In this document: piece after piece, positions 1-46,634 of the stretch | How the letters are laid out: each line of letters begins with the position of its first letter | How positions within the stretch are numbered: position 1 is the first letter of the stretch | Assembly: GCA_947625635.1 (NCBI GenBank) | Contig: CANQPA010000005.1 | Location: forward strand, 1 to 46,634 | Origin: an uncultured Bacilli bacterium | GTDB lineage: Bacteria > Bacillota_I > Bacilli_A > RF39 > UBA660 | DNA: 46,634 bases | Reading direction: 5' to 3' | Translations under genes and position numbers: made by a program | The notes under the pieces: generated by a model | The model's database searches: none | What the model was told of the DNA's origin: nothing | What the model saw: only the letters and a program-made list of their open reading frames with translations

Positions 1-1
1 G

Positions 2-769
2 GCTGCAAGAAAAGCTCGAGATGAGGCTAGAAATGGAAAAGATAAAGGGAAAAAAGAGAGAATAATAAGTGGTAAACTTACACCTGCTCAGAGCAAAAAT
101 TCAAGTATAAATGAGTTATTTTTAGTTGAGGGGGATTCAGCTGGTGGTTCAGCAAAAACTGGTAGAGATAGAAAATACCAAGCGATTCTTCCACTTAGAG
201 GTAAGGTATTGAATACAGAAAAGGCTTCATTAGATGAAGCATATAAAAATGAAGAAATTAATACCATGATACACGCTATTGGTGCAGGAGTTGGAAGTGA
301 TTTTGACATAAAAGATTCTAACTATGATAAAGTAATTATTATGACAGATGCAGACGTAGATGGTTCACACATACAAATATTGCTTTTGACATTCTTTTAT
401 AGATATATGAAACCACTAATAGAAAATGGACATTTATATATAGCTATGCCACCATTATATAAGATAGAATGCGGAAAAGAAGGTGAGTATGCTTGGACAG
501 AGGAAGACAGAAAAAATTTGCTTGAAAAATTTAAAGGCAAGCAAACTAAAACACAAAGATATAAAGGTTTAGGAGAGATGGATGCAACACAGCTTTGGGA
601 AACAACCATGGATCCAAAAACTCGTAGTTTAATTAAGGTAAGTATAAATGATGCTGCTCTAGCTGAAAAAAGGGTATCAGTACTTATGGGAGATAAAGTA
701 GATCCAAGAAAAGAATGGATAGAAGAAAACGTAGAATTCTCACTAGAGGATAATTATAAAATAAATTAG
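2..769 (+). CDS. parE: DNA topoisomerase IV subunit B (ParE), 5'-truncated
   Basis: This is the C-terminal 255 residues of the ATPase subunit of topoisomerase IV; the open frame runs off the left edge of the window. The TOPRIM domain is clear: the block EGDSAGGSAK has its glutamate near fragment residue 43, and the metal-binding motif TDADVDG (D116, D118, D120) follows. The C-terminal part contains QRYKGLGEMDATQLWETTMDP, typical of the family, shown here as two adjoining parts: QRYKGLGEMDA and TQLWETTMDP. Wording such as LRGKVLNTEKA and GAGVGSDF fits Gram-positive ParE better than GyrB, and parC follows after only 9 bases. The protein pairs with ParC to decatenate daughter chromosomes. The ATPase (GHKL) domain lies outside the window. 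A TTG near position 209 is internal and not a start. Confidence 0.95.
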   Translation, partial: AARKARDEARNGKDKGKKERIISGKLTPAQSKNSSINELFLVEGDSAGGSAKTGRDRKYQAILPLRGKVLNTEKASLDEAYKNEEINTMIHAIGAGVGSDFDIKDSNYDKVIIMTDADVDGSHIQILLLTFFYRYMKPLIENGHLYIAMPPLYKIECGKEGEYAWTEEDRKNLLEKFKGKQTKTQRYKGLGEMDATQLWETTMDPKTRSLIKVSINDAALAEKRVSVLMGDKVDPRKEWIEENVEFSLEDNYKIN

Positions 770-778
770 GAGTGAAGT

Positions 779-3325
779 ATGAAGAAAAAAAATGAAACAG
801 AAGAAGTATTAGGTAAAATTTATGATTATACACTAGAAGAGATTATGGGTGAAAGATTTGGAGAATATGCAAAAGATATAATTCAAAATCGTGCTATACC
901 TGACGTAAGAGATGGTTTAAAACCTGTTCAAAGAAGAATATTGTATGCTATGTTTAGAGATAGAAATACATACGATAAAGCTCATAAAAAATCAGCTACT
1001 GCAGTAGGAAATGTTATGGGGCATTATCACCCACATGGAGACTCTAGTATTTATGAAGCTATGGTACATATGAGTCAGTGGTGGAAACAAAATGAGTGTT
1101 ATATAGATATGCATGGTAATAACGGCTCTATGGATGGTGATGGGGCAGCGGCTATGCGTTATACTGAAGCAAGACTTTCTAAAATAAGCGGTGAACTTTT
1201 AAAAGATATAGATAAAGATACAATAGAATGGGCCCCAAATTTTGATGATACATTATATGAGCCAGTTGTCTTACCTGCAAAATATCCTAATTTACTTGTA
1301 AATGGGGCTAAAGGAATATCTGCTGGTTATGCCACTGAAATACCACCTCATAATTTAGGTGAAGTAATAGATGCTACTATAAAAAGAATTGATTCACCAA
1401 ACTGTAGATTAGAAACTATTTTAGATATAATAAAAGGGCCAGATTTTCCAACAGGTGCTATAGTAGAAGGAAAAAAAGAAATAGAAGAGGCACTAAGAAC
1501 TGGTAGGGGTAAAATAATAATACGCTCTAAATATGAAATAGTTGAAGATAAAAAAATTAAACAAATATTAATACACGAAATTCCATTTGAAGTAAATAAA
1601 GCTTTGCTTGTAAAGAAAATAGCTGATATAATTTATGATAAAAAAATAGATGGAATGCTAGAAGTTAGAGATGAATCGGATAGGGAAGAAAAGGTTAGAA
1701 TTGTAATTGATCTTAAGAAAGATGCTAACCATGAAAACATACTTAACTATTTATTTAAAAATACTGACCTTCAAATAAGTTATACATATAATATGGTTGC
1801 TATTGTAAATAGACGTCCTATGATAGTAGGGGTTGTAGATATAATTGACGCATATATCTGTCATCAAAAAGAGGTTATTACAAGACGTACTAAATTTGAT
1901 CTTGAACATGCAAAAGCTCGCATGCATATAGTTGAAGGATTAATTAAGGCTTTAGATATACTTGATGAAGTAATTCATACAATACGTTCAAGTAAAAATA
2001 AAAGTGATGCTATAAAAAATTTGGTGGAAAAATATGAATTTAGTAATGAGCAAGCAGAGGCAATAGTTAATTTACAATTATACAGATTAACTAATACTGA
2101 TGTAGGCGTTTTAAAAGATGAACATGCAAATTTACTTAAAGCAATTTCTATACTTGAAAGCATACTGGCTGATGAAGAAAAGCTAAAGAATGTTATGAAA
2201 ACAGAACTTAGAACTATTAAAAATGAATACGCTCATCCAAGATTAACACAGATACGAGATGAAATAACAGAAATAAAAATAGATACAACATCTATGATAC
2301 CTAAAGAGGATTGCATTGTAGTAGTGACTAAAGACGGTTATGTAAAAAGGGTATCAAAAAGAAGTTATGCTGCAACTGCAGATAAAACAGGGTTAAAAGA
2401 ACAGGATTATGTAATTGGTATATATGAGTTAAATACTATGGATGTTATACTTATGTTTACTGATATTGGTAATTATTTATATGTTCCAGTATATGAAATA
2501 CCTGACATGAAATGGAAAGATTTAGGTAAACATATAAGTAATATAATTAAGATTAATCCAGATGAAAATATAATAGATGCTATTGCAGTAACTGATTTTA
2601 AGAGTGATAAATATATTACAATATTTACTAAAAATGGTATGATTAAACGTACTTTAATAAGTGATTTAAAAGCTACTCGTTATACAAAGCCAATGCCTTA
2701 TATGAAACTTAAAGCAGGGGATTATGTAGCTAATATATCTTATAATCAAGGAACTGATGTATTTATAACAACACATAATGGATTTGGACTTAGATTCAAT
2801 ATAGAAGAAGTACCTATTTTAGGTAGTAGAGCTAGTGGTGTTAAGGGAATAAGTCTTAAAAATGATGTAGTAGCTAGTGGTAACATTATAAATAATGAAG
2901 AATATATCTCACTTATTACTACAAAAAATACTGGAAAAAGAGTAAGAATTTCTGAATTTGAAAGAATTTCAAGAGCTAGAAAAGGAATACAGGTAATTAG
3001 GGATGTTAAAACTAATCCATATTATATTCTTAAATCATTTGTAATAGATTCAAAACACAATTTGGGCTTAAAATTCAAAGAAGATATAGAAATAATTAAA
3101 TTAACTGAACTTCCAATAACTGATAGACATTCAACTGGGACACAACTTTCTAAACACACGATAATAGATGCATTTATAGAAAGAGAATTAGAAAATCCAA
3201 AAGAAGACAAAAATGATACAAATAATATAAATAATGAAGAAATAAAAAAAGAAACTATATCTTTAGAAAATATTGACAAGCGTATGATGACTATTGATGA
3301 CTTTTTGGGTGATTTAGATATTTAA
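779..3325 (+). CDS. parC: DNA topoisomerase IV subunit A (ParC)
   Basis: An 848-residue type IIA topoisomerase subunit that cleaves and religates DNA as a heterotetramer with ParE. The breakage-reunion domain occupies roughly residues 20-480. The active-site tyrosine is Y128 in AAMRYTEARLS, and the quinolone-determining stretch HPHGDSSIYEA keeps S89/S90 and E93, so no classical resistance substitution is seen. The remainder is a beta-propeller-like C-terminal domain, followed by an Asn/Lys/Glu-rich spacer (about 800-825) and a short tail. The start ATG has GGAGTG upstream and lies 9 bases after parE, so the two form an operon. ParC rather than GyrA is favoured by the parE neighbour and the absence of the GyrA-box wording. 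Length is normal for the family. Confidence 0.95.
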   Translation: MKKKNETEEVLGKIYDYTLEEIMGERFGEYAKDIIQNRAIPDVRDGLKPVQRRILYAMFRDRNTYDKAHKKSATAVGNVMGHYHPHGDSSIYEAMVHMSQWWKQNECYIDMHGNNGSMDGDGAAAMRYTEARLSKISGELLKDIDKDTIEWAPNFDDTLYEPVVLPAKYPNLLVNGAKGISAGYATEIPPHNLGEVIDATIKRIDSPNCRLETILDIIKGPDFPTGAIVEGKKEIEEALRTGRGKIIIRSKYEIVEDKKIKQILIHEIPFEVNKALLVKKIADIIYDKKIDGMLEVRDESDREEKVRIVIDLKKDANHENILNYLFKNTDLQISYTYNMVAIVNRRPMIVGVVDIIDAYICHQKEVITRRTKFDLEHAKARMHIVEGLIKALDILDEVIHTIRSSKNKSDAIKNLVEKYEFSNEQAEAIVNLQLYRLTNTDVGVLKDEHANLLKAISILESILADEEKLKNVMKTELRTIKNEYAHPRLTQIRDEITEIKIDTTSMIPKEDCIVVVTKDGYVKRVSKRSYAATADKTGLKEQDYVIGIYELNTMDVILMFTDIGNYLYVPVYEIPDMKWKDLGKHISNIIKINPDENIIDAIAVTDFKSDKYITIFTKNGMIKRTLISDLKATRYTKPMPYMKLKAGDYVANISYNQGTDVFITTHNGFGLRFNIEEVPILGSRASGVKGISLKNDVVASGNIINNEEYISLITTKNTGKRVRISEFERISRARKGIQVIRDVKTNPYYILKSFVIDSKHNLGLKFKEDIEIIKLTELPITDRHSTGTQLSKHTIIDAFIERELENPKEDKNDTNNINNEEIKKETISLENIDKRMMTIDDFLGDLDI

Positions 3326-3361
3326 GATAGTAAATCTATATTTTTGGCTTTTATTTACTAA

Positions 3362-3502
3362 AGTGTGTATTATAAAATAATTTGTTTAGAAGTTAAAGAA
3401 AAAAATATAACATTAATGATGACTTCATTAGATAATAATATGGCTAAACACAATAGTGCTTTTAATAGTAATGCTATAGTAACTTTAAATAAAATATATT
3501 AA
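3362..3502 (+). pseudogene. Possible remnant reading frame downstream of parC
   Basis: A stop-bounded frame of about 46 codons looks like coding sequence in composition. A possible GTG at 3365 and an ATG at 3440 are present, but neither has a convincing ribosome binding site. It ends just before the terminator hairpin at 3512. I recognise no family. It may be the 3' end of a decayed gene or chance open frame in AT-rich DNA. Confidence 0.18.
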
Positions 3503-3511
3503 GTAAAAAAT

Positions 3512-3540
3512 TAGAGTATACTAATACTCTAGTTTTTATT
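3512..3540 (+). terminator. Intrinsic terminator after parE-parC
   Basis: An 8-bp perfect stem TAGAGTAT/ATACTCTA (3512-3519 and 3524-3531) with loop ACTA is followed by GTTTTTATTTTA. It closes the parE-parC transcript and separates it from the uvrC promoter. Confidence 0.8.
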
Positions 3541-3551
3541 TTACTCATTAA

Positions 3552-3580
3552 TTTACAACTTAATTTTAATTTGCTATAAT
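3552..3580 (+). promoter_or_regulatory. Sigma-A type promoter of uvrC
   Basis: TTTACA (3552-3557) and TATAAT (3575-3580) are separated by exactly 17 bases. Transcription would begin near 3587, giving a leader of only about 10 nt before the ATG at 3597. Confidence 0.7.
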
Positions 3581-3596
3581 AATTTTGGTGAGAGAT

Positions 3597-5372
3597 ATGG
3601 ATAAAATTAAATTAAGAGATAAATTATTGTTACTTCCACAAGAGCCAGGTTGTTACCTTATGAAAAACCAAGACGGAACAATTATTTATGTTGGTAAAGC
3701 TAAAAAATTAAAAAATAGAGTTAATTCATATTTTAGGGGAACACACTACGGTAAGACTGCAAAATTAGTAAGTGAAATTGCTGATTTTGAATACATTGTA
3801 GTTAATAGTGAGATAGAATCATTAATACTAGAAATTAATTTAATAAAAAAATATGATCCTAAATATAATATACTACTTAGGGATGATAAAAGTTATCCAT
3901 ATATAGAACTTACTGATGAAAAAGTTCCTACATTAAAGGTAATAAGAAACATAAATAGGAAGAAAAAAGCTAAACATTTATATGGACCATATCCAAATGT
4001 AACAGCTGCAAGAAGTACAGTAAACTTGCTTAATAGAATATATCCTCTAAGAAAGTGTAATACATATGAAAAAAGACCATGTTTATATTTTCATATAGGT
4101 GAGTGTTTAGGATACTGTGCCCACAATGTAAGTCAAGATAAAATCGATGAGATGAAAAATGAAATAATTAAATTTTTAAATGGAGATCATAGCATTGTCA
4201 CAAACAAATTGAAGATGAAAATGAAGTATGAAAGTAGTTTGCTCCACTTTGAAAAAGCAAAAGAGTATAAAGAATTATTAGATTACATAAATATAACTTT
4301 AACCAATCAAGAAGTTGAACTTAAAGATAGCATAGATAGAGACATATTTGGATATTTTTTTGATAAAGGTTATTTAAGTATACAAGTGTTTTTTATTAGA
4401 GGTTCTAAAATAGTAGAGAGAAAATCTAAAATATTTGATATAGTCGATAGTGTAGAAGAAGAACTTACAAGATATATAGCTAGATTTTATACCAATTTAA
4501 ATAAACCTAAAGAAATACTTGTCCCAGATATAGTAGATGATAAACTTTTAAGTGAATATTTAAATTTAAATGTAAAAAAACCTGTTAAAGGGGAAAAATT
4601 AAAACTAATTAATAATGCATGTGAGAATGCGAAAATATCATTAAATGAAAAATTTGAATTAATAAAAAAGGATGAAGAAAAAACTGTTTACGCAAATGAA
4701 GAGTTAAAAGATATATTAAAACTTCCTAAATTATCTAGAATAGAAATATTTGATAACGCACATCTTTTCGGTACATATAACGTATCTGGTATGGTTGTAT
4801 TCATAGATGGACGTCCAAGTAAAAATAATTATCGTAAATTTAAAATAAGTATAGATACAAATGATGATTATGGAACAATGAGAGAAGTTATCTATAGAAG
4901 ATATTTTAGAGTACTTAAAGATAATCTAGAACGTCCTGATTTGATAATTGTAGATGGTGGTATAGGGCAGATTAATGTCGCACGTGATGTAATTAATAGT
5001 TTATGCTTAAGTATTCCTGTTGTAGGTCTTAAAAAAGATGATAAACATACAACAAGCGCACTTCTTGCATTTGATCCAATTGAAGAGCTTGAAATAGATA
5101 AAAAAAGTAATCTATTTTATATGCTTGAAAGAATGCAAGATGAAGTACATGAGTTTACAATAAATTATCATAAACAAATAAGAAGCAAAGGAAGCTTATC
5201 TAGTATTCTTGATAACGTACAAGGTATAGGAGAAAAACGTAAAAAAGAATTACTTAAAAAATTTAAAACAATAAATAAAATGAAGGAAGCAACTAAAGAA
5301 GAACTAGAGTCTATATTGCCTAGTGATGTAGCTATTAATTTACAAGAATTTTTAAGAAATTATAATAAATAG
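3597..5372 (+). CDS. uvrC: Excinuclease ABC subunit C (UvrC)
   Basis: UvrC makes the dual incisions in nucleotide excision repair after UvrA/UvrB damage recognition. An N-terminal GIY-YIG nuclease is visible (GCYLM about residues 18-22, IIYVGKAKKLKNR about 29-41), then a Cys-rich linker (RKCNTYEKRPCLYFHIGECLGYC, read as RKCNTYEKRPCLY plus FHIGECLGYC), a UvrB-binding UVR segment near 200-228, an RNase-H-like nuclease with FDNAH and IIVDGGIGQIN, and C-terminal helix-hairpin-helix motifs (VQGIGEKRKKELL). An upstream in-frame TTG at 3585 is less likely as start because it lies at the predicted transcription start; the ATG at 3597 has GGTGAG just ahead. The resulting 591 residues match the usual length. 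uvrA and uvrB are not in the window. Confidence 0.95.
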   Translation: MDKIKLRDKLLLLPQEPGCYLMKNQDGTIIYVGKAKKLKNRVNSYFRGTHYGKTAKLVSEIADFEYIVVNSEIESLILEINLIKKYDPKYNILLRDDKSYPYIELTDEKVPTLKVIRNINRKKKAKHLYGPYPNVTAARSTVNLLNRIYPLRKCNTYEKRPCLYFHIGECLGYCAHNVSQDKIDEMKNEIIKFLNGDHSIVTNKLKMKMKYESSLLHFEKAKEYKELLDYINITLTNQEVELKDSIDRDIFGYFFDKGYLSIQVFFIRGSKIVERKSKIFDIVDSVEEELTRYIARFYTNLNKPKEILVPDIVDDKLLSEYLNLNVKKPVKGEKLKLINNACENAKISLNEKFELIKKDEEKTVYANEELKDILKLPKLSRIEIFDNAHLFGTYNVSGMVVFIDGRPSKNNYRKFKISIDTNDDYGTMREVIYRRYFRVLKDNLERPDLIIVDGGIGQINVARDVINSLCLSIPVVGLKKDDKHTTSALLAFDPIEELEIDKKSNLFYMLERMQDEVHEFTINYHKQIRSKGSLSSILDNVQGIGEKRKKELLKKFKTINKMKEATKEELESILPSDVAINLQEFLRNYNK

Positions 5373-5375
5373 TTA

Positions 5376-5408
5376 GGGAAATCAAATAAAAAGATTTCCT
5401 TTTCATTA
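5376..5408 (+). terminator. Intrinsic terminator after uvrC
   Basis: Stem GGGAAATC (5376-5383) pairs with GATTTCCT (5393-5400) around an A-rich loop, followed by TTTCATTATTTTTA. It starts four bases after the uvrC stop. Confidence 0.75.
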
Positions 5409-5442
5409 TTTTTATAGTATAATTATTAGAGGAGTTGATTGT

Positions 5443-7134
5443 ATGAGGTTAAGCAATTCTTTCTTTTATACTCTAAGAGAAGATGTGAAAGATGAAGAAT
5501 CTGTTAGTGGCAATCTATTAGTTAAATCTGGAATGATAAAAAAAAGCAGTAATGGTATTTACATTTATATGCCTTTAGGATTAAAAGTCTTGCAAAATAT
5601 TGAAAAAATAGTTAGAGAAGAGATGAACAAAACAGGGGCTCAAGAACTTACCATGCCGCAGCTTTTACCACAGGATATATATGAAGAAAGTGGTAGACTT
5701 AAAAATTTTGGACCTAGCATGTTTAGATTAAACGATAGATATTCAAGAGCCTATGCCCTTGGACCAACACACGAAGAAATGTTTGTAAAAGCTGCAAGTA
5801 TGAAAATTAAAAGTTATAAAGACATGCCATTTAATTTATATCAGATAGGAACTAAATATAGAGATGAAGTGAGACCACGACTTGGACTTGTAAGAGTAAG
5901 AGAGTTTATTATGAAAGATGCATATAGTTTTGATGCAGATTTAAGTGGATTAGATAAATCATATCAAAAGATGTATAACGCATACAAAAATATATTTGAT
6001 AGAATTGGACTAAATTATAAAATAGTTGAAGCTGATACTGGAGTTATGGGCGGTTTTTTATCCGAAGAATTCCAAGCTATAACTGATACTGGTGAAGATA
6101 TATTAGTATTATGTGATAGTTGTTCATATTCATCAAATCAAGAAGTAAGTAAATGTGTTCCAAAAAAGGATATCGATAATTCTAAATTAATAAATAAAGA
6201 ACTTGTTTATACCCCAAATCATGGAACAATTAAAGATATATGTCATTTTTTAAATGTACCTGAAGCTAAAGTAGTAAAAACATTGGTATATAAAATTGAT
6301 GATGAATTTTATGCTTGCATGGTTGCTGGAGATAAGGATGTAAATGAGGTTAAATTGCAAAAACTTCTTAAGGCAAATAGTGTTGTACTTGCAAGTTTAG
6401 AAGATGTTGAAAAAATTACAAATGCAAAAATAGGATTTGCTGGGCCAATCGGTCTTGACTGTAAAATTATAATTGATCAAGATATATTAAACATGAAAAA
6501 TTTTGTTGTTGGTGCGAACAAAACAGACTATCATTATAAAAATGTAAATTTAAGTGATTTCAAATATGATATAGTTAGCGATATTAAATTTGTTTGTGAA
6601 GGAGATACTTGTCCTGAATGTGGTGGGCATTTATACTTTAAAAAGGGTATTGAAGTAGGAAATACATTCAAACTAGGAACTAAATATTCTGAATCATTAA
6701 ATTTACAATATCTAGATTCAAATAACAAATTAAACTATGTATATATGGGTTGTTATGGACTAGGTATACCAAGAACTATGGCAAGTGTAGTTGAACAAAA
6801 TAATGATGAAAAAGGTATAATATGGCCAGTTGTAATCGCTCCTTATAAAGTTGCTATAGTAATAGTTTCAAATAAAGATGAAAAGCAAGTTAGTACTGCA
6901 AACAAACTATATGATAAATTAAATAGTTTAGGTATAGATACTATTTTAGATGATAGAGATGAACGTGTAGGAGTTAAGTTCAACGATATGGATTTAATAG
7001 GAATCCCAATTAGAATAACTGTTGGGAAAAAAATTAATGATGGTGCTGTAGAACTTAAACTTAGAACTGAAAAAGAAAATAAAGATGTTAATATAGATTT
7101 AGTAGTTGAAGAAATAAAAAATATAGTTTATTAA
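5443..7134 (+). CDS. proS: Prolyl-tRNA synthetase (bacterial type with editing insertion)
   Basis: This 563-residue class II synthetase charges tRNA-Pro in the cytoplasm. Motif 2 is seen as KYRDEVRPRLGLVRVREF (about residues 138-156), motif 3 as GCYGLGIPRTM (about 436-446), and the YbaK-like insertion domain that hydrolyses mischarged Ala-tRNA-Pro lies between them at roughly 225-385. The C-terminal anticodon-binding domain includes LDDRDERVGVKFNDMDLIGIP. The length and the presence of the insertion identify the bacterial (long) form. The ATG is preceded by AGAGGAG at good spacing. A TATAAT at 5418-5423, right after the uvrC terminator, could be its -10 box. It is not linked to dxr/rseP/polC as in many Bacilli. 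Confidence 0.96.
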   Translation: MRLSNSFFYTLREDVKDEESVSGNLLVKSGMIKKSSNGIYIYMPLGLKVLQNIEKIVREEMNKTGAQELTMPQLLPQDIYEESGRLKNFGPSMFRLNDRYSRAYALGPTHEEMFVKAASMKIKSYKDMPFNLYQIGTKYRDEVRPRLGLVRVREFIMKDAYSFDADLSGLDKSYQKMYNAYKNIFDRIGLNYKIVEADTGVMGGFLSEEFQAITDTGEDILVLCDSCSYSSNQEVSKCVPKKDIDNSKLINKELVYTPNHGTIKDICHFLNVPEAKVVKTLVYKIDDEFYACMVAGDKDVNEVKLQKLLKANSVVLASLEDVEKITNAKIGFAGPIGLDCKIIIDQDILNMKNFVVGANKTDYHYKNVNLSDFKYDIVSDIKFVCEGDTCPECGGHLYFKKGIEVGNTFKLGTKYSESLNLQYLDSNNKLNYVYMGCYGLGIPRTMASVVEQNNDEKGIIWPVVIAPYKVAIVIVSNKDEKQVSTANKLYDKLNSLGIDTILDDRDERVGVKFNDMDLIGIPIRITVGKKINDGAVELKLRTEKENKDVNIDLVVEEIKNIVY

Positions 7135-7136
7135 GT

Positions 7137-7351
7137 GATGAAGCAGATGCAATTGTACTTGTAAAAATATTGAATTTATTAAATTGTAAATAAAATTTAA
7201 ATGATTTTAGCTCATTCAATTATAGTAAAAGAATTATTAAAGATATAACCTAAAGTTGATTTTTATTTAATCTACACTTATTTAGAACGCTCTATATATA
7301 ATGAATTTTTAGTTAAAGTTGAATACGTAATAGATGAACTAATAAATTAAA
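7137..7351 (+). pseudogene. Degraded coding sequence between proS and frr (candidate)
   Basis: The 300-base gap contains two coding-like stretches. From 7137 a frame reads SDEADAIVLVKILNLLNCK, stops, then continues open to about 7251. From 7249 another frame reads 33 codons including YTYLERSIYNEFLVKVEY and VIDELIN before a stop at 7351. No ribosome binding site or full-length frame joins them. I interpret this as a decaying gene with a stop and a frameshift, but no family is recognised and chance frames cannot be excluded. Confidence 0.25.
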
Positions 7352-7436
7352 TTTTTAAATATTTTATACTGTTAAACAATATTATAAGTAAAAAAACAAA
7401 AAGAAAAAATTAAAAATAATCAAAAAGGAGAATAAT

Positions 7437-7979
7437 ATGGATGAAATTTTAATGAATGCTGAAGTTAAAATGACTGAAGCAATAGAAAATATGGAAAAAA
7501 GATTTTTAAATATACGGGCTGGACGCGCTAATCCTGCAATGCTTGATGGTGTGATGGTTAATTATTATGGAGCACTAACTCCAATAAAACAACTAGCAAC
7601 AATTAGTATTCCTGAGGCAAGACAATTATGTATCAAGCCTTATGATAAAAGTAGTTTGAGCGCTGTAGAAAAGGCAATATATGAATCAAATGTAGGTCTA
7701 ACACCAAACAACAATGGTGAAATGATTATACTAAATATTCCAGCACTTACTGAAGATACTAGAAGAGGATATGTTAAACAAGCAAAAGAATATTCTGAGG
7801 ACTGCAAAATAGTACTTAGAAATATAAGACAGGAAGCAAATAATGATATCAAAAAATCAGATGCTACTGAAGATGAAAAAAGAAACAGTGAAGAAGAGAT
7901 TCAAGATCTTATAAATAAATTTAATAAAATAGTGGATGAAAAATTTAAAGTTAAAGAAACTGAGCTTATGTCAGTGTAA
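7437..7979 (+). CDS. frr: Ribosome recycling factor
   Basis: A 180-residue protein that, with EF-G, splits post-termination ribosomes. Diagnostic stretches are RFLNIRAGRANPAMLDG near residues 22-38, the hinge with PIKQLATISIPEARQL, and the helical C-terminal half with EDTRRGYVKQAKEYSEDCK and VRNIRQEAN-like wording (here VLRNIRQEANNDIKK). Length is close to the usual 185. The ATG has AAAAAGGAG nine bases upstream. Unlike most Bacilli, tsf and pyrH do not precede it; it stands alone after a 300-base gap, with its own terminator. Confidence 0.97.
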   Translation: MDEILMNAEVKMTEAIENMEKRFLNIRAGRANPAMLDGVMVNYYGALTPIKQLATISIPEARQLCIKPYDKSSLSAVEKAIYESNVGLTPNNNGEMIILNIPALTEDTRRGYVKQAKEYSEDCKIVLRNIRQEANNDIKKSDATEDEKRNSEEEIQDLINKFNKIVDEKFKVKETELMSV

Positions 7980-8004
7980 AGTTCTGAAAGAACTTTTTTC
8001 TTTT
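7979..8004 (+). terminator. Intrinsic terminator after frr
   Basis: AAGTTCT (7979-7985), loop GAA, AGAACTT (7989-7995), then a T-rich tail TTTTTCTTTT. The stem overlaps the frr stop codon. Confidence 0.85.
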
Positions 8005-8020
8005 AATTTAACATATAATA

Positions 8021-8029
8021 TGGTATAAT
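8021..8029 (+). promoter_or_regulatory. Extended -10 promoter of the AI-2E family gene
   Basis: TGGTATAAT at 8021-8029 is an extended -10 element without a good -35 box. The start codon at 8045 is only 15 bases beyond it, and the strong Shine-Dalgarno AGGGGGTGAT (8032-8041) almost abuts the promoter. Confidence 0.65.
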
Positions 8030-8044
8030 TAAGGGGGTGATGGT

Positions 8045-9166
8045 ATGAATAAAAATATTGATAAAAATAATTTAAATGAGGTAATAGGATTATCCAAAAA
8101 GATATTAAAAATATTTTATTTACTTTTGATTGTCGTTGGAGCGTATTTAATTCTTAAAATAATCAAAGAACTTCAAATATTTTATATTATTTTAAGTGTA
8201 TTAAAAATATTAACTCCGTTATTTATTGGTATAATTATAGCCTGGCTTTTAAATCCATTTGTTAAATTTTTAATGTCTAAAAAAGTTAGAAGAAGTATAG
8301 GATGTTTTTTTGCTTATGTAGTCCTTATTGGATGTATAATGTTACTTATTCAAGCAATACTACCTCTTTTGTATCATCAAACTATAGATCTAGTTTCAAA
8401 TTTTCCTAATATATTTTCTGATTTAAAGGATTGGGCAGGGAATCTATTTAATAATTTTAATAGTGAAACTGTAAATATAGAGGCAATAAAAGATAACTTG
8501 TTTTCTAGATTAGATTTGTTTTCAAGCAATCTTGCAACTTCTTTACCAACTACAATTATAAACGGAGCAACTTCTTTGATATCTTCAATAGGAACATTTA
8601 TTATAGGTTTGGTAATTGGCTTTTTCTTGCTTTTAAGTTGTGATAACTTGAGTAATAATTTACTTGAATTATTACCAAAAAAATTTAGAAAAGTCATTTT
8701 AGAAATTGCAACAAAAGTAAATCAATCTTTAAGAAGTTATGTAAATGGCGCACTAATTGATGCTTTTGTTGTATTCTTAGTATCCAGCATAGCTTTTGCA
8801 ATAATTGGACTTAAGGCACCTTTATTATTTGGATTATTTTGTGGGCTTATGAATGTAATACCATATGCTGGTCCATATATTGGTGGCGCTCCTGCTGTTA
8901 TAGTTGGGTTTTCACAAAGCACAGGAATTGGTATTGCAGTACTTATTGCAGTAATAGTAATACAAATGATAGAAGGAAATGTACTTCAAACATTAATAAT
9001 AAGTAAAACAACCAAACTTAATCCAGTAACAATAATAATAGGTCTATTAATATTCGGGCATTTCTTTGGTATAATTGGTATGCTTTTATCAACACCTATA
9101 ATAGGAGTAATAAAAGTTATAATTAAATATTTTGATGAAAAGTATGATTTACTTAATTTTAACTAG
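8045..9166 (+). CDS. AI-2E family transporter (UPF0118 membrane protein)
   Basis: A 373-residue polytopic membrane protein of the AI-2E/UPF0118 family (PF01594). Seven or eight hydrophobic segments are visible, beginning near residues 20-75, with the family's soluble loop near 120-170 and the conserved C-terminal half: NVIPYAGPYIGGAPAVIVG and the block FGHFFGIIGMLLSTPIIGV. Members export diverse substrates (autoinducer-2 in one case, sodium or lithium in others), so the substrate cannot be read from sequence. It is preceded by its own promoter and followed closely (8 bases) by the P-loop kinase gene with its own AGGAGG, so it may head an operon through alaS. Confidence 0.88.
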   Translation: MNKNIDKNNLNEVIGLSKKILKIFYLLLIVVGAYLILKIIKELQIFYIILSVLKILTPLFIGIIIAWLLNPFVKFLMSKKVRRSIGCFFAYVVLIGCIMLLIQAILPLLYHQTIDLVSNFPNIFSDLKDWAGNLFNNFNSETVNIEAIKDNLFSRLDLFSSNLATSLPTTIINGATSLISSIGTFIIGLVIGFFLLLSCDNLSNNLLELLPKKFRKVILEIATKVNQSLRSYVNGALIDAFVVFLVSSIAFAIIGLKAPLLFGLFCGLMNVIPYAGPYIGGAPAVIVGFSQSTGIGIAVLIAVIVIQMIEGNVLQTLIISKTTKLNPVTIIIGLLIFGHFFGIIGMLLSTPIIGVIKVIIKYFDEKYDLLNFN

Positions 9167-9174
9167 GAGGAATT

Positions 9175-9729
9175 ATGGAGTTTATAAAGAAAAATCCAAA
9201 AATATTTATAATATCTGGTAAGGCTAGAAGTGGTAAAGGAGAAGTATCTAAAATAATCACTAACTATTATACGGATAAAAAATGTATTACCATTTCTTTT
9301 GGACATTATATTAAAGATTATGTCAAAAGAATAAGCACTTGGGATGGAAGTGAAGAAAATAAGCCTCGTGAATTATTACAACAACTTGGAATAGAGCTTA
9401 TAAAAGAACAAATTGACGATAAATTATTTATTAATAGAATTTTAGAAGATATAGAAGTTTTTTCTTATTTTTATGATATAATAATCGTTAACGATGCAAG
9501 ACTGATAGATGAGATTGAGACTTTAAAAAAAATTTATAAAAATTCTATTAGTATTAGAGTTGTGCGTAAAAAAGATAATAAATTAACCACTAAAGAAAAG
9601 GAACATATAACAGAGACAAATCTTGATAATTATACTAATTTTGACTATAAAATAGAAAATAATGGCAATTATCCAAAATTAGTTAATGATGTAGAATGTA
9701 TTTTGAAGGGGATTTCATATGGAAAATAA
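9175..9729 (+). CDS. P-loop nucleoside/nucleotide kinase-like protein
   Basis: A 184-residue protein with an N-terminal Walker A motif GKARSGKGE (about residues 15-23). The layout resembles deoxynucleoside-monophosphate kinases and dephospho-CoA kinase: FGHYIKDYVKR follows the second strand, the Walker-B-like strand reads DIIIVNDARLIDEIE, and a lid region follows around 125-150. It probably phosphorylates a small nucleotide-type substrate, but the substrate is not determined. It starts after AGGAGG and overlaps cmk by 11 bases, which implies translational coupling with the cytidylate kinase. Alternative reading: a divergent CoaE paralogue. Confidence 0.65.
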   Translation: MEFIKKNPKIFIISGKARSGKGEVSKIITNYYTDKKCITISFGHYIKDYVKRISTWDGSEENKPRELLQQLGIELIKEQIDDKLFINRILEDIEVFSYFYDIIIVNDARLIDEIETLKKIYKNSISIRVVRKKDNKLTTKEKEHITETNLDNYTNFDYKIENNGNYPKLVNDVECILKGISYGK

Positions 9730-10375
9730 AATAGTTGCGATAGACGGACCAGCAGGAAGTGGTAAAGGAACAGTTGCTAAAATACTTGCAGATAAGTGCG
9801 GTTTTGTATATATAGATACAGGAGCTATGTATAGAGCAATAGCTTATTTAACTTTGAAAAATAATATTGATTTATCAGATGAAGATAATATAGTTAAGCT
9901 TGCAAAAGAGTCAAAAATAGAATTTATAGATAATAAATTGTATTTAAACAATATAGATGTAAGTAAGGAAATTAGAACAATGGAAGTAACGAAGATAGTT
10001 TCTCCTATTTCTAGCATTGTGTGTTTAAGAGAAATATTAGTTAATATGCAAAGACAAATGGCCGAAAGTAAAGATGTAATAATGGAAGGAAGAGACATAA
10101 CTACAGTCGTATTTCCAAACGCTAAATATAAATTTTATTTAGATGCTACATTAGATGAAAGAGCAAAAAGAAGATATAAAGAAAATATTTCAAAGGGAAT
10201 CGATGCAACTTTTGAAGAAATAAAAATTAACATAGAAAAAAGAGATTATAATGATACCCATAAAAAAGTAGGAGCACTAACAAGAACATCTGATTCAATA
10301 TATATAGATTCTACTAATCTAACCATAGACGAAGTAGTAGAAAAAATATATAAGATAATTAAGGAGGAAGCATGA
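9719..10375 (+). CDS. cmk: Cytidylate kinase
   Basis: A 218-residue (d)CMP kinase that makes CDP/dCDP for nucleic acid and CDP-lipid synthesis. The Walker A motif IDGPAGSGKGTVAK is at residues 8-21, followed by YIDTGAMYRA, the nucleotide-binding MEGRDITTVVFPNA block near 121-134, and the lid/C-terminal ERAKRRYKE and RDYNDTHKKVGALTRTSD signatures. Its start overlaps the upstream kinase gene by 11 bases, and its stop overlaps the alaS start (ATGA). The GGGGATTTC stretch in the preceding gene serves as ribosome binding site. Length is normal; the usual rpsA neighbour is absent. Confidence 0.95.
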   Translation: MENKIVAIDGPAGSGKGTVAKILADKCGFVYIDTGAMYRAIAYLTLKNNIDLSDEDNIVKLAKESKIEFIDNKLYLNNIDVSKEIRTMEVTKIVSPISSIVCLREILVNMQRQMAESKDVIMEGRDITTVVFPNAKYKFYLDATLDERAKRRYKENISKGIDATFEEIKINIEKRDYNDTHKKVGALTRTSDSIYIDSTNLTIDEVVEKIYKIIKEEA

Positions 10376-12120
10376 ATTTAAAAGATTTATATATAGATTT
10401 CTTTATAAAAAAAGGACATAAACAGATCCCAAGTGCACCCGTTGTTCCTGAAAATGATCCAAGTGTATTATTTAATACTGCTGGAATGCAACCATTAATT
10501 CCTTACTTAATGGGACAAGCACATCCATATGGTACTAGGCTTTGTGATTATCAAAAATGTATAAGAACTAATGATTTAGATTCAATTGGTGATACAACTC
10601 ATCATACATTTTTTGAAATGTTAGGGAATTGGTCATTAGGTGATTATTTTAAAGATGAAAGTATTTCATGGAGTTTTGAATTTTTAACTAAAATATTAAA
10701 GATACCTAAAGAAAGACTTGCTATCACAGTATTTGCTGGAAATGGTACTATTCCGTTTGATAAAGTAAGTTATGATAAATGGATAAGTTTAGGTATAAGT
10801 GAAAAAAGAATAGTTAAAACAGTAGATGACAATTTTTGGATAGCAGGGGAAACAGGTCCTTGTGGATCTGATACTGAGATATTTTATTTTAGAAGTGATG
10901 ATAGTATACCTGATATGTTTGATCCTAAAGATGATAGATGGGTTGAAATATGGAATAATGTATTCATGGAATTCTTTAAAGATAAAGATGGAAATGTATC
11001 TGAATTGCCTAAAAAAAATGTTGATACTGGTATGGGAGTAGAGAGAACTACTGCAATACTTGAAGGTGTAAATGATAATTATTTATCTAGCATATGGAAA
11101 GATGTAATAGACCTAATATCAAATATATCTGGTGTGAAATATGAAGAAAATAAACAAAGTATGAGAATAATTGCTGATCACTTGAGAACTGCAGTATTTA
11201 TATCAGCAGATAATGCAGGAATTAAGCCATCTAATACTGATCAAGGTTATATACTTAGAAGATTAATTAGAAGAGCAATAAGGCATGCATTTCGATTAAA
11301 TATTGATATAGACAGTGATTGGGAGCAAAAAATAGCAAAACTTATAATAAATAAGTATAAAATGTATTATAAGGAATTAGAAGACAATGAAAAAGTAGTT
11401 TATGATGTACTACTATCAGAAAAAGTTAAATTTAATAGAACTTTGGAAAAAGGAATTAAGGAATTTGAGAAAATAGTGTCAAATATGGAGGGCGACATTT
11501 TAAATAAAGAGTTATCATTTAAATTATATGATACCTACGGATTTCCAATTGAACTTACTGAAGAATTGGCAAATGAAAAAAATATTAAAGTAGATGTTGA
11601 AGGATTTAAACAAAAGTTTAGGGAACATCAAGAGAAGTCCAGAATGGCATCTCAAGGTAAATTTAAAGGAGGACTTGCTGGTAATGGAGAAATAGAAACA
11701 AAATATCATACTGCTACGCACTTATTAAATGCGGCTTTAAAAAAAGTAATAGGACCTGATGTACATCAAAAAGGTAGCAATATTACAGTTGATAGAATGC
11801 GCTTCGACTTCTCATGTGATCATAAATTAACAGATGAAGAAAAAAATAAAGTTGAGATTTTAGTTAATCAGTGGATAAAAGATGGAATTGACGTTAAAAG
11901 TCTTGAAATGAAAAAAGAAGAAGCTATTAAATCTGGAGCTGAATGTATGTTTATAGAAAAATATCCAGATATAGTTACTGTCTATACAATAGGTAATATA
12001 TCAAAGGAATTATGCGGAGGTCCACATGTGAAAAACACTAGAGAAATTGGAATTTTTAAAATAGTTAAAGAAGAAGCCAGTAGTTCAGGGGTTAGGAGAA
12101 TAAAGGCAATTATAGAATAA
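10372..12120 (+). CDS. alaS: Alanyl-tRNA synthetase, short form lacking the C-terminal domain
   Basis: A 582-residue class II synthetase for tRNA-Ala. The catalytic core is intact (FNTAGMQPLIPYL, KCIRTNDLDSIGDTTHHTFF, the conserved FFEMLGNWSLGDYFK, DNFWIAGETGPCGSDTE and VDTGMGVERT). An editing domain follows with the zinc-type HTATH (H446, H450) and CGGPH (C548, H552). Most bacterial AlaRS are about 870 residues because of a C-Ala oligomerisation domain, which is absent here: the stop comes about 30 residues after the CGGPH motif. The usual motif is CGGTH; Pro in place of Thr is unusual. Short enzymes of this kind are, to my recollection, common in Patescibacteria. The ATG overlaps the cmk stop by 4 bases. 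A terminator follows directly, so this is not an assembly break. Confidence 0.93.
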   Translation: MNLKDLYIDFFIKKGHKQIPSAPVVPENDPSVLFNTAGMQPLIPYLMGQAHPYGTRLCDYQKCIRTNDLDSIGDTTHHTFFEMLGNWSLGDYFKDESISWSFEFLTKILKIPKERLAITVFAGNGTIPFDKVSYDKWISLGISEKRIVKTVDDNFWIAGETGPCGSDTEIFYFRSDDSIPDMFDPKDDRWVEIWNNVFMEFFKDKDGNVSELPKKNVDTGMGVERTTAILEGVNDNYLSSIWKDVIDLISNISGVKYEENKQSMRIIADHLRTAVFISADNAGIKPSNTDQGYILRRLIRRAIRHAFRLNIDIDSDWEQKIAKLIINKYKMYYKELEDNEKVVYDVLLSEKVKFNRTLEKGIKEFEKIVSNMEGDILNKELSFKLYDTYGFPIELTEELANEKNIKVDVEGFKQKFREHQEKSRMASQGKFKGGLAGNGEIETKYHTATHLLNAALKKVIGPDVHQKGSNITVDRMRFDFSCDHKLTDEEKNKVEILVNQWIKDGIDVKSLEMKKEEAIKSGAECMFIEKYPDIVTVYTIGNISKELCGGPHVKNTREIGIFKIVKEEASSSGVRRIKAIIE

Positions 12121-12124
12121 ATAA

Positions 12125-12162
12125 ATATGTGTAACTTTATTACACGTATTTTATTTTTTTTT
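12125..12162 (+). terminator. Intrinsic terminator after alaS
   Basis: A 10-bp stem with one G-U pair, ATATGTGTAA (12125-12134) with TTACACGTAT (12140-12149), followed by TTTATTTTTTTTT. It ends the kinase-cmk-alaS unit. Confidence 0.85.
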
Positions 12163-12169
12163 AAAAATA

Positions 12170-12178
12170 TGTTATAAT
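12170..12178 (+). promoter_or_regulatory. Extended -10 promoter of the thioredoxin-like gene
   Basis: TGTTATAAT at 12170-12178, a TGn-extended -10 element. The Shine-Dalgarno AAGGAAGTG begins six bases later. Confidence 0.6.
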
Positions 12179-12198
12179 TATTAAAGGAAGTGACATTT

Positions 12199-12930
12199 AT
12201 GAAAGAAAAAAATTTGTATATAATTTTAATACCTACTTGTATTATATTATGTGCTATATTAGCGATTATATCTTATTTAAAAATAGTAAATAATAATAAT
12301 GATTCAATAAAATTTAAAAATGAATATGAAAGATTTAATGGAGAAAAATCATCTTCAGGAAAAGAATATAAAAAACTTAATATTGATAGAAATAATCCAA
12401 TAAAGTATTCAAATTATGATGAAATAATTGATGTTATAGAAAATAAATCAGGTGTTATCTATTTAGGTTTTCCAGAATGTCCTTGGTGTAGAACAGCATT
12501 ACCAGTACTATTTGATGTATTGAAAGAGAATAATATAGATAATTTATATTATTTAAATATAAAAAATGAAAGGGATTCATACGTAGTACAAGATGATAAA
12601 ATTACTTATGAATTAGATGATAATGATAGAGAAATAAAGGGAACTAAAGGTTATTTCAGACTACTAGATGTTCTTGATAGGTATTTAACAGAATATATAA
12701 TTTCGTATGAAGGTAAGACGTATGAAACAGGAGAAAAAAGATTATATGCTCCTTCAGTTATATTTGTTAAAGATGGAAAGGTTTTAGGAATTCAGGTTTC
12801 CACAGTGGAGACACAAGAGGATGGATATGATGAACTAACAAAAGATCAATATGATGAATTATATGGCATATATGAGAGTTATATAGTAGAAATGAATAGT
12901 GATACTTGTTCATTAGATTCATCTTGTTAA
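12199..12930 (+). CDS. Membrane-anchored thioredoxin-like protein (CPWC)
   Basis: A 243-residue protein with one N-terminal membrane segment (about residues 6-26), a charged linker, and a thioredoxin-like domain outside. The redox motif is CPWC in LGFPECPWCRTALPVL (about residues 93-96), and a typical cis-proline stretch APSVIFVKDGKV follows the expected insertion. It resembles the bacteriocin-accessory/thioredoxin-like proteins of Firmicutes; the role (disulfide exchange at the outer face of the membrane) is inferred. The ATG at 12199 is 8 bases after AAGGAAGTG; an in-frame GTG at 12190 lies inside that Shine-Dalgarno and is less likely. The C-terminal tail carries two further cysteines (DTCSLDSSC). 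Monocistronic, with its own promoter and terminator. Confidence 0.72.
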   Translation: MKEKNLYIILIPTCIILCAILAIISYLKIVNNNNDSIKFKNEYERFNGEKSSSGKEYKKLNIDRNNPIKYSNYDEIIDVIENKSGVIYLGFPECPWCRTALPVLFDVLKENNIDNLYYLNIKNERDSYVVQDDKITYELDDNDREIKGTKGYFRLLDVLDRYLTEYIISYEGKTYETGEKRLYAPSVIFVKDGKVLGIQVSTVETQEDGYDELTKDQYDELYGIYESYIVEMNSDTCSLDSSC

Positions 12931-12950
12931 GCACTAAAAGTGCTTTTTAT
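12929..12950 (+). terminator. Intrinsic terminator after the thioredoxin-like gene
   Basis: AAGCACT (12929-12935), loop AAA, AGTGCTT (12939-12945), then TTTAT. Overlaps the stop codon. Confidence 0.8.
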
Positions 12951-12971
12951 ATATTATGAAAGGAGTTATAA

Positions 12972-13595
12972 ATGAATTATCAGTATTTTCTAGATAAATT
13001 ATTAGATGATATTAAAAATAAAGACTATCGTCCAAAATTATTATTACATGCGTGTTGTGCCCCTTGTTCATCTTACGTTTTAGAATATCTAAATGAATTT
13101 TTTGATATTACAATTTATTACTACAATCCAAATATATATCCCAGTACAGAATATCAAAGAAGAGTTAATGAATTAAAAAATTTTATAAAGATATTTAACT
13201 CTAAAAATAATATCAATTTTATAGAGGAAAATTATAATCCTGAAGATTATTATAACAATATTAATGGAACTGAAAATTTAGGTGAAAGAAGTATAAGATG
13301 TTATAATTGCTATGAATTTAGGATGGAAAAAGCTGCAAAATTTGCAGAAAAAAATAATTATGAATATTTTACAACGACTTTATCTATAAGCCCATACAAG
13401 AATTCGAATTGGATTAATGAAATTGGGAAAACATTAGAAGAAAAATATAATATTAAATATCTTTATTCAGATTTTAAAAAGAAAAATGGTTATAAAAGAT
13501 CTTTAGAACTATCTAAGCAATATAATTTATATAGACAAGATTATTGTGGATGTATTTATTCTAAAAAAGAAAGAGAAAATAAAATTAATATATAG
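12972..13595 (+). CDS. queH: Epoxyqueuosine reductase QueH
   Basis: A 207-residue DUF208 protein. QueH performs the last step of queuosine synthesis, reducing epoxyqueuosine in tRNA to queuosine, and is the non-B12 alternative to QueG. The family's cysteine clusters are present: HACCAPCSS near residues 26-34, CYNCYEFR near 113-120, and QDYCGC near 192-197; these ligate an iron-sulfur cluster and a mononuclear iron. The start has GAAAGGAG upstream. The other queuosine genes are not in the window, so the organism may either make the precursor elsewhere in the genome or salvage it. Confidence 0.92.
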   Translation: MNYQYFLDKLLDDIKNKDYRPKLLLHACCAPCSSYVLEYLNEFFDITIYYYNPNIYPSTEYQRRVNELKNFIKIFNSKNNINFIEENYNPEDYYNNINGTENLGERSIRCYNCYEFRMEKAAKFAEKNNYEYFTTTLSISPYKNSNWINEIGKTLEEKYNIKYLYSDFKKKNGYKRSLELSKQYNLYRQDYCGCIYSKKERENKINI

Positions 13596-13608
13596 CGTTA
13601 CCACATTA

Positions 13609-13637
13609 TTGACGAAGTAAAATTAGAATGGTATAAT
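13609..13637 (+). promoter_or_regulatory. Promoter of the secreted SpaA/dockerin-like protein gene
   Basis: TTGACG (13609-13614), 17-base spacer, TATAAT (13632-13637), with TGG immediately before the -10 (extended). This is among the best sigma-A promoters in the window and suggests strong expression. Transcription would start near 13644, leaving about 16 nt before the ATG at 13661. Confidence 0.75.
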
Positions 13638-13660
13638 GATATCGTTAGATAGGTGATAAG

Positions 13661-16264
13661 ATGAGGATAAAAATAACAATGTTTTTGATATTTATAGTTA
13701 TGTTATTTTCAATAAATATTGAATTTGTTAAAAGTAATACAATAACAGATTTCAATAATGGTACTGCTTCTGGAAGTGGTAGTGGAGCTTCTGGTGATTA
13801 CAATTGTATGGATGGTTTTAGAATTGTTGTTTTAGATTCTAACGGCAATAGAGTTTCTGGAACTCATGAAGCTAATATTATTAGTTATTCATCTTCAATT
13901 CAATATGGATCAGGTAAATATTATATAACATCATCCGCTGGAGTGAAAATAGAGTATGGACTAGGTAAGAAAACTTTATCTGCATTTAATAAACAAGCTG
14001 TTAGTTATGAAGATAAAAAATATAAAGCTATTAATGGAACTAATACTTTTAATTATTATGCCTCTTCATATGATTTTGGTGAGTTTTTATATGGAAGATG
14101 TTCAGGTGGAAATTCACGTGAGGGTCAAACCTTGAATGGTTGGTTGGGAGCGAATGATTATAAGAATTTGAAAGAATATGTTAGACAAACAGGTTATACT
14201 TGCTTTTCGGATAATCCAGCAGATAATTGTGCTCCTAATCAATATATACTTGTTGAGCCTTTAATGTTATTTGGAAGTAGTTTAGGAACACCTTACGAAC
14301 TTGCTCAAAAGTTATTCGATGGACATTATGAAACTGCTAAATCGCAAGGACTAAGCGCTATGTTTCGAAGAGCAGCAACTACCACGTTTGTTAATCAAAA
14401 TCCAAGTACATTTAATATAAAAACATTTAATGGAACTAACGATAACGAAGTGGCATTTAATAATGCAAAAGACGCTTTTTCAGGTGCTGGACTTGGAATA
14501 TATAGAGTTTCTGATATTAGTGGTTTTAAGGAAACTCCAAAAAAAGGAAAAGCAAAAATAAATAAGGTAAATGCAGCAGGCCAATTAATCCAGGGAAAAG
14601 CCGCAAAATTTAAAATATGTAAGAATGTTAATGGAACAAATTGTGTAAAAGTAGATGGGAAAGAAGAGTTTAGTTTAACTGGTACTAAAGAAATTGATCT
14701 TGATCTTGGTTGGTATTATTTAATAGAAACGTCTGCACCTTCAACAAGTGAAGTACAGTATCAAATAGCTACAGGTGTAGTACAAGAATATAATTCAAAT
14801 GGAAATTATGCAGAAAAAATACATTTTGAGATCAAATCTGGTCAAACAATTACAATAAAAGTAATAAACAAAACAGCATGTGAGGCAGATTTTGACATAG
14901 ATAGTAGTATAAGTAATAGGATAAAATTGTATCAAGAAAAATATCCAAAATTTAATAATTTGCTTGATTTTACAATAACAAATTCATATGAAGCTTGTAA
15001 AGTAAAAGCTTGTTCAAGACCTTTAGAAACATCTTGTTTAAGTGGAAAATACGGATCTGAAACATTCAATAAAGATAATGTTGCTTGTTACAATGAAACT
15101 ATAGATTTGGGTGGTAAAATTGCATATTGTCTAACAACTTTTGATTTAACAGATAAAATTAAATTAAATCCGTTTAATATAAAATCTGGACAGATGCCAA
15201 TACAAGTCCAAAATATAGAAGATGCAATTGCAACAGTAGGAGTATTAACAAAACAGTGTTTTGTATATGGAGGATATTCTGGAAAAATATATGCAGATTT
15301 TAAAAATTATGTAAGCGATGTAAAATTTAATAACAAATCGCTTAAGGTATTAAAAAATAATGAATTAGTGTCATTAAGTAAGTTAACTAATACACAATTT
15401 GAATTAAATGAAGAATCAACAAATTTTTATTCAGGAAATAAATCCATTCCATTTTATTTAAGTCCGGTATATGCACATAATGGAAGTGGAGAATATAGTG
15501 AAAATATATGTAATGATTGTAAGTTTTTAGGATACGGTGTAATAAGTAAATTAACTGGTACAGGACAATTCAAAATACCATTTGAAGTAGATTTTGCAAC
15601 CGGAAGTATATTTAAATCAAGTGATAAAGATAGCAAGGGAGTATGCTCTTCTCAATTAAACCGAGAGCTGTTAGAATGTGAAAATGGTTGTTCAAGCAGT
15701 GATAAACCAATAACGTCTGAGTATGATTTAAAATTAGAATTTAGAGTAATAGATACATATAATCCATTCCCAGGATATAGTGGAACAGGAAGGAATGTAG
15801 GAACGAATTGGTGTGAATATAATAGAAGAATAGATAGTACATTTGCTATAGAAATACTTCAAATAGCTCAAGGTATAGTTGACGTAAATTCATTAAATGA
15901 AGAGCAAAGAACTATGTATGATATCAATGGAGATGGTAAGATAACAGAAGAGGATGCGTCTTTAGCGCTACAGGAATTCAGTCATTCAAAAGACTCAACA
16001 ATATGTTCAAATGTTAATAAAAAAGTAACAGAGAATATAACGAATAGAATAAATAGCTATGGTGTAATCCCAAGTGATGAGACTAGAAAAGTTAAGGAAC
16101 CAAAATATGTGATAACTTTAACTCCGGAAATAATAAAAGAGATCAGAAAATATAATAAAAAGACAACATATAATGATTATACACTAAAGTGTGATAATGG
16201 AGAAAATTGTGAAAGTACATTTTTAAAAGAACCATATTTAAATATAGTGATAAATAATAATTAA
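13661..16264 (+). CDS. Large secreted surface protein with SpaA-like and dockerin-like segments
   Basis: An 867-residue protein with a signal-peptide-like N-terminus (about residues 1-25). The first third is Gly/Ser/Tyr-rich with scattered cysteines and no recognised fold. Around residues 296-405 lies a SpaA/Cna-B-like beta-sandwich: GKAKINKVNAAGQ at the start and YYLIETSAP near 350, where Lys and Glu are candidates for an intramolecular isopeptide bond. A Cys-rich region follows (CKVKACSRPLETSC). Near residues 735-770 is a dockerin-like EF-hand, DINGDGKITEEDASLAL. There is no LPxTG sorting motif or C-terminal hydrophobic anchor, so attachment must differ or the protein is released. Function is unknown; adhesion is a guess from the domains. 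ATG preceded by AGGTGATAAG. Confidence 0.75.
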   Translation: MRIKITMFLIFIVMLFSINIEFVKSNTITDFNNGTASGSGSGASGDYNCMDGFRIVVLDSNGNRVSGTHEANIISYSSSIQYGSGKYYITSSAGVKIEYGLGKKTLSAFNKQAVSYEDKKYKAINGTNTFNYYASSYDFGEFLYGRCSGGNSREGQTLNGWLGANDYKNLKEYVRQTGYTCFSDNPADNCAPNQYILVEPLMLFGSSLGTPYELAQKLFDGHYETAKSQGLSAMFRRAATTTFVNQNPSTFNIKTFNGTNDNEVAFNNAKDAFSGAGLGIYRVSDISGFKETPKKGKAKINKVNAAGQLIQGKAAKFKICKNVNGTNCVKVDGKEEFSLTGTKEIDLDLGWYYLIETSAPSTSEVQYQIATGVVQEYNSNGNYAEKIHFEIKSGQTITIKVINKTACEADFDIDSSISNRIKLYQEKYPKFNNLLDFTITNSYEACKVKACSRPLETSCLSGKYGSETFNKDNVACYNETIDLGGKIAYCLTTFDLTDKIKLNPFNIKSGQMPIQVQNIEDAIATVGVLTKQCFVYGGYSGKIYADFKNYVSDVKFNNKSLKVLKNNELVSLSKLTNTQFELNEESTNFYSGNKSIPFYLSPVYAHNGSGEYSENICNDCKFLGYGVISKLTGTGQFKIPFEVDFATGSIFKSSDKDSKGVCSSQLNRELLECENGCSSSDKPITSEYDLKLEFRVIDTYNPFPGYSGTGRNVGTNWCEYNRRIDSTFAIEILQIAQGIVDVNSLNEEQRTMYDINGDGKITEEDASLALQEFSHSKDSTICSNVNKKVTENITNRINSYGVIPSDETRKVKEPKYVITLTPEIIKEIRKYNKKTTYNDYTLKCDNGENCESTFLKEPYLNIVINNN

Positions 16265-16290
16265 TAAAGATAGTATTTATCTTTATTTTT
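16264..16290 (+). terminator. Intrinsic terminator after the surface protein gene
   Basis: ATAAAGATA (16264-16272) pairs with TATCTTTAT (16278-16286), then TTTT. The stem begins at the last base of the stop codon. Confidence 0.7.
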
Positions 16291-16301
16291 ATGTTATAAA
16301 A

Positions 16302-16310
16302 TGTTATAAT
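16302..16310 (+). promoter_or_regulatory. Extended -10 promoter of tcdA
   Basis: TGTTATAAT at 16302-16310, directly after the preceding terminator. Leader to the ATG at 16326 would be under 12 nt. Confidence 0.6.
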
Positions 16311-16325
16311 TAAATGGGTGAAAAA

Positions 16326-17015
16326 ATGGATCAATTTGAAAGATTGAATTTGTTATTTGAAAATAAAATCGAATTAATACATTCTAAAAATGTTCTTGTA
16401 TTAGGACTTGGAGGCGTAGGCAGTTTTGCAGTTGAGGCTCTTGTTAGAAGTGGTATAGAAAAAATAACAATAGTAGATGGTGACAGAATATCTCTTTCAA
16501 ATTTAAATAGGCAATTAATGACTTATCATAATAATATAGGAGAATATAAAACTGATGAAATTGAAAAAAGAATTTTAAATATAAATCCTAATTGCAATGT
16601 CAAAAAAATAACAAACTTTATAACATTAGATAATATTAAATCACTATTTTGTGATGACATCGATTATATAGTTGATGCATGCGATACTATTAGTATAAAA
16701 TTAGAGTTAATTAGAATATGTAAAATAAAAAACATAAAAATTATTTCATGTATGGGTACTGGCAATAAAATAGATCCATCTAAGTTAAAAATAATTGATA
16801 TACGAAAAACTTCCTATGATCCCATTGCCAAAATTGTTAGAAAAATGGTAAAAGAAGAGAGAATTAAAGGAAAGATAATGGTAGTTTCAAGCGATGAAAA
16901 ACCACATGTCAAAGTTGAAAAATTGATACCTTCTAATTCTTATGTGCCATCAGTTGCTGGATTACTTTGTGCAAGCTATGTGATAAATGATATAGTAGGT
17001 GAGTTAGATGTTTAA
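16326..17015 (+). CDS. tcdA: tRNA threonylcarbamoyladenosine dehydratase (TcdA/YrvM-like)
   Basis: A 229-residue member of the ThiF/E1-like superfamily. TcdA cyclises N6-threonylcarbamoyladenosine at position 37 of ANN-decoding tRNAs. The nucleotide-binding motif GLGGVGSFAVEALVRSG lies near residues 26-42, then GDRISLSNLNRQ, VDACDTISIKLELI and the typical MGTGNKIDPSKL. The start at 16326 (MDQFERLN) has GGGTGA before it; the in-frame ATG at 16314 is closer to the -10 box than a transcript start allows. It lacks the C-terminal extension of the E. coli enzyme, as is usual for short Firmicutes versions. It overlaps the next gene by 8 bases. Confidence 0.9.
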   Translation: MDQFERLNLLFENKIELIHSKNVLVLGLGGVGSFAVEALVRSGIEKITIVDGDRISLSNLNRQLMTYHNNIGEYKTDEIEKRILNINPNCNVKKITNFITLDNIKSLFCDDIDYIVDACDTISIKLELIRICKIKNIKIISCMGTGNKIDPSKLKIIDIRKTSYDPIAKIVRKMVKEERIKGKIMVVSSDEKPHVKVEKLIPSNSYVPSVAGLLCASYVINDIVGELDV

Positions 17016-17541
17016 TAAATTAGAAGAAATAATAAAAAAATGTAGGGGTAATGTACTAGCAATAGGATTAGATGATAAATTATTAAATATTTTTGATAAA
17101 AACCAGTATGTTAATTTATTTTCTATTAATTCTAACAAAAAAAATAATGAATTCAAAAAATCCAAGAAAAAAATAATAAATCGAGAAAAATCTATAAATA
17201 TTAAAAAGCTTAGGAAATATATAAATAAAAAATCTATAAATATTTTGATTTGTAATATGAATGAAATGATTGATTACTATAAATATTTTATAAAAGATAG
17301 TATATATTTGAATAATGGAGAAATATATATATATAGTACAAACGAAATAGATAAAGAGTTCATAATAAATAAATATAATAGATATAATGTTAAAATAACC
17401 AGTATAGATTATAAAAATGGTTATATAATTAAAGTTGACAATACTAATGGTAAAAATATATTTTTTAAAGATAAATTTTATTTTATTAAAGATTCTCTTT
17501 ATAATATAGCTGAATTTATCGGCAATATATTAGCAAGTTAA
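17008..17541 (+). CDS. Uncharacterised 177-residue protein coupled to tcdA
   Basis: I do not recognise the family. The N-terminus reads KCRGNVLAIGLDDKLLNIF, which looks like the first strand and glycine turn of a Rossmann-type fold, followed by a Lys/Asn-rich stretch (about 45-75), then INILICNMNEMIDYY and NGEIYIYSTNEID, which fit alternating strands and helices as in methyltransferase-like folds. No catalytic motif is evident. It overlaps tcdA by 8 bases and is translated from within its end, so the two are probably co-expressed. Composition is normal for the region. No signal peptide or membrane segment. Confidence 0.6.
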   Translation: MFNKLEEIIKKCRGNVLAIGLDDKLLNIFDKNQYVNLFSINSNKKNNEFKKSKKKIINREKSINIKKLRKYINKKSINILICNMNEMIDYYKYFIKDSIYLNNGEIYIYSTNEIDKEFIINKYNRYNVKITSIDYKNGYIIKVDNTNGKNIFFKDKFYFIKDSLYNIAEFIGNILAS

Positions 17542-17575
17542 AAGAAATGATTATTTAATCATTTCTTCTTTTTTT
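17542..17575 (+). terminator. Bidirectional terminator between convergent genes
   Basis: An 11-bp stem, AAGAAATGATT (17542-17552) with AATCATTTCTT (17557-17567), loop ATTT, followed on + by CTTTTTTT. The stop codon of the - strand CDP-alcohol phosphatidyltransferase gene (17559-17561) lies inside the hairpin. Confidence 0.75.
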
Positions 17576-18413
17576 GTTTAATATCAATTATTTCTTCATT
17601 TGTTTTATTATCGACTATGAGATTTAGAACATCCCTTAATTTTTGATATTGTTCTTTTATTGTAATTTTTTTCTGAATTTCTAAATTATTATTTATATTA
17701 ATAGTATTGTCATAATTTTTAACATTGACTAACTCATCATTTTTATCTGTATCAATATTGACATTAATGCTTTTTTTTGTATTATTTATTTTTTTTATTT
17801 CATTTTTATTATTATTTATGTAGCTACCAGCAGTCATTAGTTGAAATAAAAATGTTATAATTATAGAAATATTTGAAATAGCAAAGGAAAAATTATTTAT
17901 CGTTGAAAGATATCCAATAATTAAAGATAGGTTTAATGGCCATTGTTTAACTTTTCCTATCATTGTACTATTAATACTTAATTCTTTATATTTTAATTTA
18001 AATATCATATTTATGGATGAAATAATTAGCTCACCAATTAATATAAAAACATAATTAGGGTTCAAAAATAATAAATTAATACTAATAATTCCAGTAAAAA
18101 ATTTATCTGATAATTGATCAAGCATTTTTCCATATTCACTTGTGGTTTTAGTACTTCTAGAAATTTTGCCATCAAAATAATCTGTTAATGCGCCCATTCC
18201 AGCGATTATTCCCGAAGCAACAAATAGTGGTAATAATGAAGTTATAATAGCTGCTATAGATAGGATTAACGTTATAAAAGGTATTATTAATCTAGTAAAA
18301 GTTAACATATTGGCCAATTGATTTATTATTGTTTTTTTATTAAAAAATTCTTTAAACATTTTTTTAGTTCCAATTTTAAAATCCCTTAAATATTTTTTTA
18401 TTATATCCTTCAT
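17559..18413 (-). CDS. CDP-alcohol phosphatidyltransferase family protein (PgsA-like)
   Basis: A 284-residue integral membrane enzyme. The family motif is visible as DYFDGKISR then G-x3-D-x3-D in YGKMLDQLSDK; the common AR is SR here, the four catalytic/metal aspartates are kept. Four to six hydrophobic segments flank it. Such enzymes condense a CDP-diacylglycerol with an alcohol; phosphatidylglycerophosphate synthase is most likely but the alcohol is not fixed by the motif. The C-terminal 80 residues are an unusual Asn/Lys-rich soluble tail. I chose ATG 18413 because AAAGGTGG precedes it at good spacing; the frame opens at a TTG at 18437. Confidence 0.8.
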   Translation of the reverse strand: MKDIIKKYLRDFKIGTKKMFKEFFNKKTIINQLANMLTFTRLIIPFITLILSIAAIITSLLPLFVASGIIAGMGALTDYFDGKISRSTKTTSEYGKMLDQLSDKFFTGIISINLLFLNPNYVFILIGELIISSINMIFKLKYKELSINSTMIGKVKQWPLNLSLIIGYLSTINNFSFAISNISIIITFLFQLMTAGSYINNNKNEIKKINNTKKSINVNIDTDKNDELVNVKNYDNTININNNLEIQKKITIKEQYQKLRDVLNLIVDNKTNEEIIDIKQKKKK

Positions 18414-18443
18414 AGAATCCACCTTTACTTTCTCCAAAGTATT

Positions 18444-18471
18444 ATTTTAACATATTTAACTGAAAAGTCAA
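18444..18471 (-). promoter_or_regulatory. Promoter of the CDP-alcohol phosphatidyltransferase gene
   Basis: On the - strand, TTGACT (18471-18466), 16-base spacer, TAAAAT (18449-18444), with TGT before the -10 (extended). Confidence 0.6.
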
Positions 18472-18498
18472 CATATATAATATTATATTGAATATAAT

Positions 18499-18572
18499 TA
18501 ACTGTATTAGGTAACTAATACCGAGAAACAATAGTGTAGGCGAAAAAATCGTTTATTGTTTCTCTTTTTTTT
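18499..18572 (+). ncRNA. Candidate structured small RNA or leader upstream of spoIIP
   Basis: Two consecutive hairpins on the + strand. The first is GTATTAG (18504-18510), GTAA (a GNRA-type tetraloop), CTAATAC (18515-18521). Two bases later GAGAAACAATA (18523-18533) pairs perfectly over 11 bp with TATTGTTTCTC (18554-18564), with an inner CGA/TCG pairing in the long loop, and is followed by eight T residues (18565-18572). The second hairpin is a good + strand intrinsic terminator, yet no + strand gene lies upstream: the neighbour is divergent. TATAAT-like boxes at 18476-18481 and 18493-18498 could start a transcript of roughly 70-90 nt. It could be an independent small RNA or an attenuator in a long spoIIP leader. 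No known riboswitch class recognised. Confidence 0.45.
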
Positions 18573-18619
18573 CGACAAAAAATATTTACAGATTATTATA
18601 TATTATAATTGGTGATATT

Positions 18620-19570
18620 ATGAGAAAAAGATTTAAAAAAAAGAAAAAAATAAGCTTAAAAAAACTTATTTCAAGTTTAATATTTATATTCGTTTTCGCT
18701 TTTACACTATTTAATTTAAATAAAATAAAGATTATAGAATCTAATTCTAAATTTATTAATACTACTTTAAATAATAGTAATAATTACATCCATAATGATA
18801 CAAATATTTTTAATAAATTATTATTATATATAAACGAAAATGTTTTCAATTCACCAATATATTTTTTAAAATCTCAATTAAAATATTCAAACGATGATAG
18901 AGTATCGAAAAACGAAGAAGAGATAGATTTTTTCTATGAAAAAAATAATTTACCAATAATATACATTTATAATTCACATCAAGGAGAAACTTATTCATAT
19001 AAATATTTAGAAGAATATAATATAACACCTGATGTTCTCATGGCCGCTAACATGCTTAAAGATAAATTGGAAAATAAAGGTATTAACACATTAGTAGAAG
19101 AAAATGATATTTTAGAGTATATGAAAAAGAATAATTTGGATCATTCTGGAAGTTATATTGCCAGTAGGCACTTTTTAGAAAGTGTAATAAATAAATATAG
19201 TTCTATAAATTTATTTATAGATTTGCATAGAGATGCAGCCTCTCATGATGTCACATACACAAATATTAATGGAAAGGATTGCGCCAAAATATTATTTGTT
19301 ATCGGACTTGAATATTCAACATACGAAAATAATTTAGAAATAGCAACAAAATTAAATAATATAATATTAAATAAATATCCATCCCTTACTCGAGGTATTA
19401 TGAAAAAAGAAGGATATGGCGTTAATGGCGTTTATAATCAGGATTTATCTAATAATGTAATATTGATAGAAGTAGGTGGAAATGAAAATAATATAGAAGA
19501 AGTAAACAATACGTTAGATTTACTTTCAGAAGTAATAGGAGAATATTTAGATGAAAAAAAAGAAAGGTAA
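18620..19570 (+). CDS. spoIIP: Stage II sporulation protein P (SpoIIP)
   Basis: A 316-residue cell-wall hydrolase (amidase and endopeptidase) of the SpoIID-SpoIIP-SpoIIM engulfment machine, acting at the outer face of the mother-cell membrane. A Lys/Arg-rich start is followed by a membrane anchor (about residues 15-33). The catalytic domain shows IYIYNSHQGETYS, then LFIDLHRDAASHD and VILIEVGGNENNIEE, which carry the His/Glu/His zinc-ligand pattern of Amidase_3-like SpoIIP. ATG preceded by GGTGAT at three bases. The protein is short because the linker between anchor and catalytic domain is reduced. It overlaps the next gene by 20 bases. Confidence 0.92.
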   Translation: MRKRFKKKKKISLKKLISSLIFIFVFAFTLFNLNKIKIIESNSKFINTTLNNSNNYIHNDTNIFNKLLLYINENVFNSPIYFLKSQLKYSNDDRVSKNEEEIDFFYEKNNLPIIYIYNSHQGETYSYKYLEEYNITPDVLMAANMLKDKLENKGINTLVEENDILEYMKKNNLDHSGSYIASRHFLESVINKYSSINLFIDLHRDAASHDVTYTNINGKDCAKILFVIGLEYSTYENNLEIATKLNNIILNKYPSLTRGIMKKEGYGVNGVYNQDLSNNVILIEVGGNENNIEEVNNTLDLLSEVIGEYLDEKKER

Positions 19571-19886
19571 TAAATTATTTAACATAATATTTACAATATT
19601 ATTTATGAGTTTTCTAGTAGTATATTTTTCAGAAGTAACTGGATATTATGAATATCAAAATCACAAAAAAGCAGTTCTAACAGAAGAACAAATAAAGAAA
19701 TTTGAAAATGATGTTGCAAATGGTAAAAAAATTGATATAGATGAATATTTAGTTGTACAAAATAAAAATTATAACAACAAATTATCTAAAATTGCTAGTA
19801 AATTATCTGATGGAATAAGTAACATTATTGAAAGTGGTGTAACAAGTACATTTAAATTTTTATCAAATCTTGTTGAAGAGAAATAA
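19551..19886 (+). CDS. Small membrane-anchored protein coupled to spoIIP
   Basis: A 111-residue protein with Lys-rich N-terminus and one hydrophobic segment (about residues 9-27), followed by a soluble extracytoplasmic part with helical heptad-like content (SKIASKLSDGISNIIESGV). I do not recognise a named family, although small one-pass proteins downstream of spoIIP are known to me from related genomes. The ATG lies inside the 3' end of spoIIP (20-base overlap) and AGGAG occurs upstream, so expression with spoIIP during sporulation is inferred. Confidence 0.65.
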   Translation: MKKKKGNKLFNIIFTILFMSFLVVYFSEVTGYYEYQNHKKAVLTEEQIKKFENDVANGKKIDIDEYLVVQNKNYNNKLSKIASKLSDGISNIIESGVTSTFKFLSNLVEEK

Positions 19887-19889
19887 AAG

Positions 19890-19898
19890 TGATATAAT
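19890..19898 (+). promoter_or_regulatory. Extended -10 promoter of the 128-residue membrane protein gene
   Basis: TGATATAAT at 19890-19898; start codon 19914 follows GGTGAT-AAT. Confidence 0.55.
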
Positions 19899-19913
19899 GA
19901 TGATGGTGATAAT

Positions 19914-20300
19914 ATGTATATATTAAAAAGAGAAAATTGGTGGATTTGGTTACTATTATTATTATTTTCAGGTGGTACTTCAACTATAGTATTAGGAGCT
20001 TTACTGAATGTTTATGATAAAAATGCGTGGTATACAAACTGGTTTACATGGGTAATAGGTTTAATACTTATAATTCCGTTTCCTACAATGATTACTGTAT
20101 TAAATATTGATATTATTTCTAAAACTGCATATAAATTAGATGTAAAAGGTAAGGAATATTATTTATCGCCTTATATATGGCTTATACTTGTAATTATACC
20201 TATATTAGGTTGGATATGTTTTATAGCGTTGCTATTATATTTAAATATAGCAATTTTGGTTAAATTATATAAGGGTAATGGAGAAAAATATATTATTTGA
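19914..20300 (+). CDS. Uncharacterised membrane protein, 128 residues
   Basis: Three or four hydrophobic segments are seen (about residues 11-31, 39-62, 84-115), with a short central hydrophilic part containing the stretch KLDVKGKEYYLSPY. Trp-rich N-terminus (ENWWIWLLLLL). No catalytic motif and no family I can name. The start ATG has GGTGAT three bases ahead, the arrangement used by many genes here. It sits between the spoIIP unit and nusB, but has its own promoter, so no functional link is implied. Confidence 0.65.
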   Translation: MYILKRENWWIWLLLLLFSGGTSTIVLGALLNVYDKNAWYTNWFTWVIGLILIIPFPTMITVLNIDIISKTAYKLDVKGKEYYLSPYIWLILVIIPILGWICFIALLLYLNIAILVKLYKGNGEKYII

Positions 20301-20324
20301 TTTATATATTTTTTTTATATTTTG

Positions 20325-20333
20325 TGTTACAAT
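20325..20333 (+). promoter_or_regulatory. Extended -10 promoter of nusB-xseA-xseB
   Basis: TGTTACAAT at 20325-20333, 17 bases before the nusB ATG; AGGGTGAT lies between. Confidence 0.55.
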
Positions 20334-20350
20334 GGATATAGGGTGATTTC

Positions 20351-20770
20351 ATGGAACAATTAACACGTTCAGAACTTAGAAAGAATATTATGACTATTCT
20401 TTATCAAATAAATGTATATACATTAAATAAAATTAAATATAATATAGATGATATTATTAGAGATATTAATCCTATTGATAACGAATTTGTTAAGGATACA
20501 GTTTATGGAGTCATAACAAAAAAGGAAGAATTAGACGCATTGGCAAATAAATATTTAAATAAGTGGACAATAGATAGATTAGGTAATACTGATCAAGCAA
20601 TACTTAGAATGGCTATATACGAACTAATATATACAAATACTCCTGATATAGTTGTTATAAACGAGGCATTAGAACTTGCTAAACTTTATAGCGATGATGA
20701 TGTAAAAAATATGATTAACGGTGTACTTGATAAAATATATAAGAGTAAGGTAGATAAAAATGAACGATAA
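20351..20770 (+). CDS. nusB: Transcription antitermination protein NusB
   Basis: A 139-residue all-helical RNA-binding protein that, with NusE (S10), binds boxA of rRNA leaders. Recognisable stretches are LTRSELRKNIMTILYQ at the N-terminus, the central DRLGNTDQAILRMAIYEL (about residues 77-94) and the C-terminal PDIVVINEALELAKLY followed by NGVLDKIY. Length is typical. It starts a coupled trio: its end overlaps xseA by 11 bases. nusB-xseA-xseB adjacency is common in Firmicutes, which supports all three assignments. Confidence 0.95.
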   Translation: MEQLTRSELRKNIMTILYQINVYTLNKIKYNIDDIIRDINPIDNEFVKDTVYGVITKKEELDALANKYLNKWTIDRLGNTDQAILRMAIYELIYTNTPDIVVINEALELAKLYSDDDVKNMINGVLDKIYKSKVDKNER

Positions 20771-22037
20771 GTATTTAAGTGTATCTGCAGTTACACGTTA
20801 TTTAAAAGCAAAATTTGATAACGATGACAATCTTAAAATGGTATTTTTAAAAGGAGAAATATCTAATATTAAATATCATACAACTGGACATATTTATTTT
20901 TCGCTTAAAGATGAAACTAGTAAAATAAATGCAATAATGTTCTCAAGCAGTGCAAAAAAATTATTATTTAAGCCTCAAGACGGATCAAAAGTACTTGTAA
21001 CTGGTAGGATTAGCGTATATGAAGCAACGGGCGGATATCAGATATATGTAGATGAAATGTTAGAAGATGGTATTGGCAATCTTTATATTGCGTTTGAAGA
21101 GTTGAAGAAAAAATTATCTCAAGAAGGCTTATTCGATTCTAAACATAAAAAGCAAATACCTAAAATACCTAATAGAGTAGGTGTTGTTACGGCATCAACT
21201 GGAGCAGCAATCAAAGATATAATATCTACTATTAAAAGAAGGTTTCCCATATGCGAAATAATACTTTTTCCATCTCTTGTACAAGGAGATAATGCTAAAG
21301 AGGATATAGTAAAAAATATTAAGTTAGCAGAAAACTATAACCTGGATGTACTTATAGTAGGTAGAGGAGGGGGATCTATCGAAGATTTATGGCCATTTAA
21401 TGAAGAGATAGTTGCACGTGCTATATTTGATTGTAATATACCTATAATAAGCGCTGTAGGTCATGAAATAGATTTTACAATTGCTGATTATGTAGCAGAT
21501 TTAAGGGCACCTACACCAACAGGAGCTGCTGAAATGGCTGTACCCAACATATCTGATTTAGTTAATGTAATTAAAAATTTAAATATTAGATTAAATGAAG
21601 CTATTAATAAAAATTTAAATTATAAAAAATTAGTACTTGATTCTATAAAAAGTTCTTATGCAATAAAAAATCCTTTAATAATGTATGAAAATAAAAAGCA
21701 AAAATTAGATATATTATTAGATAATTTAAATAAGATATTAATAAAAAAAGTTGAAAATGCCACTCATAAATTAGAGATTATAAAAAAAAGTTTTATACTA
21801 AATAATCCAAATTTTTTATATAAATATAAACAAACTAAACTTTCAAGTTTAATAGACAAGTTAGAACTTATTAATCCCTTAGGGGTTTTAAAAAGGGGAT
21901 ATTCATTAACAATGAAAGATGGTAAAGTTTTAAGTGAAATTAATAATGTTAAAATTAAAGATAATTTAACCATTAAATTATACAATGGAGAGATTTTGGC
22001 TACTGTTAATAAAGTAAAGGAGAATAAAAATGAATAA
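20760..22037 (+). CDS. xseA: Exodeoxyribonuclease VII large subunit
   Basis: A 425-residue catalytic subunit of ExoVII, which degrades single-stranded DNA from both ends. The N-terminal OB-fold reads YLSVSAVTRYLKAKF through VLVTGRISVYEATGGYQIYV. The conserved catalytic region includes PNRVGVVTASTGAAIKDI, VGRGGGSIEDLWPFNEE and SAVGHEIDFTIADYVADLRAPTPTGAAE (two adjoining blocks: SAVGHEIDFTIADYVADLRA and PTPTGAAE), followed by a coiled coil that recruits XseB, and a C-terminal LKRGYSL motif. Starts within the end of nusB and overlaps xseB by 8 bases. Confidence 0.96.
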   Translation: MNDKYLSVSAVTRYLKAKFDNDDNLKMVFLKGEISNIKYHTTGHIYFSLKDETSKINAIMFSSSAKKLLFKPQDGSKVLVTGRISVYEATGGYQIYVDEMLEDGIGNLYIAFEELKKKLSQEGLFDSKHKKQIPKIPNRVGVVTASTGAAIKDIISTIKRRFPICEIILFPSLVQGDNAKEDIVKNIKLAENYNLDVLIVGRGGGSIEDLWPFNEEIVARAIFDCNIPIISAVGHEIDFTIADYVADLRAPTPTGAAEMAVPNISDLVNVIKNLNIRLNEAINKNLNYKKLVLDSIKSSYAIKNPLIMYENKKQKLDILLDNLNKILIKKVENATHKLEIIKKSFILNNPNFLYKYKQTKLSSLIDKLELINPLGVLKRGYSLTMKDGKVLSEINNVKIKDNLTIKLYNGEILATVNKVKENKNE

Positions 22038-22248
22038 AGAAAAAACATTTGAAGAAAAATTAAATGATTTAGAAACTATTGTAAATGAACTTGAATCTGG
22101 TGAAATAGATTTAGATTCATCAATAGAAAAATACACAAGTGCAATGAAACTTGTAAAAGAATGTGATGAAAAACTTAAAAATGTTGAAGAACAAGTAAAT
22201 AAAATAGTTACTGAAAATGGTACTTTAGAAAATTTTGAAATAGAATAA
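22030..22248 (+). CDS. xseB: Exodeoxyribonuclease VII small subunit
   Basis: A 72-residue partner of XseA. The family pattern is obvious: TFEEKLNDLETIVNELESGE, then DLDSSIEKYTSAMKLVKEC and a short coiled-coil end. Several copies wrap along the XseA coiled coil in the holoenzyme. It begins inside the end of xseA (8-base overlap, AAAGGAG upstream), consistent with coupled synthesis. Confidence 0.95.
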   Translation: MNKEKTFEEKLNDLETIVNELESGEIDLDSSIEKYTSAMKLVKECDEKLKNVEEQVNKIVTENGTLENFEIE

Positions 22249-22313
22249 TCATCAAATATATTTTAATAGTGAGTAGTTAATATAATAGTCTTATATTTTA
22301 CTAATATAAAATT

Positions 22314-22337
22314 AAAACTAGGAAATTTCCTAGTTTT
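22314..22337. terminator. Bidirectional terminator between xseB and spoIVB
   Basis: A perfect 24-base palindrome with stems AAAACTAGGA and TCCTAGTTTT around AATT. A-runs on the left and T-runs on the right let it work for both converging transcripts. The spoIVB stop codon (22330-22332) lies inside. Confidence 0.7.
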
Positions 22338-23319
22338 CTGCTTCTTCTAACATATTTGTAATTAATATCCCATAACCCTTATGTGGATCATCTACCACTA
22401 CGTGTGTAACTGCACCAATGATATAGTCTCCTTGTATTATAGGGCTTCCACTCATTCCTTGAACTATCCCATTAGTTTTTTCAAGTAAATTTTTATCGGT
22501 TATTTCAAACTGTATATTTTTAAGTTTATCCTTAGTTTCATTTATAGATGTTATTTTAATAGCAAACTCTCCAACTTCAACACCGTCTAAAACAGTCAGG
22601 ATTGTGGCATCTCCTATTTTAATATCATCTATATTGGCGACTTTATAAGTATTAGATGTATTTATATCACTTGTATAATTACCAAATAGTCCTTTATTGG
22701 TGTTTTCTATAACTTTTCCTGTTACCTTATCACTGTAAAGCACTGCATTTTTCTCGCCAGGTTTGCCTCTATCACTAGGATTAATACTAGTAATTTTAGA
22801 ATCAAATATAGTACCATCTTTAATATCAATTATATCTCCTGTAGTAGCATCTGCAATTTCATGCCCCAATACTCCAAATAATTTAGTTTCTGGGTCTATA
22901 AATGTAAGCGTACCAACACCCGAAATAGAATCTTTAACGTATAGTCCTGTTTTAAGTACTCCATTATCATTATATAAAGAAAGAGTTGTATTATTTGTTT
23001 TTTTGTCCCTTATATAAGATAAGTTTAAACTATTACAATTACAGGTATTAATTATATTGACCATCTCTTCTACTGTATTAACTTCACTATTATTTATTTT
23101 ATTTATTATATCTCCTGATTTTAATCCAGCTTCTTTTAGCGTATTATGGCCATTTATATCATAAGATCCTACTATGAGAATACCGTTAGTATTAAGTCTA
23201 ATACCAACAGTTTCTCCACTCGCAATTATTTTATCAGAATAAGCTAAAATAGTTTGTGGAATAATAAAAAGGGTTAGAAGAAAAATAAGAGTTTGATTTT
23301 TTAATTTTTTAAAAAACAT
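22330..23319 (-). CDS. spoIVB: SpoIVB peptidase
   Basis: A 329-residue secreted serine peptidase made in the forespore; it cleaves SpoIVFA in the intermembrane space and so triggers pro-sigma-K processing. A signal-anchor is at residues 8-26, a PDZ domain at about 33-115 (GLKSGDIINKINNSEV), and the S55 peptidase domain follows with GTLTFIDPETKLFGVLGHEI, which supplies H153, ITDKNLLEKTNG with D275, and GIVQGMSGSPII with the nucleophile S290. The S-D distance of 15 residues equals that in the B. subtilis enzyme as I recall it. The usual GHGI is GHEI here. It is shorter than the B. subtilis protein (about 425). A candidate sigma-G promoter precedes it. spoIVFA/B are not in the window. Confidence 0.93.
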   Translation of the reverse strand: MFFKKLKNQTLIFLLTLFIIPQTILAYSDKIIASGETVGIRLNTNGILIVGSYDINGHNTLKEAGLKSGDIINKINNSEVNTVEEMVNIINTCNCNSLNLSYIRDKKTNNTTLSLYNDNGVLKTGLYVKDSISGVGTLTFIDPETKLFGVLGHEIADATTGDIIDIKDGTIFDSKITSINPSDRGKPGEKNAVLYSDKVTGKVIENTNKGLFGNYTSDINTSNTYKVANIDDIKIGDATILTVLDGVEVGEFAIKITSINETKDKLKNIQFEITDKNLLEKTNGIVQGMSGSPIIQGDYIIGAVTHVVVDDPHKGYGILITNMLEEAEN

Positions 23320-23350
23320 AAAAACAACTCCTTCTCATAGACTACATTTA

Positions 23351-23379
23351 TATTATGAAATAATTTAATTAAATTATAG
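23351..23379 (-). promoter_or_regulatory. Candidate sigma-G/sigma-F promoter of spoIVB
   Basis: On the - strand, CTATA (23379-23375) as -35 and CATAATA (23357-23351) as -10 with a 17-base spacer. The -10 matches the forespore consensus CATnnTA fully and the -35 matches 4 of 5 positions. spoIVB is a known sigma-G target in Bacillus. Confidence 0.5.
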
Positions 23380-23600
23380 AAAGAAAAAAATACCAAATGT
23401 ATGATTAGAATTAATTTTTTATGAAGTTATATTAAAATTTTATATTTTATTTAATAATTTATCAATTTTGTAAATTTCATTTTTAATTTTTAACACAATA
23501 AATATTAATTTAGAAGAATAGGGGAGTTTATCAAGAAAAAGTTATAAAACAATAAAAAAATTAAGTTACACGTGAATTTATAGAAAAAAATGTATTAATG
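23380..23600. other. AT-rich intergenic region between spoIVB and mscL
   Basis: Divergent intergenic DNA. Apart from the spoIVB promoter to the left and the mscL promoter to the right, I see no gene, strong hairpin or repeat here. Confidence 0.6.
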
Positions 23601-23609
23601 TGGTATAAT
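23601..23609 (+). promoter_or_regulatory. Extended -10 promoter of mscL
   Basis: TGGTATAAT at 23601-23609. A full-strength Shine-Dalgarno AGGAGG (23618-23623) follows before the ATG at 23628. Confidence 0.65.
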
Positions 23610-23627
23610 TTTTCCTAGGAGGAAAAT

Positions 23628-24017
23628 ATGTTAAAAGAATTCAAGAAATTTATTTCTAAAGGTAATGTTGTAGACCTTGCTATAGGTGTTGTTATTGGTG
23701 GAGCTTTTAGCAAAATAGTGTCATCATTAGTCGACGATATTATTATGCCGATTGTTGGAATTATAATTGGTGGTATAGATTTTACTGATTTAACATTAAA
23801 AATTGGAGAATCTAAATTAGAATATGGAATGTTTATACAAAATATAGTTGATTTTTTAATAGTTGCATTTTGTATATTTATAGTTATAAGAACATTTAAC
23901 AAAATAATTCACAAGAAAGAAGAAAAACCAGCTTTACCTCCAAAAAGTAACGAGGTAATACTTTTAGAAGAAATAAGAGATTTATTAAAAAATGAAAAAA
24001 CAACTAAAAATAAATAG
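23628..24017 (+). CDS. mscL: Large-conductance mechanosensitive channel MscL
   Basis: A 129-residue homopentameric membrane valve that opens under high membrane tension and protects against osmotic downshock. The family pattern is complete: the N-terminal amphipathic helix MLKEFKKFISKGNVVDLAIG, TM1 with VVIGGAFSKIVSSLVDDIIMP, a periplasmic-type loop around residues 50-68, TM2 (VDFLIVAFCIFIVIRTFN) and a C-terminal cytoplasmic helix bundle (SNEVILLEEIRDLLKN). Monocistronic with its own promoter and a terminator overlapping its stop. Confidence 0.97.
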   Translation: MLKEFKKFISKGNVVDLAIGVVIGGAFSKIVSSLVDDIIMPIVGIIIGGIDFTDLTLKIGESKLEYGMFIQNIVDFLIVAFCIFIVIRTFNKIIHKKEEKPALPPKSNEVILLEEIRDLLKNEKTTKNK

Positions 24018-24026
24018 TTGTTTTTT
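23998..24026. terminator. Bidirectional terminator between mscL and the micropeptide gene
   Basis: AAACAACTA (23998-24006) pairs with TAGTTGTTT (24015-24023), followed by TTT on +; in the opposite direction the hairpin is followed by T-rich DNA as well. It includes the mscL stop and abuts the stop of the - strand micropeptide gene. Confidence 0.7.
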
Positions 24027-24108
24027 AAGCAAATATGGCAAGTATACCAGATGCAACCATAGCAAGTATTACTAAAATTATTACTATTTTTTGTACTTTA
24101 TCACTCAT
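24025..24108 (-). CDS. 27-residue membrane micropeptide (Prli42/DUF4044-like)
   Basis: A very short gene: residues MSDKVQKIVIILVILAM then VASGILAIFA and TAA. It has GAGGTG eight bases before the ATG, a TATAAT -10 box on the - strand (24132-24127), and a shared terminator, so it is a complete transcription unit. The layout (short Lys-containing N-terminus, VQKIV, one membrane helix to the end) resembles the Firmicutes stressosome-associated micropeptide Prli42 and DUF4044 proteins, which anchor the stressosome to the membrane in Listeria. The similarity is by pattern, not by alignment, and no stressosome genes are in the window. Confidence 0.6.
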   Translation of the reverse strand: MSDKVQKIVIILVILAMVASGILAIFA

Positions 24109-24126
24109 TCAAAACACCTCAAGATT

Positions 24127-24132
24127 ATTATA
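24127..24132 (-). promoter_or_regulatory. -10 box of the micropeptide gene
   Basis: TATAAT on the - strand (24132-24127), 19 bases before the start codon. No clear -35. Confidence 0.45.
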
Positions 24133-24195
24133 ATATATTTTTAATAAAATTGGAATAAAAATGTATTTGTATAATAATATTAAATAGGTGATATA

Positions 24196-24822
24196 ATGAA
24201 AAAAATATTGGACAAACTATTAAATAATATAAAATTTGATAAAAAATACGTATTTTTTTGCTTAGTACTAGTTTTATTAGGTATAATAACAGGATCCTTA
24301 TTTATAGTAATATTGAATAGCTCAGATAAAACAATAGTTGTTGAATATATTAATTCATTCGTAGATGTATTCAAAAGTAACAATTTTAATTATATAGATA
24401 CATTAAAAAACACTTTAATTTCCAATTATTTAACAATAATTTTAATTTTAATAATAGGTTTCACTTATTTTTTGGTACCTATAAATATAATAATCTTATT
24501 CTATAAATCGTTTATAATAGGATTCAGCTTATCGTCATTTATATTAACACTTAAATTAAAAGGCTTTTTATTAAGCATTGTATATATTTTTCCTCATATG
24601 ATATTAAATATATTATTTATTTCAATTCTTACCGCATATACTTTGAAATTATCATTTAATATGATTAAAAATATAATTAAGAAAAAAGAAGTTAACATGA
24701 GAAACTATTTTAATAAATATATAAAAACAGCAATAATATTTACTATTTTAATATCAATAACAAGCTTATATGAGGTATTTATTTGCCCACGTTTATTAAA
24801 ACTAATAATAAAAATAATATAA
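24196..24822 (+). CDS. spoIIM: Stage II sporulation protein M (SpoIIM)
   Basis: A 208-residue integral membrane protein that anchors SpoIID and SpoIIP in the engulfing membrane. Five hydrophobic segments are seen (about residues 18-40, 73-95, 96-125, 126-150 and 173-195). The C-terminal wording SLYEVFICPRLLKLI and the central KSFIIGFSLSSFI with a later FPHMILNI are characteristic of SpoIIM. The ATG has AGGTGAT three bases ahead. In Bacillus it is transcribed by sigma-E; the AT-rich upstream region contains a TATAAT at 24170-24175, and I could not identify a convincing sigma-E promoter. Together with spoIIP, two of three engulfment-complex genes are in this window. Confidence 0.9.
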   Translation: MKKILDKLLNNIKFDKKYVFFCLVLVLLGIITGSLFIVILNSSDKTIVVEYINSFVDVFKSNNFNYIDTLKNTLISNYLTIILILIIGFTYFLVPINIIILFYKSFIIGFSLSSFILTLKLKGFLLSIVYIFPHMILNILFISILTAYTLKLSFNMIKNIIKKKEVNMRNYFNKYIKTAIIFTILISITSLYEVFICPRLLKLIIKII

Positions 24823-24854
24823 TTATCGTATATGCTCCTTAATATTTTACATAC

Positions 24855-24875
24855 TTTACACTTGACAAATGTAAA
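24855..24875. promoter_or_regulatory. Imperfect palindromic operator candidate over the -35 of the HTH gene
   Basis: A 21-bp dyad TTTACA-n-TTG-n-CAA-n-TGTAAA, mismatched only at the two n pairs, with the centre inside the -35 box TTGACA (24862-24867). A dimeric repressor binding here would block RNA polymerase; autoregulation by the adjacent HTH protein is inferred. Confidence 0.45.
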
Positions 24876-24889
24876 TATTGTGATAAAAT
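24862..24889 (+). promoter_or_regulatory. Promoter of the helix-turn-helix gene
   Basis: TTGACA (24862-24867), 16-base spacer ending in TGA, TAAAAT (24884-24889). AGGAGG follows before the ATG at 24910. Confidence 0.65.
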
Positions 24890-24909
24890 TAATATTAGGA
24901 GGGTAGATA

Positions 24910-25707
24910 ATGAACATTAAGTTATCAGATATATTGCACGAACTTGGAATATCAAAAGTTAAATTAGCAAAATTTTTAGGTGTTTCAAGACAAATGATAT
25001 ATAATTACTTAGAATTAGATGATATTAATAAATGGCCAAAAGATAAAAGGGTATTGCTTTTAAACTTATTAGGTGTTAAGAAACCAGAAGACATAGAAAA
25101 AATAAAAGTAGATACTGATTATATTAATAATGTTGAATTGAAATTAAATAATTTATGTGAAAGCAAAAAACAAAATAATAATATAGAAAGTAGTATTTTA
25201 AATGATATTAAACCTGAACATCAAGAATTATTTACAGGGATTATGGAATTAATTAAAGAATATTTAGAAGATGATAGTACAGATGGATTGAATATTGTTA
25301 ATTATTTTTATCATTATCTTCAAGCTATGAATAATACTAAAGAGTTAAAATATATTCTTGCATATGTTGCAAAAGAAACAGGATTTGAAAAACCAATGGA
25401 ATTTGTTTTTGAAGAAGATTCTCAATTCATATTTGAAAGTGTTATGTTTTCTGCTATGGTACTTTATAGAAGTGGAAAAGCTTCTAAAAGCAAATTAGCG
25501 GAATCTCATAGAAGGTTCGTAAACCAAATTGAACAAAAAATGGAAGAAAAATTAAGTCGTACTATGGAATTAAATAATATTAAATCACAAGCTTTAAAAG
25601 AACTTGGATATACAGAAATGACGGATGAAAATGCTAGTGCTATACTAGAAAAAATGGCTGAAATTGAATCTAGGAAAACTGCATTCAAAAAAATTGATGA
25701 AGAATAA
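24910..25707 (+). CDS. Helix-turn-helix protein of unknown regulon
   Basis: A 265-residue cytoplasmic protein. The N-terminus is an XRE/Cro-type helix-turn-helix: ISKVKLAKFLGVSRQMIYNYLE (helices ISKVKLAKFLG and SRQMIYNYLE, about residues 14-35). The rest is mostly helical with no recognised ligand domain: a linker (90-110), a middle segment 112-190 containing LNIVNYFYHYLQAM and ETGFEKPMEFVFEED, and a C-terminal Glu/Lys-rich helix with MEEKLSRTMELN. It has a strong promoter whose -35 box carries a palindrome, so autoregulation is plausible. Start follows TAGGAGGGTAG. A strong terminator follows, so it is monocistronic. Target genes and signal unknown. Confidence 0.72.
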   Translation: MNIKLSDILHELGISKVKLAKFLGVSRQMIYNYLELDDINKWPKDKRVLLLNLLGVKKPEDIEKIKVDTDYINNVELKLNNLCESKKQNNNIESSILNDIKPEHQELFTGIMELIKEYLEDDSTDGLNIVNYFYHYLQAMNNTKELKYILAYVAKETGFEKPMEFVFEEDSQFIFESVMFSAMVLYRSGKASKSKLAESHRRFVNQIEQKMEEKLSRTMELNNIKSQALKELGYTEMTDENASAILEKMAEIESRKTAFKKIDEE

Positions 25708-25709
25708 AT

Positions 25710-25748
25710 AAAAATCCTATTTCTTAGTAAAAGGAATGGGATTTTTAT
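25710..25748 (+). terminator. Intrinsic terminator after the HTH gene
   Basis: A 14-bp stem (25710-25723 with 25733-25746) allowing G-U pairs; outer arms AAAAATCC and GGATTTTT. The tail is T-rich from the arm itself. Confidence 0.7.
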
Positions 25749-25773
25749 GTTTAAGATATTTTTTTGATTATTT

Positions 25774-25820
25774 TCCCCTACTATATTATATATTAATAGG
25801 GGATAGGGACCCTATTAATA
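25774..25820. repeat. Nested, mutually exclusive inverted repeats
   Basis: TCCCCTA (25774-25780) can pair with TAGGGGA (25797-25803). The same right arm belongs to a longer perfect 11-bp inverted repeat: TATTAATAGGG (25791-25801), spacer GATAGGGA, CCCTATTAATA (25810-25820). The two pairings exclude each other. These GC-containing arms stand out in very AT-rich DNA. There is no T-tract, so this is not a standard terminator; an operator or an RNA switch are possible. Confidence 0.5.
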
Positions 25821-26189
25821 CGTTACTATTTATTATAGATTTATAATTATGTTAATTTATCGATTGATTATAATAAAACTTCTAATATTTTAATAATAAT
25901 TTTTAATTATTTATAATGTATTAAACAAGCGAATTATAAAAATATTTTTTAAAAAAATTTTTTAATAGAAAATTTATATTAATAGAAATTTATTAATAGA
26001 AATGTGAAATTCATAATTAATATTTTATTTGTAAATACTGTTTATTCTTTATACATATTAGTGATTGAAAATAATATCCGATAATATATATTATGTTAAC
26101 TTCTATAAAAACTAACTCTTTATATTAATATTCTTAAATATCATGTATATATTTTTAATACAAGGTAATAATATTATTGGGTGATTTAA
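25821..26189. other. Extremely AT-rich gene-free stretch
   Basis: No gene is visible. Three direct copies of TTAATAGAAA occur at 25962-25971, 25979-25988 and 25993-26002. The rest is low-complexity A/T. The promoter of the small gene at 26190 must lie near the right end, but no clear box is evident. Confidence 0.5.
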
Positions 26190-26315
26190 ATGAGAAAGAA
26201 TAATAAAGAAACTAATATGAATAAAAGTAATAGTATGAATAAACATGCTAATACTACTTCTTCTAGTTCTAAATCAAACAATTCTAAATCAAGTTCTGAT
26301 ATAGATTGTAAATAA
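26190..26315 (+). CDS. 41-residue Asn/Ser/Lys-rich peptide
   Basis: A short frame, MRKNNKETNMNKSNSMNKH then ANTTSSSSKSNNSKSSSD and IDCK, ending in TAA. The ATG has GGGTGAT four bases before it, the same initiation layout as other genes here, and a clean terminator follows six bases after the stop. No hydrophobic segment, strongly hydrophilic and repetitive. I recognise no family; a spore-coat-like or otherwise disordered peptide is conceivable but unproven. The long AT-rich upstream region hides its promoter. Confidence 0.55.
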   Translation: MRKNNKETNMNKSNSMNKHANTTSSSSKSNNSKSSSDIDCK

Positions 26316-26320
26316 CCCAC

Positions 26321-26347
26321 AAAAGAGACTATTGTTGTCTCTTTTTT
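26321..26347. terminator. Terminator of the small peptide gene, probably bidirectional
   Basis: AAAAGAGAC (26321-26329), loop TATTGTT, GTCTCTTTT (26337-26345), then TT. It lies between this gene and the convergent ZIP transporter gene. Confidence 0.8.
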
Positions 26348-26358
26348 ATTTGATTATC

Positions 26359-27108
26359 TTATCCAAGTAATATGTGATTTAAAATCATTATCATCGATCC
26401 CACTATAAAATAAATTACTGTGTTTTTTTTATTATAATCAGCAGCTTCTTTATATAATTCATTAATTGCTATATTAATCATCATTCCTGCGATAATCGCA
26501 TAAATTAACCCCAATATTACATCGTTAATAAACTTAGATAGAAATAAATATGATATTAAGGCACCTAAAGGTTCGGACATACCAGATATAAAAGTATATA
26601 AAAATGATTTTAATTTACTGTTTGTTGAATAATATATAGGAATACTTATTGATATTCCTTCGGGTATATTATGTAATGCAATAGCGATAGTCAAAATTAA
26701 TCCTAATTTCATATTATTTGTTGTTGTAATAAATGTTACTATACCTTCAGGTATATTATGTAACATTATTACAAGCATAGTAATTATACCTAATTTATAT
26801 AATTTTAAACCATTTTTAGAGTGTTCCCCTACTCTTTTATCAATTATACTTGAAAGCATAATTCCAATCAAAAATCCAATTAAAATAAAAAATAAGGTAT
26901 ATATATTATTATAACTTTTTATAATCAGTAAAAATGAATTAGGTATCAAATCAATTATGGAAATTGTAAGCATTACTCCACTAGCAAACCCTAGTGACGA
27001 ACTAATCATACTATTTCTGTCATTCTTAATATATATAAATAAAAAACCTATTAATGTAGATATTCCAGCTATAGTAGAAAATAAAAAAGCATACATATTA
27101 CCTGACAT
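26359..27108 (-). CDS. ZIP family metal transporter (ZupT-like)
   Basis: A 249-residue membrane protein of the ZIP family, importing divalent metal ions such as Zn2+. Eight hydrophobic segments fit the family. The two metal-binding helices each hold HNIPEG (in MLHNIPEGIVTFITT and ALHNIPEGISISIP), and a GMSEPLGA motif follows, as in ZupT. The long His-rich loop of eukaryotic ZIPs is absent. GGTGAT-AAA-ATG fixes the start at 27108; a TACAAT -10 box lies at 27128-27123 on the - strand. No metal-responsive operator could be recognised. The name zupT would be reasonable but specificity is not shown. Confidence 0.88.
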   Translation of the reverse strand: MSGNMYAFLFSTIAGISTLIGFLFIYIKNDRNSMISSSLGFASGVMLTISIIDLIPNSFLLIIKSYNNIYTLFFILIGFLIGIMLSSIIDKRVGEHSKNGLKLYKLGIITMLVIMLHNIPEGIVTFITTTNNMKLGLILTIAIALHNIPEGISISIPIYYSTNSKLKSFLYTFISGMSEPLGALISYLFLSKFINDVILGLIYAIIAGMMINIAINELYKEAADYNKKNTVIYFIVGSMIMILNHILLG

Positions 27109-27162
27109 TTTATCACCATTTAATTGTATGCTTTTTAATTAAAATCTAAAACAAGTAAGAGA

Positions 27163-27666
27163 TTATTTTAATTTATATTCTTGCAAAATTTCATTATTTA
27201 AATTTCTTATTGTAATATTTTTTTCATCAACAATAACAAAAGTATTATCGCTACTTCGTGTTTTAGAAATAGAACCAGGATTAATAAATAGTTTTTTGTC
27301 TATTTCTTCAATAATTGGTATATGTGTATGACCAATAAATATAATATCTGCTTTCATTTTTAATAAATCATTACGATTAGTTAAATGACCATGTGTTATT
27401 ATTATTTTTTTATTATTTAGTTTGATTTCGTTTTGATCAGGCATATCAAATAATATATTTCTTATATCTACATCACAATTTCCAATACAGGCAATTATAT
27501 CATCTTTCATTAAGTTTAGTCTATTAATTATATCAATTCTATGTAAATCAACACCATAATTAAATAAATCACCTAATAATAATAATCTTTTACACCCTTC
27601 TTTATAATAGATTGTTATTGCCTTATTTAAATTATAAATATCGCCGTGTATATCAGAAATAACCAT
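27163..27666 (-). CDS. YfcE/MJ0936-type metallophosphoesterase
   Basis: A 167-residue calcineurin-like phosphodiesterase. Metal-ligand motifs are in order: SDIHGD (residues 4-9), LLGDLFNYG, IGNCDVD (GNxD variant of GNH), ITHGH and GHTHIP, followed by INPGSIS, typical of YfcE. Members hydrolyse phosphodiester model substrates; the physiological substrate is unknown. The N-terminus is very short before SDIHG. The start ATG is five bases after the alkD-like stop and lacks a good Shine-Dalgarno, so translation probably depends on coupling to that gene. Confidence 0.88.
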   Translation of the reverse strand: MVISDIHGDIYNLNKAITIYYKEGCKRLLLLGDLFNYGVDLHRIDIINRLNLMKDDIIACIGNCDVDIRNILFDMPDQNEIKLNNKKIIITHGHLTNRNDLLKMKADIIFIGHTHIPIIEEIDKKLFINPGSISKTRSSDNTFVIVDEKNITIRNLNNEILQEYKLK

Positions 27667-27671
27667 ATATT

Positions 27672-28358
27672 TTATTTTTTTCGCATCCTTTTTAGTGTTA
27701 ATTTTTCATCACTTCCTATCCTATTTGATTCAATTATTTTTTGTATTGCTTTATTGTATGTCCAGTTATCTAAATTAGAGCTTTTTAAATACGCAAGAGT
27801 TTTTTCTTTATATTTTATATAACAAACAGAAATAAGCCATGCAATGCTCATTTTAACATAATATTCATTTTCATAATCATTACAAAGTTCAAATATTCTA
27901 TCAATATAATTATCTTCTACAAAATAATTTAATAACAATACATATCCAAATCTGTTTACCCATGGATTTTTCATTTTTATATATTTTTTAATTTCTCTAA
28001 AACAAGTCTCTTTTATATTTTTAATCTTAAATATTTTTAAATTACTGCAAGTTAAATCACAAATTGCCCAATTTTTTATATACGGAAAGAAATCATTAAG
28101 TAATGGTTTTAATTCATCAAAATCTAATTTCAAATATCCAAGAACCAATCCATGTATCAAATTTTCTTCATATAATTTATGCCTATTTAACCTAAAAAAT
28201 TCCAAATAATTTTCTTTTGATATTCTCTTAGCAATTTTTTTCAAATGAGAAGTTCTAACGCCTATTAAATCATTAGATAGTATAATTTTAGACTGAAATG
28301 CTTTATACTTTAAATCTTCTAATGAATATAATTCTTTTAAAAATTTATCATAATTCAT
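27672..28358 (-). CDS. DNA alkylation repair protein (AlkD-like HEAT-repeat)
   Basis: A 228-residue protein of the DNA_alkylation family (PF08713), built of HEAT-like helices. Recognisable wording: LIGVRTSHLKKIAKRIS near residue 32, LHGLVLGYLK (here LIHGLVLGYLKLDF), IKNWAICDLTCSNLKIF and NPWVNRFGYVLLLNYFVED. AlkD enzymes excise positively charged alkylated bases without base flipping; whether this member has glycosylase activity cannot be told from sequence. Its ATG overlaps the deoB stop by one base (TAATG), so it is translationally coupled to deoB. Confidence 0.85.
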   Translation of the reverse strand: MNYDKFLKELYSLEDLKYKAFQSKIILSNDLIGVRTSHLKKIAKRISKENYLEFFRLNRHKLYEENLIHGLVLGYLKLDFDELKPLLNDFFPYIKNWAICDLTCSNLKIFKIKNIKETCFREIKKYIKMKNPWVNRFGYVLLLNYFVEDNYIDRIFELCNDYENEYYVKMSIAWLISVCYIKYKEKTLAYLKSSNLDNWTYNKAIQKIIESNRIGSDEKLTLKRMRKK

Positions 28359-29521
28359 TATTTTAATTTACTTAAAAAACTTTTCCCAACGTCAGGCATT
28401 TTAATGTTAAAATTATCGGCTATAGTTGCTCCTATATCTGAAAAACAATCTAATTCTTTTAAATGTTTAACATCTTTAAACATTTTTGAATAAATAAGTA
28501 CAGGGACATTTTCTCTTGTATGGTCAGTTCCCTTATAGGATGGATCGTTACCGTGATCAGCTACTATAATTAGTAAATCATCATTATTTAAATTATCTTT
28601 TATAACTGGTATATAATTATCAAACTCCTTTATGGCTTCCGCATAACCTTTTATATTTCTTCTATGACCATATTTTGAATCGAAATCGTTTAAGTTAGCA
28701 AAACATAATCCTTTAAACTTTTCCTTTTCCGTTTCAATTATTTTAATTATTCCATCTAGATTATCTTTAGTTTTAGTACTTTTAGTAATACCACAATTAT
28801 TAAATATATCGGCTATTTTACCTATAGATATGACATCAAATCCATTATTTTTTAGGTTATCTAGTACTGTATCACTTGAAGGATTTAATGCATAGTCGTG
28901 TCTATTTGGTGTACGTACAAAATTACCCTTCGTCCCGACATATGGCCTTGCTATTATTCTTCCCACTTTCCACTCATCTTTTAAAGTAAGTTCACGAGCA
29001 ATCTTACAGTCTTCATATAATTCATTTAGTGGAATTACATCTTCATGTGCAGCAATTTGCAACACAGAATCTGCTGATGTATATACAATAAGGGCTCCTG
29101 TTTTTATTTGTTCCTCCCCTAGTCTTTCTATAATTTCAGTACCAGAAGCATTGCAATTTCCAATTATTTTTCTTCCAGTTCTTTTTTCAAGTTCATCAAT
29201 TAATTCTCTAGGGAATCCATTTTTAGTAAATGTTCTAAACGGAATTAATGTACGTATTCCCATAATTTCAAGATGTCCAGTTAAAGTATCTTTTCCATTA
29301 GCTTTTGGATGGGCTTTTGTATAGTAAGAATCAACATATTTAAAATTTTTACCAACAAGATTCAACAATCCCATTTTTTCTAAGTTAGGATAATCAATTG
29401 GATTATATTCAACTATATGTCCAAATGTATTAGCTCCCACATCATCAAAATTTTTAGCATCTATAGCCTCTCCTACTCCAAGAGAATCTAAAACTATCAA
29501 AAATATTCTATTAAATTTCAT
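28358..29521 (-). CDS. deoB: Phosphopentomutase
   Basis: A 387-residue alkaline-phosphatase-superfamily enzyme that interconverts (deoxy)ribose-1- and -5-phosphate in nucleoside salvage. Motifs: FLIVLDSLGVGE with the metal aspartate D12, DVGANTFGH containing the phosphothreonine, KDTLTGHLEIMGI, SADSVLQIAAHE, and the second metal site VADHGNDPSYKGTDHTREN. Normal length for a Firmicutes DeoB. The usual partners deoC, deoD or pdp are not adjacent; instead it precedes the AlkD-like and YfcE-like genes in a tight - strand unit. The start has AAGGTAAT upstream. Confidence 0.96.
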   Translation of the reverse strand: MKFNRIFLIVLDSLGVGEAIDAKNFDDVGANTFGHIVEYNPIDYPNLEKMGLLNLVGKNFKYVDSYYTKAHPKANGKDTLTGHLEIMGIRTLIPFRTFTKNGFPRELIDELEKRTGRKIIGNCNASGTEIIERLGEEQIKTGALIVYTSADSVLQIAAHEDVIPLNELYEDCKIARELTLKDEWKVGRIIARPYVGTKGNFVRTPNRHDYALNPSSDTVLDNLKNNGFDVISIGKIADIFNNCGITKSTKTKDNLDGIIKIIETEKEKFKGLCFANLNDFDSKYGHRRNIKGYAEAIKEFDNYIPVIKDNLNNDDLLIIVADHGNDPSYKGTDHTRENVPVLIYSKMFKDVKHLKELDCFSDIGATIADNFNIKMPDVGKSFLSKLK

Positions 29522-29541
29522 GTTATTACCTTCCTATTCCA

Positions 29542-29856
29542 TCATATTGTTTCATTTTTTATCCATTCTAAATATTCATTATTATTGCTTTCCAAACTAA
29601 ATACTGCAAATTCAAAACATTCGTAACTATGTATACTTTTTACAACATTATATACTTCAGAAGTTAGCGATTTTTTAGTTTTTATAAATAACAAGTATTC
29701 TAAAGATTGTTCTCTTTTTTTCTTCCAATTCCATATACTTTTACTTTTAACAGTTTGACATCCACTAGCCAAGTGTCTATTTAAAAGTATATTAATAGTA
29801 GTTTTTAATTCCTTTTTATTACCAAAAGCAACTTCTATCATACAATATTTATTCAC
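29542..29856 (-). CDS. cutA: CutA1-like divalent cation tolerance protein
   Basis: A 104-residue trimeric ferredoxin-like protein of the CutA1 family. Visible signature: LLNRHLASGCQTVKSKSIWNW, then LLFIKTKKS, HSYECFEFAVFSLESNN and EYLEWI at the end (the usual NxxYLxW motif). Its true role is uncertain despite the name. Start choice: the frame opens at ATG 29877, but that codon lies inside an extended -10 box (TGGTAAAAT, 29884-29876 on the - strand) and so would not be in the mRNA. GGTGAT (29865-29860) followed by three bases leads to GTG at 29856, the spacing used by most genes here; ATG 29859 is the alternative. Confidence 0.85.
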   Translation of the reverse strand: MNKYCMIEVAFGNKKELKTTINILLNRHLASGCQTVKSKSIWNWKKKREQSLEYLLFIKTKKSLTSEVYNVVKSIHSYECFEFAVFSLESNNNEYLEWIKNETI

Positions 29857-29875
29857 CATATCACCTACTATATTC

Positions 29876-29884
29876 ATTTTACCA
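29876..29884 (-). promoter_or_regulatory. Extended -10 promoter of cutA
   Basis: TGGTAAAAT on the - strand (29884-29876); it excludes the first in-frame ATG of cutA from the transcript. Confidence 0.55.
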
Positions 29885-29906
29885 AATAAAATTATATAAA
29901 TCTAGA

Positions 29907-30794
29907 TTAATTTCCATGGGGATGGAAATCTTTGTAATTTTTCTTTAATTGTTCGTTTGTAATATGAGTATATATCTGTGTTGTCGAAATATCTGAATGC
30001 CCTAGTAATTCTTGTATTGTTCTCAAATCTGCACCGTATTTGAGTAAATGGCTGGCAAAGGAGTGTCTGAGTGTATGTGGCGATAAATCTTTTTCAATTC
30101 CCTTCTCTTTTGCAATTTTTTTTATTATTTTAAAGAAGCCTTGCCTAGTCATTTTATTGCCATGATTATTCAAAAATAAATATTCACAAATTTTATCTTT
30201 TAACATCAAACTTCTATATTCATAAATATATTTTTCTAAGTATTTTTTTGCATAGTCACCAAATGGAATAATCCGTTCTTTATTTCCTTTACCAAATGTC
30301 CTAACTATATCATCATTTAAATCTACATCTTGCAGTTTTAAGTTAACAAGTTCACTTACACGAAGACCAGTTGCATATAATAATTCAAGCATTGCTTTGT
30401 TTCTATAACTAAAAGTATCAGTTAGCTTTATGTCAAGTAAATCAATTACTTCATTTTCAGTAAGTGTTTTAGGTAAACTTCTTTTTAATTTTGGCATTAT
30501 TACACTATCGCTTGGATTATTATTTACGTATTTTTCTACGACTAAAAATTTATAAAAACTTTTTAAACAAGATATATTTCTAGATATTGATTTTTCATTT
30601 AAATTTTCATCATTTAAATATTTAACATATTCCTTTAAATCATTATTATTTATTTCATTTATATCTTTGGATTTATTAAATTTTAAAAATTTTTCTAAAT
30701 CTTCTTTATATGAGGAAATAGTATTATTACTATAACCTTTATCTATAAGTAAATATCTTAAAAATTCTTCTATCAATTCATCTATATTATTCAT
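29907..30794 (-). CDS. xerD: Tyrosine recombinase XerD/XerC
   Basis: A 295-residue site-specific recombinase. The N-terminal SAM-like core-binding domain is residues 1-90; the catalytic domain carries R145 (ATGLRVSEL), K172 (GKGNKERIIP), H240 and R243 (PHTLRHSFASHLL), H266 (ELLGHSDIST) and nucleophile Y275 (TQIYTH). Length and wording fit XerD (or XerC), which resolves chromosome dimers at dif, rather than an integrase. Start ATG 30794 is preceded by AAAAGGG; a 16-codon upstream extension from 30842 lacks a ribosome binding site. No dif site was recognised nearby. cutA follows with its own promoter. Confidence 0.93.
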   Translation of the reverse strand: MNNIDELIEEFLRYLLIDKGYSNNTISSYKEDLEKFLKFNKSKDINEINNNDLKEYVKYLNDENLNEKSISRNISCLKSFYKFLVVEKYVNNNPSDSVIMPKLKRSLPKTLTENEVIDLLDIKLTDTFSYRNKAMLELLYATGLRVSELVNLKLQDVDLNDDIVRTFGKGNKERIIPFGDYAKKYLEKYIYEYRSLMLKDKICEYLFLNNHGNKMTRQGFFKIIKKIAKEKGIEKDLSPHTLRHSFASHLLKYGADLRTIQELLGHSDISTTQIYTHITNEQLKKNYKDFHPHGN

Positions 30795-31037
30795 CTTTTT
30801 ACCCTTTTCCAAACTTATTTTTTTATATACAATCGTATTCAATTTTAACTTTTATATTATTATATTTAATTGTAGTAATGTTTTAACCTGATATAAATTA
30901 CTAAAAATTTATTTATATCAAAATAATATCATTAATTATTTTAATCTTATAAATACATATATTTTTAAATTATTTACAATATTAATGAAAACTCGTATAT
31001 CATCACCATTATTATTATATCACTTTTTTTTGATATG
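30795..31037. other. AT-rich divergent region between xerD and rarA
   Basis: No gene. A 10-bp perfect inverted repeat TGATATAAAT (30889-30898) with ATTTATATCA (30911-30920) lies in the middle. ATATCA or its complement recurs several times, including a pair flanking the T-run just before the rarA -10 box. Significance is unclear in such AT-rich DNA. Confidence 0.35.
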
Positions 31038-31046
31038 TGGTAAAAT
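31038..31046 (+). promoter_or_regulatory. Extended -10 promoter of rarA
   Basis: TGGTAAAAT at 31038-31046, 16 bases before the start codon at 31063. Confidence 0.55.
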
Positions 31047-31062
31047 AATGTTAGGTGATATT

Positions 31063-32265
31063 ATGGAACCTTTAGCAATCAAGTTAAGACCTAAAAAATT
31101 AGAGGATGTTATTGGTCAAACACATTTAATAGGTAAAAATAAAATATTAAGTAACTTAATAAAAAACAAGAAACTTTTTTCAATGATTTTATATGGGAAA
31201 CCCGGTATTGGAAAAACAACAATAGCTGTAGCGATTGCTGAAGAGTTAGGATTAAAATATAGAATGCTTAATGCAGTGATAAATAACAAAAAAGATTTTG
31301 ATGTAATTATTGAAGAAGCGAAAATGTATAATGAATTGGTAGTTATCATGGATGAAATACATCGTTTAAATAAAGATAAACAAGATCTACTTTTACCATA
31401 TTTAGAAAGTGGATTAATCATATTAATAGGTATGACCACTTCAAATCCATATCATTCTATTAACCCAGCCATACGATCTAGATGTCAAATATTTGAATTA
31501 AAAGAATTAACTAGTAGTGATATTAAAACTGCTTTAAATAAAGCGGTAAAACAAGAATTAAAAGATGCAAAAATAGACAAAGATTGTATTGAGTATATTG
31601 CTAATACGTCAAGTGGTGATTTAAGATATGCATATAATTTGCTTGAGGTTGCATATTATTCTACTAACAAAAAAATAACTATAAATGAGTTAAAAAATAT
31701 TAGTAATAAACCAAATTTTTTTCACGATAAAAATGAAGATGGGTATTATGATGTTATAAGTGCTTTTCAAAAAAGTATTAGAGGTTCTAATGTTGATGCA
31801 GCGCTTCACTACCTCGCTAGATTAATTGAAGCGGGAGATTTAGATATAATATTTAGAAGAATGAGTGTTATAGCATATGAAGATATTGGTTTAGCTAATC
31901 CTAATATTGCATTAAAAGTAGAAGCATGTATTAATGCCTGTGAACGTCTTGGACTACCTGAAGCCCGTATTCCACTTGCCAAAACAGTTATTGAAATGGC
32001 ATTATCGCCAAAATCTAATAGTGCTATTATTGCTATAGATGAGGCATTGAATGATATTAGACGTGGTAATACTGGGAATGTACCTAACAACATAAAAACA
32101 ACATCACCCGATTATAAATACGCCCATAATTATAAAAATCATATTGTTAAACAACAATATTTACCTGATAATCTAAAAGGAAAAAGATACTATATACCTC
32201 AAGATAATAAAAATGAAATGGTTTTAAAAGGAATAAATGACAAAATAAAAGAAATAATAGATTAA
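31063..32265 (+). CDS. rarA: Replication-associated recombination protein A (RarA/MgsA)
   Basis: A 400-residue AAA+ ATPase acting at stalled replication forks. It starts MEPLAIKLRPKKLEDVIGQ, then Walker A GKPGIGKTT (about residues 46-54), Walker B VVIMDEIHRLN (about 95-105), sensor-1 IGMTTSNP and arginine finger IRSRCQIFEL. The C-terminal part contains AAxHYLARLIEAGDLDIIFRRM-type wording (here ALHYLARLIEAGDL and DIIFRRMSVIAYEDIGLANP) and the closing KYAHNY with QYLPDNLKGKRYY. The frame extends upstream to 30985, but GGTGAT-ATT-ATG and the promoter position place the start at 31063. The acyltransferase gene follows 10 bases later. Confidence 0.95.
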   Translation: MEPLAIKLRPKKLEDVIGQTHLIGKNKILSNLIKNKKLFSMILYGKPGIGKTTIAVAIAEELGLKYRMLNAVINNKKDFDVIIEEAKMYNELVVIMDEIHRLNKDKQDLLLPYLESGLIILIGMTTSNPYHSINPAIRSRCQIFELKELTSSDIKTALNKAVKQELKDAKIDKDCIEYIANTSSGDLRYAYNLLEVAYYSTNKKITINELKNISNKPNFFHDKNEDGYYDVISAFQKSIRGSNVDAALHYLARLIEAGDLDIIFRRMSVIAYEDIGLANPNIALKVEACINACERLGLPEARIPLAKTVIEMALSPKSNSAIIAIDEALNDIRRGNTGNVPNNIKTTSPDYKYAHNYKNHIVKQQYLPDNLKGKRYYIPQDNKNEMVLKGINDKIKEIID

Positions 32266-32275
32266 GAGGTTGTTT

Positions 32276-34510
32276 ATGAAAAGAAGTAAAAAATATTATA
32301 AATATTTGGATTACGTAAGAGTTTTAGCTTTATTTGCTGTTTTATTATATCACTTGAATATATTAAAAGGCGGATATTTAGCTGTTTGTATATTTTTTAC
32401 ATTAAGTGGATATCTATCTGTTATATCATTAGCAAAAAATAAAGATTTTTCTTTTAAAAAATATTATTCAAAACTATTTTCTAGAATTTATTTACCACTG
32501 TTAATAGTTACATTTATAACTATTGCCGTAGTATCATTTTTTCCAAATATTTCATGGCTAAATTTAAAACCAGAAACAAAATCTGTTTTATTCGGATACA
32601 ATAATTTTTGGCAATTAACTGCTAATTTAGATTATTTTGCTAGACACATAAATTCACCATTTATGCATCTATGGTATATTGCAATTTTACTACAATTTGA
32701 TATAATTTTTCCATTTATCTTTATTTTATTTTCTAAAATTAAAGATAAATTTAATAAATTAATTCCTTGTTTAGTTTCTACAATATTCTCTATAATAGGA
32801 TTTATTTATTTTTATGTTAGCTATTTGACAACTAATATTATGACAACCTATTATAGTACATTTTCTAGAATTTTTTCATTATTATTTGGGATTTCAATCG
32901 GATTTATCCATCTATATTACAAACAAAAAATAATAAGTTCTTTAAAACGTCACAAAAAATATAATAATACAATATTTTATACATACATTCTACTATTAAT
33001 TTGCTTATTTATCTTTGTTAATTCAAAATCAATATTTATGCCTATAAGTATGATTTTAACAACTTTAATAACTTGTAGATTAATTGATTATTCGATTTAT
33101 AATAAAAACAAAAATTTGAATGCCTTAGATAAAATTATTAAATTTTTGTCTAATATCAGTTATGAAGTATATTTAGTACAATACCCAATAATATTCATCC
33201 TTCAATATTTAAAATTAAGTTTATTTATAAATATTATTGTTGTGTTTATTTCAGTATTTTTTATATCATATTTACTACATTCTATTACTAAAAGAAACAC
33301 AAAATATATAGTAATTAGACGAATTTTATATTTAATTGTACTATCTATATCTTTTTATGGAATATATATTTACATAAATGCTAAAGATTATACCAATGAA
33401 ATGAAAAAATTAGAAGAGCAACTATCACAAAATCAAAAAATAATAGAAGAAAAGCAAAAAGAATATAATGATAAATTAAAACATGACGAAGAAGTTTTTA
33501 AAAAAGAGTTAAGTAGTTATGATTTAGACGAAGAACAATTAAGAGAAATTATCACAAATTTATCTGTGGTTGGTGTTGGTGATTCAGTTATGCTTGGTGC
33601 AGTTGAAAATTTATACGAACAATTCCCAAACGGATATTTTGATGCACAAATTTCTCGTACAGCTTGGATAGTTAACGATATATTATTAGATTTAAAAAAT
33701 AAAAATGCTCTTGGTGATGTAGTCATTCTTAATCTTGGGGCTAATGGGGATTGCTCTTTTGAATGCAAGGAAAAAATTATTAAAACTTGCCAGGATAGAG
33801 ATGTATTTTGGGTAAATGTAACAAATGATAATAATGTAAATGAAAACTTATCAAATTTTGCTTCAAAATACGAAAAAGTTCATATAATAGATTGGAAAAA
33901 TATTTCAAATGATCATCCTGAATATTTTTATGCTGACGGTATTCATTTAACTCCAAGTGGAAGAAAAGCATATACAAATGCAATTTATGACAGTATATAT
34001 GACTTATATTTAAAAAGATATAAAGAAGAAAAGGAAAAAAAGATAAGAGAACACGATGAATATTTAAAAAGAAAAATCAGTTTTTATGGTAATGATCTTA
34101 TGTTGAACCTATTTGATTATGTTAAAAATGAATTTAATGATTCTATTTACAATATAAATAAAGAATTTAATTATGAAAAAATAAAAACTGAATTGGAAGC
34201 TGAGATTAATAATAATACATTGACTGAAAAAATTGTTTTTGCTTTTGATAATACATCAAATTTAAGTATTGAACAATATAGTAAATTAATAGAGTTATGT
34301 AAGAATTACCAAATTTACATATTATCTACTAATGAAACAACTAATGAATTAATCAATTTAAATTATAATAACGTTTATATTATAGATTTTTATAAACAAT
34401 TAAAATTAAACAATGATTATATACTTATAGATGGAATACACTTATCTAATAAAGGAAATCTTGCATTATCTAAAACATTAAATGATTATTTAAAAAACAG
34501 TGAATCATAA
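32276..34510 (+). CDS. OatA-like acyltransferase with one active and one degenerate SGNH domain
   Basis: A 744-residue membrane protein. Residues 1-365 form an acyltransferase-3 domain (about ten membrane helices) starting YLDYVRVLALFAVLLYHLN with the conserved His. A charged coiled segment (about 368-425) leads to an extracellular SGNH domain with GDS (S437), NLGANG and DGIHLTPSG (D554, H557). This is the OatA plan: acetyl groups are passed across the membrane and transferred to peptidoglycan. Unusually, a further segment from about residue 603 repeats the pattern: FYGNDLMLNLFDYV aligns with VGVGDSVMLGAVENL, and IDGIHLSNKGNLALS (D719, H722) with ADGIHLTPSGRKAY. In the second copy the catalytic Ser is replaced (G605-N606-D607). 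Target polymer is inferred. ATG 32276 follows AAGAGG; the frame opens at a TTG at 32270. Confidence 0.85.
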   Translation: MKRSKKYYKYLDYVRVLALFAVLLYHLNILKGGYLAVCIFFTLSGYLSVISLAKNKDFSFKKYYSKLFSRIYLPLLIVTFITIAVVSFFPNISWLNLKPETKSVLFGYNNFWQLTANLDYFARHINSPFMHLWYIAILLQFDIIFPFIFILFSKIKDKFNKLIPCLVSTIFSIIGFIYFYVSYLTTNIMTTYYSTFSRIFSLLFGISIGFIHLYYKQKIISSLKRHKKYNNTIFYTYILLLICLFIFVNSKSIFMPISMILTTLITCRLIDYSIYNKNKNLNALDKIIKFLSNISYEVYLVQYPIIFILQYLKLSLFINIIVVFISVFFISYLLHSITKRNTKYIVIRRILYLIVLSISFYGIYIYINAKDYTNEMKKLEEQLSQNQKIIEEKQKEYNDKLKHDEEVFKKELSSYDLDEEQLREIITNLSVVGVGDSVMLGAVENLYEQFPNGYFDAQISRTAWIVNDILLDLKNKNALGDVVILNLGANGDCSFECKEKIIKTCQDRDVFWVNVTNDNNVNENLSNFASKYEKVHIIDWKNISNDHPEYFYADGIHLTPSGRKAYTNAIYDSIYDLYLKRYKEEKEKKIREHDEYLKRKISFYGNDLMLNLFDYVKNEFNDSIYNINKEFNYEKIKTELEAEINNNTLTEKIVFAFDNTSNLSIEQYSKLIELCKNYQIYILSTNETTNELINLNYNNVYIIDFYKQLKLNNDYILIDGIHLSNKGNLALSKTLNDYLKNSES

Positions 34511-34532
34511 TAATTCACTGTTTATTTTTTTG
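34495..34532. terminator. Bidirectional terminator between convergent genes
   Basis: An 11-bp perfect stem AAACAGTGAAT (34495-34505) with ATTCACTGTTT (34513-34523), followed on + by ATTTTTTTTG and on - by a T-run. It serves the acyltransferase gene and the metallopeptidase-like gene. Confidence 0.85.
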
Positions 34533-35477
34533 ATCTTTGCTATTTTTTAGAATAGTGTCTTTTAATTCACAAATATATTTTTTCCTATCACCTAATTTAA
34601 AACTTAAAACCTGATTTGATTTTAAAAATTTATAATCTATACTTCCAACATTAAATGAATAAAATAATTCCATTTTATCAGACAAACTACTCATTTCATT
34701 CATCTTTTCTTTTAGACAATTAAACAAAATATTAAACACAATATCAAGTGCCTGTTGCATCTCATCTTTATGATTTAAAATGTTTTTATGGTTTTCTATA
34801 GTGTATACTATATTCATATTATATACTAATAATTCTACATTTTTTTGGCTAGTATAAGCTAATAAACCATCTATTGTATTAATCAAATTTCCTGCGAATG
34901 CTTGCTTTTCCATATAATCTTTACCTATTAATAATTCAATATTAGATAAAACAGCCTCTTCGAATGCATAAGAATTCCCACTAAAATTAAAATATCTATG
35001 TTCAAGCAATTGAGTATATCCTTCATTATAAAACTCGTATTTTCTATGACAAGGGCCTTTTGACAATGCCATATGTAACAGTTCATGAAAAACCGGCTTA
35101 TAAGATTTTAGCATAAATTCGTCTACAGTCCAATGTCCTGAATGCTTCCATCGTACAAAACCATTATATTTAGTGCTTTTTTTATCCTGTAATTCTGAAA
35201 GATTAAATAATATATTTTTAAAATTTTTCTCAAATATTTTAGGATTAAATCCCCTACAGTTTTGCTCTAACACTTTTAAAAAATATTCAACTTTATTACA
35301 TAAAAATTCGATGTCTTTAACCTGTTTAGCTTTTACAAGATGCGGTGATAATATAACTGTTATATTATCATATTTCCCGTTTTTATGTAATATTAGTTTA
35401 TTTTTATTTGAAAAAAAATTTTTATTAATTATTTTAAATTTTATCATTTTAACAGTTTCAATAAATTTGTTTTCCAT
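34515..35477 (-). CDS. Putative zinc metallopeptidase (HELLH), uncharacterised
   Basis: A 320-residue protein without signal peptide or membrane segment. Residues 130-136 read FHELLHM, the HExxH zinc-binding and catalytic motif (H131, E132, H135). About 20 residues on, YNEGYTQLLEHRY offers E152 and E159 as a third ligand in a gluzincin-like EGxT context. The N-terminal 110 residues and the C-terminal helical half (about 165-320) match nothing I know. The substrate is unknown. The start is 8 bases after the holA stop, so it is expressed with holA. It could instead be an inactive zincin-like fold used for binding. Confidence 0.6.
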   Translation of the reverse strand: MENKFIETVKMIKFKIINKNFFSNKNKLILHKNGKYDNITVILSPHLVKAKQVKDIEFLCNKVEYFLKVLEQNCRGFNPKIFEKNFKNILFNLSELQDKKSTKYNGFVRWKHSGHWTVDEFMLKSYKPVFHELLHMALSKGPCHRKYEFYNEGYTQLLEHRYFNFSGNSYAFEEAVLSNIELLIGKDYMEKQAFAGNLINTIDGLLAYTSQKNVELLVYNMNIVYTIENHKNILNHKDEMQQALDIVFNILFNCLKEKMNEMSSLSDKMELFYSFNVGSIDYKFLKSNQVLSFKLGDRKKYICELKDTILKNSKDQKNKQ

Positions 35478-35485
35478 AACTTCTC

Positions 35486-36421
35486 CTATAAACTAAGTAT
35501 AAACAATTCTAATGCAAGTTCTTTGTTTTTTTCTCCTGTTTTTATACATATATCCAATTCTGCAAGATCTTTTAAGTATTTTAAAAGAATTGTTGGATTA
35601 TATTTGTAACCTGAAATAATTGCCAAATGAACAGGATATTTGTGAACTTTTAGTATTTCAGAAATTGAATCTTCCGTATATCCCTTTTTTATTAATTTAC
35701 TAGCTTGATACATAAGTCTAAATTTACTAGCCAATAATGCAATTATCTTTATAGGTTCTTCTTTTAATTTAAGTAATTCTCTATACGTCTTAATTGCACT
35801 TTTTTTATTTTTATTTATTATGTCATCTACAAATTTAAATATATCTACATTTATATTTTCAGATACCACATCTTCTATATCCTTTATAGTTATCTCTTTT
35901 TCAGTAAACTTATAAAGTTTTAACTTTTCTACCTCACTATAGATTAATTCTAAATCATTTCCAACTTTATTTATTAGAGCGTTAATTGTGGCATAGTCTA
36001 TTTTATAGTTATCAAACATTTTTTCAACAGTACTATTTATATTCTTTAATGGGTTAAATTCTTTTACAACACCCTTTTCTTTTATTAATTTTACAATTTT
36101 TTTAACACTGTCTATATTTTCATTTTTATTTATAAATATAATATTAGTATTTTCATTTTTCGTTTTTAAATATTCTTCTAAAAGATTTAAATCATCTATT
36201 TTTTTTTGTATTCTACTAAATATAAAAGCATTGTCTACTATAATTAATTTATTATTTGAAAAAAGTGATATTGTATTAGCATCTTCTAATATTTCTTTTA
36301 TAGTATTTTCCTCTAAATCATATTTAGAAATATTAATTTCTTCAATATCTAATTTATTTATTATATTTTTAATTTCATTTTCTATTAAATAATTTTCTTT
36401 GCCATATAATAAATAATTCAC
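35486..36421 (-). CDS. holA: DNA polymerase III subunit delta
   Basis: A 311-residue clamp-loader subunit that opens the beta clamp. The N-terminus MNYLLYGKENYLIENEIKNI is typical, followed by the AAA+-like domains without Walker motifs: LFSNNKLIIVDNA, NIIFINKNENID, NKVGNDLELIYSEVEKL and VSENINVDIFKFVDDI; the C-terminal collar domain includes ALLASKFRLMYQASKLIKKG and ELALELFIL. The start is GTG, placed three bases after AAGTGAT. A second, broken copy of its 5' half occurs at 37606-38031, making this the intact gene. It follows a pilin-like gene by 15 bases and precedes the metallopeptidase-like gene by 8. Confidence 0.93.
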   Translation of the reverse strand: MNYLLYGKENYLIENEIKNIINKLDIEEINISKYDLEENTIKEILEDANTISLFSNNKLIIVDNAFIFSRIQKKIDDLNLLEEYLKTKNENTNIIFINKNENIDSVKKIVKLIKEKGVVKEFNPLKNINSTVEKMFDNYKIDYATINALINKVGNDLELIYSEVEKLKLYKFTEKEITIKDIEDVVSENINVDIFKFVDDIINKNKKSAIKTYRELLKLKEEPIKIIALLASKFRLMYQASKLIKKGYTEDSISEILKVHKYPVHLAIISGYKYNPTILLKYLKDLAELDICIKTGEKNKELALELFILSL

Positions 36422-36436
36422 TATATCACTTCCTTT

Positions 36437-37429
36437 TTAATTATAAAGAAAAGCTCCCGTACCACTATTATAATAAAATTTACCTTCAACTTTATCATAC
36501 ATACAAGGTATACCTTTATTATCTAGTATTGGGATGAAATCTCTTACTAATCTATCATCCTCATATATTTTACATCCATATATTTGTGCTTTATGCAATC
36601 TTCTATATTCCCCTGTTGGGTGAGAAGCTCTCAAATATCCAAATAAAATCAAAGAAGATTGAGTTTTATCAAATCCAGGCTTATTGATTACTAAAGTATT
36701 CAGATTTACAAGATATTCCTCTGTTACAGTATCAAAAACCGTATATTTATTATTTTTAACATCTAAATCGAAAATAGCACGATTATTGCTGTAATTTATA
36801 TACGTTGATACTTCACTGCCTACCCCATATCTAATATCATTATGCACTATTCCAACAAGAAAAGCATTGATTGATGCATTGCCAATACCATTAAAGGCAT
36901 AACTGGAAGTGGGAAAAATAGTAGTGTCCACTATAAATCTTATTTTAGCATAGTTATCAATATTAACAATATATCCAGTATCAATATACTGTTCACCTGT
37001 ACTTTCTAGATATTCAAGTTCTGTATATTTTGGACGTGAAGAATCATCACAATATTCTATGGTTTCTGTTTCTATTTTTCCATTTTTAAATATAATGCTT
37101 CCTTTGCATGGCCTTTCACCTGTTGTTTCTATTATTAAATCGATAACATCAGAACCTATGGGACATTTTAAATTCCCGTCTAGTTGAACTATACACTCTT
37201 TCGGGTTAAATTCATCAGATAAATTCTTTCTTGCTACTCCCTGCTCTACCGCATTTAAATATAAATCTTTACTTCTTTTTATTGCATTTTCTTTTGAACT
37301 GTTTATTATATTCAATACTATAGGCATTGCTATTAAAGCAATTATTGCAAGTATTACAATTACTGCCAAAAGTTCTATTAATGTAAAACCCGATACTCTA
37401 AATTTTATATATCCGTAATGATCCTCCAT
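36437..37429 (-). CDS. Prepilin-like protein fused to a LamG-like C-terminal domain (copy 1)
   Basis: A 330-residue protein. It begins with a 14-residue leader ending in Gly, then the type IV prepilin motif FTLIELLAVIVILAIIALIA (Glu at mature position 5), giving a hydrophobic N-terminal helix. A short pilin-like region (about 40-130) follows. From about residue 135 it has a concanavalin/LamG-like domain, marked by ELEYLESTGEQYIDTGY at its start and DRLVRDFIPILDNKG, MYDKVEGKFYYNSGTG at its end, wording that is frequent in surface and phage proteins of gut Firmicutes. No pilus ATPase, peptidase or membrane platform genes are in the window. AGGAGAG precedes the ATG. Paralogue of the gene at 38050. 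Confidence 0.75.
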   Translation of the reverse strand: MEDHYGYIKFRVSGFTLIELLAVIVILAIIALIAMPIVLNIINSSKENAIKRSKDLYLNAVEQGVARKNLSDEFNPKECIVQLDGNLKCPIGSDVIDLIIETTGERPCKGSIIFKNGKIETETIEYCDDSSRPKYTELEYLESTGEQYIDTGYIVNIDNYAKIRFIVDTTIFPTSSYAFNGIGNASINAFLVGIVHNDIRYGVGSEVSTYINYSNNRAIFDLDVKNNKYTVFDTVTEEYLVNLNTLVINKPGFDKTQSSLILFGYLRASHPTGEYRRLHKAQIYGCKIYEDDRLVRDFIPILDNKGIPCMYDKVEGKFYYNSGTGAFLYN

Positions 37430-37550
37430 TTAACATCTCTCCTCAAATAACTTCTATGTATAACATGATATATTAAAATTTTAACCTATTCAATAGTAGT
37501 TCGATGTTTACTATACTATAGATAAAATATTTCTTAATATAATTATCATT

Positions 37551-38031
37551 TTAAACATCATTAGTTGCATATTCAAAATTTCCATTTCCTCCATTATAAT
37601 AAAATTCATTTCCAACTTTATTTATTAGAGCGTTAATTGTAGCATATTCTATTTTATAGTTATCAAACATTTTTTCAACAGTACTATTTATATTCTTTAA
37701 TGGGTTAAATTCTTTTACAATACCTTTTTCTTTTATTAATTTTACAATTTTTTTAACACTGTCTATATTTTCATTTTTAAGTATTCTTCTAAAGGATTTA
37801 AATCATCTATTTTTTTTGTATTCAACTAAATATAAAAGCATTGTCTACTATAATTAATTTATTATTTGAAAAAAGTGATATTGTATTAGCGTTTTCTAAT
37901 ATTTCTTTTATAGTATTTTCCTCTAAATCATATTTAGAAATATTAATTTCCTCAATATTTAATTTATTTATTATATTTTTTAATTCTTTTTCTATCAAGT
38001 AATTTTCGCTACCATATAATAAATAATTCAC
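37551..38031 (-). pseudogene. Chimeric pseudogene: 5' half of holA joined to the tail of a third pilin-like gene
   Basis: From 38031 down to 37606 the DNA is nearly identical by eye to holA 36421-35955, including the AAGTGAT-N3-GTG start. Relative to holA it lacks one T in a run of nine (near 37810-37817) and about 40 bases near 37778, so the frame is broken twice. At about 37606-37620, at the shared sequence AAAGTTGGAAATGA, it switches to another gene: the frame continues GNEFYYNGGNGNFEYATNDV and stops at 37551. That tail matches the C-termini of both pilin-LamG genes (YYNxGxGxF). So a holA duplicate recombined illegitimately into a third pilin-like gene. Confidence 0.85.
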
Positions 38032-38049
38032 TAAATCACTTCCTATTAT

Positions 38050-38997
38050 TTATTCGTATTTAAAATTTCCGCTACCTTTATTATAATAAAGTTTCTTCCC
38101 TACCTTATCATACATAGCAGGTTTATTATCTTTATCTAATACTGGAATAAAATCTCTTATTAATTTGTCAGCTTTATATATTTTAAAATAATATATTTTA
38201 TAACTTCCATACACGTGTACTTTATTTAATTCACAATTATAGCTTGCAAATAAAGATATATTACCTGGTAAATCATTTAAATTAAAATCTTCGTCTATAA
38301 AGTCATTTTCCACTAAATTATCATTTATATAAAGCCCTTCTTTTGACATAACCAATTTATACTTAGTATTTAAAATGTGATATTCTCCAGGAGCATTTAT
38401 ATTTGATTTAAATGAATACCAACATGCGAATGTAGTAGTTGGATAATATCCAAAAAATATTGAATTTTTAGAATGACCAGTTTGTATTCCACCAAATAAT
38501 GGACTATCGTTAAAATTTGTTGCTTCGTATTCAGATTCAAATTTCAAGTCTGATGAAACTTTTATACCAGTATCAATATATTGGGATTTTGTACTCTCTA
38601 AATATTCAAGTTTTGTATATACTTGTCCATATGAATAGGAAATTTTTTTATTATTTACTTCACAATCATCTAGGGCAATTGTTCCATCTTCATTTATTTT
38701 TATTATATTACAATCAACTCTTGCTCCATCATATTCTATTTCTAATTTAAAATTTTTAGAATCATTCTGAATCGTATTACCATCTGTTGTATAATAACCT
38801 ATAGGCACTTCTTCCGTTAAACTTTTTCTTGCTATAGCAAGTTCTATTGATTTTCCATATAGTTCTATACTTCTTTTATAAGTTTCATTACTTGCATTAT
38901 CAATTATATTCAATACTATAGGTATTGCTATTAAAGCGATTATTGCAAGTATTACTATTACTGCTAATAATTCTATCAAAGTAAACCCCTTAATCAT
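38050..38997 (-). CDS. Prepilin-like protein fused to a LamG-like C-terminal domain (copy 2)
   Basis: A 315-residue paralogue of the gene at 36437. A four-residue leader MIKG precedes FTLIELLAVIVILAIIALIA (Glu at mature position 5). After a variable pilin-like region (about 35-125) comes the LamG-like domain, KLEYLESTKSQYIDTGIK to KLIRDFIPVLDKDN and MYDKVGKKLYYNKGSG. The N-terminal 40 codons are almost identical at DNA level to copy 1, the middle is not. The start has GAGGTGG upstream, and it lies 12 bases after the smc stop, so it may be read through from smc. Role as a surface-displayed pseudopilin is inferred. Confidence 0.75.
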   Translation of the reverse strand: MIKGFTLIELLAVIVILAIIALIAIPIVLNIIDNASNETYKRSIELYGKSIELAIARKSLTEEVPIGYYTTDGNTIQNDSKNFKLEIEYDGARVDCNIIKINEDGTIALDDCEVNNKKISYSYGQVYTKLEYLESTKSQYIDTGIKVSSDLKFESEYEATNFNDSPLFGGIQTGHSKNSIFFGYYPTTTFACWYSFKSNINAPGEYHILNTKYKLVMSKEGLYINDNLVENDFIDEDFNLNDLPGNISLFASYNCELNKVHVYGSYKIYYFKIYKADKLIRDFIPVLDKDNKPAMYDKVGKKLYYNKGSGNFKYE

Positions 38998-39009
38998 AAT
39001 TTACCACCT

Positions 39010-41952
39010 CTATTTAATGTCTTCCAATTTGACGCTAACAAGTTTACTTACACCAGATTCTTGCATCGTAATTCCATATAATACATCCACATATTCCATT
39101 GTTTTTTTCTTATGAGTAATTACTATAAACTGTGTTCTTTCTTTTAATTTCCTAATATACTGTCCAAATGCCTCAACATTTACTTCATCTAAAGCTGCTT
39201 CTACTTCATCTAATATACAAAATGGTACAGGACGGGACTTAAGTATTGCAAAAAGTAAACTAATTGCTGTAAACGTTCGTTCACCACCAGATAGTAAACT
39301 TATGCTCTTTAACGTTTTACCTGGAGGACAAGCTTCGATTTCAATGCCTGTTTCAAGAATATTATTTTGGTCAGTTAAATAAAGTTTTGCAGTACCTCCT
39401 TTAAATAATTCTCTAAAAGTAGTAGCAAAATTCTTTTCAATAATTTTAAAGGTTTTCAAAAATTCTTGTTTCATAACACCGTCCATTTCATCAATTATTT
39501 CTAAAAGTGTTGTTTCTGCTTTTGATAGATCTTCCTGCTGATGAATTAAAAATTCATATCTTTCACTAATCTTCGAATATTCTTCTATTGCTAGTGTATT
39601 GACTGGTCCTAAATCTTTTATTTTACGTTTTAATGTATTAACTTTATTTTTCGCCAAATCATGATCAATTTCTAGTTTATAAAACTTTATAGCATTTTCA
39701 TATGACATTGAATAAGTGTCACTAAGTGTATTAAGTAAGTTATCAAGCTTTACATCTGCTCTATTTACATCTATTTCTAATTCGCGCAATAAATTATTTT
39801 TTTCATTAAATAATGAATTATCTTTTTTTATAGTAAGTTCAAATTCATCTAATTCATTATTTAATTTAATCCTGTTATTTGTTAAAACCTTTAAATCTGA
39901 TTCCAATTTATTTTTTCTTTGATTAGCTTTATAATATTCATTTAATATAGTTTCTTCTTCTTTATCTATAGTATTATTTAAAATGTTATTATTACTATTT
40001 ATTTCAGATGTTATTTCATTTAATTTTTTATCTATATCATTTATAGTATCTTTTCTTGATTTAATATGTTCTTCTAGATTTATTCTCTCCTTATTAGATA
40101 TATATAATTTGTCTTCTATTGCCTTTAAATCATAATCAACTTTATTAATTTCATTTTCTATATTTTGTTGTTCATCTTCATATTTTAATTTTAACTTCAA
40201 ATTATTTTCTAATTCATATTTATCAGTGATAATATTTCTAATTTTAATATTCCCACCAGTAAGAGAGCCCCCAACATGAAATATCTCTCCAGCAAGAGTA
40301 ACAACTCTATACTTATAGTTTATCTTCTTACTTATTATAGTGGCAAAATCAATATTGTCAACAACGATTACGTTGCCAAGTTGATTTTTAATAATATTTT
40401 CATATTTTTTTTCATATTTTACTAATTCACTTGCTATTCCAATAAATCCATTTTCTTTTTTTAGTATATTAAGAGTAGTATTATCTATAAATTTTTCTTT
40501 AATAATATTTAAAGGAAAGAATGTTACTCTACCAATATTATTTGTTTTTAGGTAATTTATAGCTTCTTTAGCACATAATTCATCATCTACTACTACATTT
40601 GATGAATTAGTCCCTAACGCAATAGCAATTGCTTTAGAATATTGTTCATCAACCTCTATTAAAGTTCCAATAGCATTATGTATTCCTCTAAGTTTTGGAT
40701 TTTCAAGTATACTTTTAACTGAATATGGTAAAGTTGAATTATTATCTATATTTTCTTTTAAAGTATCTATTTTAGAACTTATAAATGATAAATTTTTTAC
40801 AACATTATTTAACTTATATAATAAATCATTTTTGTCATTCTTAATATTTATAATTTTATTTTCATATTTATCTATATCTACTAAAATATCTTTAAATTTT
40901 GTTTTATTTATTTCAATTTCATTATTTATTAAATCCACACTATTTTTTAAATTTATTTCTTCTTCTTTTAATCTTATAATATTATTATGAAGTATTGAAT
41001 CTTTAACTTCGTATTTTTTTCTTTCAATTATAATTTGCTTCTTTGCATTTATTTTTTCAACTTTAGCAGTTGACTCTAATAATTCGTTTTGAATCCTTCT
41101 AATTTCCTCATCTATATTATTTATTTGTAATTTATAAGATGAACTTTTAGCCTCATTAGTAGAATTACTAGTATTTAAACTTAGTATTTCATTTTCCAGT
41201 TTTTCAATTCTTTTTTTATTTTCTTGATATGAATAATTTATATTATTTATTTCATCAGCTATTAAAGATATTTCTAAATTCTTTAAATCTTCACTTAAAT
41301 TAAAATATTTTTCTGCTTTAATTTTTTGTTCTCTTAAAGGTTCAATTTGAGATTCTAACTCCTTTACAATATCATTAACACGTTGCATATTATCATGTGT
41401 TTTTTCTAATTTTCTTAAAGCTTCTATTTTCCTTTTTTTATATTTTAAAACACCAGCAGCTTCCTCAAATATAACTCTTCTATTTTCAGGTTTACTCGAT
41501 AATATATCGTCTATTTTTCCCTGAGATATTATATTAAAAGATTCTTTTGCTACACCGCTATCAATTAAAATCTCATTTATATCTTTTAATCTACATTTTT
41601 CTCCATTTAGAAAGAATTCATTAGTACCATCTTTATATAACCTTCTTTTTATTGATACTTCATCGAACGCTATATTTAGATAATTATCAGAATTATCAAA
41701 TATTAAAGTAACTGAAGCTGTATTCATTGGGTTTCTACTTTTACTACCTGCAAATATAACGTCAGTCATGCAAAGATCGCCTCTTAAGGATTTAACAGAT
41801 TGTTCACCTAGGACCCATCTAATAGCATCCACAATATTACTTTTTCCAGATCCATTTGGACCCACTATTCCTGTGATACCATTTTCTAAATCAATTATAG
41901 TATTCTCTGCAAAAGATTTAAATCCATGTGCTACTATTTTTTTTAAATACAT
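39010..41952 (-). CDS. smc: Chromosome segregation protein SMC, short-armed
   Basis: A 980-residue condensin ATPase that organises the chromosome with ScpA/ScpB. The N-terminal head begins MYLKKIVAHGFKSFAENT and has Walker A GPNGSGKSN (about residues 32-40) and the RRVIFEEAAGVLKYKKRK block. The hinge lies around residues 415-565 (RGIHNAIGTLIEVDEQY, GGSLTGGN). The C-terminal head carries the ABC signature LSGGERTF (about 887) and Walker B PFCILDEVEAALDE. Coiled arms are about 240 residues each, shorter than the roughly 330 of B. subtilis SMC (1186 residues), and both arms are equally reduced so the fold is intact. Its own promoter (TGATATAAT) precedes it. ftsY and rnc, usual neighbours, are absent. 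Confidence 0.95.
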   Translation of the reverse strand: MYLKKIVAHGFKSFAENTIIDLENGITGIVGPNGSGKSNIVDAIRWVLGEQSVKSLRGDLCMTDVIFAGSKSRNPMNTASVTLIFDNSDNYLNIAFDEVSIKRRLYKDGTNEFFLNGEKCRLKDINEILIDSGVAKESFNIISQGKIDDILSSKPENRRVIFEEAAGVLKYKKRKIEALRKLEKTHDNMQRVNDIVKELESQIEPLREQKIKAEKYFNLSEDLKNLEISLIADEINNINYSYQENKKRIEKLENEILSLNTSNSTNEAKSSSYKLQINNIDEEIRRIQNELLESTAKVEKINAKKQIIIERKKYEVKDSILHNNIIRLKEEEINLKNSVDLINNEIEINKTKFKDILVDIDKYENKIINIKNDKNDLLYKLNNVVKNLSFISSKIDTLKENIDNNSTLPYSVKSILENPKLRGIHNAIGTLIEVDEQYSKAIAIALGTNSSNVVVDDELCAKEAINYLKTNNIGRVTFFPLNIIKEKFIDNTTLNILKKENGFIGIASELVKYEKKYENIIKNQLGNVIVVDNIDFATIISKKINYKYRVVTLAGEIFHVGGSLTGGNIKIRNIITDKYELENNLKLKLKYEDEQQNIENEINKVDYDLKAIEDKLYISNKERINLEEHIKSRKDTINDIDKKLNEITSEINSNNNILNNTIDKEEETILNEYYKANQRKNKLESDLKVLTNNRIKLNNELDEFELTIKKDNSLFNEKNNLLRELEIDVNRADVKLDNLLNTLSDTYSMSYENAIKFYKLEIDHDLAKNKVNTLKRKIKDLGPVNTLAIEEYSKISERYEFLIHQQEDLSKAETTLLEIIDEMDGVMKQEFLKTFKIIEKNFATTFRELFKGGTAKLYLTDQNNILETGIEIEACPPGKTLKSISLLSGGERTFTAISLLFAILKSRPVPFCILDEVEAALDEVNVEAFGQYIRKLKERTQFIVITHKKKTMEYVDVLYGITMQESGVSKLVSVKLEDIK

Positions 41953-41973
41953 CTACTATCACCTTACCTAATT

Positions 41974-41982
41974 ATTATATCA
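41974..41982 (-). promoter_or_regulatory. Extended -10 promoter of smc
   Basis: TGATATAAT on the - strand (41982-41974); AAGGTGAT follows before ATG 41952. Confidence 0.55.
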
Positions 41983-42002
41983 ATAAAATAAATTAAAGAC
42001 AA

Positions 42003-42029
42003 GAAAAAAAGAGCAAAAACTCTCTCTTA
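42003..42029 (-). terminator. Terminator of the glycosyltransferase unit
   Basis: On the - strand, a short stem AAGAG...CTCTT with an A/T-containing loop followed by a T-rich stretch TTTTTCTT, downstream of the gene at 42130. Confidence 0.5.
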
Positions 42030-42129
42030 AAAAATATTATTGTTTAAATAATTAAAAAAATATAAAGATCATAATATACATTAAAAATTTTGCTTATTAT
42101 TATTCAGTAAATATCTCAGTATTTTCAAT

Positions 42130-42558
42130 TTAAATTCTTTTTTTCTTTTCAGTATCCACCCTTATTAGTTTATTATCTTCTGAAATTAATTTATCTGTAG
42201 ATAAACTTTTATCAAACATTGTTAACGCTTCTTTTTCACTACATGCATAAAATACATCATCCAATATATCATATAGTGATAACACCTTTTTTACTTTCAT
42301 TTGGTTTATTCCTTCTTCCCTAAAAAACTCATCATAATAAACCAAAATTTTACCATCTTTATAACTAACTTTTAGTAAATCAAAACCTTTTGCGAATCTA
42401 CCTAGGAACTTTTCTTTATCACCATTTACAAAAATCACATCATAGTATTTATTTCCTCTTTTTTCTAACAATTTTACTTGTATATAATTTTTATCATTTA
42501 TCTTATAAATATCATTGTTAATTATTTTTTCTGCATTTAAATACAAATTGTTATACAT
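42130..42558 (-). CDS. Uncharacterised 142-residue protein after the glycosyltransferase gene
   Basis: I do not recognise this protein. It is hydrophilic with alternating strands in the first half (KNYIQVKLLEKRGNKYYDV, KEKFLGRFAKGFDLLKVSYK) and a helical second half (MKVKKVLSLYDILDDVFYACSEKEALTMF), ending in a basic tail KKKRI. No signal peptide or membrane segment. Its ATG directly follows the glycosyltransferase stop, with AGGTGA in the end of that gene, so the pair is co-translated; a role linked to glycolipid synthesis is possible but there is no sequence evidence. Confidence 0.6.
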   Translation of the reverse strand: MYNNLYLNAEKIINNDIYKINDKNYIQVKLLEKRGNKYYDVIFVNGDKEKFLGRFAKGFDLLKVSYKDGKILVYYDEFFREEGINQMKVKKVLSLYDILDDVFYACSEKEALTMFDKSLSTDKLISEDNKLIRVDTEKKKRI

Positions 42559-43563
42559 CTATTCACCTCTTAAAACACTTTCATATATTCTTATTAATTT
42601 TTTCCCAACTTTCTTAACGTCACGTTCAACCGCAACAGAATACGCTGTAGAAGTAAGATTAGGTAATTTATTTTCCAATATTTTTACTATTTTATCTTCA
42701 AATTCTATCAAATTCTTTGCCTTATATATATTTACTTTATCTTCTAACCATCCCGAAAATACAGGAATATCCCTTATTAATGCTGGAATACGAGCTGCGC
42801 AAGATTCAATTACAGGTATTCCCTCTGTTTCTTCAAAAGTAGGAAATAAATATAAATCTGCTCCACTATATGCACCTCTCAATATTTCAGGTTCAACATA
42901 ACCAGCAAATATAAGATTATTTAATTTTGTATTTATCGCTTTTCTTATTTTAATTGGACTAGCTATAAGTGGCGATTGTCCAAACCATATGAATTTATAC
43001 TGCGGTAATCTTTTTGCAAGTTCAACAAAATCTATTATTCCCTTTCTTTCTATATATAATCCAACACCCATAACAATTTTATCATTATCTTTATAGCCAT
43101 ATTTTTTTCTAAAATCTCTACCTAATTTTTCATTTTTCTCAAAAAATTTAACATCTATTCCATTACTTATATCTGTAATAGGTTTTTTAATTCCATATCC
43201 TTCTAATAATTTCTTAGAATATGGGGTTGGTGTCAAAATATGATCACCTAAATTATAACATTTTATTATCCATTTTTTAAATAAAGGGGAAATTAAATTA
43301 GAAAATACAAATGAATTTTTAAAATCTTCTTCAGTAGAGTGAGCATGATATATTACCTTTTTTCCATTTCTTCTTGCTTTTTTTGCTAGCCAATACGATT
43401 TAGGACCATAAAAATTTATATGTACTATATCATAATCATCTTTAGGATTTGTCGTATATTCAATATTTTTTTCCTCTAAAGCTCTCATTTGATGTTTAAT
43501 AGCTTTACCTAATCCCGATTTTCTAATCATTTTTTCATTTTCAGTATATAATAACACCTTCAT
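42559..43563 (-). CDS. GT4 glycosyltransferase, diglucosyl-diacylglycerol-synthase-like
   Basis: A 334-residue GT-B fold enzyme. It starts MKVLLYTENEKMIRKSGLG, with the pattern DDYDIVHINFYGPKSYWLAKKARR and VIYHAHSTEEDFKNSF in the acceptor domain; ISNGIDVKFFE and GVGLYIERKGIIDFVELA open the donor domain, and EETEGIPVIE is the E-x7-E motif binding the nucleotide sugar. This wording closely resembles the family of Acholeplasma alDGS and pneumococcal CpoA, which add a second sugar to monoglucosyl-diacylglycerol at the inner membrane face; sugar and linkage remain inferred. GGTGAT-CTA-ATG and a TGATATACT promoter (43588-43580, - strand) fix the start at 43563 instead of the longer frame from 43611. 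Confidence 0.8.
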   Translation of the reverse strand: MKVLLYTENEKMIRKSGLGKAIKHQMRALEEKNIEYTTNPKDDYDIVHINFYGPKSYWLAKKARRNGKKVIYHAHSTEEDFKNSFVFSNLISPLFKKWIIKCYNLGDHILTPTPYSKKLLEGYGIKKPITDISNGIDVKFFEKNEKLGRDFRKKYGYKDNDKIVMGVGLYIERKGIIDFVELAKRLPQYKFIWFGQSPLIASPIKIRKAINTKLNNLIFAGYVEPEILRGAYSGADLYLFPTFEETEGIPVIESCAARIPALIRDIPVFSGWLEDKVNIYKAKNLIEFEDKIVKILENKLPNLTSTAYSVAVERDVKKVGKKLIRIYESVLRGE

Positions 43564-43579
43564 TAGATCACCCAATATA

Positions 43580-43588
43580 AGTATATCA
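43580..43588 (-). promoter_or_regulatory. Extended -10 promoter of the glycosyltransferase gene
   Basis: TGATATACT on the - strand (43588-43580), 16 bases before ATG 43563. It overlaps the 5' part of the longer open frame and argues against the longer start. Confidence 0.5.
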
Positions 43589-43597
43589 CAAAAATAA

Positions 43598-43828
43598 CTA
43601 ATAAACAACATTTACTAATATAACATCTTCACCAATTTTTTCAATTTGTTCCCAGCTTATAGTTACCTCTTTTTTGGAAGAAAAATACGAAATAATGAAT
43701 TTATGTTTTTCCACAACTAAGCCTGTTGTTTTACCATTATCGTCGACATTTATGTCTATTATATTTCCAATATTTTTTCCATCAATTAAATTTATAACAG
43801 CCTTATTTTGCAAATCAGATAGTCTCAT
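43598..43828 (-). CDS. YlmC/YmxH family PRC-barrel protein
   Basis: A 76-residue protein. MRLSDLQNKAVINLIDGKNIGNIIDINVD and later SSKKEVTISWEQIEKIGEDVILVN (each seen as one continuous stretch, quoted in short: MRLSDLQNK, DGKNIGNIID, ISWEQIEKIGEDVILV) match the YlmC/YmxH family of small beta-barrel proteins, found mainly in spore formers. In Bacillus and Clostridium they sit near sporulation genes and their function is not settled. Here sigG lies immediately upstream, which fits that link. GGTGAT precedes ATG 43828; the frame from 43840 adds four residues without support. A TATAAT -10 box is at 43849-43844 on the - strand. Confidence 0.85.
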   Translation of the reverse strand: MRLSDLQNKAVINLIDGKNIGNIIDINVDDNGKTTGLVVEKHKFIISYFSSKKEVTISWEQIEKIGEDVILVNVVY

Positions 43829-43877
43829 TAATATCACCACTATATTATATGAAAAATATAATTATAATCGCCTATAT

Positions 43878-44654
43878 TTACGTTATATTATTTTTCATAT
43901 TATTAAGAGCATTTTTTTCTAATCTAGATATTTGAGCTTGAGAAATTCCTATTTCATTTGCTAATTCCATTTGTGTCTTTCCTATTATATATCTTTCAAT
44001 GATAATATATTTTTCTTTATCTTTTAATTTTTTTATTGCCTCTTTTAATGCTACGTGATCATCAATTGACTTCATCTTTGTATTTTTATCCTCAATCTGA
44101 TCTGATAAATAAATTGTGTCTCCTCCATCATTATAAATTGGTTCAAAGATGCTAATTGTATCTTTCATACTATCTAATGCATTACTAACTTCATATTCAG
44201 TTAAATTAAGTTTTTTTGCAATATCACTAATAGTTGGTTCTTTACTGAGTACATTAGTTAATTCCTCCTTTGCAATTAATGCATGATATGCAATATCTTT
44301 GATACTTCTAGCTACTCTAATACTATTATTATCCCTTAAATACCTTTTAACTTCACCAAGTATCATTGGGACGGCATACGTAGAAAATTTTACATCAAAA
44401 TTAAGATCAAAATTTTCAATTGCTTTTATTAATCCAATGCATCCTACCTGAAATAGATCGTCCATATTATCACATCTATTGTTGTATTTTTTCAATATAC
44501 TTAGTACTAATTTTAGGTTACCATTCACAAGTTCATTTTTTGCTAATTTATCACCTTTTTTATATTTTTTGAACAAGTCTAACATTTCTTCATTATTTAA
44601 TACTTTTAAATTCGCAGTATTCACGCCACAAATTTCTACTTTATGACGTGCCAT
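43878..44654 (-). CDS. sigG: RNA polymerase sporulation sigma factor SigG
   Basis: A 258-residue sigma-70 family factor controlling late forespore transcription. The N-terminus MARHKVEICGVNTANLKVL matches the SigG-specific MSRNKVEICGVDTSKLPVL pattern, including the CsfB-sensitive region. Region 2 reads DDLFQVGCIGLIKAIENFDL, FSTYAVPMILGEVKRYLRDN and SIRVARSIKDIAYHAL; region 4 contains KTQMELANEIGISQAQISRLEKNAL. Length equals that of B. subtilis SigG (260). spoIIGA and sigE, its usual neighbours, are not adjacent. A candidate sigma-G promoter lies upstream, consistent with positive autoregulation. AAAGGAG precedes the ATG. Confidence 0.96.
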   Translation of the reverse strand: MARHKVEICGVNTANLKVLNNEEMLDLFKKYKKGDKLAKNELVNGNLKLVLSILKKYNNRCDNMDDLFQVGCIGLIKAIENFDLNFDVKFSTYAVPMILGEVKRYLRDNNSIRVARSIKDIAYHALIAKEELTNVLSKEPTISDIAKKLNLTEYEVSNALDSMKDTISIFEPIYNDGGDTIYLSDQIEDKNTKMKSIDDHVALKEAIKKLKDKEKYIIIERYIIGKTQMELANEIGISQAQISRLEKNALNNMKNNIT

Positions 44655-44675
44655 AAAAAATTCTCCTTTCTAGCT

Positions 44676-44705
44676 CATATTGAGTAAAAAAAGAATTTTT
44701 TATAC
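44676..44705 (-). promoter_or_regulatory. Candidate sigma-G/sigma-F promoter of sigG
   Basis: On the - strand, GTATA (44705-44701), 18-base spacer, CAATATG (44682-44676). The -35 fits the forespore consensus G-H-A-T-R fully and the -10 fits CAWnnTA at 6 of 7 positions; the spacer is ideal. The ATG of sigG lies 21 bases downstream. Confidence 0.5.
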
Positions 44706-44796
44706 ATATTAAAAAAATTATCTTATTTTTTGTTTTTTATTATATACTACTATTATCTAATAAAAAATATAAACTTTATTAAATTTATTGTAAATA

Positions 44797-44830
44797 AAAA
44801 CAGGTACTATTTTTAAAATAAACCTGTTAT
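44797..44830 (-). terminator. Intrinsic terminator after fhs
   Basis: On the - strand AACAGGT (44828-44822) pairs with ACCTGTT (44805-44799), followed by TTTATTT. The fhs stop codon lies in the loop region. Confidence 0.65.
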
Positions 44831-46465
44831 ATTTGATTTTGAATCTATATCCATATTTAAATATGCACTATTTTTACCAAGTCCAGGCATAGTCATTATA
44901 TTTCCCATCAAAACGACTATAAAACCTGCTCCACTGGATAATTTTATATCTTTAACAGTCATATCAAAGTTATTAGGTGCACCTAATTTTTTGGAATCAT
45001 CGCTAAATGAGTACTGCGTTTTGGCTATGCAGATCGGTAAATTGCCAAAACCATTTTTGATTAAAATATTTATTTTTTCTTTGACAATATCATTAATAAT
45101 AACATTACTAGCTCTATAAATTTCTTTACATATAATATTAATTTTGTTAATAATCGTATCATTGAAATCATAAAGTGGTTTGAAATCTGTATTGTAATCA
45201 CAAATGTCAATTATTTTTTTAGCTAAATCAATTGCTCCAGCACTTCCCTGCTTATATGAATTGCATACTTCTATTTGATAACCCAAATTGTTAACATACT
45301 GTCTTACGTAATCAATTTCATTTTCTGTATCATATTCAAATTTATTTAAACATACTACTATATTTTTTGTATACTTACTCATATTTTCAATATGTCTTTT
45401 TAAATTTAGAATACCTTTCTTTAAGGCTTCAACATTCTCTATATTAATACTATTTTTATCTACTCCGCCATTATATTTAAGACTTCTAATAGTAGCATTA
45501 ATAACAATACAATTTGGTTTTAAATTTCCAATTTGACACTTTATATCTAAAAATTTTTCAGCACCAAGATCTGATCCAAAACCAGCTTCAGTTACTACAT
45601 AATCACATAAATTTAACCCCAATTTAGTAGCTATTAATGAATTACATCCATGTGCTATATTTGCAAAAGGTCCACCGTGTATTAACACAGGATTATTTTC
45701 CAAAGTTTGAACTAAATTTGGTTTAATAGCATCCTTTAAAAGCAAAGCAATTGCTCCCACACAATTTAAATCTTTTGCAAAAATCATCTTATTTTCTTTT
45801 GTATAGCCAATTAAAATATTACCTATTCTATTCTTCAAATCATCCATATCTTTTGACAAGCATAAAATTGCCATAATTTCAGATGCCACTGTAATATTAT
45901 AATGTTCTTCTCTTTCGAAAGTATTATTATCATATTTTATTACTAAATTGCGTAATGCTCTATCATTTAAATCGACACATCTATTAAATACCACTTTATC
46001 AATTCCAAGTTCATTTCCCTGATATATATGATTATCTATAATAGCGCATAACAAATTATTTGCATACTCTATCGCAGATATATCTCCTGTAAAATGTAAG
46101 TTTATATCCTCCATGGGTACCACTTGAGAATATCCTCCACCAGTCGCTCCACCTTTTATTCCAAATACAGGTCCAAGAGAAGGTTCCCTTAAAACTACTA
46201 TAGAATTTTTTCCTAATTTTCTAATAGCATCATTTATTCCAATACTCACAGTAGTTTTACCCTCACCAAATGGTGTTGGATTGATAGAAGTAACAAGTAT
46301 TAATTTTCCTTCTTTTTTATTTGAGTCTTTTTCATAATCTATATTAATTTTTGCTTTAAATTTTCCATAATTTTCTAAATCATTATGGTCTATATTTATT
46401 TTTTTTGCTATGACATCTATAGTTTTTATATTACACTCGTTACTTATTTGCAAATCTGTCTTCAT
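44813..46465 (-). CDS. fhs: Formate--tetrahydrofolate ligase
   Basis: A 550-residue ATP-dependent ligase making 10-formyl-tetrahydrofolate from formate, feeding purine and formyl-Met-tRNA synthesis (and, in acetogens, the methyl branch). The nucleotide loop NPTPFGEGKTTVSIG is at residues 62-76, followed by LREPSLGPVFGIKGGATGGG (two parts LREPSLGPVFG and IKGGATGGG), MEDINLHFTGD, GGPFANIAHGCNS, TEAGFGSDLGAEKFLDIKC and the C-terminal PGLGKNSAYLNMD. Normal length. Start fixed by GGTGAT-AAA-ATG, behind a consensus promoter. It is monocistronic; folD and other folate genes are not adjacent. Confidence 0.97.
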   Translation of the reverse strand: MKTDLQISNECNIKTIDVIAKKINIDHNDLENYGKFKAKINIDYEKDSNKKEGKLILVTSINPTPFGEGKTTVSIGINDAIRKLGKNSIVVLREPSLGPVFGIKGGATGGGYSQVVPMEDINLHFTGDISAIEYANNLLCAIIDNHIYQGNELGIDKVVFNRCVDLNDRALRNLVIKYDNNTFEREEHYNITVASEIMAILCLSKDMDDLKNRIGNILIGYTKENKMIFAKDLNCVGAIALLLKDAIKPNLVQTLENNPVLIHGGPFANIAHGCNSLIATKLGLNLCDYVVTEAGFGSDLGAEKFLDIKCQIGNLKPNCIVINATIRSLKYNGGVDKNSINIENVEALKKGILNLKRHIENMSKYTKNIVVCLNKFEYDTENEIDYVRQYVNNLGYQIEVCNSYKQGSAGAIDLAKKIIDICDYNTDFKPLYDFNDTIINKINIICKEIYRASNVIINDIVKEKINILIKNGFGNLPICIAKTQYSFSDDSKKLGAPNNFDMTVKDIKLSSGAGFIVVLMGNIMTMPGLGKNSAYLNMDIDSKSNITGLF

Positions 46466-46482
46466 TTTATCACCTAGTTTAT

Positions 46483-46511
46483 ATTATATAATAAAGTATA
46501 ATTTATGTCAA
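46483..46511 (-). promoter_or_regulatory. Consensus sigma-A promoter of fhs
   Basis: On the - strand TTGACA (46511-46506), exactly 17 bases, TATAAT (46488-46483): a perfect match. The mRNA leader would be only about 10 nt, too short for a folate riboswitch. Confidence 0.8.
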
Positions 46512-46538
46512 AATTAAAAAGATTTATTATATAAAAAA

Positions 46539-46549
46539 GGACTGCGTCC
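46539..46549 (-). terminator. Possible terminator for a gene entering from the right
   Basis: GGAC-TGC-GTCC forms a short GC-rich stem. On the - strand it is followed by TTTTTTATATAA, so it could end a - strand transcript that begins beyond the window. Confidence 0.4.
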
Positions 46550-46553
46550 ATTT

Positions 46554-46634
46554 TCTATGGTTCTATAATAAATAGTGTTGGTGAGAAAACTTGACACTAT
46601 TTTTTAATATATAAAAAATGAGTCATATCAGAAA
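46554..46634. mobile_element. Possible end of an ISL3-like insertion sequence
   Basis: From about 46559, GGTTCTATAATAAATAGTG followed by TTGG has the look of ISL3-family terminal inverted repeats from Firmicutes as I remember them (GGnTCT...AAATAGTGTTGG). A subterminal hairpin, AAATAGTGT (46570-46578) with ACACTATTT (46594-46602), follows. The other end and the transposase are outside the window, so the call rests on pattern memory only. Confidence 0.3.

Follow-up and report, generated by a model that had tools for sequence, protein, structure and literature searches.

Positions 18504-18572 (+ strand) of the window, i.e. the 46,634-nt stretch of DNA analysed here, most likely belong to an independent non-coding RNA gene whose product of ~60-75 nt would be transcribed by sigma-E RNA polymerase in the mother cell. 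We put the probability of this reading at about 0.7. Judged from the sequence, a new family of sporulation-controlled small RNAs is the best reading of the element; we infer its transcription, sigma-E as the driver and an action in trans. An independent small RNA of ~70-90 nt had been one of two options in the first-pass annotation, and it gained support from a conserved promoter of its own, covarying stems, a terminator and loci with other downstream genes.

The predicted RNA starts with hairpin 1 (18504-18521, + strand), in which 18504-18510 pair with 18515-18521 (7 bp) around a GTAA loop. Hairpin 2 (18523-18564, + strand) is the terminator stem and carries the UA-GUGU core; its 11 bp join 18523-18533 to 18554-18564. 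Eight T (18565-18572, + strand) complete the intrinsic terminator and mark the predicted 3′ end. Both hairpins and the T run were thus present as first annotated, but the second hairpin, described as perfect, was not a simple one. Above the 11 bp it had a 6 × 1 internal loop (18534-18539 GTGTAG versus T18553) and then a 4-bp stem, and this inserted upper stem is special to the window genus. The GTAA loop, initially named as a GNRA cap, does close hairpin 1 in the window but was not kept in relatives, among which loop 1 differed in sequence and length; the cap is incidental. The folding energy of the element was −21.8 kcal/mol, compared to −10.5 ± 2.7 kcal/mol for shuffles (z = −4.1), and 1 of 200 shuffles folded as well. 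A simple terminator scan of the window listed no terminator at the element, probably because of the loop-length limit of the scan. The nearest + strand gene end upstream lies at 17541 and the gene directly upstream is on the − strand, in agreement with the original remark that a + strand terminator stands here with no + strand gene before it.

A spoIIP protein search defined a genus set of 16 genomes (that of the window and 15 others). The element stood before spoIIP, always at the same place, in all 15 genus genomes whose contig extended upstream, and the covariance search proposed in the first-pass annotation found the stems kept in each of these 15, with one strong copy per genome. Every aligned copy had the T run, and double changes preserved pairing in 11 of 22 pairs. 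Identity within the genus was 79% in the −10 region of the promoter, 74% in hairpin 1 and 78-79% in the arms of hairpin 2. It was lower in the apical part of hairpin 2 (44%), the promoter spacer (43%) and the flank on the pgsA side (45%); the promoter and leader of spoIIP were conserved too (69-70%).

Outside the genus, model R1 gave four clear copies in other genera. Weaker R1 matches (L039-L042, L063-L067) were judged to be chance, such a promoter being absent or the match lying inside a gene. Model R2 placed copies in 24 genomes of the family, and R3 in 64 of 386 sampled family genomes, covering 36 of 150 genera with one match each; R3 includes the promoter columns, so its matches are biased towards the promoter. 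Under strict filters, none was found outside the family in a class sample (395 genomes) or a phylum sample (245 genomes). The E-values are rough and the genomes compared are drafts. Most sampled family genomes, several of them with spoIIP, gave no match to the RNA. In consequence, either sporulation does not generally require the RNA or divergent copies escape the search; its absence from other genera may reflect loss or insufficient sensitivity.

The 61 copies outside the window genus provided the main evidence for an RNA structure. Compensatory double changes, which had been named as the signal to look for in both stems, occurred at 16 of 16 base pairs, that is, at 6/6 modelled pairs of hairpin 1 and 10/10 of hairpin 2. 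In the alignment of these copies, which was fitted to the model and therefore favours structure, 97.9% of the cells were paired and the covariation score was 0.508 versus 0.205 for shuffled alignments (0 of 500 shuffles reached it); slid and shuffled controls were far lower. The form found outside the genus was shorter: hairpin 1, a linker of 2-9 nt, a second hairpin that is typically GGAAAC-U-CGUA-GUGU-UACG-GUUUCC, and a T run. The apical loop of its hairpin 2 read UA-G-N-R-Y-UA in nearly all copies, with GUGU, GGAU, GUGC or GCGU at the centre. By comparison, the window genus appears to have retained the UA-GUGU core and to have gained the extra stem beside it. We also considered an operator palindrome in place of an RNA stem, which was ruled out because the loop varies in length and the arms covary. 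A hidden small protein was likewise ruled out by the absence of a conserved open reading frame: 18 of 35 copies had no closed ATG frame, and in the others the longest was 10 aa. As first annotated, the element matched no known class, since Rfam 15 gave no match above the gathering threshold in the window. Below threshold, a plastid 3′ UTR hairpin scored best and reached half of the threshold set for it.

The promoter assigned to the small RNA (18471-18498, + strand) consists of a −35 element ACATATAT (18471-18478), a spacer of 12 nt and a −10 element AATATAAT (18491-18498). The general layout of the block was NMATAWWW, 12 nt, CATATAAT, and the block ended 5-6 nt before hairpin 1. ATA occupied the fixed −35 place before CATATAAT in 53 of 76 copies (~5 expected), and also in 28 of the 35 copies found by models without promoter columns. 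A profile of this promoter ranked it third best of all window positions on both strands; applied to spoIVA in 13 genus genomes, it picked the same place upstream of the gene, with the same layout, in 12 (shuffle p from 0.002 to 0.11 each). spoIVA is a classic sigma-E gene in B. subtilis. In the genome, sigma-E and SpoIIGA are encoded side by side; the helix of this sigma-E that reads the −35 element has Gln, and that of sigma-K, which is encoded too, has Arg. In B. subtilis, sigma-E promoters have 12 ± 1 bp between the 8-position −35 element and the −10 element (PMC517825). In C. difficile, an ATA in the −35 element marks sigma-E and AC marks sigma-K, while −10 boxes of the CATATAAT kind are common to both (PMC3789822). 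Judged by motif only, and in an AT-rich genome, the promoter of the small RNA has the sigma-E layout. The suggestion of a sporulation role made in the first-pass annotation gains support through this promoter and not through the neighbouring spoIIP.

We must also note several observations on the sporulation genes. A strict sigma-E pattern proved too degenerate for use: it matched 66 times genome-wide, its reversed control matched 52 times, and it led to no sporulation gene. Taken as a further sigma-E reference gene, spoIIIAA gave only weak partial matches below the family cut-off in the 16 genus genomes. Its lack of a convincing match, while spoIVA, sigE, spoIIGA and spoIIP are present, indicates a reduced sporulation gene set. 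The window itself contains a sigma factor gene (43878-44648, − strand) whose start resembles sigma-G (MARHKVEICGVNTANL...) and in which Pfam regions 2, 3 and 4 are present. The order RF39, to which the genus probably belongs, has been predicted to sporulate (PMC10868615).

The same small RNA might instead be made by sigma-A in growing cells, with CATATAAT serving as a sigma-A −10 box and ATA as a UP-like element or regulator site. Many copies hold a perfect TATAAT within the −10 element, so that sigma-A could read the promoter too, and growing cells commonly make small RNAs. Nevertheless, we consider this origin unlikely. A TTGACA-like box (at least 4 of 6 matches) at 16-18 nt was found in 9 of 76 copies, where ~12.6 were expected, and was no commoner than in shuffles; ATA is held at one exact place, TATAAT is preceded by C/A-A and not by TG, and the same layout precedes spoIVA.

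The commonest neighbour of the RNA was the divergent gene upstream, found at 48 of 76 loci, which encodes a pgsA-type CDP-alcohol phosphatidyltransferase (17559-18437 in the window, − strand; PF01066, E = 3.9e-17). Its promoter is of the sigma-A type (18444-18471, − strand; TTGACT-N16-TAAAAT with TG before the −10 box) and lies back to back with that of the small RNA; this sigma-A-type promoter was kept in most of the genus. Further upstream, the gene at 13661-16264 (+ strand) encodes a protein of 867 aa that contains cysteine, is secreted or located at the surface and may have a Cna-B-like part. The element might act through interference between the two promoters. Their −35 boxes abut in the window, and a GTCAA box occurred near the −35 element of the RNA at 15 of 36 pgsA loci of other genera (3.7% expected). 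However, 28 of 76 loci, a few of them cut by contig ends, showed no pgsA-type neighbour while the hairpins and the loop were kept. Promoter competition cannot explain loci that lack the pgsA-type gene. Moreover, hairpin 1 covaries, though termination does not need it. Interference as the whole explanation is thus improbable; an extra effect through competition between the small-RNA promoter and the pgsA-type promoter is possible.

Downstream of the RNA, spoIIP (18620-19570, + strand; PF07454, E = 4e-53) is the neighbour in the window genus only, in 15 of 15 genomes as compared to 0 of 61 copies elsewhere. The latter were most often followed by a protein with SH3_3 and glucosaminidase domains (at least 18 loci), and otherwise by a 155-aa protein without a Pfam match, murG, a signal-peptidase-like gene, mutL and others; at ~9 loci outside the genus the downstream gene was on the opposite strand. 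With such variety, the RNA does not belong to spoIIP. The SH3_3 plus glucosaminidase protein is secreted, has 460-480 aa and lies directly 3′ of the RNA in many genera (e.g. L072, 1626-3058). In the window, spoIIP has a separate promoter (18571-18600, + strand; TTCGACA-N16/17-TATTATATATTA) that begins within the last letters of the T run; its TT(C)GACA box was conserved, 42-44 nt before the ATG start codon, in 15 of 15 genus genomes. This promoter is unlike the sigma-E layout before spoIVA, and a different sigma factor may control spoIIP. The other option of the first-pass annotation, a riboswitch or premature terminator that would gate spoIIP, fits the order of folded element, terminator and gene in 15/15 genus genomes, but is very improbable given that spoIIP's own promoter leaves the RNA outside its leader, that the downstream gene changes or even turns around among relatives, and that no Rfam class was matched.

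For the independent sigma-E-type RNA gene, we propose the following mechanism. Sigma-E RNA polymerase would start in the mother cell at ~18504, a predicted site ~6 nt 3′ of the −10 box, and stop at the T run, which would yield an RNA of ~65-70 nt that consists almost wholly of the two hairpins; its ends would be protected by hairpin 1 on the 5′ side and by the terminator on the other. Most of the conserved unpaired nucleotides fall in the UA-GNRY-UA apical loop of hairpin 2, so that the RNA would most probably act through this loop, recognised in the mother cell by a protein or by a kissing RNA. Seed pairing through the loop of hairpin 1 or the linker is unlikely, as both vary. A far-reaching and rather doubtful extension would be a family-wide mother-cell RNA, in a spore-forming lineage with reduced genomes, with a loop that a dedicated partner, protein or RNA, recognises; such an RNA would reset membrane-lipid synthesis (in view of the pgsA-type neighbour) or cell-wall remodelling during engulfment.

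Structural conservation of the RNA extends to roughly one in four of the genera sampled from an uncultured family, and its covariance model and promoter make it a defined target. If confirmed, it would show that sigma-E controls a conserved non-coding gene in this lineage. The analysis also corrects the reading as a spoIIP attenuator, which comes naturally but is probably wrong. The element combined the features of an intergenic small RNA under a sporulation sigma factor: a promoter recognised by its motif, its own intrinsic terminator and no conserved coding frame. The −10 box of sigma-F promoters has GG and that of sigma-G promoters CATNNTA; CATATAAT contains neither, so the promoter is not of the CsfG kind. 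As cited in PMC9147052, CsfG is a sporulation-specific small RNA found in many species and made under sigma-F and sigma-G in the forespore (Marchais et al. 2011). The present RNA resembles it as a sporulation-linked small RNA conserved over many species with unknown function, and differs, when set against that description, in its sigma-E promoter layout. A sigma-E-dependent small RNA from the yocG-yocH intergenic region of B. subtilis was reported by Silvaggi et al. (as cited in PMC9147052). What defines the RNA presented here is covariation across dozens of genera; it is set apart from the yocG-yocH RNA by description, not by sequence. We know of no published link between that RNA and this lineage. 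As far as PMC9147052 describes them, only a few small RNAs of the mother cell have been identified, most of them without a known function; among them, SurC of B. subtilis depends on sigma-K. SurC is thus similar in being a mother-cell small RNA, whereas sigma-K promoters carry AC in the −35 element (PMC3789822) and that of the present RNA carries ATA.
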